Of a DNA stretch of 64,000 bases, positions 1-64,000 are shown piece after piece. Where the stretch lies: positions 1 through 64,000 of the forward strand of contig JACRHH010000003.1 of assembly GCA_016212095.1 (NCBI GenBank), read 5' to 3'. How positions within the stretch are numbered: the stretch's first letter is position 1; each line of letters begins with the position of its first letter. The translations under genes were made by a program, and so were the position numbers. The notes beneath the pieces were generated by a model. The model was not told where the DNA came from and ran no database searches. It saw nothing but the letters and a program-made list of their open reading frames with translations. The DNA is from Nitrospirota bacterium. GTDB lineage: Bacteria; Nitrospirota; Thermodesulfovibrionia; SZUA-242.

Positions 1-720
1 GTTACATCCACCACACCCGACGACGGCAATTACCAGAACGATATTGCCACGCGCTGGTTCGACTTCTCCGGCGCGGGCAATATCAAAACCGTGAAGGATT
101 GGAAGCGGAGCCTTAGCTACGATTACTTGTACAACAACCTGAACTGGCTCTCGTTCGAATCCTCCGGCCCGAATAATCCTGTCCGGCTTCCGGAAGTTTC
201 GACGCCGATTCTACCGGCCTGGACGTACTTCCCCGACAATGCCCACGCGGTTTCAAGCATTACTAATTCCATGGGGCAATACAAACAGTTCCTCTATGAC
301 GCAAACGGCAACATGACGCAGGGGTGGGATTTTGCCAATCCGAACGCTCCGGCATCAAGGCGCGACATCACATGGAACGCCGACAACATGCCGGTGAGCA
401 TCAAGTACACAAACGGCATCAACAACGTCGCATCCACAACCCTGTTCGCCTACGACGGAAGCGGCATGCGTGTGAAAAAGACTGCGGCGTCCGGCGCGTC
501 AACCGTGTATGTTAGCGGCGTTTTGGAAATAATCTCCGGCGTGAAAACCAAGTACGTTTTCGCCAACGGCATGAGAATAGCCCGTGTAACCGGCGCGGGA
601 ACGGCGTCGATACGCCATTACTACCATAAAGATCACCTTGGCAGCACGCTTGCGATTACCGACAAAACCGGCGCGGTGGTCTGGTCGTCCGATTACGAGC
701 CTTACGGATTGGCGCGTTGA
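1..720 (+). CDS. RHS/YD-repeat protein, C-terminal fragment
   Basis: The reading frame is already open at base 1, so the 5' part of the gene lies outside the window. The visible 239 residues contain YD-type repeats (FLYDANGNMTQ, FAYDGSGMRVKK) and the RHS-core element YYHKDHLGSTLAITD. RHS proteins form large shells, usually secreted or surface-attached, that often carry a C-terminal toxin. Here the protein stops a few residues after DYEPYG. A complete RHS core would continue through the RYYDPxxGRFxSxDP region before any toxin tip, so this copy looks truncated or ended by a frameshift. No continuation of the core is visible in the other frames downstream. The family call is firm; whether the protein works is doubtful. 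Confidence 0.85.
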   Translation, partial: VTSTTPDDGNYQNDIATRWFDFSGAGNIKTVKDWKRSLSYDYLYNNLNWLSFESSGPNNPVRLPEVSTPILPAWTYFPDNAHAVSSITNSMGQYKQFLYDANGNMTQGWDFANPNAPASRRDITWNADNMPVSIKYTNGINNVASTTLFAYDGSGMRVKKTAASGASTVYVSGVLEIISGVKTKYVFANGMRIARVTGAGTASIRHYYHKDHLGSTLAITDKTGAVVWSSDYEPYGLAR

Positions 721-808
721 CCGCCCGCTCCCTGCTGGTGTAGGCTGGAGCGAACCTGCGCGACGCAAGCCGGATAGTTGCGCCACGGGCTGTGAGGATT
801 GCATTTGG

Positions 809-2137
809 ATGATTGAACCCTTGTTTGTTGGAGTCAAGGCTGCTGTGATTGCCTCAATGGCGGTTGCAGCCTGCCATCACGCGTCTAAAAAGAACGGCAA
901 CATGCCTGTCATTGCCGCCGCAATCGCGCTTCTTATTGCGCCGTTTGCGCTTTATCTGCCGGAATCTCTGAATGCCGGGAATGTCATCTCCAGGCTGTCC
1001 GCTTACGAATTCATTTTGCTGTACATCGCCGCCGCGCTTTCGATACGCCTGTCTTCGGATGGAAGGTTCTCACGTGCGGCAATGCTGTTTTTACCAGCCG
1101 TTTATCTCCTGCCGGATTTCGCGGGCTCGGCGCTTCATCTGCGCGAAACAGCGTTGATGCGCGGTAACGCGGTATCCGTATTTGCAACTTCCACGGCTGG
1201 ATTCATCGCCTTGTCGGCGCTGTTTATCCGGTTCCGCCGCAACGTTCTCTCGCCGGATTTCGGCGCATTCTTCGGCCTGCCGCAGACGCTTCTGTTTCTT
1301 GCCGTGATGCGGCTGCTGCTTGGCGGAGCGGGCGGCGGCTCCGGCTGGTCGATCATTCCGGCAATGCAGGCACTCACAATGAAGTTCGTTCACGACGTGG
1401 TGCATCACGTTTTTTCAATCATCCTTGTTCCAGACCATCCGCTTCTGCGCGTGACCGTATGGAACTTCATCGGGTTTTTCTTCGGGCCGAACTTCTCGAT
1501 GATGGTCACTGCCGGTCTGCTCGTTACGCCGCCGGTCATGTTCGTAAAACGGATACTGTTTGCGCCCGACGTTGATGGACATGTCTTCGAGACCGCTGCT
1601 GAAAGGCGGCTTTACCGGGCTGACGTCCGTCTGTCGCGGCGGAAGGAGGCTGCCGCCGGTATCGTTTTCATCGCGGTCATTCTGGCCGCATGGTTTATCC
1701 AGGGAGGCGAAAGCCCCACAACCAGATATAATCCGGCGCCCAAGCCGGTGGTTGAGGACAAGGGAGTTGTCGTTATTCCGCTTAAAGACCCCACTATGAA
1801 CCTGAAGGATGGCGCGATACACAAGTTCTCGCTTGCGCGCGACGATGGCTCGGTAATGAGGCTGCTGGTTACAGCCAGAAGCGACGGCTCGCTGGCCGTA
1901 TGTCTGGACGCATGCGAGATCTGCCCGCCGGACGGCTACGGCCAGTCGGGTAAAACGGTTATCTGCCTGTTCTGCGACACGCCGATTCCGACCGACACGC
2001 TCGGCAAGGCCGGCGGCTGCAACCCCATTCCGGTACGCGCCGAGGTGACTGCCGCAGACATCAGGATAAGCGTGGCGGAAATTGTGGACAAATGGCGACG
2101 TGTGAACATGCGCGCTAATGCCGAGGGCGGCAGATGA
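809..2137 (+). CDS. DUF2318 Fe-S-type integral membrane protein
   Basis: A 442-residue protein with about seven to eight hydrophobic segments in residues 5-300, then an extracytoplasmic C-terminal domain. That domain has the DUF2318 cysteine pattern: CLDACEIC at 365-372, CLFC at 386-389 and GGCNPIP around 402-408. DUF2318 proteins are found beside FTR1 iron permease and P19/Tpd iron-uptake genes and probably bind metal or an Fe-S cluster; no FTR1 or P19 is present here. The ATG at 809 was chosen because it begins a membrane segment and has a purine-rich site (tgagga) upstream. The open frame extends upstream, but that part only overlaps the RHS gene. It overlaps the next gene by ATGA, so the two are translationally coupled. 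Confidence 0.85.
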   Translation: MIEPLFVGVKAAVIASMAVAACHHASKKNGNMPVIAAAIALLIAPFALYLPESLNAGNVISRLSAYEFILLYIAAALSIRLSSDGRFSRAAMLFLPAVYLLPDFAGSALHLRETALMRGNAVSVFATSTAGFIALSALFIRFRRNVLSPDFGAFFGLPQTLLFLAVMRLLLGGAGGGSGWSIIPAMQALTMKFVHDVVHHVFSIILVPDHPLLRVTVWNFIGFFFGPNFSMMVTAGLLVTPPVMFVKRILFAPDVDGHVFETAAERRLYRADVRLSRRKEAAAGIVFIAVILAAWFIQGGESPTTRYNPAPKPVVEDKGVVVIPLKDPTMNLKDGAIHKFSLARDDGSVMRLLVTARSDGSLAVCLDACEICPPDGYGQSGKTVICLFCDTPIPTDTLGKAGGCNPIPVRAEVTAADIRISVAEIVDKWRRVNMRANAEGGR

Positions 2138-3171
2138 AGGCATCCGTTGGCAAAATCTTCTCGCTTGTCGCATCAGACCGGCTGACGGTATGGCTTGTTG
2201 CCGCATGGACGCTTCTCTATGTGACGCTTGCCGTCTGGAGCGCGGAGGCGTTCACCGCGTTCATCCATCTGCTTGCGGCAAGTTTTGTGTTCAAGGCTGT
2301 TTACATTGTTTTTCTGGCGAATATCACCGTCCGGCTGATTGCGTATCTTCGCGTCTCGCTACGCGTGCGGCCATTAATGGCAGCGGCAAACGGTCTGTTT
2401 GTTGGCGGATTCATTCTGATCCTGCTCGGCTTTTTCCTCAGCGTTGCAACCAAACAGATGGCTCAGCCGCTTGCTGGCGAGGGCTCGGCTGTCGTCACGC
2501 CGTGGGACGGAAAGGCATACGGCATTGAACGTGTAGCGCCGTCGCTTCGCGACAGCGTGCTGGACATCGATGACGGCGACGGCCTGTTCAGCCTCGAACC
2601 AAAGGTTACGATTGCGACGGATGACGGCGCTGTGGAGATCGGCGCGTTTCCGCCGGTTAATGTCGGCGGCTATTTGGGCGGCGCATGGATGCATGTTCTT
2701 CAGTGCGGACTTGCGCCGGTTATAAGGGTGAGCGGGGCCGACGGCAATGTGATGCGCGAGGGCCGCGTGGCGCTACGGCTTCTTCCACCCGGCGGAAGCG
2801 ACAGGTTTTCGCTTGATGGAACGCCGTACAGCTTTGTTTTCAAGCTGTCCCCGTCCAGAGTGATAAAAAAAGGAAACACCGAAGGCCGGGTTTACGACAT
2901 AGTCCGCCCGGTTTATGAGATAACAGTGGTGAAGGGCGGCGAGGAGCTGGCGCGCGAACTGTCGAACAGGCCAATAGTGTTCGACGGCCTGGCGCTTGAA
3001 ATCACTGGCACGTCGTCATGGGCCATACTGGACATCGCGCGCGATCCCGGCATTGCGTTTGTTGTAGCGGGGCTTGCGATGCTGGCGGCTGGAGGGGTTG
3101 TTTTGCCGCTTGCTGTTGCGCGAGTGTTTTCAATGTTGACCCGGCATCGTGCCGGGGAATACAATTCATGA
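2134..3171 (+). CDS. ResB-like cytochrome c biogenesis family membrane protein
   Basis: A 345-residue protein with three N-terminal membrane segments (about 17-37, 47-70, 85-105), a large extracytoplasmic beta-rich domain (about 110-300) and a final membrane segment. Before the last helix is the ILDIARDPG motif, which resembles the conserved DPG of ResB proteins. ResB works with a CcsA/ResC partner to deliver heme to apocytochrome c outside the membrane; no CcsA is present in the window. The start overlaps the DUF2318 stop codon. A link between the DUF2318 protein, heme or iron handling and the heme-c kinase just downstream is plausible but is inference. The family call is moderately strong because ResB proteins diverge widely. 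Confidence 0.65.
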   Translation: MKASVGKIFSLVASDRLTVWLVAAWTLLYVTLAVWSAEAFTAFIHLLAASFVFKAVYIVFLANITVRLIAYLRVSLRVRPLMAAANGLFVGGFILILLGFFLSVATKQMAQPLAGEGSAVVTPWDGKAYGIERVAPSLRDSVLDIDDGDGLFSLEPKVTIATDDGAVEIGAFPPVNVGGYLGGAWMHVLQCGLAPVIRVSGADGNVMREGRVALRLLPPGGSDRFSLDGTPYSFVFKLSPSRVIKKGNTEGRVYDIVRPVYEITVVKGGEELARELSNRPIVFDGLALEITGTSSWAILDIARDPGIAFVVAGLAMLAAGGVVLPLAVARVFSMLTRHRAGEYNS

Positions 3172-3209
3172 AATTTTCACGCCATGAATCAAGTTGAGGG
3201 GATAACGCG

Positions 3210-4739
3210 ATGCCCGACTTTCTCCGGAAAAACCTGCGCCGACAGATAATAGCCATTCTGGCCGCCATCGTCGGCGCGCTTGTTTTTGCAGGAACCCTTG
3301 TTTCATCCCATTACCAGACGAAAGCCATGCGGGAGCAGTTCGCCGTGTCCGGCGACAACATGGCCGCCACAATCTACGGTTCGCTCGAATTCGCGATGTC
3401 GATAGGCAAGGGAAGCGCTGTGCGGGATAATCTGGCGCGGCTGCGCAGGCAGGTTCAGAATGTGGAGGTTCTGATCTGCGACGCCAAAAGCCGCATATTT
3501 TTCGCCACCGATGCGGTGCGGGTCGGCGACAACGCCGCATCCGCAATCGAGAACGAACCGGCCCGCTCGGCTCTGAGACAGGCGCTTGCAGGTGGAATTG
3601 CCCCGTCCGGCGCGTTCGAGGAAAGCCTGGCCGATACAAGGCGTATCGTCAAGATATATCCCATCCTGAACGAGGATTCATGCAGGCAGTGCCACTCGGC
3701 GTCGGGCAAGGTGATAGGCGCGATGGTGGTGAAGATGGACGTCACGCGCGAAATGGAATCGATCACGCTTCAGGAGCGATGGAACTTCTTCTGGGGAATC
3801 ATCGGCATGGTCATGATCGTGGGCATCACATACCTTGTCATGGACAGCCTGATAACCAAACCTCTCAGGCTTCTCACGGCGGGCATGAAGGAACTTCCCG
3901 AAAGGATAGCGGCAGGCGAAAATCCGGCTCTTTCGGCCACCCACCCCGACATGCCGGGCAGGATCGACGAAATGGGCGATCTGTTACGCACATTCAACAT
4001 GATGGGAAACGCGCTTCACGAGAAAAACGAAGAGATACGGAAGGCGAACCTGAATCTGGCGGTTGCCAACAAGGAGCTTGAGGCGTTCGCGTACTCCGTG
4101 TCGCACGACCTTCGCGCTCCGCTTCGGAACATCGACGGCTTCTCGAAAATAATACTGGAGGAATACGAATCGCGTCTTGACGACAGCGGGCGCCACTATC
4201 TGGCGCGGATACGCTACGGAACCCATCGCATGTCGGTGCTGATTGACGACATGCTTAAATTCTCGCGTGTGAGCAGAACCGAACTGGACGTCAGACAGGT
4301 TTCCTGCAACGAGCTTGTAAACGACGTTCTGCGCGATTTTGTGGAGGAGATCAAGGCCCGGAACGTGTCGCTGAGCGTGCGGGAGCTTCCTGACGTGATC
4401 TGCGACTATTCAATGATGAGGCTTGTGTTGTCCAACCTTGTGGCAAATGCGATCAAATACAGCCGCAAGACGGAAAATCCGAAGATCGTGATCGGTTACG
4501 ACGAGGAGCGCGGCGCCGTTTTCGTGAAAGACAACGGCATTGGCTTTGATATGCGCTATCATGATAAAATCTTTCAGGTTTTTCAACGTCTGCATCTGCC
4601 TGAAGAATACGACGGAACCGGAATCGGTCTTGCCATTGCCAAAAAGGCGGTGGACAGGCATCACGGTTCAATATGGGCGGAAGCGGCGCCGGGAGAGGGA
4701 GCATCGTTTTTCGTCAGCCTCCCTTTCGCGGACAAGTAA
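3210..4739 (+). CDS. Membrane sensor histidine kinase with periplasmic heme-c motif
   Basis: A 509-residue kinase. Transmembrane helices at about 11-32 and 193-214 enclose a periplasmic sensor domain carrying a CRQCH heme-c attachment motif at residues 158-162. A HAMP region and short coiled coil follow, then a HisKA domain (SVSHDLRAPLRN, phospho-His near residue 300) and a HATPase domain with N-box (NLVANAIKYS), DNGIGFD and GTGIGLAI motifs. One CxxCH in a DUF3365-like sensor points to heme-based redox or gas sensing, as known for c-type-heme PAS-like sensor kinases; the ligand is unknown. A good ribosome site (gaggg) lies 8 bases upstream. The single-domain receiver that follows is the probable phosphorylation partner. 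Confidence 0.9.
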   Translation: MPDFLRKNLRRQIIAILAAIVGALVFAGTLVSSHYQTKAMREQFAVSGDNMAATIYGSLEFAMSIGKGSAVRDNLARLRRQVQNVEVLICDAKSRIFFATDAVRVGDNAASAIENEPARSALRQALAGGIAPSGAFEESLADTRRIVKIYPILNEDSCRQCHSASGKVIGAMVVKMDVTREMESITLQERWNFFWGIIGMVMIVGITYLVMDSLITKPLRLLTAGMKELPERIAAGENPALSATHPDMPGRIDEMGDLLRTFNMMGNALHEKNEEIRKANLNLAVANKELEAFAYSVSHDLRAPLRNIDGFSKIILEEYESRLDDSGRHYLARIRYGTHRMSVLIDDMLKFSRVSRTELDVRQVSCNELVNDVLRDFVEEIKARNVSLSVRELPDVICDYSMMRLVLSNLVANAIKYSRKTENPKIVIGYDEERGAVFVKDNGIGFDMRYHDKIFQVFQRLHLPEEYDGTGIGLAIAKKAVDRHHGSIWAEAAPGEGASFFVSLPFADK

Positions 4740-4774
4740 AAGAGAAAGAGCACGGCAGCAAGAGGTAGCATCCC

Positions 4775-5212
4775 ATGATCGATCAGTCAATTCACATTCT
4801 CCTTGTAGAAGACAATCCCGATGACGTTGAACTGGCACTTCACGCGCTGAAGAAAAACAACATTCTCAATCCAATCGACGTGGCGCGCGACGGGCAGGAG
4901 GCGCTCGACTACCTGTTGCGCGAAGGAAAATACGCCGATTACAAGGCCGGCATGCCGGGTTTGATACTTCTCGACCTGAAGCTTCCCAAGGTTGACGGCA
5001 TTGAGATCATCCGCATTATCAAGGGCAACGAGAAACTGAAACGAATTCCTATTGTGGTTCTTACTTCTTCGAAGGAAGAGAGGGATGTTGTGGAAAGCTA
5101 CAACCTTGGAGTCAACAGCTACATAAGAAAGCCGGTGGATTTCGATCAGTTCGTTGACACGGTAAGGCACATAGGCTATTACTGGCTTCTGATCAATGAA
5201 CAGGCACGCTAG
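4775..5212 (+). CDS. Single-domain response regulator (Rcp1-like)
   Basis: A 145-residue stand-alone receiver domain with no output domain. The acidic pocket VEDNPDD, the phospho-acceptor aspartate in LILLDLKLPK, the LTSS motif and the lysine in YIRKPVDF are all present. The long loop between alpha-2 and beta-3 is typical of Rcp1-type receivers paired with phytochrome-like kinases, and the HisKA domain of the preceding gene is of that type. It lies 35 bases after the kinase and 18 bases before the hybrid kinase, so it probably acts as a diffusible phosphate carrier between them. The DNA binding or protein target is unknown. Confidence 0.93.
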   Translation: MIDQSIHILLVEDNPDDVELALHALKKNNILNPIDVARDGQEALDYLLREGKYADYKAGMPGLILLDLKLPKVDGIEIIRIIKGNEKLKRIPIVVLTSSKEERDVVESYNLGVNSYIRKPVDFDQFVDTVRHIGYYWLLINEQAR

Positions 5213-5230
5213 GACAGCGACCCTTTCCGT

Positions 5231-6817
5231 TTGAAGCAGCGCCAAAACATCCGGGTGCTTTTCCTTGAAGACAACCCGGACGACGTCGAACTCGAACTCT
5301 ACGAGCTGCGCAAAGGCGGGTTGAATGTTCGCCACAACGTCGCGCGTAGTCGCGCGGAATTCATGGAGTGCCTTGCCTCGCCCGACTACGACATCATCAT
5401 CGCCGACTACAATCTTGCCGACATAACCGGAATCGAGGCGATTCATATCTGCCGCAGGCGCGGAATCGAGATTCCTATTATCCTGATCACCGGCATAGGC
5501 AACGAGCGCGTTGCGGTTGACAGCCTGCGTGAAGGCGCTATCGACTACATCCTCAAAAACAATATTGAAGGCTTTTCCGCCCGCGTCGTCAGGGCGCTTG
5601 CAATCTGGGCCGAGCACAGGGAGAAGGAGCAGCTTCGGCAACAGCTTTTCCATATGCAGAAGATGGAGTCGATAGGAACCCTTGCAAGCGGAATTGCCCA
5701 CGATTTCAACAACATACTGACCGGCATCATGGTGAACGCAACCATGAGCCTCAAGGATATTCCGGCGGAATCCCGCTCTCATGAACGTGTCCGTTCGATA
5801 GTGGACATGGGCAGGCGCGGCAACGATCTTACAAGGCAATTGCTCGTATTCGGCAGAAAACAGTCTCTTGATTTCACGATCACCGACATGAACAGGTTCA
5901 TTAACGATACAACCATGTTTGTTCGCAGAATGGTCGAGGCTCCCGTGGACATTCGCGTTACCCAAGACGGTTCCGGCCAGGACGGTTCCGGCCAAGACGG
6001 TTCCGGCCAAGACGGTTCGGGCATGTTCATACGGGCCGACAAGGGGCAGCTTACGCAGGTGATGATGAACCTCATCCTGAACGCGCGCGACGCGATGAAC
6101 GGCGAGGGCACGGTCGAGATCAGGACTTCACGTGTTCCTTCGGGCGACGGCGGCCAGGAATTCGCGCGGCTGGATGTTGCGGATACCGGCAGCGGTATTT
6201 CCGAGGAGCATATAGCCAAAATCTTCGATCCGTTTTTTACCACCAAGGAGGTTGGAAAGGGAACCGGACTTGGCCTGTCCATCGTATATTCTATTGTCAA
6301 GGCTCACGGAGGCCAGGTTGAGGTGAAAAGCAGGGCAGGAGAGGGGACAACGTTTTCTCTCTATCTGCCGCTGGTTGACGCCGGAATAACTGAAACATTG
6401 GAGCCGCTGCCGGAGCAGTTCGGAGTCGATTCTGCGGGAGGGCATGAAACCATACTGTTTGTCGAGGACGATGCGATTGTGCGAACGGTATCCGAAAGCA
6501 TGCTGGCTGATATGGGTTACCATGTGATCACGGCGTCCGACGGCGATGAGGCGATCGGCATATATGAACGCCGCCGGGGCGAGATAAACCTTGTGATCTC
6601 CGATTACTTCATGCCGCGAAAAAGCGGAGCCGATCTTTTCCACGCGCTTCGGGCTGTCAATCCGGACGTGAAGTTTATTCTTATCACAGGCTATTACGCC
6701 GACCGCATAGACGCCGGAATTGCCGATGGGATGACCTGCGTTCTCCTGAAGCCATACACAACTGAAGGACTGGCGCAAGCCGTAAGGAAGACGCTGGACA
6801 AAACCGGCGATTCATGA
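5231..6817 (+). CDS. Hybrid kinase: receiver - HisKA/HATPase - receiver
   Basis: A 528-residue cytoplasmic protein starting at a TTG codon. An N-terminal receiver (about 8-125; [11 protein letters not shown]) leads into a HisKA domain ([13 protein letters not shown], phospho-His near 156), a HATPase domain (N-box [19 protein letters not shown]) and a second receiver (about 410-525; [17 protein letters not shown]). It could receive phosphate from the upstream kinase through its first receiver and pass it to the second. A four-fold DGSGQ repeat sits just before the N-box, encoded by 15-bp DNA repeats. The start codon is uncertain because no strong ribosome site is visible. Confidence 0.88.
5968..6022 (+). 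repeat. 15-bp in-frame tandem repeat inside the hybrid kinase gene
   Basis: Close to four copies of a 15-bp unit (gacggttccggccaa, small variants) encode QDGSG repeats. Because the unit is a multiple of three, changes in copy number would lengthen or shorten a flexible acidic linker in the HATPase domain without breaking the frame. Confidence 0.9.
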
Positions 6818-6890
6818 TGTCTGCCGACCGGAATTCCTGAAGCCCGCTTCAGCTTATATTTCACGGCTCTTGCGCCGAAAAGTATAAGCA

Positions 6891-7952
6891 ATGAGTGAGA
6901 CAGGCAGGACTTTTGGCGGCAGAATCGGAAAATTCACCAAACTGGCAAGTGACGAGAAGCACGCGCTTCTTATATCATGCATTGTCGGCGCGGTTGTTTA
7001 TGGCATAAACGCTGTATTGCCCCACCCACTTTTTGAGCCCTTGGTTGCCTCGATGCTTGCCGGTCTTATCATTCGGGCCGTTGCGGGCGAGCGCGTCAGG
7101 CTTGGCAACGCCACGGTGGCCGCCTCGACCATTCTTATCCCGCCGGGCATTCTGCTTTACGGAGCGGGCAATCTGAATTTTCTCCATATGCCGGGGGTGT
7201 CTGTTTCAGTCATGCTGATGCTGCTTGTTGTGGCGTCTGTTTTTGTGTGCGTGATCATGGCAGTCGGCAAATTGCTTGGGCAACGAGACAGGATCTCTTA
7301 TCTTACCGCCGCGGGTTCCGCCATATGCGGCGCGTCGGCCATTGCCATAACCGCCCCCGCCGTTGACGCCGATTCCGACGACATTTCCATCTCCCTCATA
7401 GCCATAACGCTGGTGTCGATAATCGGCCTGTACACGTTGTTTCCCCTCGTGGCGATCACGATGGACTTCACCAGCACTGCCTACGCGATCATGTCCGGCT
7501 CCCTCATGCACTTCACCGGCTTCGTTAAGCAGGCCACATCCGACATTCCGCATCTGCGCGGCGACATGACGCAAGCGCAACTAAACTCGCTCGCCCTGTC
7601 GGTCAAGTCGCTTCGCTACACAGGCCTGCTGATTCTCATTCCGCTGTTTTCGAGCCTCGCCCGCAGGCGCGTTCATATTCCGTGGTACTTGTGGGGGTAT
7701 GTTGCGGCGGGAACGATTGCATCGCTTGTGTATTGGGCCGACGCGAAGCTCTACGCGACTTGCCGCTCGTCATGCGTCATTCCGGCATACTCGGTTCTTT
7801 GGTCTATCGCCATGGCAGCCATCGGTCTTGGAACCGACGTCCGACGTCTCCTGAGCGATCATGGCGTTCACGCTTTCGTCATGGCGTTTGCCGGATTTGT
7901 CGCGGCTCTCGCTGTTTTTCTCTTCTGGGCATCAGCGGCGGGGCTTGCCTGA
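6891..7952 (+). CDS. YeiH/UPF0324 family membrane transporter
   Basis: A 353-residue protein with about ten membrane helices. The family signature GSAICGASAIAITAPA lies near residues 140-155 and IGLGTDVRRL near the C-terminus. UPF0324/YeiH members are annotated as putative sulfate or sulfonate export permeases, mostly from family inference rather than biochemistry. The gene follows the hybrid kinase by 73 bases and ends one base before the next kinase, so it may be co-transcribed with the signalling genes. No clear Shine-Dalgarno sequence precedes the ATG. Confidence 0.88.
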   Translation: MSETGRTFGGRIGKFTKLASDEKHALLISCIVGAVVYGINAVLPHPLFEPLVASMLAGLIIRAVAGERVRLGNATVAASTILIPPGILLYGAGNLNFLHMPGVSVSVMLMLLVVASVFVCVIMAVGKLLGQRDRISYLTAAGSAICGASAIAITAPAVDADSDDISISLIAITLVSIIGLYTLFPLVAITMDFTSTAYAIMSGSLMHFTGFVKQATSDIPHLRGDMTQAQLNSLALSVKSLRYTGLLILIPLFSSLARRRVHIPWYLWGYVAAGTIASLVYWADAKLYATCRSSCVIPAYSVLWSIAMAAIGLGTDVRRLLSDHGVHAFVMAFAGFVAALAVFLFWASAAGLA

Positions 7953-7953
7953 C

Positions 7954-9192
7954 ATGAACGACAGTGGCGAATACCGTTCGAGCTTTCGCAACAGGATTGT
8001 CGGCGCCTTCATCATCATAGTCATTGTTTGGGGCACGCTGCTGTCCGGCATATTTCACTACACGCTCAATCACATTCTATCCCGGCACGAGTTGAGCGCG
8101 TCGGCCATCGATGATATCGGGCGGCGGTTCGCGGTGGTCGGATCGATGCTCACCCTTGCCGGCATCGCGCTGTTTCTGGTCGTGGCTGTCTTTCTGGCAA
8201 GGGCGATTTCGCGGCCAATCAAGGAATTCACCGACGCGGTTTCCGAGGTGAGCCGCGGGAATCTGGATGTGAGGATCGAAACAGGCACGAACGACGAGCT
8301 TTCCGATCTGGCTGACTATTTCAATGACATGACGGCATCGATAAAACACTCGCGGGAGAGCCTGGAATCTGAGGTGCGAAAACGCACCGATGATCTGAAA
8401 GCGGCGCAGTCGCGCATCCTTCAGCAGGACAAGATGGCGTCGATAGGCCAACTGGCCGCCGGAGTTGCCCACGAAATCAACAATCCTGTCGGATTCATCA
8501 TGAGCAACCTTGCCACTCTGCCCAAATACGCGGACAGGCTGGACGAGTTTGTTCGCGTTGTCGATGACGCCTTTGAGGCGCTTCCGCCTGAGCGCCGGGC
8601 GGAACTGGATGAAAAGCGCAAGCGGCTCAAGATTAACCGGATTCTCGACGACATCCGCAGTCTTGCGGCTGAATCCGCCGAGGGCGCGCAGCGCATTAAA
8701 AAAATCGTGCAGGACTTGAAAACATTTTCCCGCATTGACGAATCCGACGACAAGCTGGCCGACATTAACGCCGGAATCGAGAGCACGTTGAACATCGTCT
8801 GGAACGAGATCAAGTACAAGGCTGTTTTGAACAAGGACTTCGGCGTTATTCCGATGACACGCTGCAATCCGGGCCAGATGAACCAGGTTTTCATGAACCT
8901 GCTGGTGAACGCCGCGCACGCCATCGAAACGCATGGCGAGATCAATATTCGCACATGGGAGGATGCCGGAAGCATCCATGTGTCCGTATCGGATACCGGC
9001 CAGGGAATTCCCCAGGCAAATCTTGGGCGCATATTCGATCCGTTTTACACCACGAAAGAGGTAGGCAAGGGAACCGGGCTTGGGTTGAGCATCGCCTACG
9101 ACATCGTGAAGCGGCATAACGGCGACATAACGGTGGAAAGCGAGGTGGGCAAGGGAACGACATTCATTGTGAGACTGCCGGTGACGGCCTGA
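7954..9192 (+). CDS. Membrane sensor histidine kinase (HAMP-HisKA-HATPase)
   Basis: A 412-residue kinase. Two membrane helices (about 14-36 and 58-78) enclose only a short outside loop, so it probably senses through the membrane or inside the cell. A HAMP domain (RAISRPIKEF onward) and coiled coil (to about 155) precede the HisKA box (AAGVAHEINNPVGF) and HATPase motifs ([25 protein letters not shown]). The ATG at 7954 was chosen because it begins immediately after the TGA of the transporter; the open frame extends upstream only as a shadow. No receiver gene follows directly, so its partner may be one of the receivers encoded upstream. Confidence 0.92.
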   Translation: MNDSGEYRSSFRNRIVGAFIIIVIVWGTLLSGIFHYTLNHILSRHELSASAIDDIGRRFAVVGSMLTLAGIALFLVVAVFLARAISRPIKEFTDAVSEVSRGNLDVRIETGTNDELSDLADYFNDMTASIKHSRESLESEVRKRTDDLKAAQSRILQQDKMASIGQLAAGVAHEINNPVGFIMSNLATLPKYADRLDEFVRVVDDAFEALPPERRAELDEKRKRLKINRILDDIRSLAAESAEGAQRIKKIVQDLKTFSRIDESDDKLADINAGIESTLNIVWNEIKYKAVLNKDFGVIPMTRCNPGQMNQVFMNLLVNAAHAIETHGEINIRTWEDAGSIHVSVSDTGQGIPQANLGRIFDPFYTTKEVGKGTGLGLSIAYDIVKRHNGDITVESEVGKGTTFIVRLPVTA

Positions 9193-9300
9193 CGGCTCGT
9201 TCCGAACGGGTCAATCCGGCGTATGCTAGAATTGTTCGAACACTTGAGAGGTTGCCATGTGCGTGGACATCGTTTTCGCTGTTTATAGAGAGGAGGCAGA

Positions 9301-9525
9301 ATGCGTTCAGTCAACTTGAACGAAGCAAGAACACATCTTTCCGAGTTGGTAAGCGCGGCGGCGGCCGGCGATGAAATAATTATTGCAAGATCAGGCCAGC
9401 CGCTGGCCATGCTGGTTCCATTGAAAAAGCCGGAACCGCGTCAGCCTGGACTTGCAAAAGGCCGATTGACAGATGAATTCTTCGAGCCGTTGCCCGAAGA
9501 GGAGTTGTTGCAGTGGGAGCAATGA
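9301..9525 (+). CDS. Phd/YefM family antitoxin
   Basis: A 74-residue protein whose N-terminus (VNLNEARTHLSELV, then AGDEIIIARSGQPLAMLVP) is the Phd/YefM DNA-binding fold. These proteins bind their own promoter and cover the active site of the partner toxin through a flexible C-terminal tail, here the acidic region ending EEELLQWEQ. A strong ribosome site (gaggagg) precedes the ATG. The last bases overlap the toxin gene, the usual antitoxin-first arrangement. Confidence 0.93.
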   Translation: MRSVNLNEARTHLSELVSAAAAGDEIIIARSGQPLAMLVPLKKPEPRQPGLAKGRLTDEFFEPLPEEELLQWEQ

Positions 9526-9911
9526 CGGATATTATCCTTGATACCCATGCCCTGCTGTGGTGGCTGTTCGACGATGAACGGTTGTCTCTGACAGCCAGAG
9601 ACGCTATCGCCAAACCATATAACCGTATCTGGATTAGCGCGGCATCGGCTTGGGAGATTGCCACCAAGTCTCGCCTTGGCAAATTACCTGAGGCAGGTGA
9701 TGTGGCGCGACGGTTGCCTCACTATCTGCGTCATGCAAGGTTTCTGGAGCTGAGCGTGACGATTGAGCACGGGATCAAGGCCGGCAGTCTTCCCGGCCCC
9801 CATCGCGATCCATTTGATCGCATGTTGATCGCGCAATCCCTCACAACTCATTACCCCTTGGTCACTACCGACCCTGCTTTCCGGGAATATGGAGTCGAAA
9901 TCATTTGGTAA
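9522..9911 (+). CDS. VapC-like PIN-domain toxin
   Basis: A 129-residue PIN ribonuclease. The acidic residues of the Mg-binding site are visible in ILDTHALLWW, in SAWEIATK (Glu) and in HRDPFDRMLIAQ (Asp), with a further Asp in LVTTDPAF. This is the PIN subgroup usually paired with Phd-type antitoxins. The ATG at 9522 overlaps the antitoxin stop in an ATGA arrangement; a GTG at 9513 would add three residues. It would cleave RNA when released from the antitoxin; the target cannot be told from sequence. Confidence 0.93.
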   Translation: MTDIILDTHALLWWLFDDERLSLTARDAIAKPYNRIWISAASAWEIATKSRLGKLPEAGDVARRLPHYLRHARFLELSVTIEHGIKAGSLPGPHRDPFDRMLIAQSLTTHYPLVTTDPAFREYGVEIIW

Positions 9912-9996
9912 TTACCACCACGGAAGAGTCCGAGCGCGCCAGACGCACGCCGAACAACTCGAAGCAACGTTGCGCCGGGTTATCCGCGAAGAGCTT

Positions 9997-12900
9997 TCAC
10001 ACGCCAGACACCGAAACCGCTTCCTCCGCCTCCGACATCTTCATCGAAAGCAGCTTGCTCACGCCCGCCTCCTCCATCGTAACGCCGTAGATAACGTCGC
10101 CCGCCTCCATGGCCCGTCGGTTGTGCGTGATGGTGATGAACTGGGTTTCATGCGCCATCTCAAGCAGCATCGTGGCGAAACGGTCGGTGTTCGATTCATC
10201 GAGGGGCGCGTCAACCTCGTCCAGCACACATAGCGGCGAGGGCTTTATCAAAAATCCTGAAAAAAGAATCGCCACGGCGGTGAGCGCCTTTTCGCCGCCC
10301 GAAAGAAGCGTGATGTTCTGAAGTTTCTTGCCCGGCGGCTGAACTATGATGTCCAGTCCTGCTTCCAGTATGCTTTCCTCGCCCACAAGCACCAGATCGG
10401 CCCTGCCGCCGCCGAACAGTTTGCGGAAAACCTCCTGAAACTTGGCGCGAAGTTGCTCGTATGCCTCGCGCAAGCGTTCGCGGGTTGTCCTGTTGATTTT
10501 GGAAATCGCCTCCTCAAGGCTGGCTGTCGAGCTTTCGAGGTCGTCCTGCTGCCTGAGCAGAAACTCGTAACGCTCTGAAAGTTCCTGATATTCCTCTATC
10601 GAGCCAAGGCTCACCGGCCCCATTGCCGCCATCTTTTCTCGAAGCGCCCGGAGTTTCTCCTCCGCGCCCTCCGTCACCTCCATTGGCTCAATGGCGGCAA
10701 GATCGAGCGCGTAGTTGTCGGCAATATGCTTCGAGAGATTCCCGGCAGTAAGCTCAATCTGCGTCATTCGCACATCGAGCTGTCCGATTCTGGCGCGAAG
10801 GGCGTCGGCTTCCGGGCGAAGTTTTTTCACTTCGTCTTCGAGCGCCCTCATGCGAAGCGCGTTTTCGGCAAATCCGCCCTTTCGGGCGGCAAGCGCGTCG
10901 GACGCCTCTTTCACACTGGCCACTGTCGCCGTCATAGCCTCAGCAGCTTCCGCAAGCGATGCCTCGATGGCGCGGGATTTCCCCTCCATCTTTTCGCGTT
11001 CAGACGCGTTGTTTTCACGCGAACGAACGCCTTCGGCTATCGCCTGGCCGATTTTGGCTGTCTCGCGGACAAGGTTTTCCAAACGCGTCTTTCTTGCGTT
11101 GAAATCAACGCGCCGGTCTGTCTCCTCGCGCCGCTGGTGATCTATCGCCTTGCGGCGTTCGACGATGTCGTTCTGTATTCCGGCGATTTCGGCTTCGGTC
11201 TTTTCGCGGACGGCAGCAACCTCGGCCAGAGCCTTGCGCCTCGAATCGGCATCGGCGGATATTCGCGAGATTTCGGCCTGAGCCTGCTCGCTTTCCGACT
11301 TCACAAGCTCAAGCCGCCGCCGTTTCTGATCGATCGATTGCCGCGCAACCGCCTCCTCACGCCTTAGGCTGTCGATTTTGCGCTCGATCTCGCGAATCTC
11401 GCCGTCGGCCTTCTGAATGGCCGAATCAAGCGCCGCAATCCGCGACCTGAGATCAGCCGCTTCCGCTTCCAGCGCGGCGGTTTTGCTTGCCGCCTCGTTA
11501 ACCGATTCCGAAAGCTCCCGGATTTCGCGCTTCATCGACAGAATGCCGCGTCCGGTTTCGCCGGATATTCCACCGCCGCTGATTGCGCCTGAAGGCTCCA
11601 ACACTTCGCCCGCAAGCGTGACAATTGTGCAGCGGGATGCTTCCCACAAGCCCAGCGCGGCGTCCATATCGCGCGCAATCACTGTGTCGGCAAGCAGATT
11701 TCCCACAATTGCCGCAAACGGCTCTTTCGCCGTCACCATATCGCTGGCGCGGCCTATCACGCCATCGCCCGCCGGAATTTCATCGGGTTCTATTGGCCTC
11801 GCCGATAACGGCATGAAAATGCCACGCCCGTAATTTTTCCCGCGCAGAAACGCCAGCGCCTTCACCGCCGCGGCGCTGTCCGGCGTTATCAGCGCCTGAA
11901 TGCGCTCGCCAAGCGCCGCCTCAATCGCGGTTTCATACTCCTTCGGCACGGTGAATGCGTCGGCAAGAAGAGCGGTTATCTCGATTCCATGTTCCGTTGA
12001 TTTTCCGGCCAGTATCTTTTTCGCTCCATCCCGGTAGCCCACAAGTCCGGAATCCATCTCCCGAAGCGACGAAAGCCGCGAAGACACTGCAACCCAAACC
12101 TCTTTCGCGGCGCGCTGGGCGGCGGTTTTCTCGTCGCTGGCGCGGCGAAGACCCGAAAGATCTTCCGCGTTTTCGGCGCGAACGCGCCGCTTTTCGGCTA
12201 TCAGATCCTCGCTTTCGGCAATCCGTCCGCTTGTTCCGCCGATTGACGCCTCAGCCGCCGCAAGCTCCGCTTCCAGCCGGGAGATTTCGCTGGATGAACC
12301 CTCTGCCCGCCGGTTCTGGCGCTCAAGCTCGCGCTCGAAGGCGGCAAGCTCGCTCTTGATATGCGCCGCGCCCTCGGCCTGCCGGAAAAGCTCGCGCCGT
12401 TTTTCGTCAACCGACCGCTCGACCGCGCGCAATCCGTCCTCGGCGGCCCGCAGACGGGCGTCGCCGTCCGCTATCATCCCCTGAAATTCCTCAACCTCGC
12501 GCCGGAGTTTTTCCTCCTGAGCGGCAAGTTCGGCAAGCTCCGCCCGCATCGCGGTGTCGCGCGCGGCAAGCTCGGCGTCGCGAACCGCGCTTCGCTCGCG
12601 CCTGTCGGCAAGGTTTTTAAGCTCGTTTCTGTCGAGGCCGATCCTGCCTTCCAGCTCGGCTATTCGCTTTTCGAGCGCGTAAACCTCGCGCTGGGCGGCG
12701 TCGATCACCCGCTCCTCGCCGGTCATAGCAAGGCGGCCTTCTTCCACGGCGGCGTCTTTCGACAAAAGCAGCGCGGCAAGCTCTGCGTCGCGAAGCTTGA
12801 GCGCGTCGGCCTCGCGCGTGAGAGCTTCCATTTCAGACATGAGAGCGCGGAAATCGCGGCCCGACACCGCAAGCTCATGATCGCGCGCCTCGGCGGCCAT

Positions 12901-13557
12901 TGCCTTGTAGCTTTCGGCGCGCCTGGCCTGACGGTCGAGCGCGTTTCGCTGGCGTTTCACCTCGCCGATGATGTCCTTTATGCGCTGAAGGTTGTTGCGG
13001 GCCGACTCCAGCTTGGCAAGCGCCTCCTGCTTGCGGACTTTGTATTTCACCACGCCAGCCGCTTCCTCGATGAGAAAGCGCCGGTCAACCGGTTTGGAAT
13101 TTATGATGTCGCCCACGCGGCCCTGCTCAAGGATGGCGTAGGAGCGAAGCTCAAGGCCGGTGTCCAGGAAAATGTCGCGGATGTCGCGCAGGCGGCACTG
13201 GTTGTCGTTTATAAGATATTCGCTCTCGCCGGAGCGGAAAAGGCGTCGCGACACGCGGATTTCATCCATTGCCATGCCGCCCGGAAGCTCGCGCCCGATG
13301 CCGGAGAGCACGATTGCAACCTCGGCCATGCCTTTTTGCTTCTTGCGCTCGGTTCCGTTGAAGATGACCTCTTCCATCTTGTCGCCGCGCAGGTTTTTGG
13401 CGCTCTGCTCGCCCAAAACCCAGCGGATGGCGTCAACAACGTTGCTCTTGCCGCAGCCGTTGGGGCCGACGATGACGGTTATGCCCGGATGCATCTCGAT
13501 CACGGTTCTGTCGGCGAAAGACTTGAAGCCGTTCATCTCTATTCGTTTAATGCGCAT
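9997..13557 (-). CDS. smc: Chromosome segregation ATPase SMC
   Basis: A 1186-residue protein, the usual SMC length. The N-terminal head has Walker A GPNGCGKSNVVDAIRWVLGE near residue 32. Long coiled coils flank a hinge around residues 500-650, and the C-terminal head has the signature LLSGGEKALTAVA and Walker B PLCVLDEVDAPLDESN. SMC dimers with ScpA and ScpB load near the origin and organise the chromosome; scpA and scpB are not in this window. The first ATG of the frame is used; it begins the conserved strand MRIKRIEMNGFKSFAD. It lies alone, convergent with the vapC gene. Confidence 0.97.
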   Translation of the reverse strand: MRIKRIEMNGFKSFADRTVIEMHPGITVIVGPNGCGKSNVVDAIRWVLGEQSAKNLRGDKMEEVIFNGTERKKQKGMAEVAIVLSGIGRELPGGMAMDEIRVSRRLFRSGESEYLINDNQCRLRDIRDIFLDTGLELRSYAILEQGRVGDIINSKPVDRRFLIEEAAGVVKYKVRKQEALAKLESARNNLQRIKDIIGEVKRQRNALDRQARRAESYKAMAAEARDHELAVSGRDFRALMSEMEALTREADALKLRDAELAALLLSKDAAVEEGRLAMTGEERVIDAAQREVYALEKRIAELEGRIGLDRNELKNLADRRERSAVRDAELAARDTAMRAELAELAAQEEKLRREVEEFQGMIADGDARLRAAEDGLRAVERSVDEKRRELFRQAEGAAHIKSELAAFERELERQNRRAEGSSSEISRLEAELAAAEASIGGTSGRIAESEDLIAEKRRVRAENAEDLSGLRRASDEKTAAQRAAKEVWVAVSSRLSSLREMDSGLVGYRDGAKKILAGKSTEHGIEITALLADAFTVPKEYETAIEAALGERIQALITPDSAAAVKALAFLRGKNYGRGIFMPLSARPIEPDEIPAGDGVIGRASDMVTAKEPFAAIVGNLLADTVIARDMDAALGLWEASRCTIVTLAGEVLEPSGAISGGGISGETGRGILSMKREIRELSESVNEAASKTAALEAEAADLRSRIAALDSAIQKADGEIREIERKIDSLRREEAVARQSIDQKRRRLELVKSESEQAQAEISRISADADSRRKALAEVAAVREKTEAEIAGIQNDIVERRKAIDHQRREETDRRVDFNARKTRLENLVRETAKIGQAIAEGVRSRENNASEREKMEGKSRAIEASLAEAAEAMTATVASVKEASDALAARKGGFAENALRMRALEDEVKKLRPEADALRARIGQLDVRMTQIELTAGNLSKHIADNYALDLAAIEPMEVTEGAEEKLRALREKMAAMGPVSLGSIEEYQELSERYEFLLRQQDDLESSTASLEEAISKINRTTRERLREAYEQLRAKFQEVFRKLFGGGRADLVLVGEESILEAGLDIIVQPPGKKLQNITLLSGGEKALTAVAILFSGFLIKPSPLCVLDEVDAPLDESNTDRFATMLLEMAHETQFITITHNRRAMEAGDVIYGVTMEEAGVSKLLSMKMSEAEEAVSVSGV

Positions 13558-13575
13558 AAGGGTAAGATTTTACCA

Positions 13576-14478
13576 CTATTCCACCTGTTTCACACGCTGA
13601 ACATACAGGCTGCCCCCAGCATTCCGTAGGCATAACGGCATGTTTTCACTCAGGAAATCTGGGAAAGCCAGCGCGACGTACGAATTGAAAAAATACACGC
13701 TCCATTCGGAATTATATGCCAGGAATGCGCGCAGAAAGTAATTCTCGTTCCAGTATCGCCCATATTCCAGCCACTCGGCAGGATAGTCAAACGGATAGAA
13801 CACATCGTGAAAATGGACAAAAACCCCCGACGGCAGATGCGGCAGAATGTCGAACAGCAGCATCTGGAGGTCACTTCCGCATTTCACGACGTGGCTTGAA
13901 TCGATAAACAGCAGATCGCCGGATTCAAGGGTGGAAAACAGTTCCGAGGGTACATCCTGGACTTTTTTGTCTAAAATGGTCATGTTGCGTTCATCCTGTC
14001 CGGCAAGCAAGCCTTTCAAACGATCCGGATATGGCTCGATGAAGGTGATAGCCGGTCTGTCCGGAAAGAACCTTTCCGTTGTGTCCAGCATGACGGCGGA
14101 TGAAAATCCGGATCCGATTTCGATAATCCTTGCCGGCCTGTGTTTTCGGAGAAAACAGTACAAAAAGATGGCGTCTGAGTATGAAAACCAGGAATTGTCG
14201 TAGAAATACCTGCAACCCGGAGTCTTTTTTTCGGGAAACGGCAATTCAGCGTAAAACGTCCGATACTCCTGAAGAAGGCTGTACTGATTCTCCCTGTTCA
14301 ACCCGACATCCGGGAGTTCCATTTCCGGCGGCTTTCTGGATTTCAGATATGCCGCCACATCACTGGCGTCCGGTATCGGTGAATAGTAATGACCTGCGCG
14401 AAATGCTCCCTGTTTCATAAATCGCCTGAAAAGGTTCCGGCCTATTCTGTCAATTACAGGCTTAATGATTCGTTTCAT
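13576..14478 (-). CDS. Class I SAM-dependent methyltransferase (Methyltransf_24 type)
   Basis: A 300-residue protein with a Rossmann-type methyltransferase core. Motif I is IIEIGSGFSSAVML, an acidic residue ends the next strand (ITFIEPYPD), and GDLLFIDSSHVVKCGSD is followed by FVHFHDVFYP. Such enzymes often modify sugars or small metabolites in surface polysaccharide pathways, but no sugar genes lie nearby. The ATG at 14478 is chosen because it has a GGGGAGA ribosome site; the frame upstream of it is not coding. Its composition looks more AT-rich than smc next door, which could mean recent acquisition. The substrate is unknown. Confidence 0.8.
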   Translation of the reverse strand: MKRIIKPVIDRIGRNLFRRFMKQGAFRAGHYYSPIPDASDVAAYLKSRKPPEMELPDVGLNRENQYSLLQEYRTFYAELPFPEKKTPGCRYFYDNSWFSYSDAIFLYCFLRKHRPARIIEIGSGFSSAVMLDTTERFFPDRPAITFIEPYPDRLKGLLAGQDERNMTILDKKVQDVPSELFSTLESGDLLFIDSSHVVKCGSDLQMLLFDILPHLPSGVFVHFHDVFYPFDYPAEWLEYGRYWNENYFLRAFLAYNSEWSVYFFNSYVALAFPDFLSENMPLCLRNAGGSLYVQRVKQVE

Positions 14479-14589
14479 GATCTCCCCTTTGTATCGAAAC
14501 TTCCGGATGCCCGGAATGTTAGCACCATGAGGAACCGCCTTGCAAAGCATGTGCCGGGTCAATTTGAATGTGAAGCACGGTTTTGGCGC

Positions 14590-14617
14590 AAAAAAAGGCT
14601 CCGCTTGCGGCGGAGCC
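14590..14617 (-). terminator. Rho-independent terminator of the GGDEF gene
   Basis: An 8-bp stem (ggctccgc / gcggagcc) with a 5-base loop is followed on the minus strand by a run of seven T. It lies 25 bases after the stop of the diguanylate cyclase gene. Confidence 0.9.
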
Positions 14618-14641
14618 CAGAGAGGAGGGGTCTGGAAACCC

Positions 14642-15664
14642 TTACTGGCTTGCGGATACGCGGTTTCTGCCTTCCTGCTTGGCGCGATACAGGGCTTCGT
14701 CGGCTCGCTGTATGCAGTCGGAGAGGCTCTCGCCGTTGCGATATTCCGAGACGCCGATCGAGACGGTGATTTTACCGATCGCTTCTCCGGTTGCCTTGCG
14801 TTTGAATCGTTGAGTTTCGAATCGGCTGCGGATGTTCTCGGCGCCAGCAACAGCGCCCTTTAGCGGAGTGGATGGAAATACCACGGCAAACTCCTCGCCG
14901 CCGTATCGCGCCACCATGTCGGCGCCCCTCACGCATTGCTTGATGGTGTATGCGGTCATTCGAAGCACTTCGTCGCCTACCAGATGGCCGTATGTGTCGT
15001 TCACTTTCTTGAAGAAATCGATGTCGATCAGCAGCAGGGAAAGCGGAGTATCGTTGGCGGCTGCATCGAAAGACGCGCTTCGCATGAAGTCGTCGAAGGC
15101 CTTGCGGTTGGAGATTCCGGTAAGCGGATCGGTGACCGATTCACGGCGGACGCGCTCGAATTCCTTTTTAAGCTCGCCGAGTTCGCTGGTTGTCTCCTCA
15201 AGACGCTGCTTGAGCTCGTCGCTTGTGTCCTTCATTATGCGGGTTTCACTCAGCACGTCCTGAACGATCTTCCTGATCTCCTCGACATCGAGCGAGTCCA
15301 TCAGCTTCATGGAATAGGTTTCAAGAACGTTTCCGAATCCGGCGGTTTGGGTTCCGGCACGCATCACGTAATCGAGAAGGTCTGTGAATATCTTGCGCAA
15401 ACCCTCACGGATTTCGGTGAGGTTGGCGGCATCCTCCTGTGCAAGGTACCTCTGGTATATCTCGGAGCTGATGTCTTCGGAGAACTCCAGGGCGCTGCCG
15501 ACTATCCGGTCTACCTCCTCCTTGAGTTCACGGTTCCGGCCCGTAACGTATTCGTACCAGATGGCATAATTAAGCGGGGTTGGAGCAACCCTGTTCTTGA
15601 TCATGAGCGGAAGCACTATCCGCACATATTCGGCGGCCTGCTCGATTGTTTCGGCGTTTTGCAT
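14642..15664 (-). CDS. Diguanylate cyclase (GGDEF)
   Basis: A 340-residue soluble protein. Residues 1-160 are a helical domain of the kind seen in other GGDEF proteins (LNYAIWYEYVTG), followed by a coiled coil (about 140-170) and a GGDEF domain. The active site reads ARYGGEEFAVVF, and an RGAD inhibitory site lies five residues before it, so product feedback by c-di-GMP is likely. It makes c-di-GMP from two GTP. A PilZ/YcgR receptor gene lies 2 kb away. There are no membrane segments, so the sensing input is cytoplasmic and unknown. Confidence 0.95.
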   Translation of the reverse strand: MQNAETIEQAAEYVRIVLPLMIKNRVAPTPLNYAIWYEYVTGRNRELKEEVDRIVGSALEFSEDISSEIYQRYLAQEDAANLTEIREGLRKIFTDLLDYVMRAGTQTAGFGNVLETYSMKLMDSLDVEEIRKIVQDVLSETRIMKDTSDELKQRLEETTSELGELKKEFERVRRESVTDPLTGISNRKAFDDFMRSASFDAAANDTPLSLLLIDIDFFKKVNDTYGHLVGDEVLRMTAYTIKQCVRGADMVARYGGEEFAVVFPSTPLKGAVAGAENIRSRFETQRFKRKATGEAIGKITVSIGVSEYRNGESLSDCIQRADEALYRAKQEGRNRVSASQ

Positions 15665-15833
15665 GGTTACGTCTTCAAGAGCGCTTCCGGCAATATGCCG
15701 CGAAACGTCTCGTATGAACTTCCTCCCAATTTACCGCCGCCCAACATCGGGCAACGACCCTCGGTAATCCTATCGACAATGGAAAATTAATCTTTAATAT
15801 CGCCTGATGCAGGCGGAAAAGGAAGGCTGGGCA

Positions 15834-15864
15834 CAAAAAAAAGGCCCCGGAAATCCCGGGGCCT
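15834..15864 (-). terminator. Rho-independent terminator after the cold-shock gene
   Basis: On the minus strand a 10-bp GC-rich stem (aaggccccgg / ccggggcctt, loop gattt) runs directly into eight T, 18 bases after the cold-shock gene stop. Confidence 0.95.
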
Positions 15865-15881
15865 TCTCGGATGGCGGATAA

Positions 15882-16082
15882 TTAAACCCTGACTACGTTA
15901 ACTGCCTTCAGTCCCTTCGGGCCCTGTTCGGTCTCGAACTTGACGGAGTCACCCTCAGCGAGTGTCTTGAAGCCGTCGCCCTGAATCGAGGAATAGTGTA
16001 CAAAAACATCGCCGCCGTCCTTCGACGCAATGAATCCGTAACCCTTCGATTCGTTAAACCATTTCACCGTTCCTTCAGCCAT
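15882..16082 (-). CDS. CspA-family cold-shock protein
   Basis: A 66-residue OB-fold protein. RNP1 (KGYGFIA) and RNP2 (VFVHYSSI) are both intact, so it should bind single-stranded RNA or DNA and melt RNA structure. An AGGAGG site lies 9 bases before the ATG at 16082, which gives the usual MAEGTVKWF start; an in-frame ATG at 16088 is only 3 bases from that site. The gene stands alone between two strong terminators, so it is a one-gene unit. Confidence 0.95.
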
Positions 16083-16135
16083 TTCCATCTTCCTCCTAGT
16101 GTTGAATACTGAAGTTTTCCAAACAATACCGATTT

Positions 16136-16175
16136 AAACAAAAAAGGCCACAAAGCTAACTGTCTTTGTGGCCTT
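16136..16175 (-). terminator. Rho-independent terminator between rhomboid and cold-shock genes
   Basis: A 12-bp perfect stem (aaggccacaaag / ctttgtggcctt, loop of 8) followed on the minus strand by a T-rich run. It ends transcription from the rhomboid gene about 90 bases after that gene's stop and 40 bases before the cold-shock ribosome site. Confidence 0.93.
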
Positions 16176-16263
16176 ACCATTAACAAACCATATTCAGAAA
16201 ACTCCGCAAATACAGTAACATGTCCAGTAACCTTAAGTCAACATAAAAAACTGATGGAAAAAA

Positions 16264-17472
16264 CTACCCGTCGCTTCCGTTGCGCTCGATGGCCTGAATC
16301 TGGCGCACAGCCTCGATCCGCGCTCGCTCCGACGGGTTTACATCCAGCACCTGAAGGAAGTACTGGTAGGCAGCGGATGTCTGGCCGCGGCCATGCAGAA
16401 TCGCGATTCCGGCTCCAAGGCTTGCCCAGTCAAGGTACGGGCCGCGCGGATAAGCGGCGATGTACCGACGGAACAGCGTGAGCGCTTCATCGAATCTACG
16501 CTCTTTCAGAAGATAATCGCCGATTTTCATCAGATCGTCGGCATTTGCCTCGCGTGTGATCAGTCCGGATGCGTCCGAAAAGTATAGTTTGGCCGCTTGC
16601 GCCGCATCTCCAGCGCTCACGGCCCCGGAAATCAACGACGAAAGAGACGAGACACGCGCCTGTCCGGTTTTTTCTGCTCGGCGGACGTGGTCGTCGCCGC
16701 CCTCACGGCTTTCATTGCTCGCACCGGCGGTTTCACCGGGCAGCCGGTCGAGCGCCCATGCTATCGCCAGGCCTGCCATGAAGCCGCCGATATGAGCTCC
16801 GTATGCCACGCCGCCACCGCCCATCCTGGGCGCAAGCAGAAACGGAAGGAGGTTTTCGGCAATGATGTAAAAGCCAAGCACAAACCGGGCCGGAACGAGT
16901 ACTACATCCATGAAAAACGGGAAAAGCATCATGAATATCTTCACCCGGTTGCCTGGAAACCAGATGTAATACAATCCGAGAACGCCTGATATGGCTCCGG
17001 ATGCCCCAACCATGGGAACCATCGAGCCAAGCGAGAACATCGCGTAGACCAGACTGGCAGCAATGCCGGAGGCAAGATACGCAACCAGATAGCGCATGCG
17101 TCCCAGCCGGTGTTCAACATTGTCGCCGAATATCCAGAGAAACATCATGTTGCCTATCAGATGCATCCATCCGCCGTGGAGGAACATCGATAGCATGAGC
17201 GGGCTGAAACCGAAATCGCCCGGCTTGAACGCGTTCCGGAACAGGAAAACATCGTAGGCGCTAACCTCGCGCAGAAGCATCTGGAGCGGCAGTTGAGACA
17301 GCTCCGGAATCGAACGCACATAAGCCATGAAGGCAGGGTCGCGCGGATCGGGATGCGCGAACGAAAGCGGCAGCGTGACAACGGCGAAAACCAGCACGTT
17401 CACTGCCATCAGCAGGTAGTTGACAACCGGCCTGCCGGGCGGATTGGGGGTGTCGCCAACGGGGATGAACAA
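16264..17472 (-). CDS. Rhomboid-family intramembrane serine protease with TPR-like tail
   Basis: A 402-residue protein. The rhomboid core (about 1-240) has six or seven membrane helices, the HGGWMHLIGNM loop, the catalytic serine in GASGAISG and the catalytic histidine in AYGAHIGGF. Rhomboids cut membrane proteins inside the bilayer. The soluble C-terminal region (about 270-400) is helical with repeat-like patterns (DEALTLFRRYIAAYP, SAAYQYFLQVLDVNP), suggesting a TPR partner-binding domain. The start is a TTG with an AAAGGAGA site 5 bases upstream. The natural substrate is unknown. Confidence 0.93.
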   Translation of the reverse strand: MFIPVGDTPNPPGRPVVNYLLMAVNVLVFAVVTLPLSFAHPDPRDPAFMAYVRSIPELSQLPLQMLLREVSAYDVFLFRNAFKPGDFGFSPLMLSMFLHGGWMHLIGNMMFLWIFGDNVEHRLGRMRYLVAYLASGIAASLVYAMFSLGSMVPMVGASGAISGVLGLYYIWFPGNRVKIFMMLFPFFMDVVLVPARFVLGFYIIAENLLPFLLAPRMGGGGVAYGAHIGGFMAGLAIAWALDRLPGETAGASNESREGGDDHVRRAEKTGQARVSSLSSLISGAVSAGDAAQAAKLYFSDASGLITREANADDLMKIGDYLLKERRFDEALTLFRRYIAAYPRGPYLDWASLGAGIAILHGRGQTSAAYQYFLQVLDVNPSERARIEAVRQIQAIERNGSDG

Positions 17473-17576
17473 TCTGTCTCCTTTACAGGTTAAAGTCCGC
17501 GCCGAAATTGACGAACAGTAATGCAGGACGCACGCTACATTTTACAACTATCTTCCCAGGACAGGTGATTCGAGAG

Positions 17577-18206
17577 ATGACGAACAACGCTGTGACGTTC
17601 GAGGTTGGTCTGCCGCTCTCCCTTGAGGTTCCGAAGGTCGAGGAGTACATCAAAACCATCGTGGTGGGATGGGAGCGCAACCGTTACCTGATCACGCGGC
17701 TTCCATACATAAAAGACAAGCCGGTGAAGCTCAAGGGCAAGGACAGTTGTCTGGTTCGTTTTCTCAGGGGCGACAACGCCTACGGCTTCAGCGCCGAGGT
17801 TATCACCATCCAGTTCTTTCCGGTTCCGCTCATTTTCTTCCAGTACCCCGAACAGATAGAAAGCATGTCTTTCCGCAAGTTCAAGCGTGTCAAGACGAAC
17901 ATTCAGGGCAAGCTCCTCGATGCCGGGCTTGTCACGGCAACCGACCTTATCGTGATGGACTTGAGCGAGAAGGGGTGTCTTTTGAAGGTCATGTCGGAGG
18001 GGCAGAACTTTCAGCAGGGCGGCATTTACTATCTGACATTCAAGATTCTCGACCGGCGGATAGAGAACATACAATGCGTCTTGAAGAACGAACACCAACG
18101 CGATGAACGCCAGATGCTCGGAGTGGAGTTTCAGGACGCAAAGGGCGGGAATATCGACCTGATAAGGTCGTTCATCAAGCTGATAACCGAAAACGCGGCA
18201 GGGTAA
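17577..18206 (+). CDS. YcgR-like PilZ-domain c-di-GMP receptor
   Basis: A 209-residue protein with an N-terminal YcgR-type beta-barrel domain (about 1-95) and a C-terminal PilZ domain (about 98-205). Both c-di-GMP-binding motifs are visible: RKFKR (RxxxR) near residue 103 and DLSEKG (D/NxSxxG) near 132. YcgR proteins act as flagellar brakes when c-di-GMP is high, but no flagellar genes lie here, so the output is uncertain. The ATG at 17577 has an aggtg site upstream; a TTG at 17508 is less likely. It converges with the phosphorylase gene. Confidence 0.9.
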   Translation: MTNNAVTFEVGLPLSLEVPKVEEYIKTIVVGWERNRYLITRLPYIKDKPVKLKGKDSCLVRFLRGDNAYGFSAEVITIQFFPVPLIFFQYPEQIESMSFRKFKRVKTNIQGKLLDAGLVTATDLIVMDLSEKGCLLKVMSEGQNFQQGGIYYLTFKILDRRIENIQCVLKNEHQRDERQMLGVEFQDAKGGNIDLIRSFIKLITENAAG

Positions 18207-18223
18207 TGCCTGAATAAATCGCA

Positions 18224-18245
18224 GGGGCGGTTCGCGAACCGCCCC
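18224..18245. terminator. Perfect 11-bp palindrome between convergent genes
   Basis: The palindrome ggggcggttcg/cgaaccgcccc lies between the stops of the PilZ gene (+) and the phosphorylase gene (-). There is no T-run on either strand, so it is a candidate bidirectional RNA-end hairpin rather than a classical terminator. Confidence 0.45.
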
Positions 18246-18262
18246 CCCAATCTGTTAAATCT

Positions 18263-20824
18263 TCACGCCTCGGCCCATTTCACCAGTCCCCCTGTGAGCG
18301 GGTTTTCGATGAGCGGGCTTTTCGGGATTATGCGCACCGAGACGCCGCGAAGGCCGCTCGATTTGCACTTGAACTCGCCGTGGAACCGGAACCTGTTGCC
18401 CGGTTCGGGATGGATATCGATCAGGCCGTTTGCCGATGCCGGAGCCAGATCGCCCTTTGACGTGATGAATCCCTCGACCACCTGCACGTCGATGTCGGAT
18501 GGATCAAGGCCGTCGATGTAAACAATAACGTCAATCGATACGCATTCGTTGATAGACGCCGATGAGCCCATTGCCACCTTGACGTCCTCGATCTTGATGC
18601 GATTCCACGCCGCTGCCAGCTTGTCCCGGTATGACGCAAGAGCCTTGGCCACGGTGAACCCGCCCTCGCTCATATGCGAGAAACGCCTTTCGGCCAATGC
18701 GTAATGCTTTTTGGCGTAGTCGATCACCATGCGGTTCGTGTTGAATACAGGGCAAAGATTTTTAAGCGAATCCTTCATCCGGCTGATCCAGCCGCGCGGC
18801 AGCCGCACTGAGCCGCGCGAATAGAAGAGCGGCACTACTTCCTTCTCAAGCAGATCGTATATCGCGTTTGCCTCCACGTCATACTGATATGCGAGGTCTT
18901 CGTACTCTTCGCCCTTGCCGATGGCCCATCCGATTCCGGGTTGGTAAGCCTCATCCCACCAGCCGTCCAGAATGCTCATGTTCAGCACCCCGTTTGCCGC
19001 CGCCTTCATGCCGCTTGTGCCGGACGCCTCGTACAGGCGTCGCGGCGTGTTCAGCCAGACGTCAACGCCCTGCACAAGATAGCGGGCGATGACAATGTCG
19101 TAGTCCTCCACGAAGACCAGCCGCTTGCGGAACTCAGGCTTTTCGGTGAATCGTACAAGCTCGCGGATAAGCTCCTTGCCGGGCGTGTCTTTCGGATGAG
19201 CTTTCCCTGAAAAAATAATCTGCACCGGCATGTCCGGGTTGTTCAGGATGGCCGCCAGACGTTCCGGGTTGCGAAGAATGAGGTCGGCTCGCTTGTAGGT
19301 GGCGAAGCGGCGCGCGAATCCGATGGTGAGGATTTCGGGGTCGAGCACCTCCTCGGCCTTCTTTATCTCGGAGCCTGGCGCGCCTCGCGAAACAAGCTGA
19401 TCCCGCAGCCTTTTCCGCGCGAACGCAACAAGGCGCTCGCGCCTGCGCTCATGCGTGCGCCAGAGCTCTTCATCCGGAATCTCCTCAACCGCGTTCCATA
19501 TGTTCAGATCCTCCGGGTTGGTGTACCAGCGGTCGCCTATGTAGCGGTAATAGAGCGAGTCCATGTCGTTGGAGATCCACGAGCGGTGATGCACTCCGTT
19601 GGTGATCGCGCCGATCGGAACCTCGTCAACCGGCAGGCCGGGCCACATCCCGCTGAATATGTTTCTTGAAACATGGCCGTGCAGCTTGCTCACTCCGTTG
19701 AACCGGTCGGAAAGATGCATCGCGAGCGCGGCCATCGAGAACCCTCCGTCCGCCGCGGTTGAGGCATCGGAGCCGAACGCCAGAAAACGCTCCATCGGGA
19801 TTCCAAGCTCGCGCGCATATTCGCGAAAATAACGCATAACCATATCAGTGGGAAACACATCGAAACCCGCCGGGACAGGGGTGTGCGTGGTAAATACATT
19901 GCTTGCCTTGGCAAGCTCGAACGCCTCGTTGAACGAAAGCCCGTCTTTCGTCATGAACTGCCTGATGCGCTCAAGCCCCAGAAACGCCGAATGCCCCTCG
20001 TTCATGTGGCAGACCGACGGGCGGATGCCTAGCGCGTCCAGCGCGCGCATTCCTCCTATGCCTACAACGATCTCCTGCTTTATTCGCATCTCGGAATCGC
20101 CGCCGTAGAGCTGATCCGTAATATCCTGATCTATCGCCGAATTTACCGGGATGTTGGTGTCGAGCAGATAGAGCCGCACGAAGCCGACATCCACGCGCCA
20201 GACCTTCGCGAAAACAGTCCGTCCGGGCATGTCAACCGTAACAACAACGTCGCAGCCGGTTTCCGTCTTCACCTCGATGACCGGCATCGCATGAAAATCG
20301 TTCTCCGGATAGCGCTCTCCCTGCCATCCGTCATAGTTAAGGTATTGCCGGAAATATCCCTTCTGATACAGAAGCCCCACGCCCACGAGCGGCAGGCCGA
20401 GATCGGAGGATGATTTCAGGTGATCTCCGGCCAGAATGCCGAGGCCGCCGGAGTATATCGGCAGCGATTCGGTTATTCCGAATTCGAGCGAGAAGTAGGC
20501 GATGACAGGGGCGGCATGTTTTCCGAAGCATCGCTCGCACCACTTCTGATCGGTCATGTACCGGTTGAACGAGGCCAATACCCGTTCCAGATGGGCGTTG
20601 AATCCAAGATCGTCTGCAAGTTCGTCCAGCCGCTCCTGCCGGATTGTGGCAAGCATCCGGACAGGATTGTGCCCGCTGTCCTCCCATAGATCGGGGTCGA
20701 TACGCCGCCAGAGCGCGATGCACTCGTGATCCCAGCACCACCACAGATTGAACGCAAGATCGCGAAGACGTTCGATCTTCGGCGGGATCCTGGGAATGAC
20801 CTTGAAGACCTTAACGGGTTTCAT
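18263..20824 (-). CDS. glgP: Alpha-glucan (glycogen) phosphorylase
   Basis: An 853-residue protein of the bacterial short alpha-glucan phosphorylase type (TIGR02094-like). The N-terminus (LAFNLWWCWDHE) and the YSGGLGILAGDH motif are typical, and the pyridoxal-phosphate lysine lies in EASGTSGMKAAANG. It releases glucose-1-phosphate from alpha-1,4-glucans. The extra residues 740-850 form a carbohydrate-binding-like C-terminal beta domain often seen in this subtype. An AGGAG site lies 7 bases before the ATG. No other glycogen gene is adjacent. Confidence 0.96.
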   Translation of the reverse strand: MKPVKVFKVIPRIPPKIERLRDLAFNLWWCWDHECIALWRRIDPDLWEDSGHNPVRMLATIRQERLDELADDLGFNAHLERVLASFNRYMTDQKWCERCFGKHAAPVIAYFSLEFGITESLPIYSGGLGILAGDHLKSSSDLGLPLVGVGLLYQKGYFRQYLNYDGWQGERYPENDFHAMPVIEVKTETGCDVVVTVDMPGRTVFAKVWRVDVGFVRLYLLDTNIPVNSAIDQDITDQLYGGDSEMRIKQEIVVGIGGMRALDALGIRPSVCHMNEGHSAFLGLERIRQFMTKDGLSFNEAFELAKASNVFTTHTPVPAGFDVFPTDMVMRYFREYARELGIPMERFLAFGSDASTAADGGFSMAALAMHLSDRFNGVSKLHGHVSRNIFSGMWPGLPVDEVPIGAITNGVHHRSWISNDMDSLYYRYIGDRWYTNPEDLNIWNAVEEIPDEELWRTHERRRERLVAFARKRLRDQLVSRGAPGSEIKKAEEVLDPEILTIGFARRFATYKRADLILRNPERLAAILNNPDMPVQIIFSGKAHPKDTPGKELIRELVRFTEKPEFRKRLVFVEDYDIVIARYLVQGVDVWLNTPRRLYEASGTSGMKAAANGVLNMSILDGWWDEAYQPGIGWAIGKGEEYEDLAYQYDVEANAIYDLLEKEVVPLFYSRGSVRLPRGWISRMKDSLKNLCPVFNTNRMVIDYAKKHYALAERRFSHMSEGGFTVAKALASYRDKLAAAWNRIKIEDVKVAMGSSASINECVSIDVIVYIDGLDPSDIDVQVVEGFITSKGDLAPASANGLIDIHPEPGNRFRFHGEFKCKSSGLRGVSVRIIPKSPLIENPLTGGLVKWAEA

Positions 20825-20938
20825 GCCGGACTCCTTCCGGTATTACAGGCTTTATCCGTCAATACGGATATTTTTTGTGATGATTAACACATCGCCTGTA
20901 CTTATCGGAAAAAACGTAATTTATTTAAACCGGACAAT

Positions 20939-23074
20939 TCAATCACCAGCTTGGACAGCGATCGTGGCAGTGGCGGTTGCGCCGGTCGAGTCGGAAACGG
21001 TTATCGTGACGGTTCCGCCCTCGTTGCAATAATCGTAGGTAGAGTCGTCCCAGAACGCCTTTGTGTCGTCATCGCCGTAATTGGAAACGAAAGACCCCAT
21101 GCCATCGCTCGACCATTCATATGGCGGCGAACCTCCCGCTGCCGTGAAAACCGCCTGCCTGCCCTCGCCGGTTCCGCCGCAGCCGGTAAGCGCGGCTGTA
21201 TCGGGCGACAATGACAGCGTTTCCGCCGGGGCAACGCTGACGGTTCGCTCGATCGCGTTGAATATCTTGATAAAGCCGGGGAACGCGGCCTGGCTCCATC
21301 TTGTGGAATCAGCCGGAACCTTTATCTTCAGCGTTGCCGAATTCCTGAAATCCCTTATCGGTATCTGGTTTTTAAGCACGCCGCCTGCGTCGTCTTCCCA
21401 CTGGCCGAAATAGACATGCGCGATTTCGGTGTCGTGCTCATCGAGCAGATAGAACTCAACCGGATACCAGGCCGGATCGCCTTCAACCGGTGACGGGGAT
21501 GCGAGATGCGGCACGCTGTCAGGAGCGAAATGCATTATCTCAAGCACCGGATTCTGGAGGTTTTTAACCACTTCCGGAAGGCTGAATACAAGTTCGCCAT
21601 CCTGTCCGTATGGTTCATTCGTCGGATCGGCAAGCCAGTGCGGCGCATCGTAGCCTATGTTGTCCCTGAACATGCCGTTTACCGGATAACCACCTTCCAC
21701 CTCGCCGGAAAGGGATGTAAGGAAGTAACCGAATTTGCCTGAATGGCTCACGTGGTTTGCGCCTGTCGGCGTGATGTCGAGCATGATGCTTCCGCCGGAT
21801 GTTGCCGCTGCATCGTAAACCTTCACAAACGGGTTCAGGAACGTGCTGCAATCCATTGAAAGATAGAACGAGTCAACTGTTTTGTAATCAGTGACATCCA
21901 CTATGAATGTCTGGCCCATCTCCTCGTCGTCGTCATCATCGGAATAATAACGCCCGATCATATCCTCGTTGGATGTGTACAGCGAGAGTTCCATCTGACT
22001 GTCTTCCTCGCGTCCGAAATTGAATTCCAGCACCGGCCTTGTCATCGATGAGATCGCATCGGAGAGCGAGAACTCAATGTATCCGCATGTCGCGAAGTTG
22101 GCGGGTTCCGTGATGCAATCCGTTCCGCCGCCCCAGTAGGATGTCTGAGCATTGGATGAAATTACGCGGCTGCCTCCTTCACGCAGGTCGGCGATGAAGA
22201 CGCCGGATTCGTTCGCGGCTTCTATCTTGTAGAAACCGGCATACGCGTTCAACCGGACGGACGAGACAGTTTTAAGTGTCAGGGATTCAGGTGTGTGATT
22301 TTCGGTGAAAACCGGAGAAAGATCGATCTGCCATGTGTAAGTCTGGTTTTCATCGACGTCGCCTACCAAATCGCTTGCGCCCACGAGATTGCCGATGTCA
22401 TCCTCTATGCTGAATTTCGCAAGATGGCCGTCCATGTAATTGACTTGCAGCTCAAGAAGCACGCCTGCCTGCCTGAACCTTTGCGGTATCGCGATCGTGA
22501 ATGCGCTGTCGGCGGGCAGAAGAACCAGCCCCTTGCCGTCGCCTGATGCCGACGGAAACAACCCGCGCGCGGGCGAGCTGTCGCCGAACACGCCGCTCAT
22601 CGCATATGCGGCGCTTGCGGAATTGATGAGGCCGCCGATGTGGTATATCCCGGAATCGGGCTGCCGCCACTGCATTTCTATGGTGACATCCTTCGGACTG
22701 CCGTCAAGGTCGGCAAGCTTCTCTCCGGAGAAAAGAAGCGTGCCGATGCCGTCGTATGCCCTCGCCTCGAAGCGGCGCGCGGCGCCGATCGGGATCTCGA
22801 ATGCCTCGCTTATCTCCACTCCGCCTGAAACGACAGTTTCGCGCGTGATTTCGATCATGTCCGTTGCGCTGATCGAGAAAACCATTTTCGCGACATCGGA
22901 CGGAATAGACGCCGCCCGAACCGACCGGTTTGCGTCTGCCGCCGGTTGTCCGTTTGTAACGGCTATTGTCACTCTCGAAGTTCCGCCAACCGGTTCACTG
23001 GCCGGGCCACGGCTGCATGAGATCAGGATGAACAGTCCGGCAACAAGAATTACAACCGCAGACAGTTTTTTCAT
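20939..23074 (-). CDS. Large secreted lipoprotein, function unknown
   Basis: A 711-residue protein with a lipoprotein signal peptide ending in a lipobox-like FILISC (Cys near residue 20). The first 150 residues resemble Ig-like surface modules (TSRVTIAVTNGQPA). The middle is beta-rich with repeated blocks such as LEFNFGREEDSQM and LEIMHFAPDSVPH. The last 85 residues form a bacterial Ig/PKD-like domain (GGSPPYEWSS onward). It is probably anchored in a membrane facing the periplasm or outside. A GGGGAG site lies 8 bases before the ATG. I do not recognise an enzyme or binding activity. Confidence 0.8.
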   Translation of the reverse strand: MKKLSAVVILVAGLFILISCSRGPASEPVGGTSRVTIAVTNGQPAADANRSVRAASIPSDVAKMVFSISATDMIEITRETVVSGGVEISEAFEIPIGAARRFEARAYDGIGTLLFSGEKLADLDGSPKDVTIEMQWRQPDSGIYHIGGLINSASAAYAMSGVFGDSSPARGLFPSASGDGKGLVLLPADSAFTIAIPQRFRQAGVLLELQVNYMDGHLAKFSIEDDIGNLVGASDLVGDVDENQTYTWQIDLSPVFTENHTPESLTLKTVSSVRLNAYAGFYKIEAANESGVFIADLREGGSRVISSNAQTSYWGGGTDCITEPANFATCGYIEFSLSDAISSMTRPVLEFNFGREEDSQMELSLYTSNEDMIGRYYSDDDDDEEMGQTFIVDVTDYKTVDSFYLSMDCSTFLNPFVKVYDAAATSGGSIMLDITPTGANHVSHSGKFGYFLTSLSGEVEGGYPVNGMFRDNIGYDAPHWLADPTNEPYGQDGELVFSLPEVVKNLQNPVLEIMHFAPDSVPHLASPSPVEGDPAWYPVEFYLLDEHDTEIAHVYFGQWEDDAGGVLKNQIPIRDFRNSATLKIKVPADSTRWSQAAFPGFIKIFNAIERTVSVAPAETLSLSPDTAALTGCGGTGEGRQAVFTAAGGSPPYEWSSDGMGSFVSNYGDDDTKAFWDDSTYDYCNEGGTVTITVSDSTGATATATIAVQAGD

Positions 23075-23203
23075 TGGATGCTCCCCGGCAAGATTATTAA
23101 ACCGGGCAGAACATGCACGGTCAATAAGTTATTTTACAGTAGTTGCGAATACATGCAAGGGTAGATGGCCGCAGGCAGGAGTGGGGCTGGAATTTATGCG
23201 TAC

Positions 23204-23983
23204 CTACGGGAAAATAGCGGAGAACCCCATCCTTGCCGCCGCTATTGCTATCACAACCGCAAGCGACTTCCTCAGATACACAGCCGGAACACGGCGGCTG
23301 GCCATGCCGCCAAGCTGGGCTGCGGGCATCGCGGCAACCGCAAGCGGAATTGCCAGATGCCACTCTATCTGACCGGTGGCAGCCTTGCCGATAACTCCGG
23401 CAAGCGACGACATGAACACAATCGCAAGGTTGCTTCCGATGGCTATGCGCGTGGGGATTTTCACGAACGCGATCATCAGCGGAATGAGGATGAACGATCC
23501 GCCCTGGCCCACCAGTCCGCCCAGCAGCCCGACAAACGCCGAAACTGAAACCGCGCGGAACCGGCTGTATCTCACGGCTGAGGCGTCTGCGCTGTCGCCC
23601 TCGTCGTCAACCGGTTTCAGCACCAGCACCGCAGCGGCAAACGCAAGCCCGGCCAGCACTGCAAGGAGCGCCCTGTTGGAAAAGAAATGCGACCCTGCAG
23701 AACCGATCAGCGCGGCGATGAAGATACTCGCGCCCATTAGCACGGCAAGGCTGTCGGAAACGAAGCGGAAACGCCTGTGGGCGATCATGCCGGAGAGGCA
23801 ACTGACCAGCCCCTGCATTATCGTAAGCCCGGCCACCACCTTTACGGACAGGGGGGCAAAGCCGAAAATCTGCGGCGTGTAAAGAAGAAGCGGGGCCATG
23901 ACAATGCCGCCGCCTATGCCCAGAAGCCCGGACATGAAACCGGCGGCAAGGCCAAGCCCCGCCATCAGGACGATAATGTCCAT
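23204..23983 (-). CDS. TauE/SafE family anion permease
   Basis: A 259-residue protein with eight or so membrane helices and the duplicated family motif (GLGLAAGFMSGLLGIGGG near the N-terminus; GLLGGLVGQGGSFILIP in the second half). The family exports or imports sulfite, sulfonates and other organosulfur or small anions. It starts 28 bases after selD on the same strand, so the two are probably co-transcribed. A selenium or sulfur oxyanion is therefore a possible substrate, but that rests only on position. Confidence 0.9.
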   Translation of the reverse strand: MDIIVLMAGLGLAAGFMSGLLGIGGGIVMAPLLLYTPQIFGFAPLSVKVVAGLTIMQGLVSCLSGMIAHRRFRFVSDSLAVLMGASIFIAALIGSAGSHFFSNRALLAVLAGLAFAAAVLVLKPVDDEGDSADASAVRYSRFRAVSVSAFVGLLGGLVGQGGSFILIPLMIAFVKIPTRIAIGSNLAIVFMSSLAGVIGKAATGQIEWHLAIPLAVAAMPAAQLGGMASRRVPAVYLRKSLAVVIAIAAARMGFSAIFP

Positions 23984-24010
23984 TGCAGATACGTGCTGGA
24001 GTCCGGCGAA

Positions 24011-25051
24011 TCAGGCCACGATAACAGCCGGCTTGCCCGCCTCGACCACGCCGATGCGCGACGCCGAAACACCTCGCGACGAAAGCGTTGCCATCAGCGC
24101 GTCCGCCTCGGCTTCCGGCAGCGCAAGCAGGAGCCCGCCGGATGTCTGCGGATCCACAAGCAGTTCCGCTTCCTCCGCTGAAAGCTTCGCGCGGATTTCG
24201 AGCGCGTCGCCAAGCATCGCGCGGTTCTTGGGATTGTTGCCGGTTGATACGCCTTTCCGGTACATCTCAAGCGCGCCGGGATAGATTGGAACCGCTCCGA
24301 AATTCAGCACGATCCGCGTTCCGCTTCCGGCGGCCATCTCGAAGGCATGACCGGCAAGGCCGAAGCCCGTAACATCGGTGCATGAATGGAGGTCAAATGC
24401 AAGTGCCGCCTCCATCGCCGCCTTGTTCAGCGCGGCAACCGTGGGCAGAACGTCGCGTTCGACCCCGGCGTATGGAATCTTTCCGGCGCGAAGCGCATTG
24501 AAAATAACGCCTGTGCCGATTGGCTTGGTCAGAATCAGCGCGTCGCCTGGCCGCGCGGCGGCGTTGGTGATGATATGTTCCGGATGCACAACGCCACTTA
24601 CCGACAGGCCGTACTTCGGCTCGTCATCGTCAATCGTGTGGCCACCCACAAGCACAGCGCCCGCCTCGACAACCTTGTCGTGGCCTCCGCGAAGTATGTC
24701 GCGAAGCACGCCCATGTCTAGATGCTTGGACGGAAACATAACAACGTTCAGCGCGGTTAGCGGCCTGCCGCCCATAGAATAGACGTCGGAGATTGAATTG
24801 GCCGCAGAGATCTGCCCGAACCAGTACGGATCGTCAACCGGCGGCGTGATGAAATCCACGGTGTTTATCATCGCGATTTCGTCCGTGAGGCGGTAAACCG
24901 CCGCGTCGTCGCTGGTTTCTATTCCGACAAGCAGGTTCGGATCGTTCGGGGCCGCAAGCCCCGCAAGTGCGCCCGACAAGTCCGCCGGGCCTATCTTTGC
25001 CGCTCAGCCGCAGGTTTTTGCAAGGCGGGTAAGCGTCTTTTTTGCAAACAT
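24011..25051 (-). CDS. selD: Selenophosphate synthetase, itself a selenoprotein (UGA = Sec16)
   Basis: SelD uses ATP and selenide to make selenophosphate, the selenium donor for Sec-tRNA. The gene reads through an in-frame TGA at 25004-25006: the ATG at 25049-25051 has an AAGGAG site 7 bases upstream and encodes MFAKKTLTRLAKTCG, then UGA, then AAKIGPADLSG joined to the SelD body. Sec16 and Lys19 match the spacing of the catalytic Cys17 and Lys20 of E. coli SelD. The remainder has the glycine-rich ATP-binding and DVTGFGLAGH motifs. Total 346 residues, normal for SelD. Ordinary calling would start at residue 25 or later and lose the catalytic residues. Confidence 0.93.
24971..25006 (-). promoter_or_regulatory. 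SECIS-like hairpin and UGA in selD
   Basis: On the minus strand the UGA (25006-25004) is followed after 13 bases by a 7-bp stem (gcccggc / gtcgggc with one G-U pair) closing a 6-base loop ggactt. The distance from UGA to loop (20 bases) and the G-rich loop start fit bacterial SECIS elements, which bind SelB. Confidence 0.75.
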
Positions 25052-25125
25052 GGCGTATCTCCTTAAGTATGTGGCGGTGTCTATTGGTTAATGATATTGG
25101 ATAGATAATCTCTGTTGCAATGGCA

Positions 25126-26352
25126 TCAAAATTCGTACCGCGCCTGAATGTAGATATTGTCGTCCTTGTCCATCTGTCCGAATCGGCTCCATTCATGGCC
25201 GCCGCCGAAGATGTTTCCGCCAAGCGCCCCCCAGACATGATCGGTGAAGTTGTATTTAGCTTCCGGATTCAGCAGATAGTCGCCACCGGAAAGGCTGTAA
25301 AAGGCAAAAAACGATAACCGCAGCGTCTGGTGCATGAGAAATTGAGTCGCCCGCGCCGAGGCAAGCTGATTGAGCTTCTTTTCGGCGGGAAAACCTGATG
25401 GCAGGTTTTTATCGTATTCGGCATGATCGATCATGTATTCCGTGTAGTACTGTGCGCCCAGCGTAAAGTCTTCCCAAAACTGGCGCTGGTAGCCAACAAG
25501 AAATCTCGCTTGCGAATTTGGAATCATCGGGTCGCTTCCATCGCTGTCGTCGCACGAATTGTAGTAACCGGCCTCCAAATTGACCACGCCATCCAGCGCG
25601 CTTCCCTGAATGCTTGCGCCGTAAACCGAAAGGGCCGGATATGTCAAAGTGATCCGCGACGGCGCCGCCGGATTGTCCGGAATCATGGCGGGTTGCCTCC
25701 AAAAGCCGCGATAGAAATACGCGGATGCGTCGAAACCGCCGATGTTGCGATAAATTCGCAATGCTATCTCAGGTTTTTTAGTGCCGGACGCCGGGTTTTC
25801 CCTGCTTCTGTCCGTAACGCCGGGCATCGGGTCGTACAGATGAAACCTTGCGCCGTCCGGATAGTTGTCCTGCTCGAACTCAGGAACAAGCACCAGATCG
25901 AATGATGCGAAGGATGGATAGAGGCCGATCTTCACGCCGTCAATTCCAGCCTTGAAATACTCCATCGGGCGGCCTGAAAAAAAAGCGGCGTAATCCTTTG
26001 GAAATACGTCGTTTATGAATACAAGATCGCCGGTTCCCCATGTGATCACCTGGCGTCCCACGCGCAAGTCCCACATGTCGGCAGAGTAGTTTGCGTAAGC
26101 CTCACGAAGCTCGATGTCGGCATTTTCACCGGCGTGTTCCCAGGCGGCATCGGTCTTCAGGAACAGACCAAACGGCCCGGATGCGGCGTCGATCCGGAGC
26201 TGAAACCGTTCTTCCGCCGATTTGAAATCGCCGCCGTCGGGGTTGGACGATGTTCCAAGGGCATAGCCGCCCTGGGCGAAGCCGCCGATCGAGACATCAG
26301 CCCACGCAGCGCTGCTTGACAGCAGGAAGAGAAGAGGGATAACATGAGCCAT
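25126..26352 (-). CDS. Outer-membrane beta-barrel (porin-like, DUF1302-like)
   Basis: A 408-residue exported protein with a signal peptide (PLLFLLSSSAAWA) followed by alternating beta-strands rich in aromatic residues. Typical pieces are ELREAYANYSADMWDLRVGRQ and GTGDLVFINDVFPKDY, and it ends in the outer-membrane-like YIQARYEF with a C-terminal Phe. It lies downstream of a LolA-like and an MMPL/RND gene on the same strand, a combination seen in envelope lipid-handling loci; the repeat-containing plus-strand gene lies between. The ATG at 26352 gives a short signal peptide lacking positive charge, so the true start may lie upstream (for example the MKVNGSARY site), overlapping that gene. Confidence 0.75.
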   Translation of the reverse strand: MAHVIPLLFLLSSSAAWADVSIGGFAQGGYALGTSSNPDGGDFKSAEERFQLRIDAASGPFGLFLKTDAAWEHAGENADIELREAYANYSADMWDLRVGRQVITWGTGDLVFINDVFPKDYAAFFSGRPMEYFKAGIDGVKIGLYPSFASFDLVLVPEFEQDNYPDGARFHLYDPMPGVTDRSRENPASGTKKPEIALRIYRNIGGFDASAYFYRGFWRQPAMIPDNPAAPSRITLTYPALSVYGASIQGSALDGVVNLEAGYYNSCDDSDGSDPMIPNSQARFLVGYQRQFWEDFTLGAQYYTEYMIDHAEYDKNLPSGFPAEKKLNQLASARATQFLMHQTLRLSFFAFYSLSGGDYLLNPEAKYNFTDHVWGALGGNIFGGGHEWSRFGQMDKDDNIYIQARYEF

Positions 26353-26695
26353 GTCGCCGCAAGTGGAAAAACAGGAAGAAGTTATATATCGGGCCGATCC
26401 GTTCACTTTCATCTTCAGGGAACTCGATCTGATCCATAACGAGATTCGCGAGATCAAGTCGGAAATCGCCGGAATACACCACCGCATGGACTTAATGAAC
26501 GACAGCATCAACAAGCGCTTCGAGGTGATGAGCGACAGCATCAACAAGCGCTTCGACACAATGAACGACAGCATCAACAAGCGCTTCGACACAATGAACG
26601 ACAGCATCAACAAGCGCTTCGACCGGTTATATCTCGTTGTCATTCTTAACCTTGTCGGCATGGTTTCGTTCCTGATAAAGAGCTTCTTCTTTTAG
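26351..26695 (+). CDS. Small coiled-coil protein with 11-residue repeats and C-terminal membrane anchor
   Basis: A 114-residue protein. Residues 20-48 are helical (HNEIREIKSEIAGIHHRMD), followed by four tandem copies of MNDSINKRFDT (11 residues, a hendecad coiled-coil spacing) at 49-92. A hydrophobic segment (LYLVVILNLVGMVSFLIKSFFF region) ends the protein. It would form a membrane-tethered coiled coil, like small DUF1640-type proteins, but I recognise no named family. Its start codon overlaps the start of the beta-barrel gene on the other strand. The repeats are exact enough in DNA to be recent. Confidence 0.65.
   Translation: MSPQVEKQEEVIYRADPFTFIFRELDLIHNEIREIKSEIAGIHHRMDLMNDSINKRFEVMSDSINKRFDTMNDSINKRFDTMNDSINKRFDRLYLVVILNLVGMVSFLIKSFFF
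26495..26626 (+). repeat. Four tandem 33-bp repeats in a coiled-coil gene
   Basis: Units begin at 26495, 26528, 26561 and 26594. Each reads atgaacgacagcatcaacaa followed by gcgcttcga and a variable codon. Copies 3 and 4 are nearly identical, copies 1 and 2 differ at a few bases. The unit keeps the frame, so copy number can vary the coiled-coil length. Confidence 0.97.
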
Positions 26696-26698
26696 GCC

Positions 26699-27499
26699 TC
26701 ATTCCACCCATTTGGCCGGGGGCTGCCTGAGGTAGCGTTCGGCAAACAGCCCGTCCTCAACCCCGATGCCATAATCAGCCTTGATATAAGCCGCCTCGCT
26801 CGAATGACCGCTCTGGAGGTTTTTGATCGATCTTTTCGTAACCGTCGGAAATCCTTTGATATTTTTCACCTCGTCGGCGCTGAATACCTTGAAAAGCTCG
26901 CCCCTTTTGTCGTAATACTCTTCCTTTAGCGGCAATTTTGTCGATTTGTCGATCCACGAAAGCTTGTGTCCGTAATCGGTGTCAGTCCCTTTCGGCGCGC
27001 TTTTTATCACATGGCAGTCTGCCGCGCCGATTCGTTCGTCCTTCACGATGGAGTGATTGTCGTCTTCGATGTCCCTGCCGGAGATGTCCTCATAGGTGAA
27101 ATCCGAGCCGACGAAGCTCGACCGCCTGTCCTGCGCCGCTATTCGGCGCACCATGTTCAGCGCCGGGATGAAGAGCCACCTGTCGTCGTCTTTGCGGGGG
27201 TATTTGTTCACCAGAAATGCCATGCCCTTCACGTCGGCTGGCTGGTGGAAATAGATGAAATATTTCTGGTTGACGCCCGGCTCGCCGAAGTTCTTGCGGA
27301 TCATCGAAAGCTCGCGCACGCGTTCCCGCCCGCCCTTGTCGATAAGCTTCATCATCACGCGGGCCTTGAAGTCCGCGCCGCCGTAGAGAAACGCGGCCTG
27401 CGACTGCTTCATGATCTCGTCGGCGGATGCCGCGAATGCGCGCGCCGGAATTACGATGGACAATAATGCGGCAAGTAAAAACATGGCTGATTGTTTCAT
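26699..27499 (-). CDS. LolA-like outer-membrane lipoprotein-sorting family protein
   Basis: A 266-residue exported protein: signal peptide ending ARAFAA, then a LolA-like convex beta-sheet fold. Typical stretches are DFKARVMMKLIDKGG, YFIYFHQPADVKGMAFLV and RWLFIPALNMVRRI. These PF17131-type proteins often sit beside MMPL/RND transporters and are thought to carry lipid or lipoprotein across the periplasm. It overlaps the stop of the MMPL gene (ATGA), so the two are translationally coupled. The cargo is unknown. Confidence 0.85.
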   Translation of the reverse strand: MKQSAMFLLAALLSIVIPARAFAASADEIMKQSQAAFLYGGADFKARVMMKLIDKGGRERVRELSMIRKNFGEPGVNQKYFIYFHQPADVKGMAFLVNKYPRKDDDRWLFIPALNMVRRIAAQDRRSSFVGSDFTYEDISGRDIEDDNHSIVKDERIGAADCHVIKSAPKGTDTDYGHKLSWIDKSTKLPLKEEYYDKRGELFKVFSADEVKNIKGFPTVTKRSIKNLQSGHSSEAAYIKADYGIGVEDGLFAERYLRQPPAKWVE

Positions 27500-29811
27500 G
27501 CGTTCCTCCCTTTTTCAAGCAAGCTGCCGCTTGCGAGCGTTATAAGCGCCGGAATGTAGACGATTGTCATTACAGCGCTCAGCAGCATCATGCTCACGAT
27601 GAACGCTCCAACCGTAATGTATGGCGTGAGCGGCGCGAATATCATCACCGCAAACGATGCGGCAAACAGAACTGCGTTTCGAATTATCCCCTTGCCGGGG
27701 CGCTCGGCTGTCCAGAGCAGCGCGTCGGATAATGATTCGCCGGGCATTTCCCTCAGGCGCTGCCGTAATCTGCTTACAAAATGAATGGCGAAATCCACCG
27801 CCATGCCAAGCGACAGGCACGACAGCACCGATATCGGCATGTCGAAATCCTTGCCCGCATAGCCCACAACGCCATAGATGAGCAGTATCGTAAACAGAAG
27901 CGGCGTGTAGCCCACAAGCGCCCATTTTACCGAACGGAAGTCCAGCGCAAGAATGGCGAACACGGCGATAAGGGCAAGGCCAAAGCCCATGACCATGTCC
28001 CACAGAACCTCATCGTTCCAGACCAGATTGAAATATGCGATTCCCGCCGGTTTCAGATCGATCCGCATGGGCGATTCATGAGCCGCCGCCTTGTACTCAT
28101 CCATCGCCTTGATAACGTCCCGCATCGCCTGGGCGTCCCAGGTTTTCAACTGCACCCAGATATTTGCGCGCCGGAACGGATAGTCAACCACATTGTCCAG
28201 ATCGGACGGCTTGGCCGACATCGAAAACAGGAATATGTACTGGCCGATCATCTCCTTTGTCTCCGGAACCGCATCGAATTTCGGGTCGTCGTCATGGAGA
28301 ACCCTGTTTATTCTTTTGACATAATCCACGACGGATGTCGTTTTTCCCACAACAGGCAATTTCTCAAGATGCCGCTGAAGCCCCTCGATGTGCCGCATCG
28401 CTTCCGGAGTTTTCATGTATTCATCCTCCGGCGCGGTTGCCACGACATAGGCCATCGACGTGCCGCCAAGCGACCTGTTCATCACCGTGTCGGCAATGCG
28501 CACCTCGTTGCCGGTCTTGAACCACTCCACCAGATTGTTGTTGACCCTTATTTTCGTCAGCCCCACAAGCGCAGCCGCGAAAAGGACAAGGCCGACAACC
28601 AGCGTTGTTTTCGGGTGATACGCGCCGGCTCCCGCAAGCTTCCGGAGAAACCGTGAGGTTCCGCCGGCCCGAATCTCCTGCGCCCTTGCGATCTTCTCAA
28701 TCTTCTCCTCTTTCACGAATGTGAACATCGCCGGTATGAAGCTGAAGCTCAGAATCCTCAGGACAACGGTTCCGAAGGCTACAAGGCCGCCGAACACCTT
28801 AACCGGAATGATGTTCATGAAAAGAAGCACGCCGAAGCCAACGGCGGTTGCAAGGGCGGTGTTCTGCACGGGCCTGCTGACCGCGCGCATCGTTTCGATT
28901 ATCGCTTTCCTCTTGTCTTTCGTCTCGCCGTATCGGAAGTAAAACTCATTGAAGATATGCATGCTGTCCGTGGCTATAGCCATCAGAAACACCGGAGCCA
29001 TCGAACTCATGATATGTATGGGAAAGCCGAGGCCGATCAGCAGGCCCATGCTCCAGACGATGCTTATCATGGCGTCCATCATCAATGTGACTGAGAGAAA
29101 AAGATCCCTGAACATGAAAAATCTGACCGCCAGCATGACCATGCCGGCAATCGGCGCGAAGACCGCCATCAGCTTGAACATCTCGGCGCCGAACGTGTCG
29201 CGCGCAACCGGATCGCCCGCTATGTAGAACTTCTCGCCGCCCTTTTCCTTGCCGACGAGCTCGCGTATGCTGTCGGCAATCTCCTTGCCGTTAGCTCCCT
29301 TTTCGAGCGGAACATAAATGGCGGCGGTCTTTCCGTCCTTCGATATGATGCGATTCAGGAAAAGTGGGTTTTCGAACAGGTTCCGGCGGAGATTTTCGAC
29401 GCCGGCTTGATCTTTCGGGACATCTGCCATGAGTGGCGCTACGTTGAGCGTTCCGTCCTGAACCGTCACGTTGTCAATTGTGGTGAAGCTTGAAACATCT
29501 CTGGCGGCAACGCCGTTTATCCTTAGAATCCCGTCGGTTATCCGCTGGATTCCTCCAAGCGTGTCTTTATTGAGGATGCCGTTTTCGTTGACAATCCCGA
29601 CCGCGATCATGTCTTCGTAGAGGCCGAAGGTCTTTTCAACCCCATCGTTCCAGACCCTGACCGCCGACGTTGCCGGAAGCATGTTCTTTGGGTTGGTGTC
29701 TGTCTTGATCTTCGGAAACTGGGTCATGAAGGCCAGCGAAATGATTATGGCCAGCAGCACGATCAGCTTAGGATGATCAACGGAGAATTCAACCAGCGAA
29801 AACTTTTTCAT
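27496..29811 (-). CDS. MMPL/RND-superfamily transporter
   Basis: A 771-residue protein with two copies of the layout helix - large periplasmic loop - five to six helices (MMPL fold, COG1033-like). The N-terminal helix FSVDHPKLIVLLAIIISLAF is typical, as is the helix region AIATDSMHIFNEFYFRYGE with its intramembrane acidic residue and the corresponding AVDFAIHFVSRLRQR in the second half. Such proteins use proton flow to move hydrophobic molecules, for example hopanoids or other lipids, from the inner membrane. It is the first gene of the set with the LolA-like and beta-barrel genes; the MITE-like element lies just upstream. Confidence 0.93.
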   Translation of the reverse strand: MKKFSLVEFSVDHPKLIVLLAIIISLAFMTQFPKIKTDTNPKNMLPATSAVRVWNDGVEKTFGLYEDMIAVGIVNENGILNKDTLGGIQRITDGILRINGVAARDVSSFTTIDNVTVQDGTLNVAPLMADVPKDQAGVENLRRNLFENPLFLNRIISKDGKTAAIYVPLEKGANGKEIADSIRELVGKEKGGEKFYIAGDPVARDTFGAEMFKLMAVFAPIAGMVMLAVRFFMFRDLFLSVTLMMDAMISIVWSMGLLIGLGFPIHIMSSMAPVFLMAIATDSMHIFNEFYFRYGETKDKRKAIIETMRAVSRPVQNTALATAVGFGVLLFMNIIPVKVFGGLVAFGTVVLRILSFSFIPAMFTFVKEEKIEKIARAQEIRAGGTSRFLRKLAGAGAYHPKTTLVVGLVLFAAALVGLTKIRVNNNLVEWFKTGNEVRIADTVMNRSLGGTSMAYVVATAPEDEYMKTPEAMRHIEGLQRHLEKLPVVGKTTSVVDYVKRINRVLHDDDPKFDAVPETKEMIGQYIFLFSMSAKPSDLDNVVDYPFRRANIWVQLKTWDAQAMRDVIKAMDEYKAAAHESPMRIDLKPAGIAYFNLVWNDEVLWDMVMGFGLALIAVFAILALDFRSVKWALVGYTPLLFTILLIYGVVGYAGKDFDMPISVLSCLSLGMAVDFAIHFVSRLRQRLREMPGESLSDALLWTAERPGKGIIRNAVLFAASFAVMIFAPLTPYITVGAFIVSMMLLSAVMTIVYIPALITLASGSLLEKGRNA

Positions 29812-29842
29812 CTATTTCTCCTGCTCGGCATTAATGAAGACT

Positions 29843-29973
29843 GACGACCTCGTAAAAAGTCGAACAAAGCCATTTTCATGTCATTCCGGCTTGTCCGGAA
29901 TCCATCTTTTTCAATGTGTTACGCGGAAGAATGATTCCCGACAAGCGGGAATGACGACTTTTTACGAGGGTGC
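29843..29973. mobile_element. MITE-like palindromic element with 7-bp direct repeats
   Basis: A 131-bp non-coding element. Its ends form an inverted repeat (cctcgtaaaaagtcg at 29848 and cgactttttacgagg at 29955), and the interior holds a second imperfect inverted pair around gtcattccggcttgt and acaagcgggaatgac. It is flanked by direct repeats gaagact at 29836-29842 and 29974-29980, which look like a target-site duplication. Similar cross-shaped elements are repeated in many delta-proteobacterial genomes. It encodes no transposase and would need one supplied in trans. Confidence 0.8.
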
Positions 29974-29994
29974 GAAGACTTCATGATTGCGGCA

Positions 29995-30417
29995 TCAGAA
30001 TGTAAGGTTCATGTCTGCCTGAACCACAACTTCCTTGTAATAAGTGGCCGGATTGGCAAGTTCCACGCCCTCGACGAAATCCGCTTTGGACATGCCGAAA
30101 AGCGGAACGTTGAGCGGACAGGCCAGCATCCTTGCTCCCTCCATGTGAGCCATGAAAAGCAGTTCCTCGACAGTTGGAAGCTCCATCTCCTCCATCCGCT
30201 TCATCACGGCGTCGGAAACCTCCTGTGGCTGGTCTGGAAGGCATTTAAGATCCTTCACCTTGTCTTTGTGGATTGCGTTAACCCCCCTTGATCCGAAGAA
30301 AATCGTCACCTTCGAGTCTTCCCTGAGCAGGCTTAACGCCGTCATTAGCGCGTTGTAAACCTGGCAAAGCTCATCGTGAAAACACATCACCGACACGTTT
30401 TTCGTTATCTTCGCCAT
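29995..30417 (-). CDS. DsrE/DsrF-family (peroxiredoxin-like) sulfur protein
   Basis: A 140-residue protein of the DsrE fold. Cysteines at 12 and 18 lie near the N-terminus (VMCFHDELCQ) and one lies in RMLACPLNVPLFGM, the loop where DsrE2-type proteins place their sulfur-binding cysteine. Such proteins carry persulfide sulfur. It is the last gene of the sulfur operon, 38 bases after the oxidoreductase. The ATG at 30417 has an AAAGGGG site 7 bases upstream. Confidence 0.8.
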   Translation of the reverse strand: MAKITKNVSVMCFHDELCQVYNALMTALSLLREDSKVTIFFGSRGVNAIHKDKVKDLKCLPDQPQEVSDAVMKRMEEMELPTVEELLFMAHMEGARMLACPLNVPLFGMSKADFVEGVELANPATYYKEVVVQADMNLTF

Positions 30418-30455
30418 GGCGATACCCCTTTCAGCCGACTTTCCGGCCAATATTC

Positions 30456-31643
30456 CTACGGCCAGTTGCTTAATCCATGCCTGATTTTGAATAGAAAATA
30501 CTTTTCGAAGGCGATTTTGGCCCATTTGTATCGCACGCCAGCCTCTATCATCGATTCCTGCCGGGGCGGAAGCACCGGGTACGCCTTCATGATTGCGGCC
30601 TTGTCGCCCATGTCCATGAGGCAGAGCACATCGAGCGGTTTTTCCTGCGGCGGCGGGCCGCCAAGAATATCCGATGCGATGGTCAGCGCGGCGGTTTTGG
30701 CCATGCTCACTGTCATGTATCCGGTTTTTGGCACGCCGGTTGGAACCGGAGTTGGCTCCGGCGGCGCTATGGCCACGGCCACGCCCACGGCGAATATGTT
30801 GCGGTGCTTTGTATGCCTGTATCGTCCGTCAACCGGAATGAAGCCGCGCGGATTGCCCAGATGCGACACAGCCGGAACGCCCTTCATTGCGGGCGCAAGC
30901 ATCGAGAGCTTGAACGGGAGCTTCGTTCCGTCCTTCAGAATCACCTCGCCGGGCGCAATTTCGGCAACCGCCGTATTGGCTATAACCTTTATGTCGCGCT
31001 TTGCGAACTCGTCTTCCATCATTGTTTTCGAGTTCCGCAGGCCGCCGATGCCGAAATGGCCGACATAAGGCTCGGAGGTGATGAAAACTATCGGAGCCTT
31101 GTGGCGGATTTTCCGGTGGCGAAGCTCGGTGTCGATCTCGAAGGCGTATTCGTATGTCGGGCCGGAACAGCTTACGCCCTGCACCGAGCCGATTACGGCT
31201 GTGCCGGGACTTTCCAGAAACCTGTTCCACGAGGCGTTTGTCTTTTCCGCCTGCCCCAGAGTGAAGATGCAGTCTGTGTTGCCGCCATCGGGGCCAAGGC
31301 CCGGCACTTCCTCGAAGGCCAGATGCGGGCCGGATGCGATCACGAGATAATCGTATGCAATCTCGCTCTTTTCTGTGACAACCTTCGATGCGTCTGCGTC
31401 AACGCCGGTTGCCTTCTCATTAATAAATGCGATCTTGTTGCTTTCGAGAATAGGGCGAAGCGGAACAGTTATGTCCGCCGCGCGGCGAATGCCCATCGCC
31501 AGCCAGGGAAGCGACGGGATGAAGACGAATTTATCGTCATCGGATATTACGGTTACATCGGCTTTCTTTCCAAGAAGTCTTTTCAGCTCGAATGCGGCGG
31601 TGAGTCCTCCGAAGGAACCGCCGATCACTGCGATTTTAGCCAC
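30456..31643 (-). CDS. sqr: Sulfide:quinone oxidoreductase
   Basis: A 395-residue FAD enzyme of the SQR family. The dinucleotide-binding motif IAVIGGSFGGLTAA begins the protein. Three cysteines at about residues 125 (NTDCIF), 159 (GVSCSG) and 341 (VLCLMD) match the redox and trisulfide cysteines of type I SQR (near 128, 160 and 356). The C-terminal region ends in basic, aromatic helices that fit membrane binding. It would oxidise sulfide to polysulfide and reduce quinone. It starts at a GTG with a CGGGGAGG site, 19 bases after the DsrH-like gene. The role is well supported; activity is inferred. Confidence 0.88.
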   Translation of the reverse strand: MAKIAVIGGSFGGLTAAFELKRLLGKKADVTVISDDDKFVFIPSLPWLAMGIRRAADITVPLRPILESNKIAFINEKATGVDADASKVVTEKSEIAYDYLVIASGPHLAFEEVPGLGPDGGNTDCIFTLGQAEKTNASWNRFLESPGTAVIGSVQGVSCSGPTYEYAFEIDTELRHRKIRHKAPIVFITSEPYVGHFGIGGLRNSKTMMEDEFAKRDIKVIANTAVAEIAPGEVILKDGTKLPFKLSMLAPAMKGVPAVSHLGNPRGFIPVDGRYRHTKHRNIFAVGVAVAIAPPEPTPVPTGVPKTGYMTVSMAKTAALTIASDILGGPPPQEKPLDVLCLMDMGDKAAIMKAYPVLPPRQESMIEAGVRYKWAKIAFEKYFLFKIRHGLSNWP

Positions 31644-31664
31644 AATTGAACCTCCCCGATAACC

Positions 31665-31946
31665 TCAGAACATCCCGACAACCTTGTCGTTTTCAGTCAT
31701 TATATCCACCAGTCCGTCGTAGTCGATGCCTTGAATGCGGCTGCCCGCCATTGCCGAGTCGATTCCCCGCAGCTTCACATCGTCTTCCAGCGCGTATATC
31801 CTGCCGGAAAATTCCCCAATCGCGTTCCCGTCGGCGAAATACACGCCGTTCTGAAGCAGAACCACGTCAGCCGCAGCCTCGCGGGCAAGCATCATTCCAC
31901 GCATTCCGTCAGTCGTATCGGGCGCGCTTTTAACAAGTACAAGCAT
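31665..31946 (-). CDS. DsrH/TusB-like sulfur relay subunit
   Basis: A 93-residue protein with the DsrH/TusB pattern: start MLVLVKSAP, central strand VVLLQNGVYFA, strand RIYALEDDVKLRGI, end YDGLVDIMTENDKVV. It has no cysteine, so like E. coli TusB it would be structural rather than a sulfur carrier, unlike A. vinosum DsrH with Cys20. It follows the DsrF-like gene by 9 bases, with its AGGAGG site overlapping that gene's stop. In TusBCD and DsrEFH the three subunits form a hexamer. Confidence 0.82.
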   Translation of the reverse strand: MLVLVKSAPDTTDGMRGMMLAREAAADVVLLQNGVYFADGNAIGEFSGRIYALEDDVKLRGIDSAMAGSRIQGIDYDGLVDIMTENDKVVGMF

Positions 31947-31955
31947 ATCGGCCTC

Positions 31956-32306
31956 CTAAAAGATCATCGTTTGGCCGGCTTGCCCGATCAGCGCGGCAAT
32001 TTCGGGCCATCCGGTTATTTTCACGCCCGACGCCACGCAGTCCGGCGCAACATGGCGCTTTGCCAGCGATTCGCTGTCGGCGTAAACATTCACCCCAAGC
32101 TCAACCGCATCGCCAATGGCGTTTTCGAGATTCATGAAGCCGTCAGTGTCCTGCTGGCCTTTTCTTGCCAGAAAAACCCCGCCGTCAAGAAGAATGAGGT
32201 TCACGCCGATTTCATCCGACGCCGCGCCCATTGCGTGGCGCACCGCTTCAGCCGCGTTTATGTCGCCATACGGCGGCTTCCGCACAATCATTGCTATTGT
32301 TTTCAT
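31956..32306 (-). CDS. DsrF/TusC-like sulfur relay subunit
   Basis: A 116-residue protein with the DsrE/DsrF fold (TIAMIVRKPPYGDINAAEAV, then NLILLDGGVFLARKG and ELGVNVYADSESLAKRHV). The middle gene of the DsrEFH-like set. A GGAGG site lies 8 bases before the ATG at 32306; the frame upstream is not needed. DsrF/TusC subunits hold the complex together and normally lack the sulfur-binding cysteine; the one cysteine here is near residue 86. Confidence 0.82.
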   Translation of the reverse strand: MKTIAMIVRKPPYGDINAAEAVRHAMGAASDEIGVNLILLDGGVFLARKGQQDTDGFMNLENAIGDAVELGVNVYADSESLAKRHVAPDCVASGVKITGWPEIAALIGQAGQTMIF

Positions 32307-32323
32307 GATGTTTGCCTCCACGG

Positions 32324-32680
32324 TCACGCGCCGATATTCAGCCAAACGTCGCTTTCACCCATGGTTTTAAAAAGTCCCTTGAGCGAGCCAACTTCCGAAC
32401 CGTCAATAAAGTCGTCTTTCGCCGCCCGGCGAAAGTTCATGCAGCCGCCTCAGAGATAGACGCGCAAGCCTTTTTGCATCAGCCCGGCGAATTCCTCCTC
32501 CGCGTTGGTTATCCCCTTCGCCTTCTGTTTCTTGAGGAAACCATACACCCCGTCGGCTGACGCGATCAGGTTAACAGTGTGTCCTTTTCTCAGCGCCGAT
32601 TCCGCTATTCGAACAGTGGAGAGTGTGTTCTCGCCAGAGTAAGGCGATGTGGACAGATAGAGAGTCAGTGTCTTGGCCAT
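32324..32680 (-). CDS. DsrE/TusD-like selenoprotein (UGA = Sec77)
   Basis: Read normally, this frame stops at TGA 32450-32452 after 76 residues, just before the place where DsrE/TusD has its sulfur-binding cysteine (Cys78 in E. coli TusD and A. vinosum DsrE). Reading the TGA as selenocysteine gives VYL-U-GGCMNFRRAAK, continues with the conserved tail (GSLKGLFKTMGESDVWLNIG) and stops at TGA 32324-32326, total 118 residues. A perfect hairpin follows the UGA. The first half is clearly DsrE-like (TLTLYLSTSPYSGENTLSTV). An AAAGGAGA site lies 6 bases before the ATG. It heads the operon and probably passes sulfur through a Sec-sulfur bond. DsrE-like selenoproteins are known from metagenomic selenoproteome surveys. 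Confidence 0.88.
32416..32452 (-). promoter_or_regulatory. SECIS-like hairpin and UGA in the DsrE-like selenoprotein
   Basis: On the minus strand UGA (32452-32450) is followed after 14 bases by a perfect 8-bp stem ctttcgcc / ggcgaaag with a gggc loop. Position, stem length and a loop beginning with G match the bacterial SECIS, which must lie directly after the UGA inside the coding region. Confidence 0.82.
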
Positions 32681-32859
32681 ACAAAATCTCCTTTCGTGAT
32701 GTCCTATTGAAAAATAATAACAGATAGTAAAAAACTATTCAATGACGGCGCACAGACTTCCGAACCCGTGCGACACCATCGTTGGGTGGTTTTGTGATAT
32801 AAAACGGCAGCAAATGCGCCAAATGGGCTAAACTTGCGGCAAATGGAGCGCGTTGTAAT

Positions 32860-33975
32860 ATGACTGCGGAACTTATGAAATACGGCGACCTGCTGACACA
32901 AATCAAGGGCCGTATCAGGCAGGCTCAGGTAAGGGCCACTTTTTCCGCCAATGCGGAAATGATCCTGATGTACTGGGACATTGGGCGGATGATTAGGGAA
33001 AGAAGGGCACATGAAGGCTGGGGCAAGGGTATATTGCGGCGACTCGCAACCGATCTTAAAAACGAACTGCCTGAAATAAAAGGATTTTCCGAGCGCAACC
33101 TTCAACTTATGAGCCAGTTTTATGAGGAGTACTCTGAACTGCTTTCAATTTCGCAACGGGCCGTTGCGGAATTGCCCAGTCTATTGACTTCAGCCGAAAA
33201 TGGGGCACTGGCGGTGGCCCAATCAAGCCAATCTCAAATTGTGCAACCGCTCGTTGCACAAATAAGCTGGGCGCATAATGTGCTTTTGATTCAAAAGGTT
33301 AAAGACATACCAACCCGCCTCTGGTACATGCAGCAGACCATCGAACATGGCTGGAGTCGGGATGTTCTCGGCTTGATGATCAAGTCTGATGCCCATAAAA
33401 GACAGGGCGCAGCAATCACCAACTTTCAGGAGCGCCTACCCTCTCCTCAGTCCGACCTGGCGCGACAACTTCTAAAAGACCCCTATATTTTCGATTTCCT
33501 GACTCTGACAGAACCATTTGAGGAAAGGGAGCTGGAAACCGGTCTGGTAAAGCACCTTGAAAAATTTCTCCTTGAACTCGGTCAGGGCTTTGCGTTTGTC
33601 GGGCGCCAGTATCTTCTGGAGGTCAGCGACAAGGGCTTCTATCTCGATCTGTTGTTTTACCACCTGAAACTGAGATGTTTTGTGGTGATTGAGTTGAAGA
33701 AAGGGGACTTCAAGCCGGAATATGCCGGGAAGATGAACTTCTATTGCTCAGTGGTGGACGACAAGCTCAGGCATGAAAACGACGGTTCCACTATAGGTCT
33801 GATTCTCTGCCAGACTAAAGACCGTGTGCTGGCCGAATACGCGTTGCGGGACATCCACAAGCCCATTGGCGTGTCGGACTACGAGCTTACCCGCGCCCTG
33901 CCGGATAATCTAAAATCTAGCTTGCCGAGCATCGAGGAGATAGAGGCGGAGTTGAGCGGGGAGGCGGGGGAATGA
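32860..33975 (+). CDS. YhcG-type PDDEXK nuclease (DUF1016)
   Basis: A 371-residue protein. Residues 15-160 are the DUF1016 N-terminal winged-helix-like domain (EMILMYWDIGRMIRERR, GFSERNLQLMSQFY), and residues 200-350 are a PDDEXK nuclease core with FYLDLLFYHLKLRCFVVIELK, where Asp and the ELK motif form the active site. The family is common in mobile, often horizontally acquired loci and is thought to act on recombination or defence DNA. It stands alone between the sulfur operon and the M16 protease, with no partner. The gene is richer in A and T than its neighbours. Confidence 0.9.
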   Translation: MTAELMKYGDLLTQIKGRIRQAQVRATFSANAEMILMYWDIGRMIRERRAHEGWGKGILRRLATDLKNELPEIKGFSERNLQLMSQFYEEYSELLSISQRAVAELPSLLTSAENGALAVAQSSQSQIVQPLVAQISWAHNVLLIQKVKDIPTRLWYMQQTIEHGWSRDVLGLMIKSDAHKRQGAAITNFQERLPSPQSDLARQLLKDPYIFDFLTLTEPFEERELETGLVKHLEKFLLELGQGFAFVGRQYLLEVSDKGFYLDLLFYHLKLRCFVVIELKKGDFKPEYAGKMNFYCSVVDDKLRHENDGSTIGLILCQTKDRVLAEYALRDIHKPIGVSDYELTRALPDNLKSSLPSIEEIEAELSGEAGE

Positions 33976-34051
33976 GCGATTTGCCGGAAACCCGGGAATT
34001 AATCTGACTCAGCGACATCATTACTTGCCTATCAGAAAGGAACCACATAAA

Positions 34052-37003
34052 TTGAACAAAACATACACCCCCGGAGACAAAATCCACGGTTTCACCGTAA
34101 CCCGCGCGGAATCCATCCCCGAACTTCAGGCCGAGGTTGTTCTGCTTTCGCACGACGCAACCGGCGCGGAGTACATGCATCTGTCGGTTGCCGACGACAA
34201 CAACCTGTTTGGCATCGCCTTCCGCACGCCGCCCGCCGATTCAACCGGCATAGCCCACATTCTGGAGCACACGGTTCTCTGCGGCTCCAGGAAATTTCCG
34301 GTGCGCGATCCGTTCTTCTCGATGATCAAGCGCAGCCTCAGCACCTTCATGAACGCGCTCACCGCCGACGACTGGACGATGTATCCGTTCTCCACGCGCA
34401 ATCGCAAGGATTTTTACAACCTTCTCGATGTCTATCTCGACGCCGTATTCTTTCCGAACCTGCGCGAACAGGATTTTCGGCAGGAGGGCCACCGCCTCGA
34501 ATTCGAGACTCCGGACGATCCGGCGTCGCCGCTTCAGATAAAGGGCGTGGTTTATAACGAGATGAAGGGCGCGATGTCCGATCCTCGCTCGATCATGGGA
34601 CATGCGATGGCAAAGGCGCTGTTTCCGACATCGACATACGGCTACAATTCCGGCGGCGAACCGTCCGACATCCCGAACCTCACTTGGCGGATGCTGCGCG
34701 ATTTCCACTCCCGCTACTACCATCCCGGCAATGCGCGGATGTTCACATATGGAAACATGCCACTAGAAGACCATCTGCGCGAGATAAACGGCCTGGCCTT
34801 GAGCCGGTTCAGCCGCGCAACGGTTGATTCCGCCGTGCGCGAGGAGCCGAAATTTGTAGCGCCGCGCGAGATCGTGGAAAAATACGCAGTGCCGCCGGGC
34901 GGCGATTACGACGCTAAATGCATGGTTCAGACCGCATGGCTCATGCCGCCGCTCACCGACGACTTCGAGGTTCTGGCCGCGAACCTGCTTTCGGCGCTTC
35001 TGCTTGGAAACCCTGCCGCGCCGCTCTACAAGGCGCTCATGGACAGCAGACTTGGCAGCCAGCTTGCGCCCGGAACAGGGTATTCAGACTCGAACAAGCA
35101 GACGCATCTTGCCGCCGGGCTTCAGGGCGTTCGCTTCGAAGACGCGCCGAAGGTTGCGGCGGTGATTGACGAAACGCTCGAACGGCTTGCCCGCGAGGGC
35201 TTTCCGGGGGAGCGCGTGGAGGCCGCGCTTCACCGCATGGAATTTGCAAACCGCGAGGTAACGGGCGATCATTTCCCGTACCCGCTCTGGCTCTATTTCC
35301 GCGCCATCGGCCTCTGGAACCACGACGGAGATCCGGTGAAGCCGCTTAAAATCGAGGCCGCGCTTGAACGACTTCGAAAAGAGGCGGCGGACGACTCATT
35401 TATAAAAAACATGATCCGCCGCCATCTGCTCGAAAACCCGCACAGGGTTACGCTCACGCTTGTGCCCGACACCGGCAAATACGAGGCGGAAGCGCGAGAA
35501 AACGCCGAACATCTAGCCAAAATCAAGGCCGATATGACGCCCGAAGAAACCGGCGCGGTTGTCAGTCAGGCGGTCGAGCTTCAGCGGATGCAGGAGGAGG
35601 AACCCGATCTCGCGTGCCTGCCGAAGCTGGGCCTGTCCGACATTCCGGTTGACGAAGCGGTGGTGAAATGCGATTTGTCGGAAGAATCCGGCATCCCGGT
35701 TGAATGGTACGATCAGCCCACAAACGGCATCAGTTCTGTTGCGTTCAGCATCGACGCATCTGCCATGCCGGATGAACTGGTGGAATGGGTTCCGTTTTTC
35801 TGCGCCACGCTCACGCAGGTGGGCGCGGCCGGAATGGGCTACGAACGCATGGCCGAGCGCATGGAGGCGGTGACGGGCGGAATCCGCGCATCGGCTGATA
35901 TTGTCGAAAGCGCAAGCGATTTCAACGCGTTAAGCCGCGTGGTCGAGTTCAAGGCCAAGTGCCTTGAGCGAAACCACGGGCCGATGTTCGGCGTTCTGTC
36001 GGACGTGTTCCGCTCGCCGGATTTCACCGACATCGCGCGGCTTCGCACGCTGACCGGCCAGATCGCGACGTCGCTCGAAAACTCGATTCCGCAGTCGGGC
36101 CACCGCTACGCCGCCATGCGCGCGGCGCGCGGGCTTGTGCCGGGCGCGGCGATGCGCGAGACATGGAGCGGGCTTACGCAGGTGCGGCGGATGAAGGAAC
36201 TGGCTGCCGCGCCGGACGGAGCATTGGCCGAAGTCGCCAAAAAGCTCGAACGCATCGCGGCGTTTCTTGGCGCCGCCGGAATGGTGCGCTGCGCTGTTGC
36301 GGGGCGGGCAACCGCGTTTGCCGACATTCGCGGCCATCTGGCCGGTTTCCTGCAGGGCGTTCGGGCAATATCTGCTCTGGCATTCCCGCAAATCGCAACG
36401 CCGGGAAACGGCGCCAAGCTCGAAACCTGGGCCGGGCAGGTAGCCGTCTCCTACGTCGCCCGCGCATTTCGCACCGTTCCGTACAATCACCCCGACACTC
36501 CCGCGCTTCTCGTGCTTGCCAAGCTGCTAAAGTTCGGCTACCTGCACCGCGAGATACGGGAAAAGGGCGGGGCATACGGCGGCATGGCGGCGTTTTCGTC
36601 GGGAAGCGGCATCTTCAGCATGATGTCGTACCGAGACCCCCAGCTTGCCCGCACGCTCTCGGTGTATGGCGACGCAGCTGATTGGGCCGCATCAGGCGCG
36701 TTTACTGACGAGAATATAGAGGAAGCGGTGCTTGGCGTGTTCAGCGACATGGACTCCGCGCTTGCGCCGGAGGGGAAGGCGATGCGCGAATACCGCCTGC
36801 GGCTGTACGGCATCACGCCCGATATGCGCATGAACCTGCGGCGCGGCGCGCTTGCGGTTACGAAAGATGCGCTTGCCGACGCAGCGCGGCGCTATCTGGT
36901 TGAAAATGCGGAAGGCGCATCCGCGGTTGTTTCGGGCCGCGAAGCGATAGAGGCGGCGCGAGCCGAGCCGGGGCTTGAGGGCGTGGAGGTGAGGGAGATA
37001 TAG
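34052..37003 (+). CDS. M16C zinc metallopeptidase (presequence-protease-like)
   Basis: A protein of about 983 residues, the size of PreP/Falcilysin-type M16C peptidases. The inverted zinc motif HILEH lies at about residue 69 in GIAHILEHTVLCGSRKFP, with the third ligand in the VYNEMKGAM region. Two M16 halves are joined by a central helical region. Such enzymes degrade short peptides after taking them into a closed chamber. A TTG at 34052 with GAAAGGA upstream is taken as start; TTG at 34025 is an alternative. It has no signal peptide, so it is probably cytoplasmic. Confidence 0.92.
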   Translation: MNKTYTPGDKIHGFTVTRAESIPELQAEVVLLSHDATGAEYMHLSVADDNNLFGIAFRTPPADSTGIAHILEHTVLCGSRKFPVRDPFFSMIKRSLSTFMNALTADDWTMYPFSTRNRKDFYNLLDVYLDAVFFPNLREQDFRQEGHRLEFETPDDPASPLQIKGVVYNEMKGAMSDPRSIMGHAMAKALFPTSTYGYNSGGEPSDIPNLTWRMLRDFHSRYYHPGNARMFTYGNMPLEDHLREINGLALSRFSRATVDSAVREEPKFVAPREIVEKYAVPPGGDYDAKCMVQTAWLMPPLTDDFEVLAANLLSALLLGNPAAPLYKALMDSRLGSQLAPGTGYSDSNKQTHLAAGLQGVRFEDAPKVAAVIDETLERLAREGFPGERVEAALHRMEFANREVTGDHFPYPLWLYFRAIGLWNHDGDPVKPLKIEAALERLRKEAADDSFIKNMIRRHLLENPHRVTLTLVPDTGKYEAEARENAEHLAKIKADMTPEETGAVVSQAVELQRMQEEEPDLACLPKLGLSDIPVDEAVVKCDLSEESGIPVEWYDQPTNGISSVAFSIDASAMPDELVEWVPFFCATLTQVGAAGMGYERMAERMEAVTGGIRASADIVESASDFNALSRVVEFKAKCLERNHGPMFGVLSDVFRSPDFTDIARLRTLTGQIATSLENSIPQSGHRYAAMRAARGLVPGAAMRETWSGLTQVRRMKELAAAPDGALAEVAKKLERIAAFLGAAGMVRCAVAGRATAFADIRGHLAGFLQGVRAISALAFPQIATPGNGAKLETWAGQVAVSYVARAFRTVPYNHPDTPALLVLAKLLKFGYLHREIREKGGAYGGMAAFSSGSGIFSMMSYRDPQLARTLSVYGDAADWAASGAFTDENIEEAVLGVFSDMDSALAPEGKAMREYRLRLYGITPDMRMNLRRGALAVTKDALADAARRYLVENAEGASAVVSGREAIEAARAEPGLEGVEVREI

Positions 37004-37067
37004 CTTGCTGAATGCCTTGGCATGGCCTGCATATTCAGGCATTTATCAGCATGAGTTGCGGTGTTGA

Positions 37068-37859
37068 ATGAGACCAATAGCCCTAAAGCTGTTTATAGTC
37101 ATATTCTTCGCACTCATTGTTACCGGTTGCCAAACCGGAAAACTTGGTATCGTAGAACATGAGTTCAATTTTTCTGGAAGCAAATCCACGATCAACTTTG
37201 TGCAAATATCCGATCTGCATTTCAAGCCCGGAGATGAATTGAACACAAAGCTGGTTCAATCCGTGCGGGAAATCAGGCCTGACGTAATTCTCTTCACCGG
37301 CGACATGATTGACGACAGAAAGAACATGGACGCTTTCTCGGATTATATCGGTGCGTTCCCGAAATCATCTCATATGTACGCAATACTTGGGAACTGGGAG
37401 TATTGGTCAAACATTGATATCGCTACTCTTGACAGAATTTATTCGGCGAATGGAATAACGCTGCTTGTAAATGAAGATGCCGTGATTAACATCGACGGCG
37501 CTCCAATTCGTGTTGTCGGGCTGGATGACCTGCTCGGAGGCAAACCCTCCCTGCTTGCCATTAACTGGAGCGATAATCAAATACTCATCGTCTTGGCGCA
37601 TTGTCCAAAGCTATATGATTCGATCCGCGAAGTAATACCGTTAAAAACCAAAGTCATGGTATTGAGCGGCCATACTCATGGTGGACAGATTACTTTCTTT
37701 GGCCTGCCGTTCCGGCTCCCTCCCGGCAGCGGCGAATATGTAGCCGGTTTGTATCACGAAGATACGTTCCCGTTAATTGTTTCGAGAGGAATAGGCACGA
37801 GCGTGATAGACCTGAGGTTTTTTGCCCAGCCGGACATTATCCGCATTCTGATAAGATAA
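37068..37859 (+). CDS. Lipoprotein-type metallophosphoesterase (YaeI-like)
   Basis: A 263-residue protein with a lipobox (ALIVTGCQTG, Cys near 22). Calcineurin-like metal-site motifs are present: SDLHF, TGDMID, ILGNWEYW (GNxE variant of GNHE), AHCPK and SGHTHGGQ. This is the pattern of periplasmic YaeI/YkuE-type phosphodiesterases that act on UDP-diacylglucosamine-like or other lipid pyrophosphates, but the substrate is not determinable here. The region is more AT-rich than its surroundings. No strong ribosome site is visible. Confidence 0.9.
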   Translation: MRPIALKLFIVIFFALIVTGCQTGKLGIVEHEFNFSGSKSTINFVQISDLHFKPGDELNTKLVQSVREIRPDVILFTGDMIDDRKNMDAFSDYIGAFPKSSHMYAILGNWEYWSNIDIATLDRIYSANGITLLVNEDAVINIDGAPIRVVGLDDLLGGKPSLLAINWSDNQILIVLAHCPKLYDSIREVIPLKTKVMVLSGHTHGGQITFFGLPFRLPPGSGEYVAGLYHEDTFPLIVSRGIGTSVIDLRFFAQPDIIRILIR

Positions 37860-37901
37860 TCCATAAAATCAAACCGCTGGTATGAACTGGAAGGTACAAT
37901 C

Positions 37902-38174
37902 ATGTTGATCGTGAATGAAGCAAAATATGCTGGCAGCTATCGGCTTCGCCTTGCATTCTATAGCGGGATGACTGGAACGGCAGACCTGAAGAAGACCATT
38001 CTCAATGAGAAAAGGCCGATATTCCTGCCGCTGAAAGAGGAAGACGCTTTCAGGAGCTTCAAGGTTGAACATAACACGGTTGTTTGGGTGGATGAGTTGG
38101 ATTTGGCCGCTGAATATTTATTCTATCTTGCCTTCAAAAAAGACTCGGATTTACAGGAGCAGTTTAGGCGATAG
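37902..38174 (+). CDS. DUF2442 domain protein
   Basis: A 90-residue protein with the DUF2442 pattern: YAGSYRLRLAFYSGMTGTADL, FLPLKEEDAFRSFKVEHNTVVW and ELDLAAEYLF. DUF2442 proteins are small, often beside toxin-antitoxin-like genes, and have no clear biochemical role. A GAAGG site precedes the ATG. No partner toxin gene is visible next to it. Confidence 0.8.
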   Translation: MLIVNEAKYAGSYRLRLAFYSGMTGTADLKKTILNEKRPIFLPLKEEDAFRSFKVEHNTVVWVDELDLAAEYLFYLAFKKDSDLQEQFRR

Positions 38175-38180
38175 GGGTAT

Positions 38181-38204
38181 ATAGGCTGACCATATAGGCT
38201 GACC
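38181..38204 (+). repeat. Short direct repeat
   Basis: Two copies of ataggctgacc, 13 bases apart, follow the DUF2442 gene. No function apparent. Confidence 0.8.
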
Positions 38205-38273
38205 GGATTTGAAAAACATGCGCGACTCAGGCAAACTCCTTTGGATGACACGATCAACTAAAGAGGTTACGCG

Positions 38274-39023
38274 ATGCAGGATGGCCTGAAACTTGACGGG
38301 ATAAGCATCGATGCGGCAAACCGGGCGCGGCCTTTCATTACTGACGTAATTGCGCTCGACGGAAACCGCATCCATTCGATCCACATAATCGGAAGCGCCG
38401 CAACAGATGAGTATGTTCCTGATATTAGCGACATCAATACGCTTCTGGTGCTTTCAACCATGGACTTCCAGATGCTCGACGGCATTGCGTCGCTCGGAAA
38501 AAAATACGCGCGAAAGCTTGTAAAATCCCCGCTTCTCATGACGCCGGACTACATTGGCAACTCGCTTGATGTGTTTCCAGTTGAGTTTCTGAACATATCG
38601 CTGATTCATAAAACGGTTTACGGAGAGGATGTTTTCGCGTCCGTTCAGGTGTCGAACGCAGATCTTCGCCTTCAGTGCGAGCGCGACATCAAGGCGAAGC
38701 TTGTGGGGCTTCGGCAGGGCTACATCTCATCGATGGGCGACACGAAGTATCTGGCCGAAGGTTTTGCTTCATCCTTTTCAGGCTATCTTCAGCTTTTTCG
38801 CGGAATACTTCGACTGCACGGTAATACGCCGCCTGTTTCGAATCGCGAAGTTCTTTCGTCTCTTCATCAGGCCACAGGCGTCGAGGTCGATTCGTTCATG
38901 TTTGTGCTTGAGCATCGCCACACAAGGAAAACTCCCACAGCTCAGGAACTGAAAAACGCATTCACAGGCTACTACCGCACAATAGAACAGCTTGGGGAAC
39001 TGGTTGATTCAATCGTTTTATAG
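38274..39023 (+). CDS. Nucleotidyltransferase-like protein, function unknown
   Basis: A 249-residue protein. The N-terminal half has a pol-beta-type nucleotidyltransferase pattern, HIIGSAATDEYVPDISDIN, where GSAAT and the two acidic residues fit, except that the third metal ligand is Asn instead of Asp. The second half is helical (AEGFASSFSGYLQLFRGIL). It overlaps the signal-peptide start of the TPM gene and probably belongs to that operon. An AGAGG site precedes the ATG. Catalytic activity is uncertain. Confidence 0.7.
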   Translation: MQDGLKLDGISIDAANRARPFITDVIALDGNRIHSIHIIGSAATDEYVPDISDINTLLVLSTMDFQMLDGIASLGKKYARKLVKSPLLMTPDYIGNSLDVFPVEFLNISLIHKTVYGEDVFASVQVSNADLRLQCERDIKAKLVGLRQGYISSMGDTKYLAEGFASSFSGYLQLFRGILRLHGNTPPVSNREVLSSLHQATGVEVDSFMFVLEHRHTRKTPTAQELKNAFTGYYRTIEQLGELVDSIVL

Positions 39024-39801
39024 GCGAACAGTTTCAATCATCGCGGCTGCGTGGATAATCGTTTCCTGCGCGTCGTTAGCCGACGCAGCACTGAACCTTC
39101 CCGATCAGCCGCGCGATTACGTGGTCGATTTGGTCGGAGTTATAGATGACGGAACCGAGCGGCAACTTAACGGCTTTCTTCGCGAGCTTGAGGAAAAGAC
39201 CGCAGCGCAGGTTGTTGTGCTTGCCGTGCCGTCCACCGATGGAGTGCCGATAGAGGATTTTTCGCTCGACATCGCGCACAACAAGTGGAAGATCGGCAAA
39301 AAAGGCAAGGACAACGGGCTGCTTGTCACCGTTGCGGTCAACGACAGAAAATACCGGTTCGAGGTTGGCTACGGACTGGAGGGGGTTCTGCCCGACAGTC
39401 TTGTCGGCGAAATCGGCAGGCGCTATCTCGTGCCGCGCTTCAGGCAGGGCGACTACGGCGGCGGAATAACAGCGGCAACCATTGTGTTCGCGAACGTAAT
39501 CGCCGAGAATGCCAAGGTTGAGATAAGCGGAATGCCGAAGGTTCAGCAGCGTGGGAAAACGGTTTCAAAGCGCCTTGGTTCCGGAAGCAGCCTTCTGTTG
39601 CTGGTTGTGCTTGCGATTGTAGCCGTTGTGTTTGTCCGCCATCCCGGACTTCTCCTTCTCCTTCTGTTCTCATCGCCGCATGGAAGTTTCAGGGGCGGAT
39701 ACGGCGGTTTCGGCGGCGGGGGCTTTGGTGGCGGCGGCGGATCGTTTGGCGGAGGAGGTGGCGGCGGCTTCGGCGGCGGCGGCTCGTCCGGCGGTTGGTA
39801 A
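38992..39801 (+). CDS. TPM-domain (YgcG/Psb32) membrane protein
   Basis: A 269-residue exported protein: signal peptide to about residue 32, TPM domain (LPDQPRDYVVDLVGVIDDGT, VVVLAVPSTDGVPIEDFS, KDNGLLVTVAVNDRKYRFEVGYG), a membrane helix near 200-222, and a glycine-rich tail of GGGGFGGGG repeats. It is followed 69 bases later by a LemA gene, the usual TPM-LemA pairing in Gram-negatives; its role is thought to be envelope or membrane stress related. The start overlaps the preceding gene; TTG at 39007 is an alternative. Confidence 0.85.
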   Translation: MGNWLIQSFYRRTVSIIAAAWIIVSCASLADAALNLPDQPRDYVVDLVGVIDDGTERQLNGFLRELEEKTAAQVVVLAVPSTDGVPIEDFSLDIAHNKWKIGKKGKDNGLLVTVAVNDRKYRFEVGYGLEGVLPDSLVGEIGRRYLVPRFRQGDYGGGITAATIVFANVIAENAKVEISGMPKVQQRGKTVSKRLGSGSSLLLLVVLAIVAVVFVRHPGLLLLLLFSSPHGSFRGGYGGFGGGGFGGGGGSFGGGGGGGFGGGGSSGGW

Positions 39802-39870
39802 AACGTCAGCCGGTTTGGTTATAAGGCTATTCTGCTCCGGTTTAGGAGCAATTTCGGGAGGTAGACACAT

Positions 39871-40446
39871 ATGACACAGGGAACAAAAACGGGTCTGATA
39901 GTTCTAGGCGTTATTCTGGCAATCGTTCTGGTTTTGGGCGGATGGCTCATCGGCGGCTACAACAGCGTTGTGGCCATGGATGAAGAGGTGAAAAGCTCGT
40001 GGGCGCAAGTGGAAAATCAGCTCAAGCGGCGGTTCGATCTCATACCGAACCTTGTTGAAACTGTAAAGGGATATGCCACGCACGAAAAAGAGATCTTTGA
40101 GAAGATCGCCGAGGCCCGAACACAGTATTTCTCAGCAAAGGATCCAGCCGGAAAGATCAAGGCCGCAAACCAGCTCGAAGGAACGCTCTCGCGCCTGTTG
40201 ATGCTTCAGGAGACGTACCCGACACTTAAGGCCGATCAGTCGTTCCACAAGCTTCAGGATTCGCTTGAAGGCACTGAAAACCGAATCGCTGTTGAACGCA
40301 AGCGGTACAACGATTCCGTCCAGCGTCTGAATACGTATATTCGCACAGTCACCGGACGTATCTTTGCCGCGCTTGCCGGTGTGGACAAGGCCGCCTATTA
40401 CGAGATTCCGGCTGCCGAGAAGGAAGCGCCGAAAGTGAAGTTTTAG
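39871..40446 (+). CDS. lemA: LemA family membrane protein
   Basis: A 191-residue protein with one N-terminal membrane helix (LIVLGVILAIVLVLGGWLI) and the LemA body. The family motifs NSVVAMDEEVKSSWAQVENQLKRR, DLIPNLVETVKGYATHE, RLLMLQETYPTLKAD and ENRIAVERKRYND are all present. LemA proteins form long helical bundles in the periplasm and are partners of TPM proteins; the molecular role is not established. A GGGAGG site lies before the ATG. Confidence 0.96.
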   Translation: MTQGTKTGLIVLGVILAIVLVLGGWLIGGYNSVVAMDEEVKSSWAQVENQLKRRFDLIPNLVETVKGYATHEKEIFEKIAEARTQYFSAKDPAGKIKAANQLEGTLSRLLMLQETYPTLKADQSFHKLQDSLEGTENRIAVERKRYNDSVQRLNTYIRTVTGRIFAALAGVDKAAYYEIPAAEKEAPKVKF

Positions 40447-40497
40447 GGCCGGTTGATTATTATTTTGACATGATGTGGATAAAATGTTAAAAAGTTG

Positions 40498-40527
40498 TTG
40501 ACAGTATGTAAACATATATTGTATAAG
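40498..40527 (+). promoter_or_regulatory. Candidate sigma-70 promoter
   Basis: A TTGACA box at 40498-40503 and TATAAG at 40522-40527 are 18 bases apart, in an AT-rich stretch, about 25 bases before the TTG start of the winged-helix gene. Confidence 0.6.
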
Positions 40528-40552
40528 CCTTAGTAAAGAAGGGATAAACCGC

Positions 40553-41104
40553 TTGTTAGGCAGGCTGTTTTCATCGCGGATAAGGGTGGAGATACTTGCC
40601 CTTCTTTTGAACAATCCCGATCAGGGGTTTTACCTCCGGGAGATTGCAAGGCTTATCAATAAAAACGCGGCGGGCGTGAAGAGGGAATTGGATAATTTAT
40701 ACAAAATGAACGTGCTGTTGGTGAGGCGGGAAGGAAACCAGAAGCACTTCTCCGCCGACATGGGTTCGTACCTTTATCCGGAACTCAGAAGCCTGCTCGT
40801 AAAGGCTCTCGGAACAGAGGGCACATTGAAATCGGTTTTCCAGGCCGCCACGGAAGTAAGGGCGGCCTTTCTTTTTGGCGCGTACCTTGCCGACCGCGAT
40901 AATCCGGAAATTGACATCCTGCTTGTCGGCGAGATGTCGCCGGAACTCGAACGGAAGCTCGGAGAGACCGGCGATATGCTTGGCCGGTCGATCAGGCCAT
41001 GGGCAATTCCGTACGAGGTTTATCGCGATTGGATGGGGCGCGGTGACGGGCGTCTTTCCGCCGCCATTCAGGGACGACGGCTTTTCCTTAAGGGTGGGCC
41101 GTAG
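40553..41104 (+). CDS. Winged-helix protein with nucleotidyltransferase-like domain
   Basis: A 183-residue protein. The N-terminal 75 residues are a winged helix (RVEILALLLNNPDQGFYLREIARLIN, then VKRELDNLYKMNVLLVRREGN). A second domain has a nucleotidyltransferase-like strand (FLFGAYLADRDNPEIDILLVG) followed by helices. This MarR/ArsR plus NTase layout resembles DNA-binding regulators near MNT-type toxin-antitoxin genes, but no HEPN partner is visible. The TTG start has an aggga site upstream. Confidence 0.75.
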   Translation: MLGRLFSSRIRVEILALLLNNPDQGFYLREIARLINKNAAGVKRELDNLYKMNVLLVRREGNQKHFSADMGSYLYPELRSLLVKALGTEGTLKSVFQAATEVRAAFLFGAYLADRDNPEIDILLVGEMSPELERKLGETGDMLGRSIRPWAIPYEVYRDWMGRGDGRLSAAIQGRRLFLKGGP

Positions 41105-41151
41105 CGGCGTGATTATAGTTTTGTACCATCATGAGGAAGGAGGAGTTTGAC

Positions 41152-41604
41152 ATGGAAGAGAAAAAGAAGAAGTGCGGCGGCAAGGGCATGAAGAAATGTG
41201 GATGCTCGACCGAAACCCCGGAGGTGAAGAAACCGGCTGAAAAGAAGACTGTTGCCAAAAAGGCCGCCCCTGCTACGAAGTCTGCTGCAAAGAAGGTGGC
41301 CGTCAAGGCTGCCCCGGCGAAACCGGCTGCCGCAAAGAAGGTGGCTGTAAAGCCTGCTGAAACAAAGGCTGTTGCCAAAAAGGCCGCCCCTGCGAAACCT
41401 GCTGCGGCTAAACCGGCAGCCGCCAAGCCTGCTCCAGCAAAAAAAGTTGCAGCTAAACCGGTAGAAAAGAAGGCTGTTGCCAAGCCCGCTACGGAGAAGA
41501 AGGTTGCCGCTAAACCGGCTGCGTCAAAAAAGACGGTCGAGAAGAAACCGGCTGAAAAGAAGACGTCAGCCAAAAAGGCGACTGCGAAGAAAACCGGAAA
41601 GTAA
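41152..41604 (+). CDS. Lysine/alanine/proline-rich histone-H1-like protein
   Basis: A 150-residue protein. The first 24 residues are cysteine- and lysine-rich (KKKKCGGKGMKKCGC). The rest is a low-complexity run of KKAAPAKPAA and VAKKAAPAKPAAAK repeats, as in the C-terminal tail of eukaryotic H1 and in bacterial KA-rich DNA-binding proteins. It probably binds DNA or RNA nonspecifically. The ATG at 41152 has a perfect AAGGAGGAG site 6 bases upstream. The DNA itself carries many short repeats, so length is likely to vary between strains. Confidence 0.9.
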   Translation: MEEKKKKCGGKGMKKCGCSTETPEVKKPAEKKTVAKKAAPATKSAAKKVAVKAAPAKPAAAKKVAVKPAETKAVAKKAAPAKPAAAKPAAAKPAPAKKVAAKPVEKKAVAKPATEKKVAAKPAASKKTVEKKPAEKKTSAKKATAKKTGK

Positions 41605-41615
41605 AATATATTGAA

Positions 41616-41645
41616 GGGGCGCACCTGAGCGTGCGCCCGGTTTTT
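41616..41645 (+). terminator. Rho-independent terminator of the H1-like gene
   Basis: An 8-bp stem gggcgcac / gtgcgccc with a 6-base loop followed by ggttttt, 12 bases after the stop. Confidence 0.93.
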
Positions 41646-41716
41646 CATTATATAAAAGGGCAGGCAGATGGGTCTGCTCTTACTGTGTTTTGTTGGCTGA
41701 GTTTTGTTGGCGCGAA

Positions 41717-42613
41717 TTACGCGGTTGCTTCTTGGAGAGCGCGGGAGCGGCAACATCCGCCTGAGCGAATTCCGTCGGCCACCACTTCCCATCCGCCCGG
41801 ATTGGATGCAAGATGCTTCAGAAAAGCGACGTTCATGCGATGGCCGGATTCGTTCGAAACAATGCGTCCCTCTATCGGGCAGCCGAAAAGTGCCACATCA
41901 CCGATGGTATCCAGTATTTTGTGGCGCACGAATTCGTTTTTAAAGCGCAGCCCTTCGGCGTTTAACACGCCGTCGTCACCGATCACGACCGCGTTTTCGA
42001 GTGATCCGCCCATTGCCAGGCCGCGCGCACGCAGTGCGTTGACGTCCTTAAGGAAGCCGAATGTTCGAGCTGCCGCGATTTCGTTTATGAATGTTTCATC
42101 AGAAACCGAGATCTCCATCTTGTCTTCACGAATGACAGGGTGGTTGTAGTTCAGGCGGTATGAAACGCTGAATCCCCTTCCCGGCATCGCCATTACAAAG
42201 GAGCTTCCCTCGCTATATATTGCGGGCTTGTATATGCGGACATAAGGCTGTGGACGGTTCTGGTTCACCGGGTCGGCCTGCAGAAGCACGCTCACGAATC
42301 CGCGCGCGCTGCCGTCGAGTATTGGCAGTTCAGGGCCATCGACATCCACAATGAGGTTGTTTATTCCAAGACCGGACGCAGCCGAAAGCAGATGTTCGAC
42401 CGTTCGAACCTTTACGCCTTCAGATGCGAGATTCGTTGAAAGCATCGTTTCGACTACATTTTCGAATATTGCTTTAATTTCAACGCCTTTTCTGCGGAAG
42501 ACTATGCCTGTATCCACCGGGGCCGGCCTCAATGTGATCGAACATGGCCGACCGGAATGGAGTCCGATGCCGCTGATGTATGCTTCTCGTGCTATTGTGT
42601 GCTGTGTACGCAT
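41717..42613 (-). CDS. lpxC: UDP-3-O-acyl-N-acetylglucosamine deacetylase
   Basis: A 298-residue zinc deacetylase, the committed step of lipid A synthesis. Zinc ligands are in TVEHLLSA and in the HKILDTIGD motif, with catalytic residues in SGHRMNVAFLKHL. Length and motifs match LpxC. Its presence is the strongest single sign that this organism has an outer membrane. Start at ATG 42613 (MRTQHTIAREAYISGIGLHSG); ATG 42622 would add three residues. It is divergent from rlmN. Confidence 0.97.
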   Translation of the reverse strand: MRTQHTIAREAYISGIGLHSGRPCSITLRPAPVDTGIVFRRKGVEIKAIFENVVETMLSTNLASEGVKVRTVEHLLSAASGLGINNLIVDVDGPELPILDGSARGFVSVLLQADPVNQNRPQPYVRIYKPAIYSEGSSFVMAMPGRGFSVSYRLNYNHPVIREDKMEISVSDETFINEIAAARTFGFLKDVNALRARGLAMGGSLENAVVIGDDGVLNAEGLRFKNEFVRHKILDTIGDVALFGCPIEGRIVSNESGHRMNVAFLKHLASNPGGWEVVADGIRSGGCCRSRALQEATA

Positions 42614-42748
42614 GATTTGCATGATTAGCAAATATCATGCCCGTTTATGGGCGGCGAGGAAGCTTGGTGCGTGTGGTAAAAGTGTGGCTAAAGGTACACA
42701 CCCCGCGTGGCGTGACTGGCTGAGGTACGTCTGGACGCCATTAAGTTT

Positions 42749-43813
42749 ATGGATATGTCAGAATTAACAACCATGCATATCCTTACAGCATTAGATACGT
42801 TGGGAATGGAAACGTTTATTCTCGGCCTCGGTCTCCCCAAATACCGTGTACGGCAGGTGCAACGCTGGATATATACACGCGGATGTGGGGACTTTGGCCG
42901 GATGTCTGATCTTTCGAAGGAAGCGAGGCGCACACTGGCGGATCAGTCGCAAATCCGTTCCATCAAGCCTGTTGATGTGAGGACTTCGTCGGACGGAACC
43001 GAAAAGTATCTGTTCAGACTGGCAGACGGCGAATCGGTCGAAAGCGTCCTGATGTTCGAGCCCGGCAGGGCCACTCTCTGCGTGTCGTCGCAGGTTGGCT
43101 GCGCCATGGGATGCCGGTTCTGCCGCACTGCGTCGCTTGGATTCAGGCGCAACCTTGAAGCGCATGAGATCGTCGAGCAGGCGCTTTATGCGCGGGGACG
43201 GCTTCTTCCTGATTCGGACATTACCAACATCGTGCTCATGGGAATGGGGGAGCCGTTCGAGAATTTCGGCAATGTGCGCGAGGCGCTTTTCAGGCTGACC
43301 TCGCCTGATTACGTCGGCCTGTCGAAGCGCCATGTAACCGTTTCCACAAGCGGCAACGCCGACGGAATCCGCAGTCTGGGTCAAACGGGCCCGGACGTGA
43401 ACCTTGCGGTATCGCTTAACGCCACAACCGATGAGGTTCGAAGCGAGATAATGCCGATAAACCGCAAGTTCCCGATTTCGGAGTTGATGCGCGCCTGTCG
43501 CGAGTTTCCACTAAAGCCGTATCGCAGGATTACATTCGAGTATGTGATGTTGCGCGGCGTAAACGATACCGAAGCGGATGCAAGGCGGCTGATCGGGCTT
43601 ATAAAGGGCCTGCCGTCGAAGGTGAACCTGATTCCGTTTAATCCCTTCCCCGGCGCGCGTTTTGAGCGTCCGGTTGACGCGGATGTTGAGCGGTTTCAGT
43701 CGATACTTGCAGCCGGAGGCGTTTCAGCGCCGATCAGGAAGAGCAAGGGCAGGGACATTGCGGCGGCATGCGGGCAGTTGAAGGCGGAGAAGGATATGCC
43801 GCCGATGTCATAG
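42749..43813 (+). CDS. rlmN: 23S rRNA (adenine-2503-C2) methyltransferase
   Basis: A 354-residue radical-SAM enzyme. The 4Fe-4S triad lies in GCAMGCRFCRT, with SAM-binding glycines in LMGMGEP. The catalytic cysteines of the RlmN family are present in the C-terminal GRDIAAACGQL and in the preceding CVSSQVGC. It methylates A2503 of 23S rRNA and a tRNA adenosine. It follows lpxC divergently and is 1 base away from the Nramp gene. Confidence 0.96.
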   Translation: MDMSELTTMHILTALDTLGMETFILGLGLPKYRVRQVQRWIYTRGCGDFGRMSDLSKEARRTLADQSQIRSIKPVDVRTSSDGTEKYLFRLADGESVESVLMFEPGRATLCVSSQVGCAMGCRFCRTASLGFRRNLEAHEIVEQALYARGRLLPDSDITNIVLMGMGEPFENFGNVREALFRLTSPDYVGLSKRHVTVSTSGNADGIRSLGQTGPDVNLAVSLNATTDEVRSEIMPINRKFPISELMRACREFPLKPYRRITFEYVMLRGVNDTEADARRLIGLIKGLPSKVNLIPFNPFPGARFERPVDADVERFQSILAAGGVSAPIRKSKGRDIAAACGQLKAEKDMPPMS

Positions 43814-43814
43814 G

Positions 43815-45056
43815 ATGCATACCAAATCCGCTCACACCCCCCGTTTCGGGGCTCGCGACATACTCAAGTATATCGGGCCGGGATTTCTTGTCACGGTCGG
43901 CTTCATCGATCCGGGTAACTGGGCCTCCAACATCGCTGCCGGATCCGATTTCGGCTATCGCCTGCTCTGGATGGTGACGCTTTCGACAATCATGCTGATT
44001 ATCCTCCAGCACAACGCCGCCCATCTTGGCATAGCCACCGGATTATGCCTTGCCGAAGCCGCGTCGAAACATTTCTCCAGAGCCGCGTCGTGGACGTTTC
44101 TGCTTACCGCGGTAGCCGCCTCCATCTTCACCTCGCTTGCCGAGATACTTGGCGCGGCCATTGGGCTGAACATGCTTCTGGGGCTGCCGCTCAAGATCGG
44201 CTCTATGCTTGCAGCCGCAGTTTCTCTTGCCATGGTCTTGACGAACGGCTACAAGCGGATCGAGATATGGATTATCGGCTTTGTCTCGCTTATCGGCCTG
44301 TCGTTTCTGTTCGAGTTGAGTCTTGTTGACATCGCCTGGGGCGAGGCTGTGCATGGTTGGTTTGTCCCGTCGTTTCCGTCAGGTTCTGCTCCGGTCATCA
44401 TGAGCGTTCTGGGCGCGGTTGTCATGCCGCACAATATTTTCCTGCATTCGGAGATAATTCAGAGCAGACAGTGGAATCTTGAGGATGAAGCGACGATCAA
44501 CCGGCAGTTGAAGTACGAGTTTATCGACACGCTTTCAGCCATGCTTGTTGGATGGGCCATAAACAGCGCGATGATTCTGGTTGCGGCCTCGGTTTTTCAC
44601 GCCGGCGGCATGGCTGTGAGCGAGCTATCGCAGGCGCAGGAAACCATGAGGCCGCTTCTTGGCGACGCGGCTTCGACCGTTTTCGCGTTTGCGCTCCTGC
44701 TGGCGGGCTTTTCGTCGTCCGTGACTTCGGCCATGGCGGGCGGAAGCATCTACGCCGGAATATTCCATGAGCCGTACGATCCGGCGGACAGCCATTCAAG
44801 GACGGGGGCGGCGCTGACAATTCTCGGCGCTCTTGCCATCATCATGTTCGTAACGAATCCGTTCAAGGGAATCATCTGGAGCCAGATCATGCTGAGCATC
44901 CAGCTTCCGATCACAATTTTCGGGCTGATTGCGCTTACGTCGTCGGAGAAGGTGATGGGGCGGTTTGTCACTCCGGGTTCGCATAAAATCATGCTCTGGA
45001 CAACCGCCCTCATCGTAAGCGCATTGAATGTGATGCTGCTGGTGAGTTTTATCTAA
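43815..45056 (+). CDS. Nramp-family divalent metal transporter
   Basis: A 413-residue protein with eleven or so helices. The TM1 metal-site motif is FIDPGNWASN and the TM6 motif is VMPHNIFLHS; the Asp-Pro-Gly-Asn and Met-Pro-His signatures are intact, so proton-coupled manganese or iron uptake is expected. It begins directly after rlmN (1-base gap) and overlaps pckA by 4 bases at their 3' ends. Confidence 0.95.
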   Translation: MHTKSAHTPRFGARDILKYIGPGFLVTVGFIDPGNWASNIAAGSDFGYRLLWMVTLSTIMLIILQHNAAHLGIATGLCLAEAASKHFSRAASWTFLLTAVAASIFTSLAEILGAAIGLNMLLGLPLKIGSMLAAAVSLAMVLTNGYKRIEIWIIGFVSLIGLSFLFELSLVDIAWGEAVHGWFVPSFPSGSAPVIMSVLGAVVMPHNIFLHSEIIQSRQWNLEDEATINRQLKYEFIDTLSAMLVGWAINSAMILVAASVFHAGGMAVSELSQAQETMRPLLGDAASTVFAFALLLAGFSSSVTSAMAGGSIYAGIFHEPYDPADSHSRTGAALTILGALAIIMFVTNPFKGIIWSQIMLSIQLPITIFGLIALTSSEKVMGRFVTPGSHKIMLWTTALIVSALNVMLLVSFI

Positions 45057-46648
45057 ACCGGCGGGGCTCCCGCCCGCACGCGGGCGTCCACGTCGGCCTC
45101 GAACCGTTTAAAATTCTCGCGGAAAAGTTCGGCAAGCTCCCTTGCCTTCAAGTCGTAGGCAACCTTGTCGGGCCACGAATCGCGCGGATTCATGATCTCA
45201 GACGGCACGCCTTCGCACGACAGCGGCACATGCAGGCCGAAGAACTGGTCGGTTCTCGTCTCGGCGCCGCGCAAACCGCCTTCCAGAATCGCGCTGATAA
45301 TGGCGCGTGTGTGCGCGATGCTGATTCTGCGCCCTGTGCCGAAAGCCCCGCCTATCCAGCCTGTGTTCACCAGCCAGCAGTCTACCTTGTGCCGGGCGAT
45401 CCTGTCGCCCAGCAGCCGCGCGTAAACCGACGGATGACGCGACATGAACGGCGCGCCGAAGCAGGTGCTGAACGTGGCCTTCGGCTCCTTGCCCACGCCC
45501 TTCTCTGTTCCGGCCACCTTGGCGGTGTAGCCAGAAACGAAGTGGTACATCGCCTGCTCTTCGGTGAGCCTAGCAACCGGCGGCATCACGCCGAAAGCGT
45601 CGCATGTAAGCATCACGATGTTCTTCGGATGGCCGCCCTGACCGTCCGGAACGGCGTTGTCGATATAAATGAGCGGATAGGCTGCCCGCGTGTTCTCGGT
45701 AAGCGAGTCGTCGTTAAGGTCAAGTTCGCGTGTCTGCGAATCGAACCCCACGTTTTCCAGAATGACGCCGAATTTCCGTGTGCATGAATAGATCTGCGGC
45801 TCGGCTTCCGCCGAAAGGCGGATAACCTTGGCGTAGCATCCGTTTTCGAAGTTGAAGACGCCGCGGTCAGACCATCCGTGCTCGTCGTCTCCGATCAGCT
45901 TGCGCGATGTGTCGGCTGAAAGCGTGGTCTTGCCGGTTCCGGAGAGGCCGAAGAATATGCATACGTCGCCGTCGTCGTTCATGTTGGCCGAGCAGTGCAT
46001 CGGAAGAACGTCGCGCTCCGGGAGGATGAAGTTCATTATCGAAAAGATTGATTTCTTGATCTCTCCGGCATAGCTGGTTCCGCCGATCAGCACCATCTTT
46101 CTGGCGAAGTTCACGATAATGAACGTTTCGGAATTGGTTCCCTCCTCGTTCTGGTCGGCCAAAAATCCGGGCACGTCGATGACCGTGAAATCCGGAACGT
46201 GATCGATCTGCTCCTGACCGCGCGCCACGGGAATGAACAGGGCGCGCGCGAAGCGGCTGTGCCATGCGCGGATGGATATTACGCGGATCGGCATTCTGTA
46301 CTGCTTGTCGTGACCGGCCCAGCAGTCTTGAACGAAAACGTCCTTGCCCTTGATGAAGCTCATCATCCGGTTGTAAATCCTGTCGAAGTTCTCCTGGGAT
46401 ATGCCCCGGTTTTCTTTGCCCCACCAGACCGAATCCTCGGTGGTGGGTTCGCGGACGATGAATTTGTCGTTTACGGCGCGGCCTGTGTGAAGGCCGGTTC
46501 GCACAATAAGCGGGCCGTTTTTGGCCAGATTGCCCTCCTTGCGCGAGATGGCTTCCTCGAAAAGCGCCTCGACAGGCAGGTTCCAATACTCGTTACCGGC
46601 GTCGATGCCGTGATTCTCGATTCCATATGTTGAACGCTTGATGCCCAT
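45053..46648 (-). CDS. pckA: ATP-dependent phosphoenolpyruvate carboxykinase
   Basis: A 531-residue protein matching ATP-type PEPCK. The kinase loop GLSGTGKTTLS, the Mn-binding histidine and lysine region (PMHCSANMN), and the conserved GWIGGAFGTGRRISI are present. It converts oxaloacetate and ATP to phosphoenolpyruvate, ADP and CO2 for gluconeogenesis. A 3' overlap of 4 bases with the Nramp gene makes the pair convergent. Confidence 0.97.
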   Translation of the reverse strand: MGIKRSTYGIENHGIDAGNEYWNLPVEALFEEAISRKEGNLAKNGPLIVRTGLHTGRAVNDKFIVREPTTEDSVWWGKENRGISQENFDRIYNRMMSFIKGKDVFVQDCWAGHDKQYRMPIRVISIRAWHSRFARALFIPVARGQEQIDHVPDFTVIDVPGFLADQNEEGTNSETFIIVNFARKMVLIGGTSYAGEIKKSIFSIMNFILPERDVLPMHCSANMNDDGDVCIFFGLSGTGKTTLSADTSRKLIGDDEHGWSDRGVFNFENGCYAKVIRLSAEAEPQIYSCTRKFGVILENVGFDSQTRELDLNDDSLTENTRAAYPLIYIDNAVPDGQGGHPKNIVMLTCDAFGVMPPVARLTEEQAMYHFVSGYTAKVAGTEKGVGKEPKATFSTCFGAPFMSRHPSVYARLLGDRIARHKVDCWLVNTGWIGGAFGTGRRISIAHTRAIISAILEGGLRGAETRTDQFFGLHVPLSCEGVPSEIMNPRDSWPDKVAYDLKARELAELFRENFKRFEADVDARVRAGAPPV

Positions 46649-46748
46649 GAACTGCCTCCGTAAAGCGCCGGTTGGCGCTGATTTATCAAGTAAACAAATA
46701 TCACATCACGAATCGGATGAAACTTCAACCAAATAATATTTTGTCTAG

Positions 46749-46754
46749 TATAAT
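46749..46754 (+). promoter_or_regulatory. Candidate -10 box for the DUF1566/TSP3 gene
   Basis: A perfect TATAAT preceded by tag lies 114 bases before the ATG at 46863. No clear -35 box, so support is partial. Confidence 0.4.
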
Positions 46755-46862
46755 ACGCGATTCGTAAAGCCGGTGCTCTGGTTGTGATCAGGCTTGCGCT
46801 GTTCTCCTGTGGAGCATTGTTACTAAGGTTGTATTCCGGTCATTTTCCGGAGGGGGATTCGG

Positions 46863-49307
46863 ATGCTATTTTTTGGGGTTCTGCTTGCCGCGTTTCTGTC
46901 TGCGGCTGAACCGGCGACCGCTTCGGGCTTGCCCGATACCGGGCAAGTATCATGTTATGACGCTTCAGGACTTGCAGTGCCATGTCCGGCTCCCGGCGCT
47001 CCACTTGCGCAGGATGGAAGCTATTCCGGCCATCCGCTTTCATATGCCGATAATTACGACGGAACTGTTACCGACAACAATACATGGCTTCTGTGGCAGG
47101 GCGCGGAAACCGCGCCCATGGATCATGCCTCTGCCATGAACCATTGCTCAGGGCTTTCGTTGGGAGGCATTACCGGCTGGCGGTTGCCGTCACGAAGCGA
47201 GCTTTACGGCATTCTCGATTTCGGCCCTGAGGCAGGAGCGTTGGCCAATAACGCTGTTTTCCCGGGAACATCGAAACTGTGCTACTGGAGCGCGACTGCT
47301 GGTGCCGTCTCGCCGGAATCAGGAGCATGGAACGTCGATTTTGGAGGCGGATCGTCCGGCATCAAGCCTGCTGCAACGCTATGCGGTGTTCGGTGTGTTT
47401 ACGGGACGGAGCATGTTGCGGCTTTTCTTGACAACGGAGACGGGACGGTCGGCGATGACGCAAACGGATTGATCTGGCAGCGTTATGCAGCAACGCAGGC
47501 GATGTCCTGGGAGTCGGCCCTGAATTACTGCGAGTCTCTGACGCTTGGCGGATACGATGACTGGCGTCTGCCAAACGTCAAGGAACTGGAAACATCGCTT
47601 GATCTGTCGAGGATTGATCCGGCTGTTGATGTAACGGTTTTTCCTGATGCAGGTGGCCTGGCTTACTGGTCATCAACATCATCGTCTTTGCCGGCGTTCG
47701 CCGCGTCCGTCAATTCCGGAAGCGGAGAAGTAATGACCGGAACCGGAAAAAACTCGCAATTGTTGATGGCCCGTTGTGTCAGAACACGTAACCTTGCCGA
47801 TGTCGTTCTTTGGTTGGAGAATGCCCAGAAGACGGTTGCCGCAAGGTCAACGACTTCATTGATGCTGACGGTTACAAACAACGGCCCAGATGTTGCCCAA
47901 AATGTAAGGCTTTCCGGAACCATACCCACGGGCTCAACCCTTATTTCAGCCGTGACAACGTCGGGATCCTGCTTGCAGAACGGCTTGTCGCTCGACTGTG
48001 AGCTTGGGAATCTGGATTTCGGCATGGCTGCCGCCGTGTTTGTAACCATGGCAGCCCCATCGACGACAGGTTCATTCCCCGCATCATTCATGCTGACGAC
48101 GTCGAATCAGGATCCGGACACCGGCGGCAATTCGGCTGTCTGGAGCCTGAACGTGGCTCGGATAGTCAGAACTCTCGGCGTAAGCATCACTGGATCGGGT
48201 TTTGTTTCAGGCGATGGCATAGCATGTCCAGGAGACTGCTCCGAAGCCTATGCAGACGGCGTGTCTGTTGTCATTGCGGCTGCACCGGAGAGCGGATGGG
48301 CTTTCAGGCGATGGAGCGGCTCGATGACCGGAAGCGTCAATCCGGCGTCGGTAAGCATGTCTGCAAACAGAAGCATGGCTGCGGTGTTCGAGCCCGACAG
48401 CGATGGAGACGGCGCGCCGGATTCTATTGATAACTGTCCATCTACTTCCAATATGGATCAAAAGGACGCTGATGCCGACGGAACAGGTGATGCCTGCGAT
48501 TCATGTAAGTACGACATGCGGAACGATGCCGACTCCGACGGAATCTGTGGCGATGTTGACACCTGTCCGCTTGACCCCGACAATGATGCCGACGGAGACG
48601 GCATCTGTGGAAACATCGACAACTGCCCACTCTCGCCGAATCCGGATCAGGGAGACGGCAACGCAGACGGCATCGGCGATTATTGCTCCAAAGATGTCGA
48701 TTTGTTTCCTGTCTCGCTGGAAGGCCCGTCTGTTGCCGCAATCGGCGAGGCAATGAAGGTTGAGATCACTGTCCGCAATAGCGGAAGTTACCAAGCCGGC
48801 AGGGATTTTGAGGTGTCGCTCTATCTGTCGAGTGACGGGATTGTCCGCAGCGGCGATAAACCGGTTCGTTCCATATTGTTTCGGCGAGGCGGCGGCGGAT
48901 TGAAGAAAACCTGGCGCGGCAGCGTGATGATTCCGCCAGATACACCTGCCGGTTACTGCTATCTTGTTGTTGCTGTCGATTCAGGGCGGTTGATTGCGGA
49001 AATCAACGAGATCAATAACACACTGGCCGGAAACAGGATCGAAATCACACGTAACACGCCTTCGATCAACAGTATCGTAATAGAAAAAATCATGTATAAC
49101 CGTGTTTCAGGCGAGTTGGCGGTGTATGCATCGAGCGCCTACGGATCAAACGCAATGCTTGAGTTGGCGGGGATCGGCCCGATGAGTTGGGAGCCCGAAA
49201 AACGGTGCTGGAAAATAAGGGTAAGCGGATTAGCCGAAACCAGTGTCAGGACAATAACCGTCCGTGGCGCTGAGGGGCAGGCGGAATCATCTGTTGTGAT
49301 CAGATGA
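46863..49307 (+). CDS. Secreted DUF1566 - DUF11 - thrombospondin-3 repeat protein
   Basis: An 814-residue exported protein with a short signal peptide. Order: two DUF1566 domains (residues about 15-315, typical LIWQRYAATQAMSWESAL and DWRLPNVKELE motifs), a DUF11-type domain (LMLTVTNNGPDVAQNVRLSG), a bacterial-repeat domain (SGSMTGSVNPASVSM), about three calcium-binding thrombospondin-3 repeats (DSDGDGAPDSIDNCP and similar), then CARDB and a unique C-terminal domain of about 80 residues. The whole looks like a surface or secreted adhesin. A GGAGGGGG site precedes the ATG. The same architecture is present, internally duplicated, in the following gene. Confidence 0.9.
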   Translation: MLFFGVLLAAFLSAAEPATASGLPDTGQVSCYDASGLAVPCPAPGAPLAQDGSYSGHPLSYADNYDGTVTDNNTWLLWQGAETAPMDHASAMNHCSGLSLGGITGWRLPSRSELYGILDFGPEAGALANNAVFPGTSKLCYWSATAGAVSPESGAWNVDFGGGSSGIKPAATLCGVRCVYGTEHVAAFLDNGDGTVGDDANGLIWQRYAATQAMSWESALNYCESLTLGGYDDWRLPNVKELETSLDLSRIDPAVDVTVFPDAGGLAYWSSTSSSLPAFAASVNSGSGEVMTGTGKNSQLLMARCVRTRNLADVVLWLENAQKTVAARSTTSLMLTVTNNGPDVAQNVRLSGTIPTGSTLISAVTTSGSCLQNGLSLDCELGNLDFGMAAAVFVTMAAPSTTGSFPASFMLTTSNQDPDTGGNSAVWSLNVARIVRTLGVSITGSGFVSGDGIACPGDCSEAYADGVSVVIAAAPESGWAFRRWSGSMTGSVNPASVSMSANRSMAAVFEPDSDGDGAPDSIDNCPSTSNMDQKDADADGTGDACDSCKYDMRNDADSDGICGDVDTCPLDPDNDADGDGICGNIDNCPLSPNPDQGDGNADGIGDYCSKDVDLFPVSLEGPSVAAIGEAMKVEITVRNSGSYQAGRDFEVSLYLSSDGIVRSGDKPVRSILFRRGGGGLKKTWRGSVMIPPDTPAGYCYLVVAVDSGRLIAEINEINNTLAGNRIEITRNTPSINSIVIEKIMYNRVSGELAVYASSAYGSNAMLELAGIGPMSWEPEKRCWKIRVSGLAETSVRTITVRGAEGQAESSVVIR

Positions 49308-49508
49308 GCGGTATTAATAAGGCTTGTGTAATATGCCTGAGGATTTTTATAATAGCCAAACATAAGTCAGTAACGATAATGTGTTGCGACGTTTTCATGA
49401 GCAGGGGATTCAGCTACACCGGATTATTAATTAATAAAGTAAACGTTAGAGTGCCGACCGACGTCGGTTAACAGTATTTTGAAGCCATTATTGGAGGGGG
49501 GTATCTGT

Positions 49509-52500
49509 ATGAGTAGTCTGTCATCTGTCGTTCATGCGCGCATCGTCGTTTTGTTGGCTTTCTTGTTTCTGCCGCTCAACATTGCATTTGCCGCAACGAT
49601 CCTGCCTGATTCGGGCCAGACACTATGCTACGACGGCGCCGGCGCGGTAATAACATGCCCGGCTCCCGGCGCGGCGCTGGCTCAGGATGCCAGCTATCCG
49701 CGCAATCCGCTTTCTTACACTGACAACGGCGATGGAACCGTAAGCGACAACAACACCGGGCTTATGTGGCAGAAGAATTCCGCCGGGCAGAAGAGCTGGG
49801 ATGCTGCTGTGAGTTACTGCAACGGCCTGACGCTTGGCGGGAACTCGAATTGGCGGCTGCCTTCAAAGAAAGACCTTGTGGGTATTATTGACTATGGCGG
49901 AGCTTCCACAAAAGTAAACACCAATTATTTTTCAGGAGCCGACACTTCTTACTGGAGCTTAACCCAGCGAGCCCAGTCAAGTTCATATGCGTGGTATGTG
50001 TCGTTTACGGATGGCAGCGCCTCCACGCTTGGTAAAACCAACTATCTAGGCGTCAGATGCGTAAGCGGAGGGCAGACAGCATATGGCGATTTCATCGATA
50101 ACGGTAATGGAACAGCTACCGACAGGGCTACAGGCCTGATCTGGCAGAAGGCGTCAGGCGTTCAGGGTGCAACCGGCACTACACTGAACTGGGGAAGCGC
50201 AATAAGCTACTGCGAAGGGCTCACGCTTGGCAGCACAACAAGACAATGGCGACTGCCGAATGCGAAGGAACTGGAGTCGATCACAAAAGATACCGCGTAC
50301 AATCCGGCAGCGAATGCAACGTATGTATCTGCGGCGTCTCAAGCGTACTGGACATCTACAACTGCAAGGAGCACAGCATACGCCGTATCAGTGAACTTCG
50401 CAGAGGGTAATGTAGTGGCAAGCGGAACGACGAACCTGAAACCTTCAAAGCAGCATTTCCGGTGCGTGTCGTCGCCTGTAACAGACAGCGCCGATCTTGC
50501 AGTATCAATGGACGGAAGCCCGACAATAGCGTTGCCGGGAGCCGTCAATTATTTCGTGACAGTCACCAATAACGGAACAGGAATTGCAAGGGGCGTCTCT
50601 CTTGACAGTTTGATTCCGTCGGCGTCATCCACTGGGCATCCGGATGTAATTTCAATCAGTCAGGGTACATGCGCCACATCAATCGGACGGGTGCAATGCT
50701 CCATCGGCGATATGGCGTCCGGAGCCAGGGTTTACGTAAAAGTTGCAACGATCGTTTTCTCGTCAACAACACGCGTCATTACCAGTTCAAGCGTTTCCTC
50801 TACGACACCGGATCCGGTTACCTCCAACAACTCCGTGCTGTTGGAGACTGTAATAACCAATAATTCCGCCAATCTGAATGTGAGCTTGATCGGATCAGGA
50901 CACGTTTCCGGAACCGGCATAGACTGCCCAGCCGACTGCTCCGAGCGTATGCCGCTTGGCAATGGCAACAACAAATTCGGGGGGACGTCATTCCTCTCCG
51001 TCAGTTTGACGGCAATCCCCGACACCGGATGGATGTTCGGCAACTGGAGCGGCGCATTATCGGGCAGCCTTAATCCGGCATCGCTGCTTATGGATGCCGA
51101 CAAGAACGTCATGGCCAACTTCGTGGCCGAAACCGATGGTGACGGCGTGCCGGACTCGACAGACAACTGCCCGTCAGTTTCCAATACGAATCAGGCCGAC
51201 TGCGATCAGGACGGCATCGGCGACGCTTGCGACACAGCTTCCACATGCTCAACCGACACAGACCATGATGGCGTTTTCGACGACGTTGACAATTGCCGCT
51301 ACCGTGCAAACAGTGATCAGCTTGATTCCGACAATGACGGTATCGGCAACGCATGTGAATATGCAGTGCCCGATACCGGACAGCTCGGATGTTTCGATTC
51401 GGCTGGGACTCCAATTGCGTGTCCAAAGCCTGGCAGCGCAGGCGCGCAGGATGGAAGCTATAACATTAATCCTCCATTGCTGATCGATTTTGGGAGGGGC
51501 GTTGTGATCGATTGGCGTTCCGGCCTGCGGTGGCAGAAGGCGAGCGGCCCGGCTATGGCATGGGGCGATACAACCGGTTCATGCACAGTCAACTGCGTTG
51601 ACGCCCGGAGTTATTGCACTGGCCTTACGCTTGGAGGTTATACGAACTGGCGGCTTCCAACAAGGCGTGAGCTGGCCGGCATCGTAGAGCCGCAGCAAAC
51701 CGGGCCGACCATCGACAAGGCGTTTTCCGCCGACACCGTTGCTTCGAATTACTGGACATCGGACGAGGATGCGAAAAACGCGGCAAACGCGTGGGCCGTT
51801 AATTTCGGCAACGGTTATTCCATGACCGGAGACAAAAGCAGCCTGCGAAATGTCAGGTGTATCTCAAACGGCAGGTTGGCGTCGGCATCCTTCACGGATA
51901 ACGGCGATGGAACCGTGATTGAAAACGCATCCGGGCTTATCTGGCAGAAATCGGCGATGGGGCCATATTCATGGAGCGCGTCGCTGGACTATTGCGAGGG
52001 GCTTACGCTTGGCGGAAGCACGCAATGGCGGCTTCCAAACGCAAAGGAACTTGAAAGCGTTCTCGATATTTCCAGAGCGTATCCTTCAGTCGATCCGCAG
52101 GCGCTTCCGACTTCGTCCACCGCCAGCCTATGGACATCGACAACTTTTGAGGGGTATCCGTCGTATGCCTATCATGTCGGCTTCGGAAACGGAAGCATTG
52201 GCGCTTATGCCAAAAGCAAGACCGATTACCTGCGCTGTGTGAGCGGCGGCAAGCTGAGTCCGTCCGGACAGTCCGATCTGTCGGTAGTCGGAACCGGCGG
52301 CCCGAGTCCGGCGCTAGTTTCCGAGAACATCAGCTATACGCTTACTGTTGCGAATAATGGCCCTGACGCCGCATCCGGAGTTATTCTGACGAACAATCTG
52401 CCTGCAGGAACCGTTTTCGTGTCTGCGGCATCAACTCAGGGAACGTGTGCCGAGTCAGGTGGCGTTGTTTCTTGCAGCATTGGGGATATGACTAAATTGG

Positions 52501-54440
52501 CCAATGTGACGGTGGACATTGTTTTGCAGGCTCCTGTCTCGGCAGGCGACATATCGAATACCGCCTCGGTTGCTTGCGACACAACCGATCCTGATCTCGT
52601 GAATAATTCGGTTGCAATCGGCACGTCGGTTGTGTCAACCATTTACAACCTGCACGCCGCAGCTTCAGGGCCGGGAAGTGTTACGGCTTCCGGCATTAGT
52701 TGTCCGGGCGACTGCTCCGAGCGGTTCGCCGACGGTGCGGTTGTCAGCCTGAATGCCGTTCCGATACCGGGCTGGATCTTCGCCGGATGGAGCGGAGACG
52801 CGGGCGGCACAGCCAACCCGCTTTCTGTAACGATGAACGCCGACAAGAACATCACCGCGCTGTTCGATTCCGACAGCGATGAGGATGGCATTGTGGATGC
52901 TCAGGACAACTGTGCTCTCGATCCTAATCCGGATCAGGCGGATTCCGATATGGACGGCATTGGCGATGCCTGCGATCCATGCGCTGCTGATCCGCTTAAC
53001 GACATTGACGGTGACGGAGTCTGTGGGAACGTGGATAACTGTCCGGATGCGGCCAACGCGGATCAGATCGATCTGGACATGGATGGAGCCGGCGATGTCT
53101 GCGATATCTGTCCGCTCGATGCCCTGAACGACGCTGACAATGACGGCGTTTGCGGTAATGCGGATAACTGTCCGGCTGTAACAAATCAGGATCAGAGCGA
53201 CCTCGATGGCGACGGGATCGGCGATGTCTGCGATTCATGTCCGCTGGATGCGCTCAACGATGCCGATCACGACGGCTATTGCATGAACGTGGACAACTGC
53301 CCGACCGTATCCAATCCCGATCAGAGCAACCTGGATGGCGACGGGATCGGCGATGTTTGTGACACTTGCCCGCTCGATCCGCTGAACGACATCGATGGCG
53401 ATGGTGTCTGCGGGAATGTGGATAACTGTCCCGTCAATCCGAACGCCGACCAGAAGGATAGCGACGGCGACGGTATGGGCGACGCTTGCGACATCTGTCC
53501 GCTTGATGCCTTGAACGACATGGATGGAGACGGCATCTGCGGTAACGTGGATAACTGTCCGATGGTTGCGAATGCTGATCAGAAGGACAGCGATCAGGAT
53601 GGCATTGGCGAAACGTGCGATTCGTGTCCCTTCGATCCGTTGAACGATATGGACGGAGATGGTGTTTGCGGAAACATTGACAACTGCCCGCTTGTCGCAA
53701 ACATGGAGCAGAATGATGCGGATGGCGACATGATTGGCGATGCCTGTGACAACTGTTCGTTCAGCCCAAATCCGGCTCAAGCAGACAGTAATCATGATGG
53801 AACCGGTGATGTATGCTCGATGCCCGTGGATCTTGTCATCGGTTCGGTTGGCGGGCCGTCGTCGGTGAGCGCAGGCAGCGCGATTGGGGTTGAAATCACC
53901 GTCAACAATGCAGGGACATACCAGGCGGGCAGGGATTTCGATGCCGGGATACTTTTTTCCACCGACCAGACAGCAGGCAGGGCGGGCATCCTGCTTAAGA
54001 CTGTCAGGTTCCAGAGGCTTGCAGGCGGTGCTTCCTCGTCGTGGCGGGGGAGGGTGATCATTCCTGAGGACATCCCCGCAGGGTTGTACCATATTGCCGC
54101 GATTGCTGATTATGGCCGTGTGGTTCCTGAGGTTAACGAGATAAACAATGGAACAACCGGCAATCTCATTTCTGTTTCCGGCGGCGTGCCGAGACAGAAC
54201 AGCATTGTGATTCTCAAAGCCGTGTATAGCCAGGCGCATGAGGTGCTTGTGGTTCGGGCTGAAAGTGTGTATGGAAGCACGGCGTCGCTTGCCGTTCAGG
54301 GTTTTGGCGCGATGCAATGGAACAACAGCAAGGGCTGGTGGGAATTGCGCATTTCGGGCGTGCGTGCCGATGTTGTGCCTTCTGTAATTACAGTTACCGG
54401 CTCAGAGGGTTCGGCAAATGCGCCATTGCTGAGTCAATAG
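49509..54440 (+). CDS. Giant secreted DUF1566/TSP3 protein with internal duplication
   Basis: A 1643-residue exported protein (signal peptide to about residue 25). Its layout is the block [two DUF1566 - DUF11 - bacterial-repeat - TSP3] present twice, the second TSP3 block much longer, followed by CARDB and the same C-terminal domain as the gene before it. In the second block six complete 43-residue TSP3 units (such as DNCPVNPNADQKDSDGDG) plus a partial seventh would bind many calcium ions. The ATG at 49509 has a GGAGGGGGG site 8 bases upstream. A role in adhesion or protein display is likely; no enzyme motif is present. Confidence 0.9.
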   Translation: MSSLSSVVHARIVVLLAFLFLPLNIAFAATILPDSGQTLCYDGAGAVITCPAPGAALAQDASYPRNPLSYTDNGDGTVSDNNTGLMWQKNSAGQKSWDAAVSYCNGLTLGGNSNWRLPSKKDLVGIIDYGGASTKVNTNYFSGADTSYWSLTQRAQSSSYAWYVSFTDGSASTLGKTNYLGVRCVSGGQTAYGDFIDNGNGTATDRATGLIWQKASGVQGATGTTLNWGSAISYCEGLTLGSTTRQWRLPNAKELESITKDTAYNPAANATYVSAASQAYWTSTTARSTAYAVSVNFAEGNVVASGTTNLKPSKQHFRCVSSPVTDSADLAVSMDGSPTIALPGAVNYFVTVTNNGTGIARGVSLDSLIPSASSTGHPDVISISQGTCATSIGRVQCSIGDMASGARVYVKVATIVFSSTTRVITSSSVSSTTPDPVTSNNSVLLETVITNNSANLNVSLIGSGHVSGTGIDCPADCSERMPLGNGNNKFGGTSFLSVSLTAIPDTGWMFGNWSGALSGSLNPASLLMDADKNVMANFVAETDGDGVPDSTDNCPSVSNTNQADCDQDGIGDACDTASTCSTDTDHDGVFDDVDNCRYRANSDQLDSDNDGIGNACEYAVPDTGQLGCFDSAGTPIACPKPGSAGAQDGSYNINPPLLIDFGRGVVIDWRSGLRWQKASGPAMAWGDTTGSCTVNCVDARSYCTGLTLGGYTNWRLPTRRELAGIVEPQQTGPTIDKAFSADTVASNYWTSDEDAKNAANAWAVNFGNGYSMTGDKSSLRNVRCISNGRLASASFTDNGDGTVIENASGLIWQKSAMGPYSWSASLDYCEGLTLGGSTQWRLPNAKELESVLDISRAYPSVDPQALPTSSTASLWTSTTFEGYPSYAYHVGFGNGSIGAYAKSKTDYLRCVSGGKLSPSGQSDLSVVGTGGPSPALVSENISYTLTVANNGPDAASGVILTNNLPAGTVFVSAASTQGTCAESGGVVSCSIGDMTKLANVTVDIVLQAPVSAGDISNTASVACDTTDPDLVNNSVAIGTSVVSTIYNLHAAASGPGSVTASGISCPGDCSERFADGAVVSLNAVPIPGWIFAGWSGDAGGTANPLSVTMNADKNITALFDSDSDEDGIVDAQDNCALDPNPDQADSDMDGIGDACDPCAADPLNDIDGDGVCGNVDNCPDAANADQIDLDMDGAGDVCDICPLDALNDADNDGVCGNADNCPAVTNQDQSDLDGDGIGDVCDSCPLDALNDADHDGYCMNVDNCPTVSNPDQSNLDGDGIGDVCDTCPLDPLNDIDGDGVCGNVDNCPVNPNADQKDSDGDGMGDACDICPLDALNDMDGDGICGNVDNCPMVANADQKDSDQDGIGETCDSCPFDPLNDMDGDGVCGNIDNCPLVANMEQNDADGDMIGDACDNCSFSPNPAQADSNHDGTGDVCSMPVDLVIGSVGGPSSVSAGSAIGVEITVNNAGTYQAGRDFDAGILFSTDQTAGRAGILLKTVRFQRLAGGASSSWRGRVIIPEDIPAGLYHIAAIADYGRVVPEVNEINNGTTGNLISVSGGVPRQNSIVILKAVYSQAHEVLVVRAESVYGSTASLAVQGFGAMQWNNSKGWWELRISGVRADVVPSVITVTGSEGSANAPLLSQ
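52905..53747 (+). repeat. 129-bp tandem repeats encoding TSP3 units
   Basis: Repeat units starting at the DNC codons begin at 52905, 53034, 53163, 53292, 53421 and 53550, each exactly 129 bp, with a shortened seventh unit at 53679. The unit encodes 43 residues with DxDxDG calcium loops. Confidence 0.95.
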
Positions 54441-54458
54441 TAAATTCATGTTGAGCCA

Positions 54459-54496
54459 AACCTGCCGGAGGCTCCGTCTCCGGCAGGTTTCTTGTT
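54459..54496 (+). terminator. Rho-independent terminator after the giant gene
   Basis: A 12-bp stem (aacctgccggag / ctccggcaggtt, 7-base loop) followed by a T-rich run. It overlaps the upstream promoter region of the SPOR/TPR gene. Confidence 0.88.
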
Positions 54497-54497
54497 G

Positions 54498-54503
54498 TAT
54501 AAT
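54498..54503 (+). promoter_or_regulatory. Candidate -10 box for the SPOR/TPR gene
   Basis: A perfect TATAAT immediately after the terminator and only 16 bases before the ATG at 54519. If real, the message would have almost no leader. No clear -35 box. Confidence 0.35.
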
Positions 54504-54518
54504 GCAAAACATATTCCG

Positions 54519-55832
54519 ATGAAGCTTATGCGATATTCAAGATTCCTTGCGATCTCGATTCTGGTGGTTCTGGCAGCCGCGGGATCAGCATCGGCGGCTC
54601 AGCCTGATTCACTGTACACAGTTCAGACCGGAACGTTCGTTCCGCTCGATCCGGCGCGCAAGCAGTTCGATACGCTTGCCGCATCGCTTGCAAAGCCATT
54701 GCGCGGTCTCCTCCGGATAGAAAAGGGCGCGAAGTTTCACGTGGTTCGGTTTGGGCTTTTCAATAATCCGGTTGAAGCATGGAAAGCGGCCAGAGAGGTT
54801 GGCGCGATAGCTCCGGATGCGTATGTCCTGCGTGAACCGGCCGGGACTGTCGAACGGCTGGCGTTGATTTCTCCCGGCATCACCGGCACGGAGAAAATCT
54901 ATGCGGTTGAGGCCGGATGCTTTACCTCGAAGGATGCCGCAATGAAGGCGTTGAATGGATTGAGGCTGGAGACCGGCGGAGGTCAGGCATCGGCAACGCT
55001 GGCTGATAATGCCGGTGATTCTGTCATGCGAATCGACTGGCTGGCCGGTATCAATGCGGCATGGAGCGCCATCAGACATCTGTCGGCTGTTTCAGCCTGC
55101 GTTTCCATTAGCGGATCGGAGGCTCTGCCGCCGCCTGCCGAATCCGCCGCGATAACCGTTGCCAAGCCGGAGCAGGCTGTTGCAGCGGCTAAAACCGAAC
55201 CGGAACCCAAGGGCAAGGCCGCAAATGTGCATCGACCTGAAATCGACAATGAGGACAAGGTTTCACCGCAAGCGCAATCCCCGGACGCGAACTCAGCCGG
55301 AAGCGCAACAGGAGAATCAATCGGCAGTGCCGCAGCAGACGCAGCCGAGGATATGGAAACAACCTTCGGCAAGATAAATGACACGATGTCGGCCATGCTG
55401 GATCAGCATGAATACGGAAAGGCTGTTCAGGTAATCAGGGAATACATGAAACGTTTTCCCGACAATCCCGATCTTTACGCGTGGTATGGAGCAGCGCTTT
55501 CCGCAATGGATCGTCCGGACAAGGCTCTTGAGCAGTATCGTAAAGCGGCTGAGCTGGCCCCTTCCGTTCCCGAATTTCACGTTAATGTCGGCCAGAGCCT
55601 GACGAAGATCCACATGAACTCGGTCAAGGACGCTATCGACTCATTCAATGCGGCCCTACGTCTGAATCCGAACGATGTTGCTGCCCTGGAGGGGCTTGGC
55701 AGTGTTTACGTGAGCATCGGCTACGGGGACATGGCCGAGGAACTGGTGCTTCCACGTATGCAGGAGCTTGACAGTGAAGCCGCCAAACGGCTGGATTTGC
55801 TCATCAAGGGCGGCGTGGACTGGAGCCGATGA
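54519..55832 (+). CDS. Exported SPOR-like and TPR protein
   Basis: A protein of 437 residues with a signal peptide (MKLMRYSRFLAISILVVLAA). Two SPOR-like modules follow (SLYTVQTGTFVPLDPA and KIYAVEAGCFTSKDAA), then a low-complexity Pro/Ala/Glu linker and three TPR units (DLYAWYGAALSAMDRPDKAL, EFHVNVGQSLTKIHMNSV, AALEGLGSVYVSIGYGDM). SPOR domains bind bare peptidoglycan strands, so it may be a septal or cell-wall scaffold, although some SPOR-like repeats have other roles. The ATG at 54519 is chosen because it begins the signal peptide; no ribosome site is visible. Confidence 0.75.
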   Translation: MKLMRYSRFLAISILVVLAAAGSASAAQPDSLYTVQTGTFVPLDPARKQFDTLAASLAKPLRGLLRIEKGAKFHVVRFGLFNNPVEAWKAAREVGAIAPDAYVLREPAGTVERLALISPGITGTEKIYAVEAGCFTSKDAAMKALNGLRLETGGGQASATLADNAGDSVMRIDWLAGINAAWSAIRHLSAVSACVSISGSEALPPPAESAAITVAKPEQAVAAAKTEPEPKGKAANVHRPEIDNEDKVSPQAQSPDANSAGSATGESIGSAAADAAEDMETTFGKINDTMSAMLDQHEYGKAVQVIREYMKRFPDNPDLYAWYGAALSAMDRPDKALEQYRKAAELAPSVPEFHVNVGQSLTKIHMNSVKDAIDSFNAALRLNPNDVAALEGLGSVYVSIGYGDMAEELVLPRMQELDSEAAKRLDLLIKGGVDWSR

Positions 55833-55901
55833 CAAGGCTTGGCGAGCCTGCAAGGTGGACAAGAAACGCATCTCTGTGATATGTTCTCAAGCTGATTGCA
55901 C

Positions 55902-55978
55902 GCCCCCTTAGCTCAGTAGGATAGAGCACAAGTTTCCTAAACTTGGTGTCACAGGTTCGATTCCTGTAGGGGGTACCA
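55902..55978 (+). tRNA. tRNA-Arg (anticodon CCT)
   Basis: A complete 77-base cloverleaf with the CCA end encoded. Acceptor stem gccccct pairs with agggggt (a G-U at the end), the anticodon loop is ttcctaa with CCT at 55936-55938, and the T loop is ttcgatt. It reads AGG codons. Confidence 0.97.
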
Positions 55979-56007
55979 GAAAAACATCCGGTTAGATCCG
56001 GTTAAAA

Positions 56008-56042
56008 CAAAAAACCCGGCGGAAACGCCGGGTTTTTTGTTT
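56008..56042. terminator. Bidirectional terminator between tRNA-Arg and rho
   Basis: A stem acccggcg / cgccgggt with a gaaa loop has A-runs on the left and T-runs on the right, so it can terminate both the tRNA (+) and rho (-). Confidence 0.94.
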
Positions 56043-56064
56043 TCAGTCATGACTGGAAAGTCGG

Positions 56065-57528
56065 CTACTTGTTCATCATCTCAAGAAATTCCTTGTTGTC
56101 CTTCGTGCCGCGAAGCTTGCTCAGAATGAACTCCATGCTCTCGATCGAGCTTAGCGGATGAAGCACCTTGCGGAGGATCCACATCTTGTTCAGAACGTCC
56201 TTCTCTACAAGCAGTTCTTCCTTCCGGGTTCCGGAAGCGTTGATGTCGATGGACGGAAATATGCGCTTCTCCACCAGCTTGCGGTCGAGGTGAAGCTCCA
56301 TGTTGCCGGTTCCCTTGAACTCTTCAAAGATAACGTCGTCCATGCGGCTGCCGGTATCGACAAGCGCGGTGGCAAGAATAGAGAGCGAGCCGCCCGATTC
56401 TATGTTTCGGGCCGCGCCGAAGAAGCGTTTCGGCCTCTGGAGCGCGTTTGCGTCGAGGCCGCCGGAGAGAACCTTGCCGCTAGTGGGACTTATGGTGTTG
56501 TAGGCGCGGGCAAGGCGCGTGATGCTGTCAAGCAGAATCACCACGTCTTTCTTGCCTTCGACAAGGCGCTTGGCCCGGTCGATCACGATCTCGGCAACCT
56601 GACAGTGGCGCTGAGGCGGCTCGTCGAACGTGGAGCTGATAACCTCCGCGTCAACAGTCCGCATCCAGTCGGTCACTTCTTCCGGGCGCTCATCGATAAG
56701 CAGAATGATGAGCTGAATCTCCGGATTAGCCTTCCTGATCGCCTTGGCGATGGATTGCAGAAGCATCGTCTTTCCGGTGCGCGGCGCGGCAACGATCAGT
56801 CCGCGTTGTCCGCGTCCCACAGGCGTGATCAGTTCCATTACGCGCGTGGAGTAATCGGTCGGATTATGGTCGAGATGAACCTTGCGCGTGGGATAGTATG
56901 GCGTGAGGTTGTCGAAAAGCGGCCTGTGAATGCTGGCCTCAGGCGGCTCGCCGCCTATCGCCTCAACCTTGAGCAACGCGAAATAGCGCTCGTTGTCCTT
57001 GGGCTGGCGAATCTGGCCGGTAACGAGATCGCCGGTGCGAAGGCTGAAACGCCTTATCTGCGACGGCGAAACGTAAATATCGTCGGGGCCGGGAAGATAG
57101 CTGAAGTCCGGTGAGCGAAGGAAGCCGAATCCGTCCGGGAGGATTTCGAGCACGCCCTGGGCATAGATGCAGCCTGTGCGCTCGGTCTGGGCCTGGAGAA
57201 TCGCGTATATAAGATCCTGCCGCCTCAGGCTGCTTCCGCCCTCGATGTTCAGATCGACAGACATCTGAATGAGGTCTTCAGTGGCCTTGGCGCGCAGTTC
57301 CGCGATATTCATGCGGAGTTCTTTTTTCTCGCCGTTCGCCGGCTGCTGCGATGCGGTTTCATCCGCCGCAACCGAGGCCACGGGCGGCTGGTAAACCGGC
57401 CTTTCCTCCGGGTATCCGCCTCCGTTGCCGCTTCTATGCCTGCTTTCGGTGCGTTGGCTGCCTTCGCCGCGCGGAACGCGCGTTCCCCTTCCGCCTCTTG
57501 GTGGTGTTGATCTGCCGGAGCTTTCCAT
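56065..57528 (-). CDS. rho: Transcription termination factor Rho
   Basis: A 487-residue hexameric RNA helicase. An extra basic, glycine- and arginine-rich N-terminal region of about 65 residues precedes the usual start ([20 protein letters not shown]). The OB-fold RNA-binding domain ([16 protein letters not shown]), Walker A APRTGKT, the arginine-containing [11 protein letters not shown] and the Q and R loops follow. N-terminal inserts of this kind are known in several phyla and may add RNA or DNA binding. Confidence 0.97.
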
Positions 57529-57854
57529 ATCCTTCTTCCTTGCTTTGTGTGAGAAATGTTAAATCGTTGCCGAATTAAGCTCTGATGATTCCGCTTCGCT
57601 AAAGTTGATATTCACTTATCGATAGTAATAACGTCAGTCTTTAATTCCCCATAATCAATGAACGGCGAAACAGCTCGGATTATCTTCCAACGGAGCGGCG
57701 ATTAACTGGCTTGTTTCAGGTGCGCCAAAATATGAGTCGAGGATGTATTCGGAACCACAGTGTAATGGTTGCTAGGATACATAACGCACAAAACCTTGTC
57801 AATACAGATATGGATGCAGGTTGAAAACATCCAGAAATAATGTCCGCAGAAGTG
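57529..57854. other. Intergenic region upstream of rho
   Basis: A 326-bp AT-richer stretch between the rho start and the 3' end of the zinc-ribbon gene. It should contain the rho promoter and leader; I see no gene, RNA or clear terminator in it. Confidence 0.6.
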
Positions 57855-58103
57855 TCATTTTTTCGCTTCCAGCCGCAGAAAACCGTGGATCGCGTCCGAG
57901 AGCGGCGTGCGCCGCAGGAATACCGCGCGACGCGACGCATCGAACGCGCCGCGCGCGTCGCCGGCGGCAAGACGCGTGACTGCGATTCGCTCCATCGAGG
58001 CGGCCATCATGCTTGTGGAATGGAGAAGCATCAAATCCGTGCCGCAATTCCGGCATGTGCCAGCCGACTTGCCGGGCACTCCGCATACGGGGCAGGCATC
58101 CAT
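57855..58103 (-). CDS. Small zinc-ribbon protein
   Basis: An 82-residue protein with two CxxC knuckles near the N-terminus (CPVCGVPGKSAGTCRNCG), probably binding one zinc, followed by a helical tail. It begins 6 bases after the GrpE-like gene and is co-transcribed with it. No family name can be given; position suggests a chaperone-linked role. Confidence 0.7.
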   Translation of the reverse strand: MDACPVCGVPGKSAGTCRNCGTDLMLLHSTSMMAASMERIAVTRLAAGDARGAFDASRRAVFLRRTPLSDAIHGFLRLEAKK

Positions 58104-58109
58104 TTCCGG

Positions 58110-58796
58110 CTATCTACCCAGCCGGTTTACAACAACCTCGGCTGCGCGAATAATGGTTCCGTTCCAGATATAACCCTTTCGAACCTCGCCCGTCACCATT
58201 TCGTCTTCAAGCGCCTGATCGCAAACAGTCTCCACCTCGCGCATCGAAAAGCTGTTGAACCGTTCACCGGCGGCGTGGATTTCGCCGACGCCCCAGGAAT
58301 CGAGCGAACGATCCATCTGGCGCAGCATCAACCGCTGCCGCTCGCGCATCGCCTCCACCATCACCTGCTCGCCGCCGATCAGCTTCGACATCCCGGCTGG
58401 CTGGTAGGCTTCAGCAGCGCGCAGGGCCGACTCCATGCCGTCCCTGATCTCGACAATATCCGTCAGCACCGGCTTCAGCGCGTCGATGCGCGCGTTTTCG
58501 ATGTCAAGCCGCTTTCGCTCAAGCTCCTCGCGCAGTACCGCATTGCTGGAGCTGACCGTGTCGAGCAGAACATTCGCGTGATCCAAAGCGCCCTTGAACG
58601 TGCGCGTCTCCTCGCGCACCTCGTTTTTAAGCGACGCCAGCTCGGTGAGCACAAGATACAGATCGGCGTAAACCCTGCCGTCTGTGCTGTCATCGGTGAA
58701 ACCGGCGTGGACGCCGTGTCCTCCCGGCCCTCCGCCCGAATTGTCCAGATATTCGGCGAACCGCCTTATCAATTCATCCTTCGATTTTGCTTCCAT
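58110..58796 (-). CDS. GrpE-like nucleotide exchange factor
   Basis: A 228-residue protein with the GrpE layout: long N-terminal coiled coil (about 45-125), a four-helix region, and a C-terminal beta domain (GEVRKGYIWNGTIIRAAEVVVNR) that contacts the Hsp70 nucleotide-binding domain. The GxRF(N)S-like region (AGERFNSFSMREVE) is altered compared with the classical GrpE signature, so it may serve a special DnaK. Its start overlaps the radical-SAM gene by 23 bases. No dnaK is in the window. Confidence 0.72.
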   Translation of the reverse strand: MEAKSKDELIRRFAEYLDNSGGGPGGHGVHAGFTDDSTDGRVYADLYLVLTELASLKNEVREETRTFKGALDHANVLLDTVSSSNAVLREELERKRLDIENARIDALKPVLTDIVEIRDGMESALRAAEAYQPAGMSKLIGGEQVMVEAMRERQRLMLRQMDRSLDSWGVGEIHAAGERFNSFSMREVETVCDQALEDEMVTGEVRKGYIWNGTIIRAAEVVVNRLGR

Positions 58797-59736
58797 GTTT
58801 CTCCGTTACAAGTTGTCCCTGTCTGCTGTCACGCCGCGACATCTCCTTTCGTATGTCGTCCAGAAGGTGATGGCGGCTCAGCGACCACTTGGGCGCAATA
58901 AGAATATCATGCGGCGCGGTTGCGCAAAAGCGCTGAATGTATATTTCGGGCGAGAGGCGTTCAAGGAAATCGCAGACAAGCGCGATGTATTCCTTGTACT
59001 CCAGAACAGGAAACGGCGTTTTCTTGTACTCGATGCCGAGTGCCGTGCCTTCGACAACCTGAAGCTGGTGAAGTTTCAGAAACTCAACCGGCAACCGCGA
59101 CATCTCTCCTGCCGCCTCAAGCATCTCTTCGCGCGATTCGCCCGGAAGCCCAAGAATGAGATGCGCGCCGATATGAATTCCGCGCCCGGCTGTCATCGAG
59201 ACGGTGTCCAGAAAACGCCGGTAGTCGTGGCCACGGTTCACGCGCAGAAGCGTCCTGTCATGAATCGATTGCAGACCGTATTCGACAAGCATGAATTTCT
59301 CCCGCGCCAGTTCCGCAAGCATGGCAATCTTGTCCTCGTCCACCGCGTCGGGCCGCGTGCCGATGGCAAGGCCGATCACATTGTCGAACGACAACGCCTC
59401 GCGGTAGAGCCGCTCAAGCGTCTCAACCGGCGCGTGCGTGTTCGTAAATGGCTGAAAATAAACAAGAAATTTGTCGGCCTTGTACCTTCGGGCCGTATAG
59501 GCGATGCCGTTTTCGATCTGCTCCAAAATCGGAACCGCTGGCTTGCAGGCTTCGGGACGGAAGCTGTCGTTGTTGCAAAAGACGCACCCGCCGCGCGCGA
59601 CTGTGCCGTCGCGGTTCGGGCAGGTGAAACCGGCGTCGACGTTCACCTTCGACACGCCCGCGCCGAAACGGGCGCGCATGTAATCGCCGAAGGTGGAGAT
59701 TCTGGGCTTTGCGGGTGTGAGCAGCGTTTGGGGCAT
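58774..59736 (-). CDS. YhcC-type radical SAM protein (TIGR01212)
   Basis: A 320-residue protein. The start (STFGDYMRARFGAGVSKVNVD) and the cluster motif FTCPNRDGTVARGGCVFCNN match the TIGR01212/YhcC family, with Cys residues arranged for a 4Fe-4S cluster. Other family motifs are YFQPFTNTHAP and LILGLPGES. The reaction of this family is not established; a link to tRNA modification is suspected. It starts the operon with the GrpE-like and zinc-ribbon genes. Confidence 0.9.
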   Translation of the reverse strand: MPQTLLTPAKPRISTFGDYMRARFGAGVSKVNVDAGFTCPNRDGTVARGGCVFCNNDSFRPEACKPAVPILEQIENGIAYTARRYKADKFLVYFQPFTNTHAPVETLERLYREALSFDNVIGLAIGTRPDAVDEDKIAMLAELAREKFMLVEYGLQSIHDRTLLRVNRGHDYRRFLDTVSMTAGRGIHIGAHLILGLPGESREEMLEAAGEMSRLPVEFLKLHQLQVVEGTALGIEYKKTPFPVLEYKEYIALVCDFLERLSPEIYIQRFCATAPHDILIAPKWSLSRHHLLDDIRKEMSRRDSRQGQLVTEKHGSKIEG

Positions 59737-59798
59737 TAGTTACGGTGTGGGCGATTGCTAATGAAAGTGCAGCCGCCTGTCAAAATGTCGTAGATGCT

Positions 59799-60002
59799 TC
59801 AAATTCCTATTGCTTTCAGCATTTCCATCTCCTTGCGCAAGATGGTATTGATAACTTTATTTAGATCGATATTTTTAATCAGAGCCTTATTGCTGTAAAA
59901 GGCTTTGATCTCCTTGTCGAGATATATCGGGATCTCAAGCTCTTCCATCGGCCTGTAGAACTTGCCCTGCTCAGCTTGTGAAAAATCATATTCCTTTTTC
60001 AT
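59799..60002 (-). CDS. CopG/BrnA-type antitoxin
   Basis: A 67-residue protein (MKKEYDFSQAEQGKFYRP onward) with a predicted ribbon-helix-helix (LEIPIYLDKEIKAFY, then NIDLNKVINTILRKEMEM). This is the antitoxin that normally follows BrnT. The ATG at 60002 overlaps the brnT stop (ATGA). Its toxin gene is frameshifted, so the antitoxin may be left without a target. Confidence 0.88.
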   Translation of the reverse strand: MKKEYDFSQAEQGKFYRPMEELEIPIYLDKEIKAFYSNKALIKNIDLNKVINTILRKEMEMLKAIGI

Positions 60003-60297
60003 TTCTTGCATATCCTTTCGAAGTATTGCGCTGCCTCATGTTTTGCCGCTTTCCTCGCGGAAATAATCCGAACGATCTCCTTGCCCTCAAATTTCCTGAA
60101 GGTATGGGCAACAACAATAATCATTTTTCATTTGGCATTTGCCCCATCGTTATCCATCGGTCTTCGTCACTGGAATGCTTATCATCGAAAAAAGTGAGCA
60201 TATATCTGTCGGCGAAAACATAACTTGCTTCGGTGAATGCCACCTTGTGTTTCAGCCTGTTCACCCTGTCTTTTTCCTTATCCCATTCAAATTTCAC
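59999..60297 (-). pseudogene. BrnT-family toxin with a frameshift
   Basis: The first half reads KFEWDKEKDRVNRLKHKVAF and ends at TGA 60121-60123 after GQMPNEK. The second half, in another frame from 60124, reads MIIVVAHTFRKFEGKEIVRI then ISARKAAKHEAAQYFERICKK. Together they cover a whole BrnT RNase-like toxin (typical IRIISARKA motif near the end). The break lies in a run of five A; one extra A restores one frame. The second part overlaps the first stop as ATGA. GTG at 60297 overlaps the stop of the hydrolase gene. Confidence 0.85.
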
Positions 60298-60992
60298 AAA
60301 TCAATTTCCTGCCCGATCTCAAGCGGCGTGACCTTTCCACGGTCTTCCGGGTTTAGCGCGGCAACGAAGTCGTCAACCGTGCCGGTGAGCGCCGGGAACG
60401 TGGCGTAATGCGTGGGAATTATGCGCGACGGGCGTATCAGCTTCACGGCGTATGCGGCCTCGCGCGGCCCCATCACGTAGCGGTCGCCTATGGGAAGAAG
60501 CGCCAGTTCCGGCGCGTAAAGCTCGCGGATGATGGCCATGTCTCCAAACACGTTGGTGTCGCCGGAATGATAGATCGTGTAGCCGTTTTCGAGCTTGACG
60601 ATGTATCCCACGCATTCGCCGCCGGGTAGAAGGGCGTCGCCTTCCTTGATGCTTGAACTGTGATCGGCGTGAACCATCGTTATCCGTATTCCGCCCGATA
60701 CTATGCTTCCGCCCTTGTTCATGCCGATGATCTCGTTTTTCCAGCCCTTGGCGGACAGGTGGAGGTAAATGTCGTGAATGCAGACGATCTTCGCGCCTGT
60801 TTTCCGGGCAAGCGGTTCGAGGCTTCCGATGTGGTCGCGATGCCCGTGCGTGAGCAGGATCAGGTCGGCCCGGTCGAGCGAGCGCACGGTGTTGGTTGCC
60901 AGCGGATGATCGAGCCACGGGTCGATCAGAATGATCACGCCTTTGGCGGATTCGATGCGGAAGCCTTCATGTCCGAGCCATGTTATGTTCAT
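60294..60992 (-). CDS. Metallo-beta-lactamase-fold hydrolase (UPF0173-like)
   Basis: A 232-residue protein starting MNITWLGHEGFRIE. Zinc ligands lie in THGHRDHIGS, in DHSSSIKEGD and in HSGDTNVFGD, and the C-terminal IPTHYATFP completes the site. This UPF0173 (YtkL-like) group has no fixed substrate. ATG at 60992 starts the usual sequence; the upstream frame is not conserved. Confidence 0.88.
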   Translation of the reverse strand: MNITWLGHEGFRIESAKGVIILIDPWLDHPLATNTVRSLDRADLILLTHGHRDHIGSLEPLARKTGAKIVCIHDIYLHLSAKGWKNEIIGMNKGGSIVSGGIRITMVHADHSSSIKEGDALLPGGECVGYIVKLENGYTIYHSGDTNVFGDMAIIRELYAPELALLPIGDRYVMGPREAAYAVKLIRPSRIIPTHYATFPALTGTVDDFVAALNPEDRGKVTPLEIGQEIDL

Positions 60993-61029
60993 TGTTGTAA
61001 ATCCGTCATGGGATACCGGATGCCGCCCG

Positions 61030-61482
61030 TCAACGCTTTTTTCGTTTGAAGTCCACCTGAACGACATTGCCGCCCTGTTCTTCAACGGATGGTTGATGCG
61101 CGGATTGTTCGTCGGCGATCTTCTGTTTCGCGTCAGCCGGGGACGGAGCCACTATGAGCTGCGTGCTAAGTTCCGGAGAGCTTATTGCAACAATATGCGC
61201 CGATGGTATGTAACACTGCTGTGGCGAGGTTCCAAACACGAGGGTGCATTCGATTGCGTCGCCGGGCCATGCAAAGTTCATCCGGCGGTTGAATACCAGC
61301 ACCAGTCCCGACTCCTTTTCTTCCGGCAGGAATCCGCGTGAGCCGATCATCACTTCGTCCGAATAACGCACAACCACGAAAACCCGCCCGATAATGTCCA
61401 GGATTTCGTAAAACACCTTCTTTTTCAGTTCCTCCACGCGTTCGCGGATGGCGTCCGGCATGTTTTCCTTCTTATCTGCCAC
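61030..61482 (-). CDS. sspB: SspB-like ClpXP specificity-enhancing factor
   Basis: A 150-residue protein. The core [38 protein letters not shown] and [20 protein letters not shown] is the SspB fold that binds ssrA tags and hands proteins to ClpXP. The C-terminal tail ends in a basic motif ([11 protein letters not shown]) like the ClpX-binding tail. The GTG at 61482 overlaps the dnaJ stop by 11 bases; an ATG at about 61458 is a possible alternative. Confidence 0.85.
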
Positions 61483-62650
61483 GTTTTCTTGCCTCGGAAT
61501 ACAGTTTTTCTCTCGGATTTCCATCGTATGCGCGCTCGATTTCCGCAACGGCTTTTTTCTGCTGGTCGGATAAATTACGCGGCATCACAACCCTTACGAT
61601 AACATATTGATCGCCGCCGGTTCCGGCTCCGGACGCCTTGACGCCCTTGCCGCGAAGCCTCAGTTTTTTCCCGGAATCGGTTCCCGGCGGAAGCGTTACA
61701 GCCGCCATGCCGTCGATTGTGGGAACCTCGATTCGCCCGCCAAGCGCCGCTTCCGCAACAGTTATGGGAACATCCACAAAAATATCCGATCCTTCGCGCC
61801 GGAAAACCGGGTGCGGCAGAACCGTAATATCAATGTGCAGATCGCCCGGCTGGCCGCCGCCGGACGCGGCCCCGCCCATGCCGCGAAGCCGCAGCCTCGA
61901 TCCGTCGTCAACGCCAGGCGGAATCTTCACCTTGGCGGTATCGGTTGTCCTCAACATGCCGCGTCCGCCGCATGTTCCGCATGGACGTGTGGGAATTCGT
62001 CCGGTTCCGGCGCATTTCGGACATGCGCGGGCCTGCTTGAAGAAGCCATGCCCCACTTGAACCCGCCCTCCGCCGCCGCACGACGGACAGGTTATCAACT
62101 TGCCGTCTTCCGCGCCGGAGCTGCCGCAGGCGCGGCAGGCTGAGTCTCTTTCGTATGTGACAGGCCGGGTGACGCCGTTGACGGCATCCTCCAGCGTTAC
62201 GTCCATCGACATTTCCATGTCCGGGCCGCGAGTTTCACGCCTTCCGGCTGAACGTGTTCTACCGCCAAGGATGTCGGAGAAAACATCCTCGAAGCTGCCG
62301 CCACCGCCACCGCCGCCAAGATCGCCGAAGTCGAACGAAAAACCGCCGAAGCCGCCACCGGGCTGTCCGGTGCCATGTCGGCCAAATCCGCCGAAGCCCG
62401 CGCCGGGAGGCGGCTGAAAACCCTGATCGAACGCGGCCATGCCGAACTTGTCGAACTGGGCGCGTTTGGCGTCGTCGCTCAACACTTCGTATGCCTCGTT
62501 CAATTCCTTGAAATTTTTCTCGGCGTCCTTGCTGTTCGGGTTAAGGTCTGGATGATGTTTGCGCGCAAGCTTGCGGTAAGCTTTCTTTATCTCGTCCTTG
62601 CCGGCTTCGCGCTTCACGCCGAGCACATCGTAAAAGTCTCGTTTAGGCAA
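61472..62650 (-). CDS. dnaJ: Chaperone DnaJ
   Basis: A 392-residue type I Hsp40. The J domain ([22 protein letters not shown] motif in RKHHPDLNP) leads into a long Gly/Phe-rich region, then four CxxCxGxG zinc repeats ([32 protein letters not shown]) and the substrate-binding domains. It delivers unfolded proteins to DnaK; dnaK itself is not here. Its first bases overlap the end of the PIN toxin gene. Confidence 0.97.
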
Positions 62651-63059
62651 TGCTTCCTCCGGCTAAAGTCAATCTCTCCCATAATTGTCGCGGCGTCATT
62701 GTTTCAATGCCATTGTAGCTTCCAATCTCAAGAATGTCGCTGTCACCTGTTATCAATAACTCTGCCATGCCTCCGATTGCCGTGCCGATAACCGGCAGAT
62801 CATCAGGGTCGCGGCATTCGGAAGCCTCAACTGGAACGGGGGGGGTAATCTCCGCGATATCATGGAGATAAGTAACTATTTTATCAGCGTTTTCCTTGGT
62901 CATCCGCAATTTGCCGGCAAGTTTATCCGCCACTTCGGCAAGAATATACTCGCTTAAGACAACCGTATGACTGGATACGCATACCTCAAAGACATCGGCG
63001 CAGAGCCCGCGCGAGGCAAATGCGGCGATTATCACGTTCGTATCCAGAACGATCCTCAC
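62643..63059 (-). CDS. PIN-domain toxin (COG1569 type)
   Basis: A 138-residue PIN ribonuclease starting [18 protein letters not shown], with further acidic residues in [13 protein letters not shown], in [13 protein letters not shown] and in [10 protein letters not shown]. It is paired with the RHH antitoxin gene upstream (ATGA overlap) and its 3' end overlaps dnaJ by 8 bases. Confidence 0.92.
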
Positions 63060-63274
63060 GATATTACTTTAAAAACATCCTCGTCGGTTAGCAATCCCTG
63101 AGCTTCCGCGAAGGGCAACGTCATGCTGCGAAGCTGGCGGAATTTTCTGATTGCCAGATAGCGGCTTACGGCTTCACGAATGATCTCGCTTTTGGAAACA
63201 TTCTCCGCCCTGCCTATGCTTTCGAGTTCATCCTGAAGCTTGCGGGGAAAACGAATTGTGATTGTGTCGCTCAT
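63056..63274 (-). CDS. RHH (CopG-type) antitoxin
   Basis: A 72-residue protein: ribbon-helix-helix at the N-terminus (TITIRFPRKLQDELESIGRA, SKSEIIREAVSRYL) and an acidic tail (ITDEDVFK-like [11 protein letters not shown]). It should repress the TA operon and neutralise the PIN toxin. ATG 63274 begins the motif; the frame upstream is unneeded. Confidence 0.92.
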   Translation of the reverse strand: MSDTITIRFPRKLQDELESIGRAENVSKSEIIREAVSRYLAIRKFRQLRSMTLPFAEAQGLLTDEDVFKVIS

Positions 63275-63417
63275 AATGACGCGCCTCCATGTCCGCGTAA
63301 GACAATGTAGCACGCAACGCCTTTCGTTGCAAGGCGGTGGCGGTTATAGCCGTGCTAGTTTATGGCTACGGCAACGCACATACACTTGCTATCGACTCCA
63401 TGGCAGACACCAACCGT

Positions 63418-63840
63418 TCATTCTCTGTCGATGGGGAAAACAGTAAAGCGTCCATATTGAGAAAAATGTTCATCAAAGGCAAAGGCATTGGTTAGGCCGA
63501 GACGCTCCATGACTGCGAAACTCGTAGCATCAGTAAATGAAAAACCTTTATCCCCGTATTGCTTCAGAATCTCAAATGCCTTTTCCTCATCCTCGGCACT
63601 TATCCTGTGCAGTGTGATAAGAGGGTTGCTTTTGATAAGCTCCGCCATTTCTACGGCAACAGCATGGAGCTTGCAAAAGTACGTATAGACTTCATCAAGG
63701 ATAAAATTGGATGTATGAAGCCTGAGCTTCTTCGTCTGTATTTCCTTTAGAAATTCCTGAGCGTCATTATGATTATCATCATCCGCAACACGAAAGGCAA
63801 CGAAAGCGCTGGTGTCAACAAAGATGTCTCTTCCCTTCAC
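63418..63840 (-). CDS. VapC-like PIN-domain toxin
   Basis: A 140-residue PIN ribonuclease starting at GTG (VKGRDIFVDTSAFVAFRVAD), with Glu in SNFILDEVYTYF, Asp in KGFSFTDATSFAVM and Asp in AFAFDEHFSQYG. It overlaps the antitoxin stop as GTGA. Confidence 0.92.
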   Translation of the reverse strand: MKGRDIFVDTSAFVAFRVADDDNHNDAQEFLKEIQTKKLRLHTSNFILDEVYTYFCKLHAVAVEMAELIKSNPLITLHRISAEDEEKAFEILKQYGDKGFSFTDATSFAVMERLGLTNAFAFDEHFSQYGRFTVFPIDRE

Positions 63841-64000
63841 TTGTTCCGTCCATAAATATAGTCATCATGCTGGCGCGAACCGTTCTTCATGCCCATTTGC
63901 AGATGGTCGTCAGAGAGCGAAAACAAGGGGTTATCCTTGTAATCACTGTCGTTGGGCAGCCGCTCGTCGATCAATTCCCGAATGATCCCGGCGATGCTCG
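63837..64000 (-). CDS. Antitoxin partner of the VapC-like toxin, 5' end outside window
   Basis: The frame is open to the window edge. The visible residues (SIAGIIRELIDERLPNDS, then FSLSDDHLQMGMKNGSRQ and the end DYIYGRNK) look like the C-terminal part of an RHH-type antitoxin: a helix continuing an RHH domain and a flexible tail. Confidence 0.75.
   Translation of the reverse strand, partial: SIAGIIRELIDERLPNDSDYKDNPLFSLSDDHLQMGMKNGSRQHDDYIYGRNK

Follow-up and report, generated by a model that had tools for sequence, protein, structure and literature searches.

A selenocysteine UGA codon in a DsrE-family gene conserved within a DsrEFH/SQR-type operon of Thermodesulfovibrionia

DsrEFH serves as a genomic marker for sulfur oxidation. 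In the stretch of Nitrospirota DNA analyzed here (64,000 nucleotides of contig JACRHH010000003.1, hereafter the window), a gene of the DsrE family is interrupted by an in-frame TGA where the sulfur-binding cysteine of its relatives would be expected. The locus thus raises two questions: whether this codon is read as selenocysteine (Sec), and what a Sec residue at this position could do. An earlier note based on the window's letters had proposed a DsrE/TusD-like sulfur carrier that is a selenoprotein. The interval that it gave holds, and the gene, for which the note named no strand, lies on the minus strand; a plus-strand reading of the same interval was rejected, as its product is not a DsrE protein. 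Translation of the minus-strand frame from 32680 to 32324 yields MAKTLTLYLSTSPYSGENTLS...GLRVYL-U-GGCMNFRRAAKDDFIDGSEVGSLKGLFKTMGESDVWLNIGA-stop, with the TGA at codon 77, as had been described. The features of the locus are listed in Table 1.

Table 1. Positions of the Sec-dsrE gene, its recoding elements and the genes of its operon in the window
Feature	Position	Strand	Remarks
DsrE-family selenoprotein gene (Sec-dsrE)	32324..32680	−	118 aa, Sec is residue 77; own stop TGA 32324-32326
In-frame UGA, Sec codon 77	32450..32452	−	Motif VYL-U-GGC, UxxC; UGA in the window and in homologues
SECIS-like hairpin	32416..32435	−	8-bp stem CUUUCGCC/GGCGAAAG, loop GGGC, first stem base 15 nt after UGA
DsrF-like subunit	31956..32306	−	Pfam DsrE 54.7 bits; TIGR03010 TusC/DsrF under cut-off; no invariant Cys
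DsrH-like subunit	31665..31946	−	Pfam DsrH; TIGR03011 48.6 versus cut-off 49.2; window copy without Cys
SQR-like FAD/NAD(P) flavoprotein	30456..31643	−	Pyr_redox_2; best NCBIfam match is type III SQR, under cut-off
DsrE2-like protein	29995..30417	−	DrsE_2 family, has Cys
MMPL/RND-type membrane transporter	27496..29811	−	Conserved downstream gene of the cassette
266-aa protein after the MMPL gene	26699..27499	−	Recurrent in the cassette; no NCBIfam match

Read through the TGA, the protein matches the Pfam DsrE family (PF02635) with 55.8 bits over residues 6 to 114, a span that includes the TGA (gathering cut-off, 22.7), and the 76-aa fragment before the UGA still exceeds the cut-off with 31.9 bits. 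This match and the conservation of the region in homologues confirm that the continued frame encodes a conserved DsrE tail. General reassignment of UGA was rejected because the same gene uses TGA at its natural end; the natural ends of relatives are TAA, TAG, or TGA.

Homologues were collected in two ways. Among 150 genomes of the class, a close homologue (down to an E value of about 1e-14) was found in 69 by our own count, the window's genome included, and the TGA is present in all of them. When ~50 of the homologues, drawn from many families within the class, were translated, each had the TGA at the same codon. They form three sequence subfamilies with the motifs VYLUGGC, VDLUGGC, and VDIUTGC (UGGC twice and UTGC once), plus a few variants, and Cys80 is invariant along with U77. 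Apparent non-TGA stops in relatives G003, G006, and G012 were considered and rejected: in G006 (locus L029, the one that was read), the TAG is the natural stop, one residue earlier. A second, species-level scan with one genome per species gave 64 loci, 63 of which come from Nitrospirota-type assemblies, assigned to Thermodesulfovibrionia wherever their class is stated; a few carry other names, e.g., Deferribacteres or “uncultured bacterium.” UGA is found in the motif at 56 of the 64 loci by pattern and at five more by translation (L125, L139, L140, L141, and L143). L138 also has the UGA, followed by a one-base frameshift, which accounts for its nonhomologous appearance after this codon. L144, from an archaeon (27% identity), was rejected as an orthologue and is a distant DsrE.

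The sole true homologue with cysteine in the scan is L142 (VEL-C-GTC, codon TGC; L142:1552-1908), from a groundwater Nitrospirae assembly in which selA is also present. An ordinary stop followed by unconserved sequence, which the earlier note had named as evidence against recoding, is not what the homologues contain: the UGA (once Cys) is kept and the tail is conserved. The ratio pN/pS is 0.191 before the UGA and 0.181 after it, i.e., both parts are constrained equally strongly, and it rises to 1.38 when the frame is shifted. The first 11 codons after the UGA, which hold the hairpin, also show fewer synonymous changes (pS of 0.48 versus about 0.78).

The perfect 8-bp hairpin reported to start after 14 intervening bases is indeed present. 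Taken by itself, its folding energy is unremarkable (z of −0.35 to −0.84), and we rejected the folding energy of a single hairpin as uninformative. A perfect 8-bp stem at a SECIS-like distance follows 11 of the 2077 TGA triplets of the window, so the hairpin of a single window is suggestive only. The comparison of homologues is more telling. Among all 7-bp stems tested in 69 homologues, the stem at +15 and its partner pair best, in 90% of cells. For 58 distinct sequences, in-register pairing reaches 86.9% of cells compared to 46 to 56% in slid controls, and compensatory changes on both sides (UA to CG and CG to UA) occur in 20 cells compared to 2 to 16. A shuffle control was mixed: the covariation score and the number of both-side cells exceed all 500 shuffles, but the counts of pairs and of pair types do not. 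The loop begins with G in 68 of 69 homologues and continues with U in 63, and a hairpin with a G-U loop is found at equal distance from the UGA in each subfamily.

The genome also encodes the machinery for Sec incorporation. The genes selA, selB, and selC, whose absence would have counted against recoding according to the earlier note, are all present; SelB (634 aa) has its winged-helix domains, and the anticodon of tRNA-Sec is UCA. Since nearly all genomes of the class (139 of 150) have selA, its presence discriminates little, and a contrast of Cys and Sec forms with selA as predictor was dropped for the same reason. G042 and G116 carry the UGA gene, but selA was not found in either genome, perhaps because the assemblies are incomplete. 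Overall, these results indicate that the UGA at codon 77 is almost certainly read as selenocysteine. The observation made in the earlier note was correct, and its main inference is supported as far as sequence can tell.

To what, then, does Sec77 correspond? In profile alignments, U77 falls on Cys78 of Allochromatium vinosum DsrE (2hy5_A, “VVCVAAAQRRG”) and of TusD (2d1p_A, “NICVAAALRRG”), in agreement with the column originally proposed. It also aligns with the first cysteine of the CKTC motif of YchN, and two cysteine paralogues in the same genome (contigs 38 and 11) have CxxC at this column. An AlphaFold model of the Sec-DsrE monomer (mean pLDDT, 82.5) was compared with known structures by Foldseek; YchN was the closest match (TM score, 0.84), followed by DsrEFH (0.82 to 0.83; chain A, 0.83) and TusD (0.82). 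Assignment to the DsrE family therefore stands, but the label TusD-like is too loose, as the read-through protein scores 16.6 bits against the TIGR03012 TusD/DsrE equivalog (cut-off, 89.25) and its closest structure is YchN. Because it lies under this cut-off, the protein is to be regarded as DsrE-like and not as a proven orthologue.

Sec-dsrE is the first gene of an operon in which it is followed by genes for DsrF-like and DsrH-like proteins, an SQR-like flavoprotein, a DsrE2-like protein, an MMPL transporter, and a 266-aa protein. The E-F-H order on one strand is kept at 62 of 63 loci, and the SQR-like gene comes next at 50 of the 56 loci with room for it. Both genes adjacent to Sec-dsrE are recognized at the Pfam level; the TIGR03010 cut-off is not reached and that of TIGR03011 is just missed. 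Since neither DsrF nor DsrH of the cassette has an invariant cysteine, Sec77 and Cys80 are the sole invariant chalcogen residues of the trio. The window cassette has no tusA or yeeE, for which the matches in this genome lie on other contigs, and no selD or other sel gene adjoins the Sec-dsrE operon. The genome also has dsrA. A search for DsrD gave no match in the genome or in the controls and is thus uninformative.

The locus as a whole is best explained by a probable DsrEFH-like sulfurtransferase in which Sec-DsrE is the subunit that bears the chalcogen. The hairpin, 15 to 34 nt downstream, would direct SelB and Sec-tRNA(UCA) to the UGA, giving a 118-residue selenoprotein of DsrE fold with a UGGC motif. 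This protein would join the adjacent DsrF-like and DsrH-like proteins in the sulfurtransferase complex, and the SQR-like flavoprotein may make or feed sulfane sulfur. Sec77, which stands where A. vinosum DsrE has Cys78, would hold the sulfane sulfur as a selenopersulfide (Se-S) and hand it to a downstream carrier, e.g., TusA or DsrC, the direction and partners being the presumed ones. Cys80 could resolve the adduct as an Se-S bond or take the sulfur over. Sulfur transfer through a Sec-bound intermediate, which the earlier note had suggested, is likewise what we infer here. The chemistry of Sec-DsrE could differ from that of DsrE and TusD since both lack the invariant second cysteine of UxxC.

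This cysteine is also the basis of the strongest rival, in which the protein is a redox enzyme whose Sec77-Cys80 selenenylsulfide reduces persulfides, polysulfides, or disulfides and takes no part in a sulfur relay. The invariance of Cys80 with U77 fits such a reductase, as does the CxxC of YchN, the closest solved relative by both sequence and fold, which sets it apart from DsrE and TusD; reviews, too, give the motif of DsrE-like selenoproteins as UxxC. Nevertheless, we consider this reading unlikely: the gene keeps a fixed place beside DsrF-like and DsrH-like genes in its operon, and this is the composition of known sulfur-relay heterohexamers.

One relative, L135, has a YeeE gene after DsrH. 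This gene (L135:6062-7261) encodes a YeeE/YedE-type sulfur transporter (PF04143), adjoins the Sec-DsrEFH cassette, and itself contains an in-frame UGA (TGA at 7001, “ITGGUAVGIIG”) followed by a short hairpin whose loop begins with G; it is probably a second selenoprotein of the cassette. A transporter of this kind would suit a protein that handles selenium, delivering selenide or selenotrisulfide to SelD, as has been proposed for YedF, which is linked with selenium metabolism (PMC5322559) and whose C-terminal DsrE-like domain has CGxC by comparison. Such a role is less probable still than the redox one, as the partners are SQR-like, DsrF, DsrH, DsrE2-like, and MMPL proteins, no selD or sel gene is nearby, and the carrier would itself require Sec for its own synthesis.

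Two readings without Sec deserve hardly any credence. A second match to the tRNA-Sec model (C5:13412-13509, i.e., L165:4413-4510; 50.6 bits, above gathering), not found by ARAGORN, has the anticodon loop CUGCAAA, which reads GCA, i.e., Cys, and belongs to the selC* tRNA-Cys type that has been described in Nitrospirae; in other organisms, the anticodon of some selC* tRNAs is UCA (PMC7609411), which would allow the UGA to be decoded as cysteine, giving an ordinary Cys-DsrE, but the GCA anticodon here does not read UGA, and a standard UCA tRNA-Sec, selA, and selB are present. A real stop (due to a pseudogene or a sequencing error, or ending a 76-residue product that is itself functional) would fit the Pfam score of the fragment, but it is hard to reconcile with a UGA and tail conserved across independent genomes under purifying selection after the codon.

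With the UGA read as Sec and the sulfurtransferase reading preferred, the locus can be compared with known systems. As the earlier note pointed out, DsrE-like selenoproteins appear in selenoproteome surveys: UxxC forms were described from the Sargasso Sea in 2005 (PMC1088965) and from Desulfovibrio vulgaris in 2006 (PMC1794560), and a 2026 review (PMC13188914) lists them and, in the part concerned, calls the functions of such proteins largely uncharacterized. The kind of protein is thus known since 2005. Where these surveys deal with DsrE-like proteins, they share with the window gene the DsrE Pfam family (PF02635), Sec in UxxC, and a bacterial SECIS-like hairpin; the same passages give one or two sequences and no DsrFH/SQR operon, in contrast to the conserved operon seen here. 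The D. vulgaris protein is not among the matches of the species-level scan.

DsrEFH type I of A. vinosum (2hy5) and TusBCD of Escherichia coli (2d1p) have the same fold, the three-subunit set, and the Cys78 column. The window proteins differ by Sec in place of Cys, the additional Cys80, scores under the TIGR03012, TIGR03010, and TIGR03011 cut-offs, a DsrH without cysteine, and an operon with SQR-like, DsrE2-like, and MMPL genes that does not lie beside dsrAB. E. coli YchN (1jx7), the best match in both sequence and fold, has CxxC at the columns of UxxC, with Cys where the window protein has Sec; its gene is not known to lie in a DsrEFH operon. DsrEFH type II, described in 2026 from cable bacteria and others, carries a functional Cys67 (99.3% of sequences) and is accompanied by tusA and yeeE; it was searched for among called proteins, with all three subunits required and each above 80 bits (PMC13293266). 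A DsrH without Cys20 has been reported for the cable-bacterial complex (PMC13047784). Like type II, the window trio is a divergent DsrEFH in an organism of the dsrAB kind (here, dsrA) in which DsrE bears the active residue. Unlike type II, with its Cys67, the trio has Sec, and a Cys-type DsrEFH-like set lies separately on contig 38 (C38:85200-86600, i.e., L159:6204-7575), with DsrH, a DsrE with CEAC, a DsrE-family F, and TusA.

That the Sec form is fixed throughout Thermodesulfovibrionia as part of a DsrEFH/SQR operon, with Cys only rarely in its place, appears to be undescribed: no report of it was found in the literature searched, nor any relevant paper on selenoproteins in Nitrospirota or Thermodesulfovibrio. 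Ordinary gene callers cut Sec-DsrE to 76 residues, just before the active site, so a survey that starts from such predictions can overlook the complex or assess it wrongly. According to a 2024 survey, most Thermodesulfovibrionia have “dsrFH, but no dsrE” (PMC11033732), and the Sec gene may be the dsrE reported missing. Both divergence and truncation may have hidden it, since the read-through protein and the Cys homologue L142 (34.1 bits, also below 89.25) fail TIGR03012 and the stump passes Pfam. We tentatively suggest, with somewhat less than even confidence, that a Sec-dependent DsrEFH is the main or a main form of sulfur relay across Thermodesulfovibrionia, with a selenopersulfide replacing the cysteine persulfide, that it supplies the missing dsrE, and that sulfur oxidation or disproportionation is tied to selenium supply, the neighboring YeeE transporter of at least one relative probably being a selenoprotein too. 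If so, the capacity of these organisms for either process would depend on selenium. Dozens of relatives, most of them uncultured bacteria of the sulfur cycle, also have Sec-DsrE, whose gene can go unnoticed as its Sec codon resembles a stop, and the window gene and L142 offer a natural Sec/Cys pair for asking what selenium contributes to persulfide transfer.

Two further observations concern the relatives. In several of them, an ArsR-family regulator lies directly before Sec-dsrE (Pfam matches at L135:4654-5001 and L060:4404-4946; a rough motif count suggests 41 of 58). This regulator, of which the window showed no copy, is possibly a sulfane-sulfur sensor. L139, L140, L141, and L143 form a Sec-DsrE subgroup with an insert of ~25 residues, rich in Gly and Cys (GGCADG.CSIE...), after the UxxC region.
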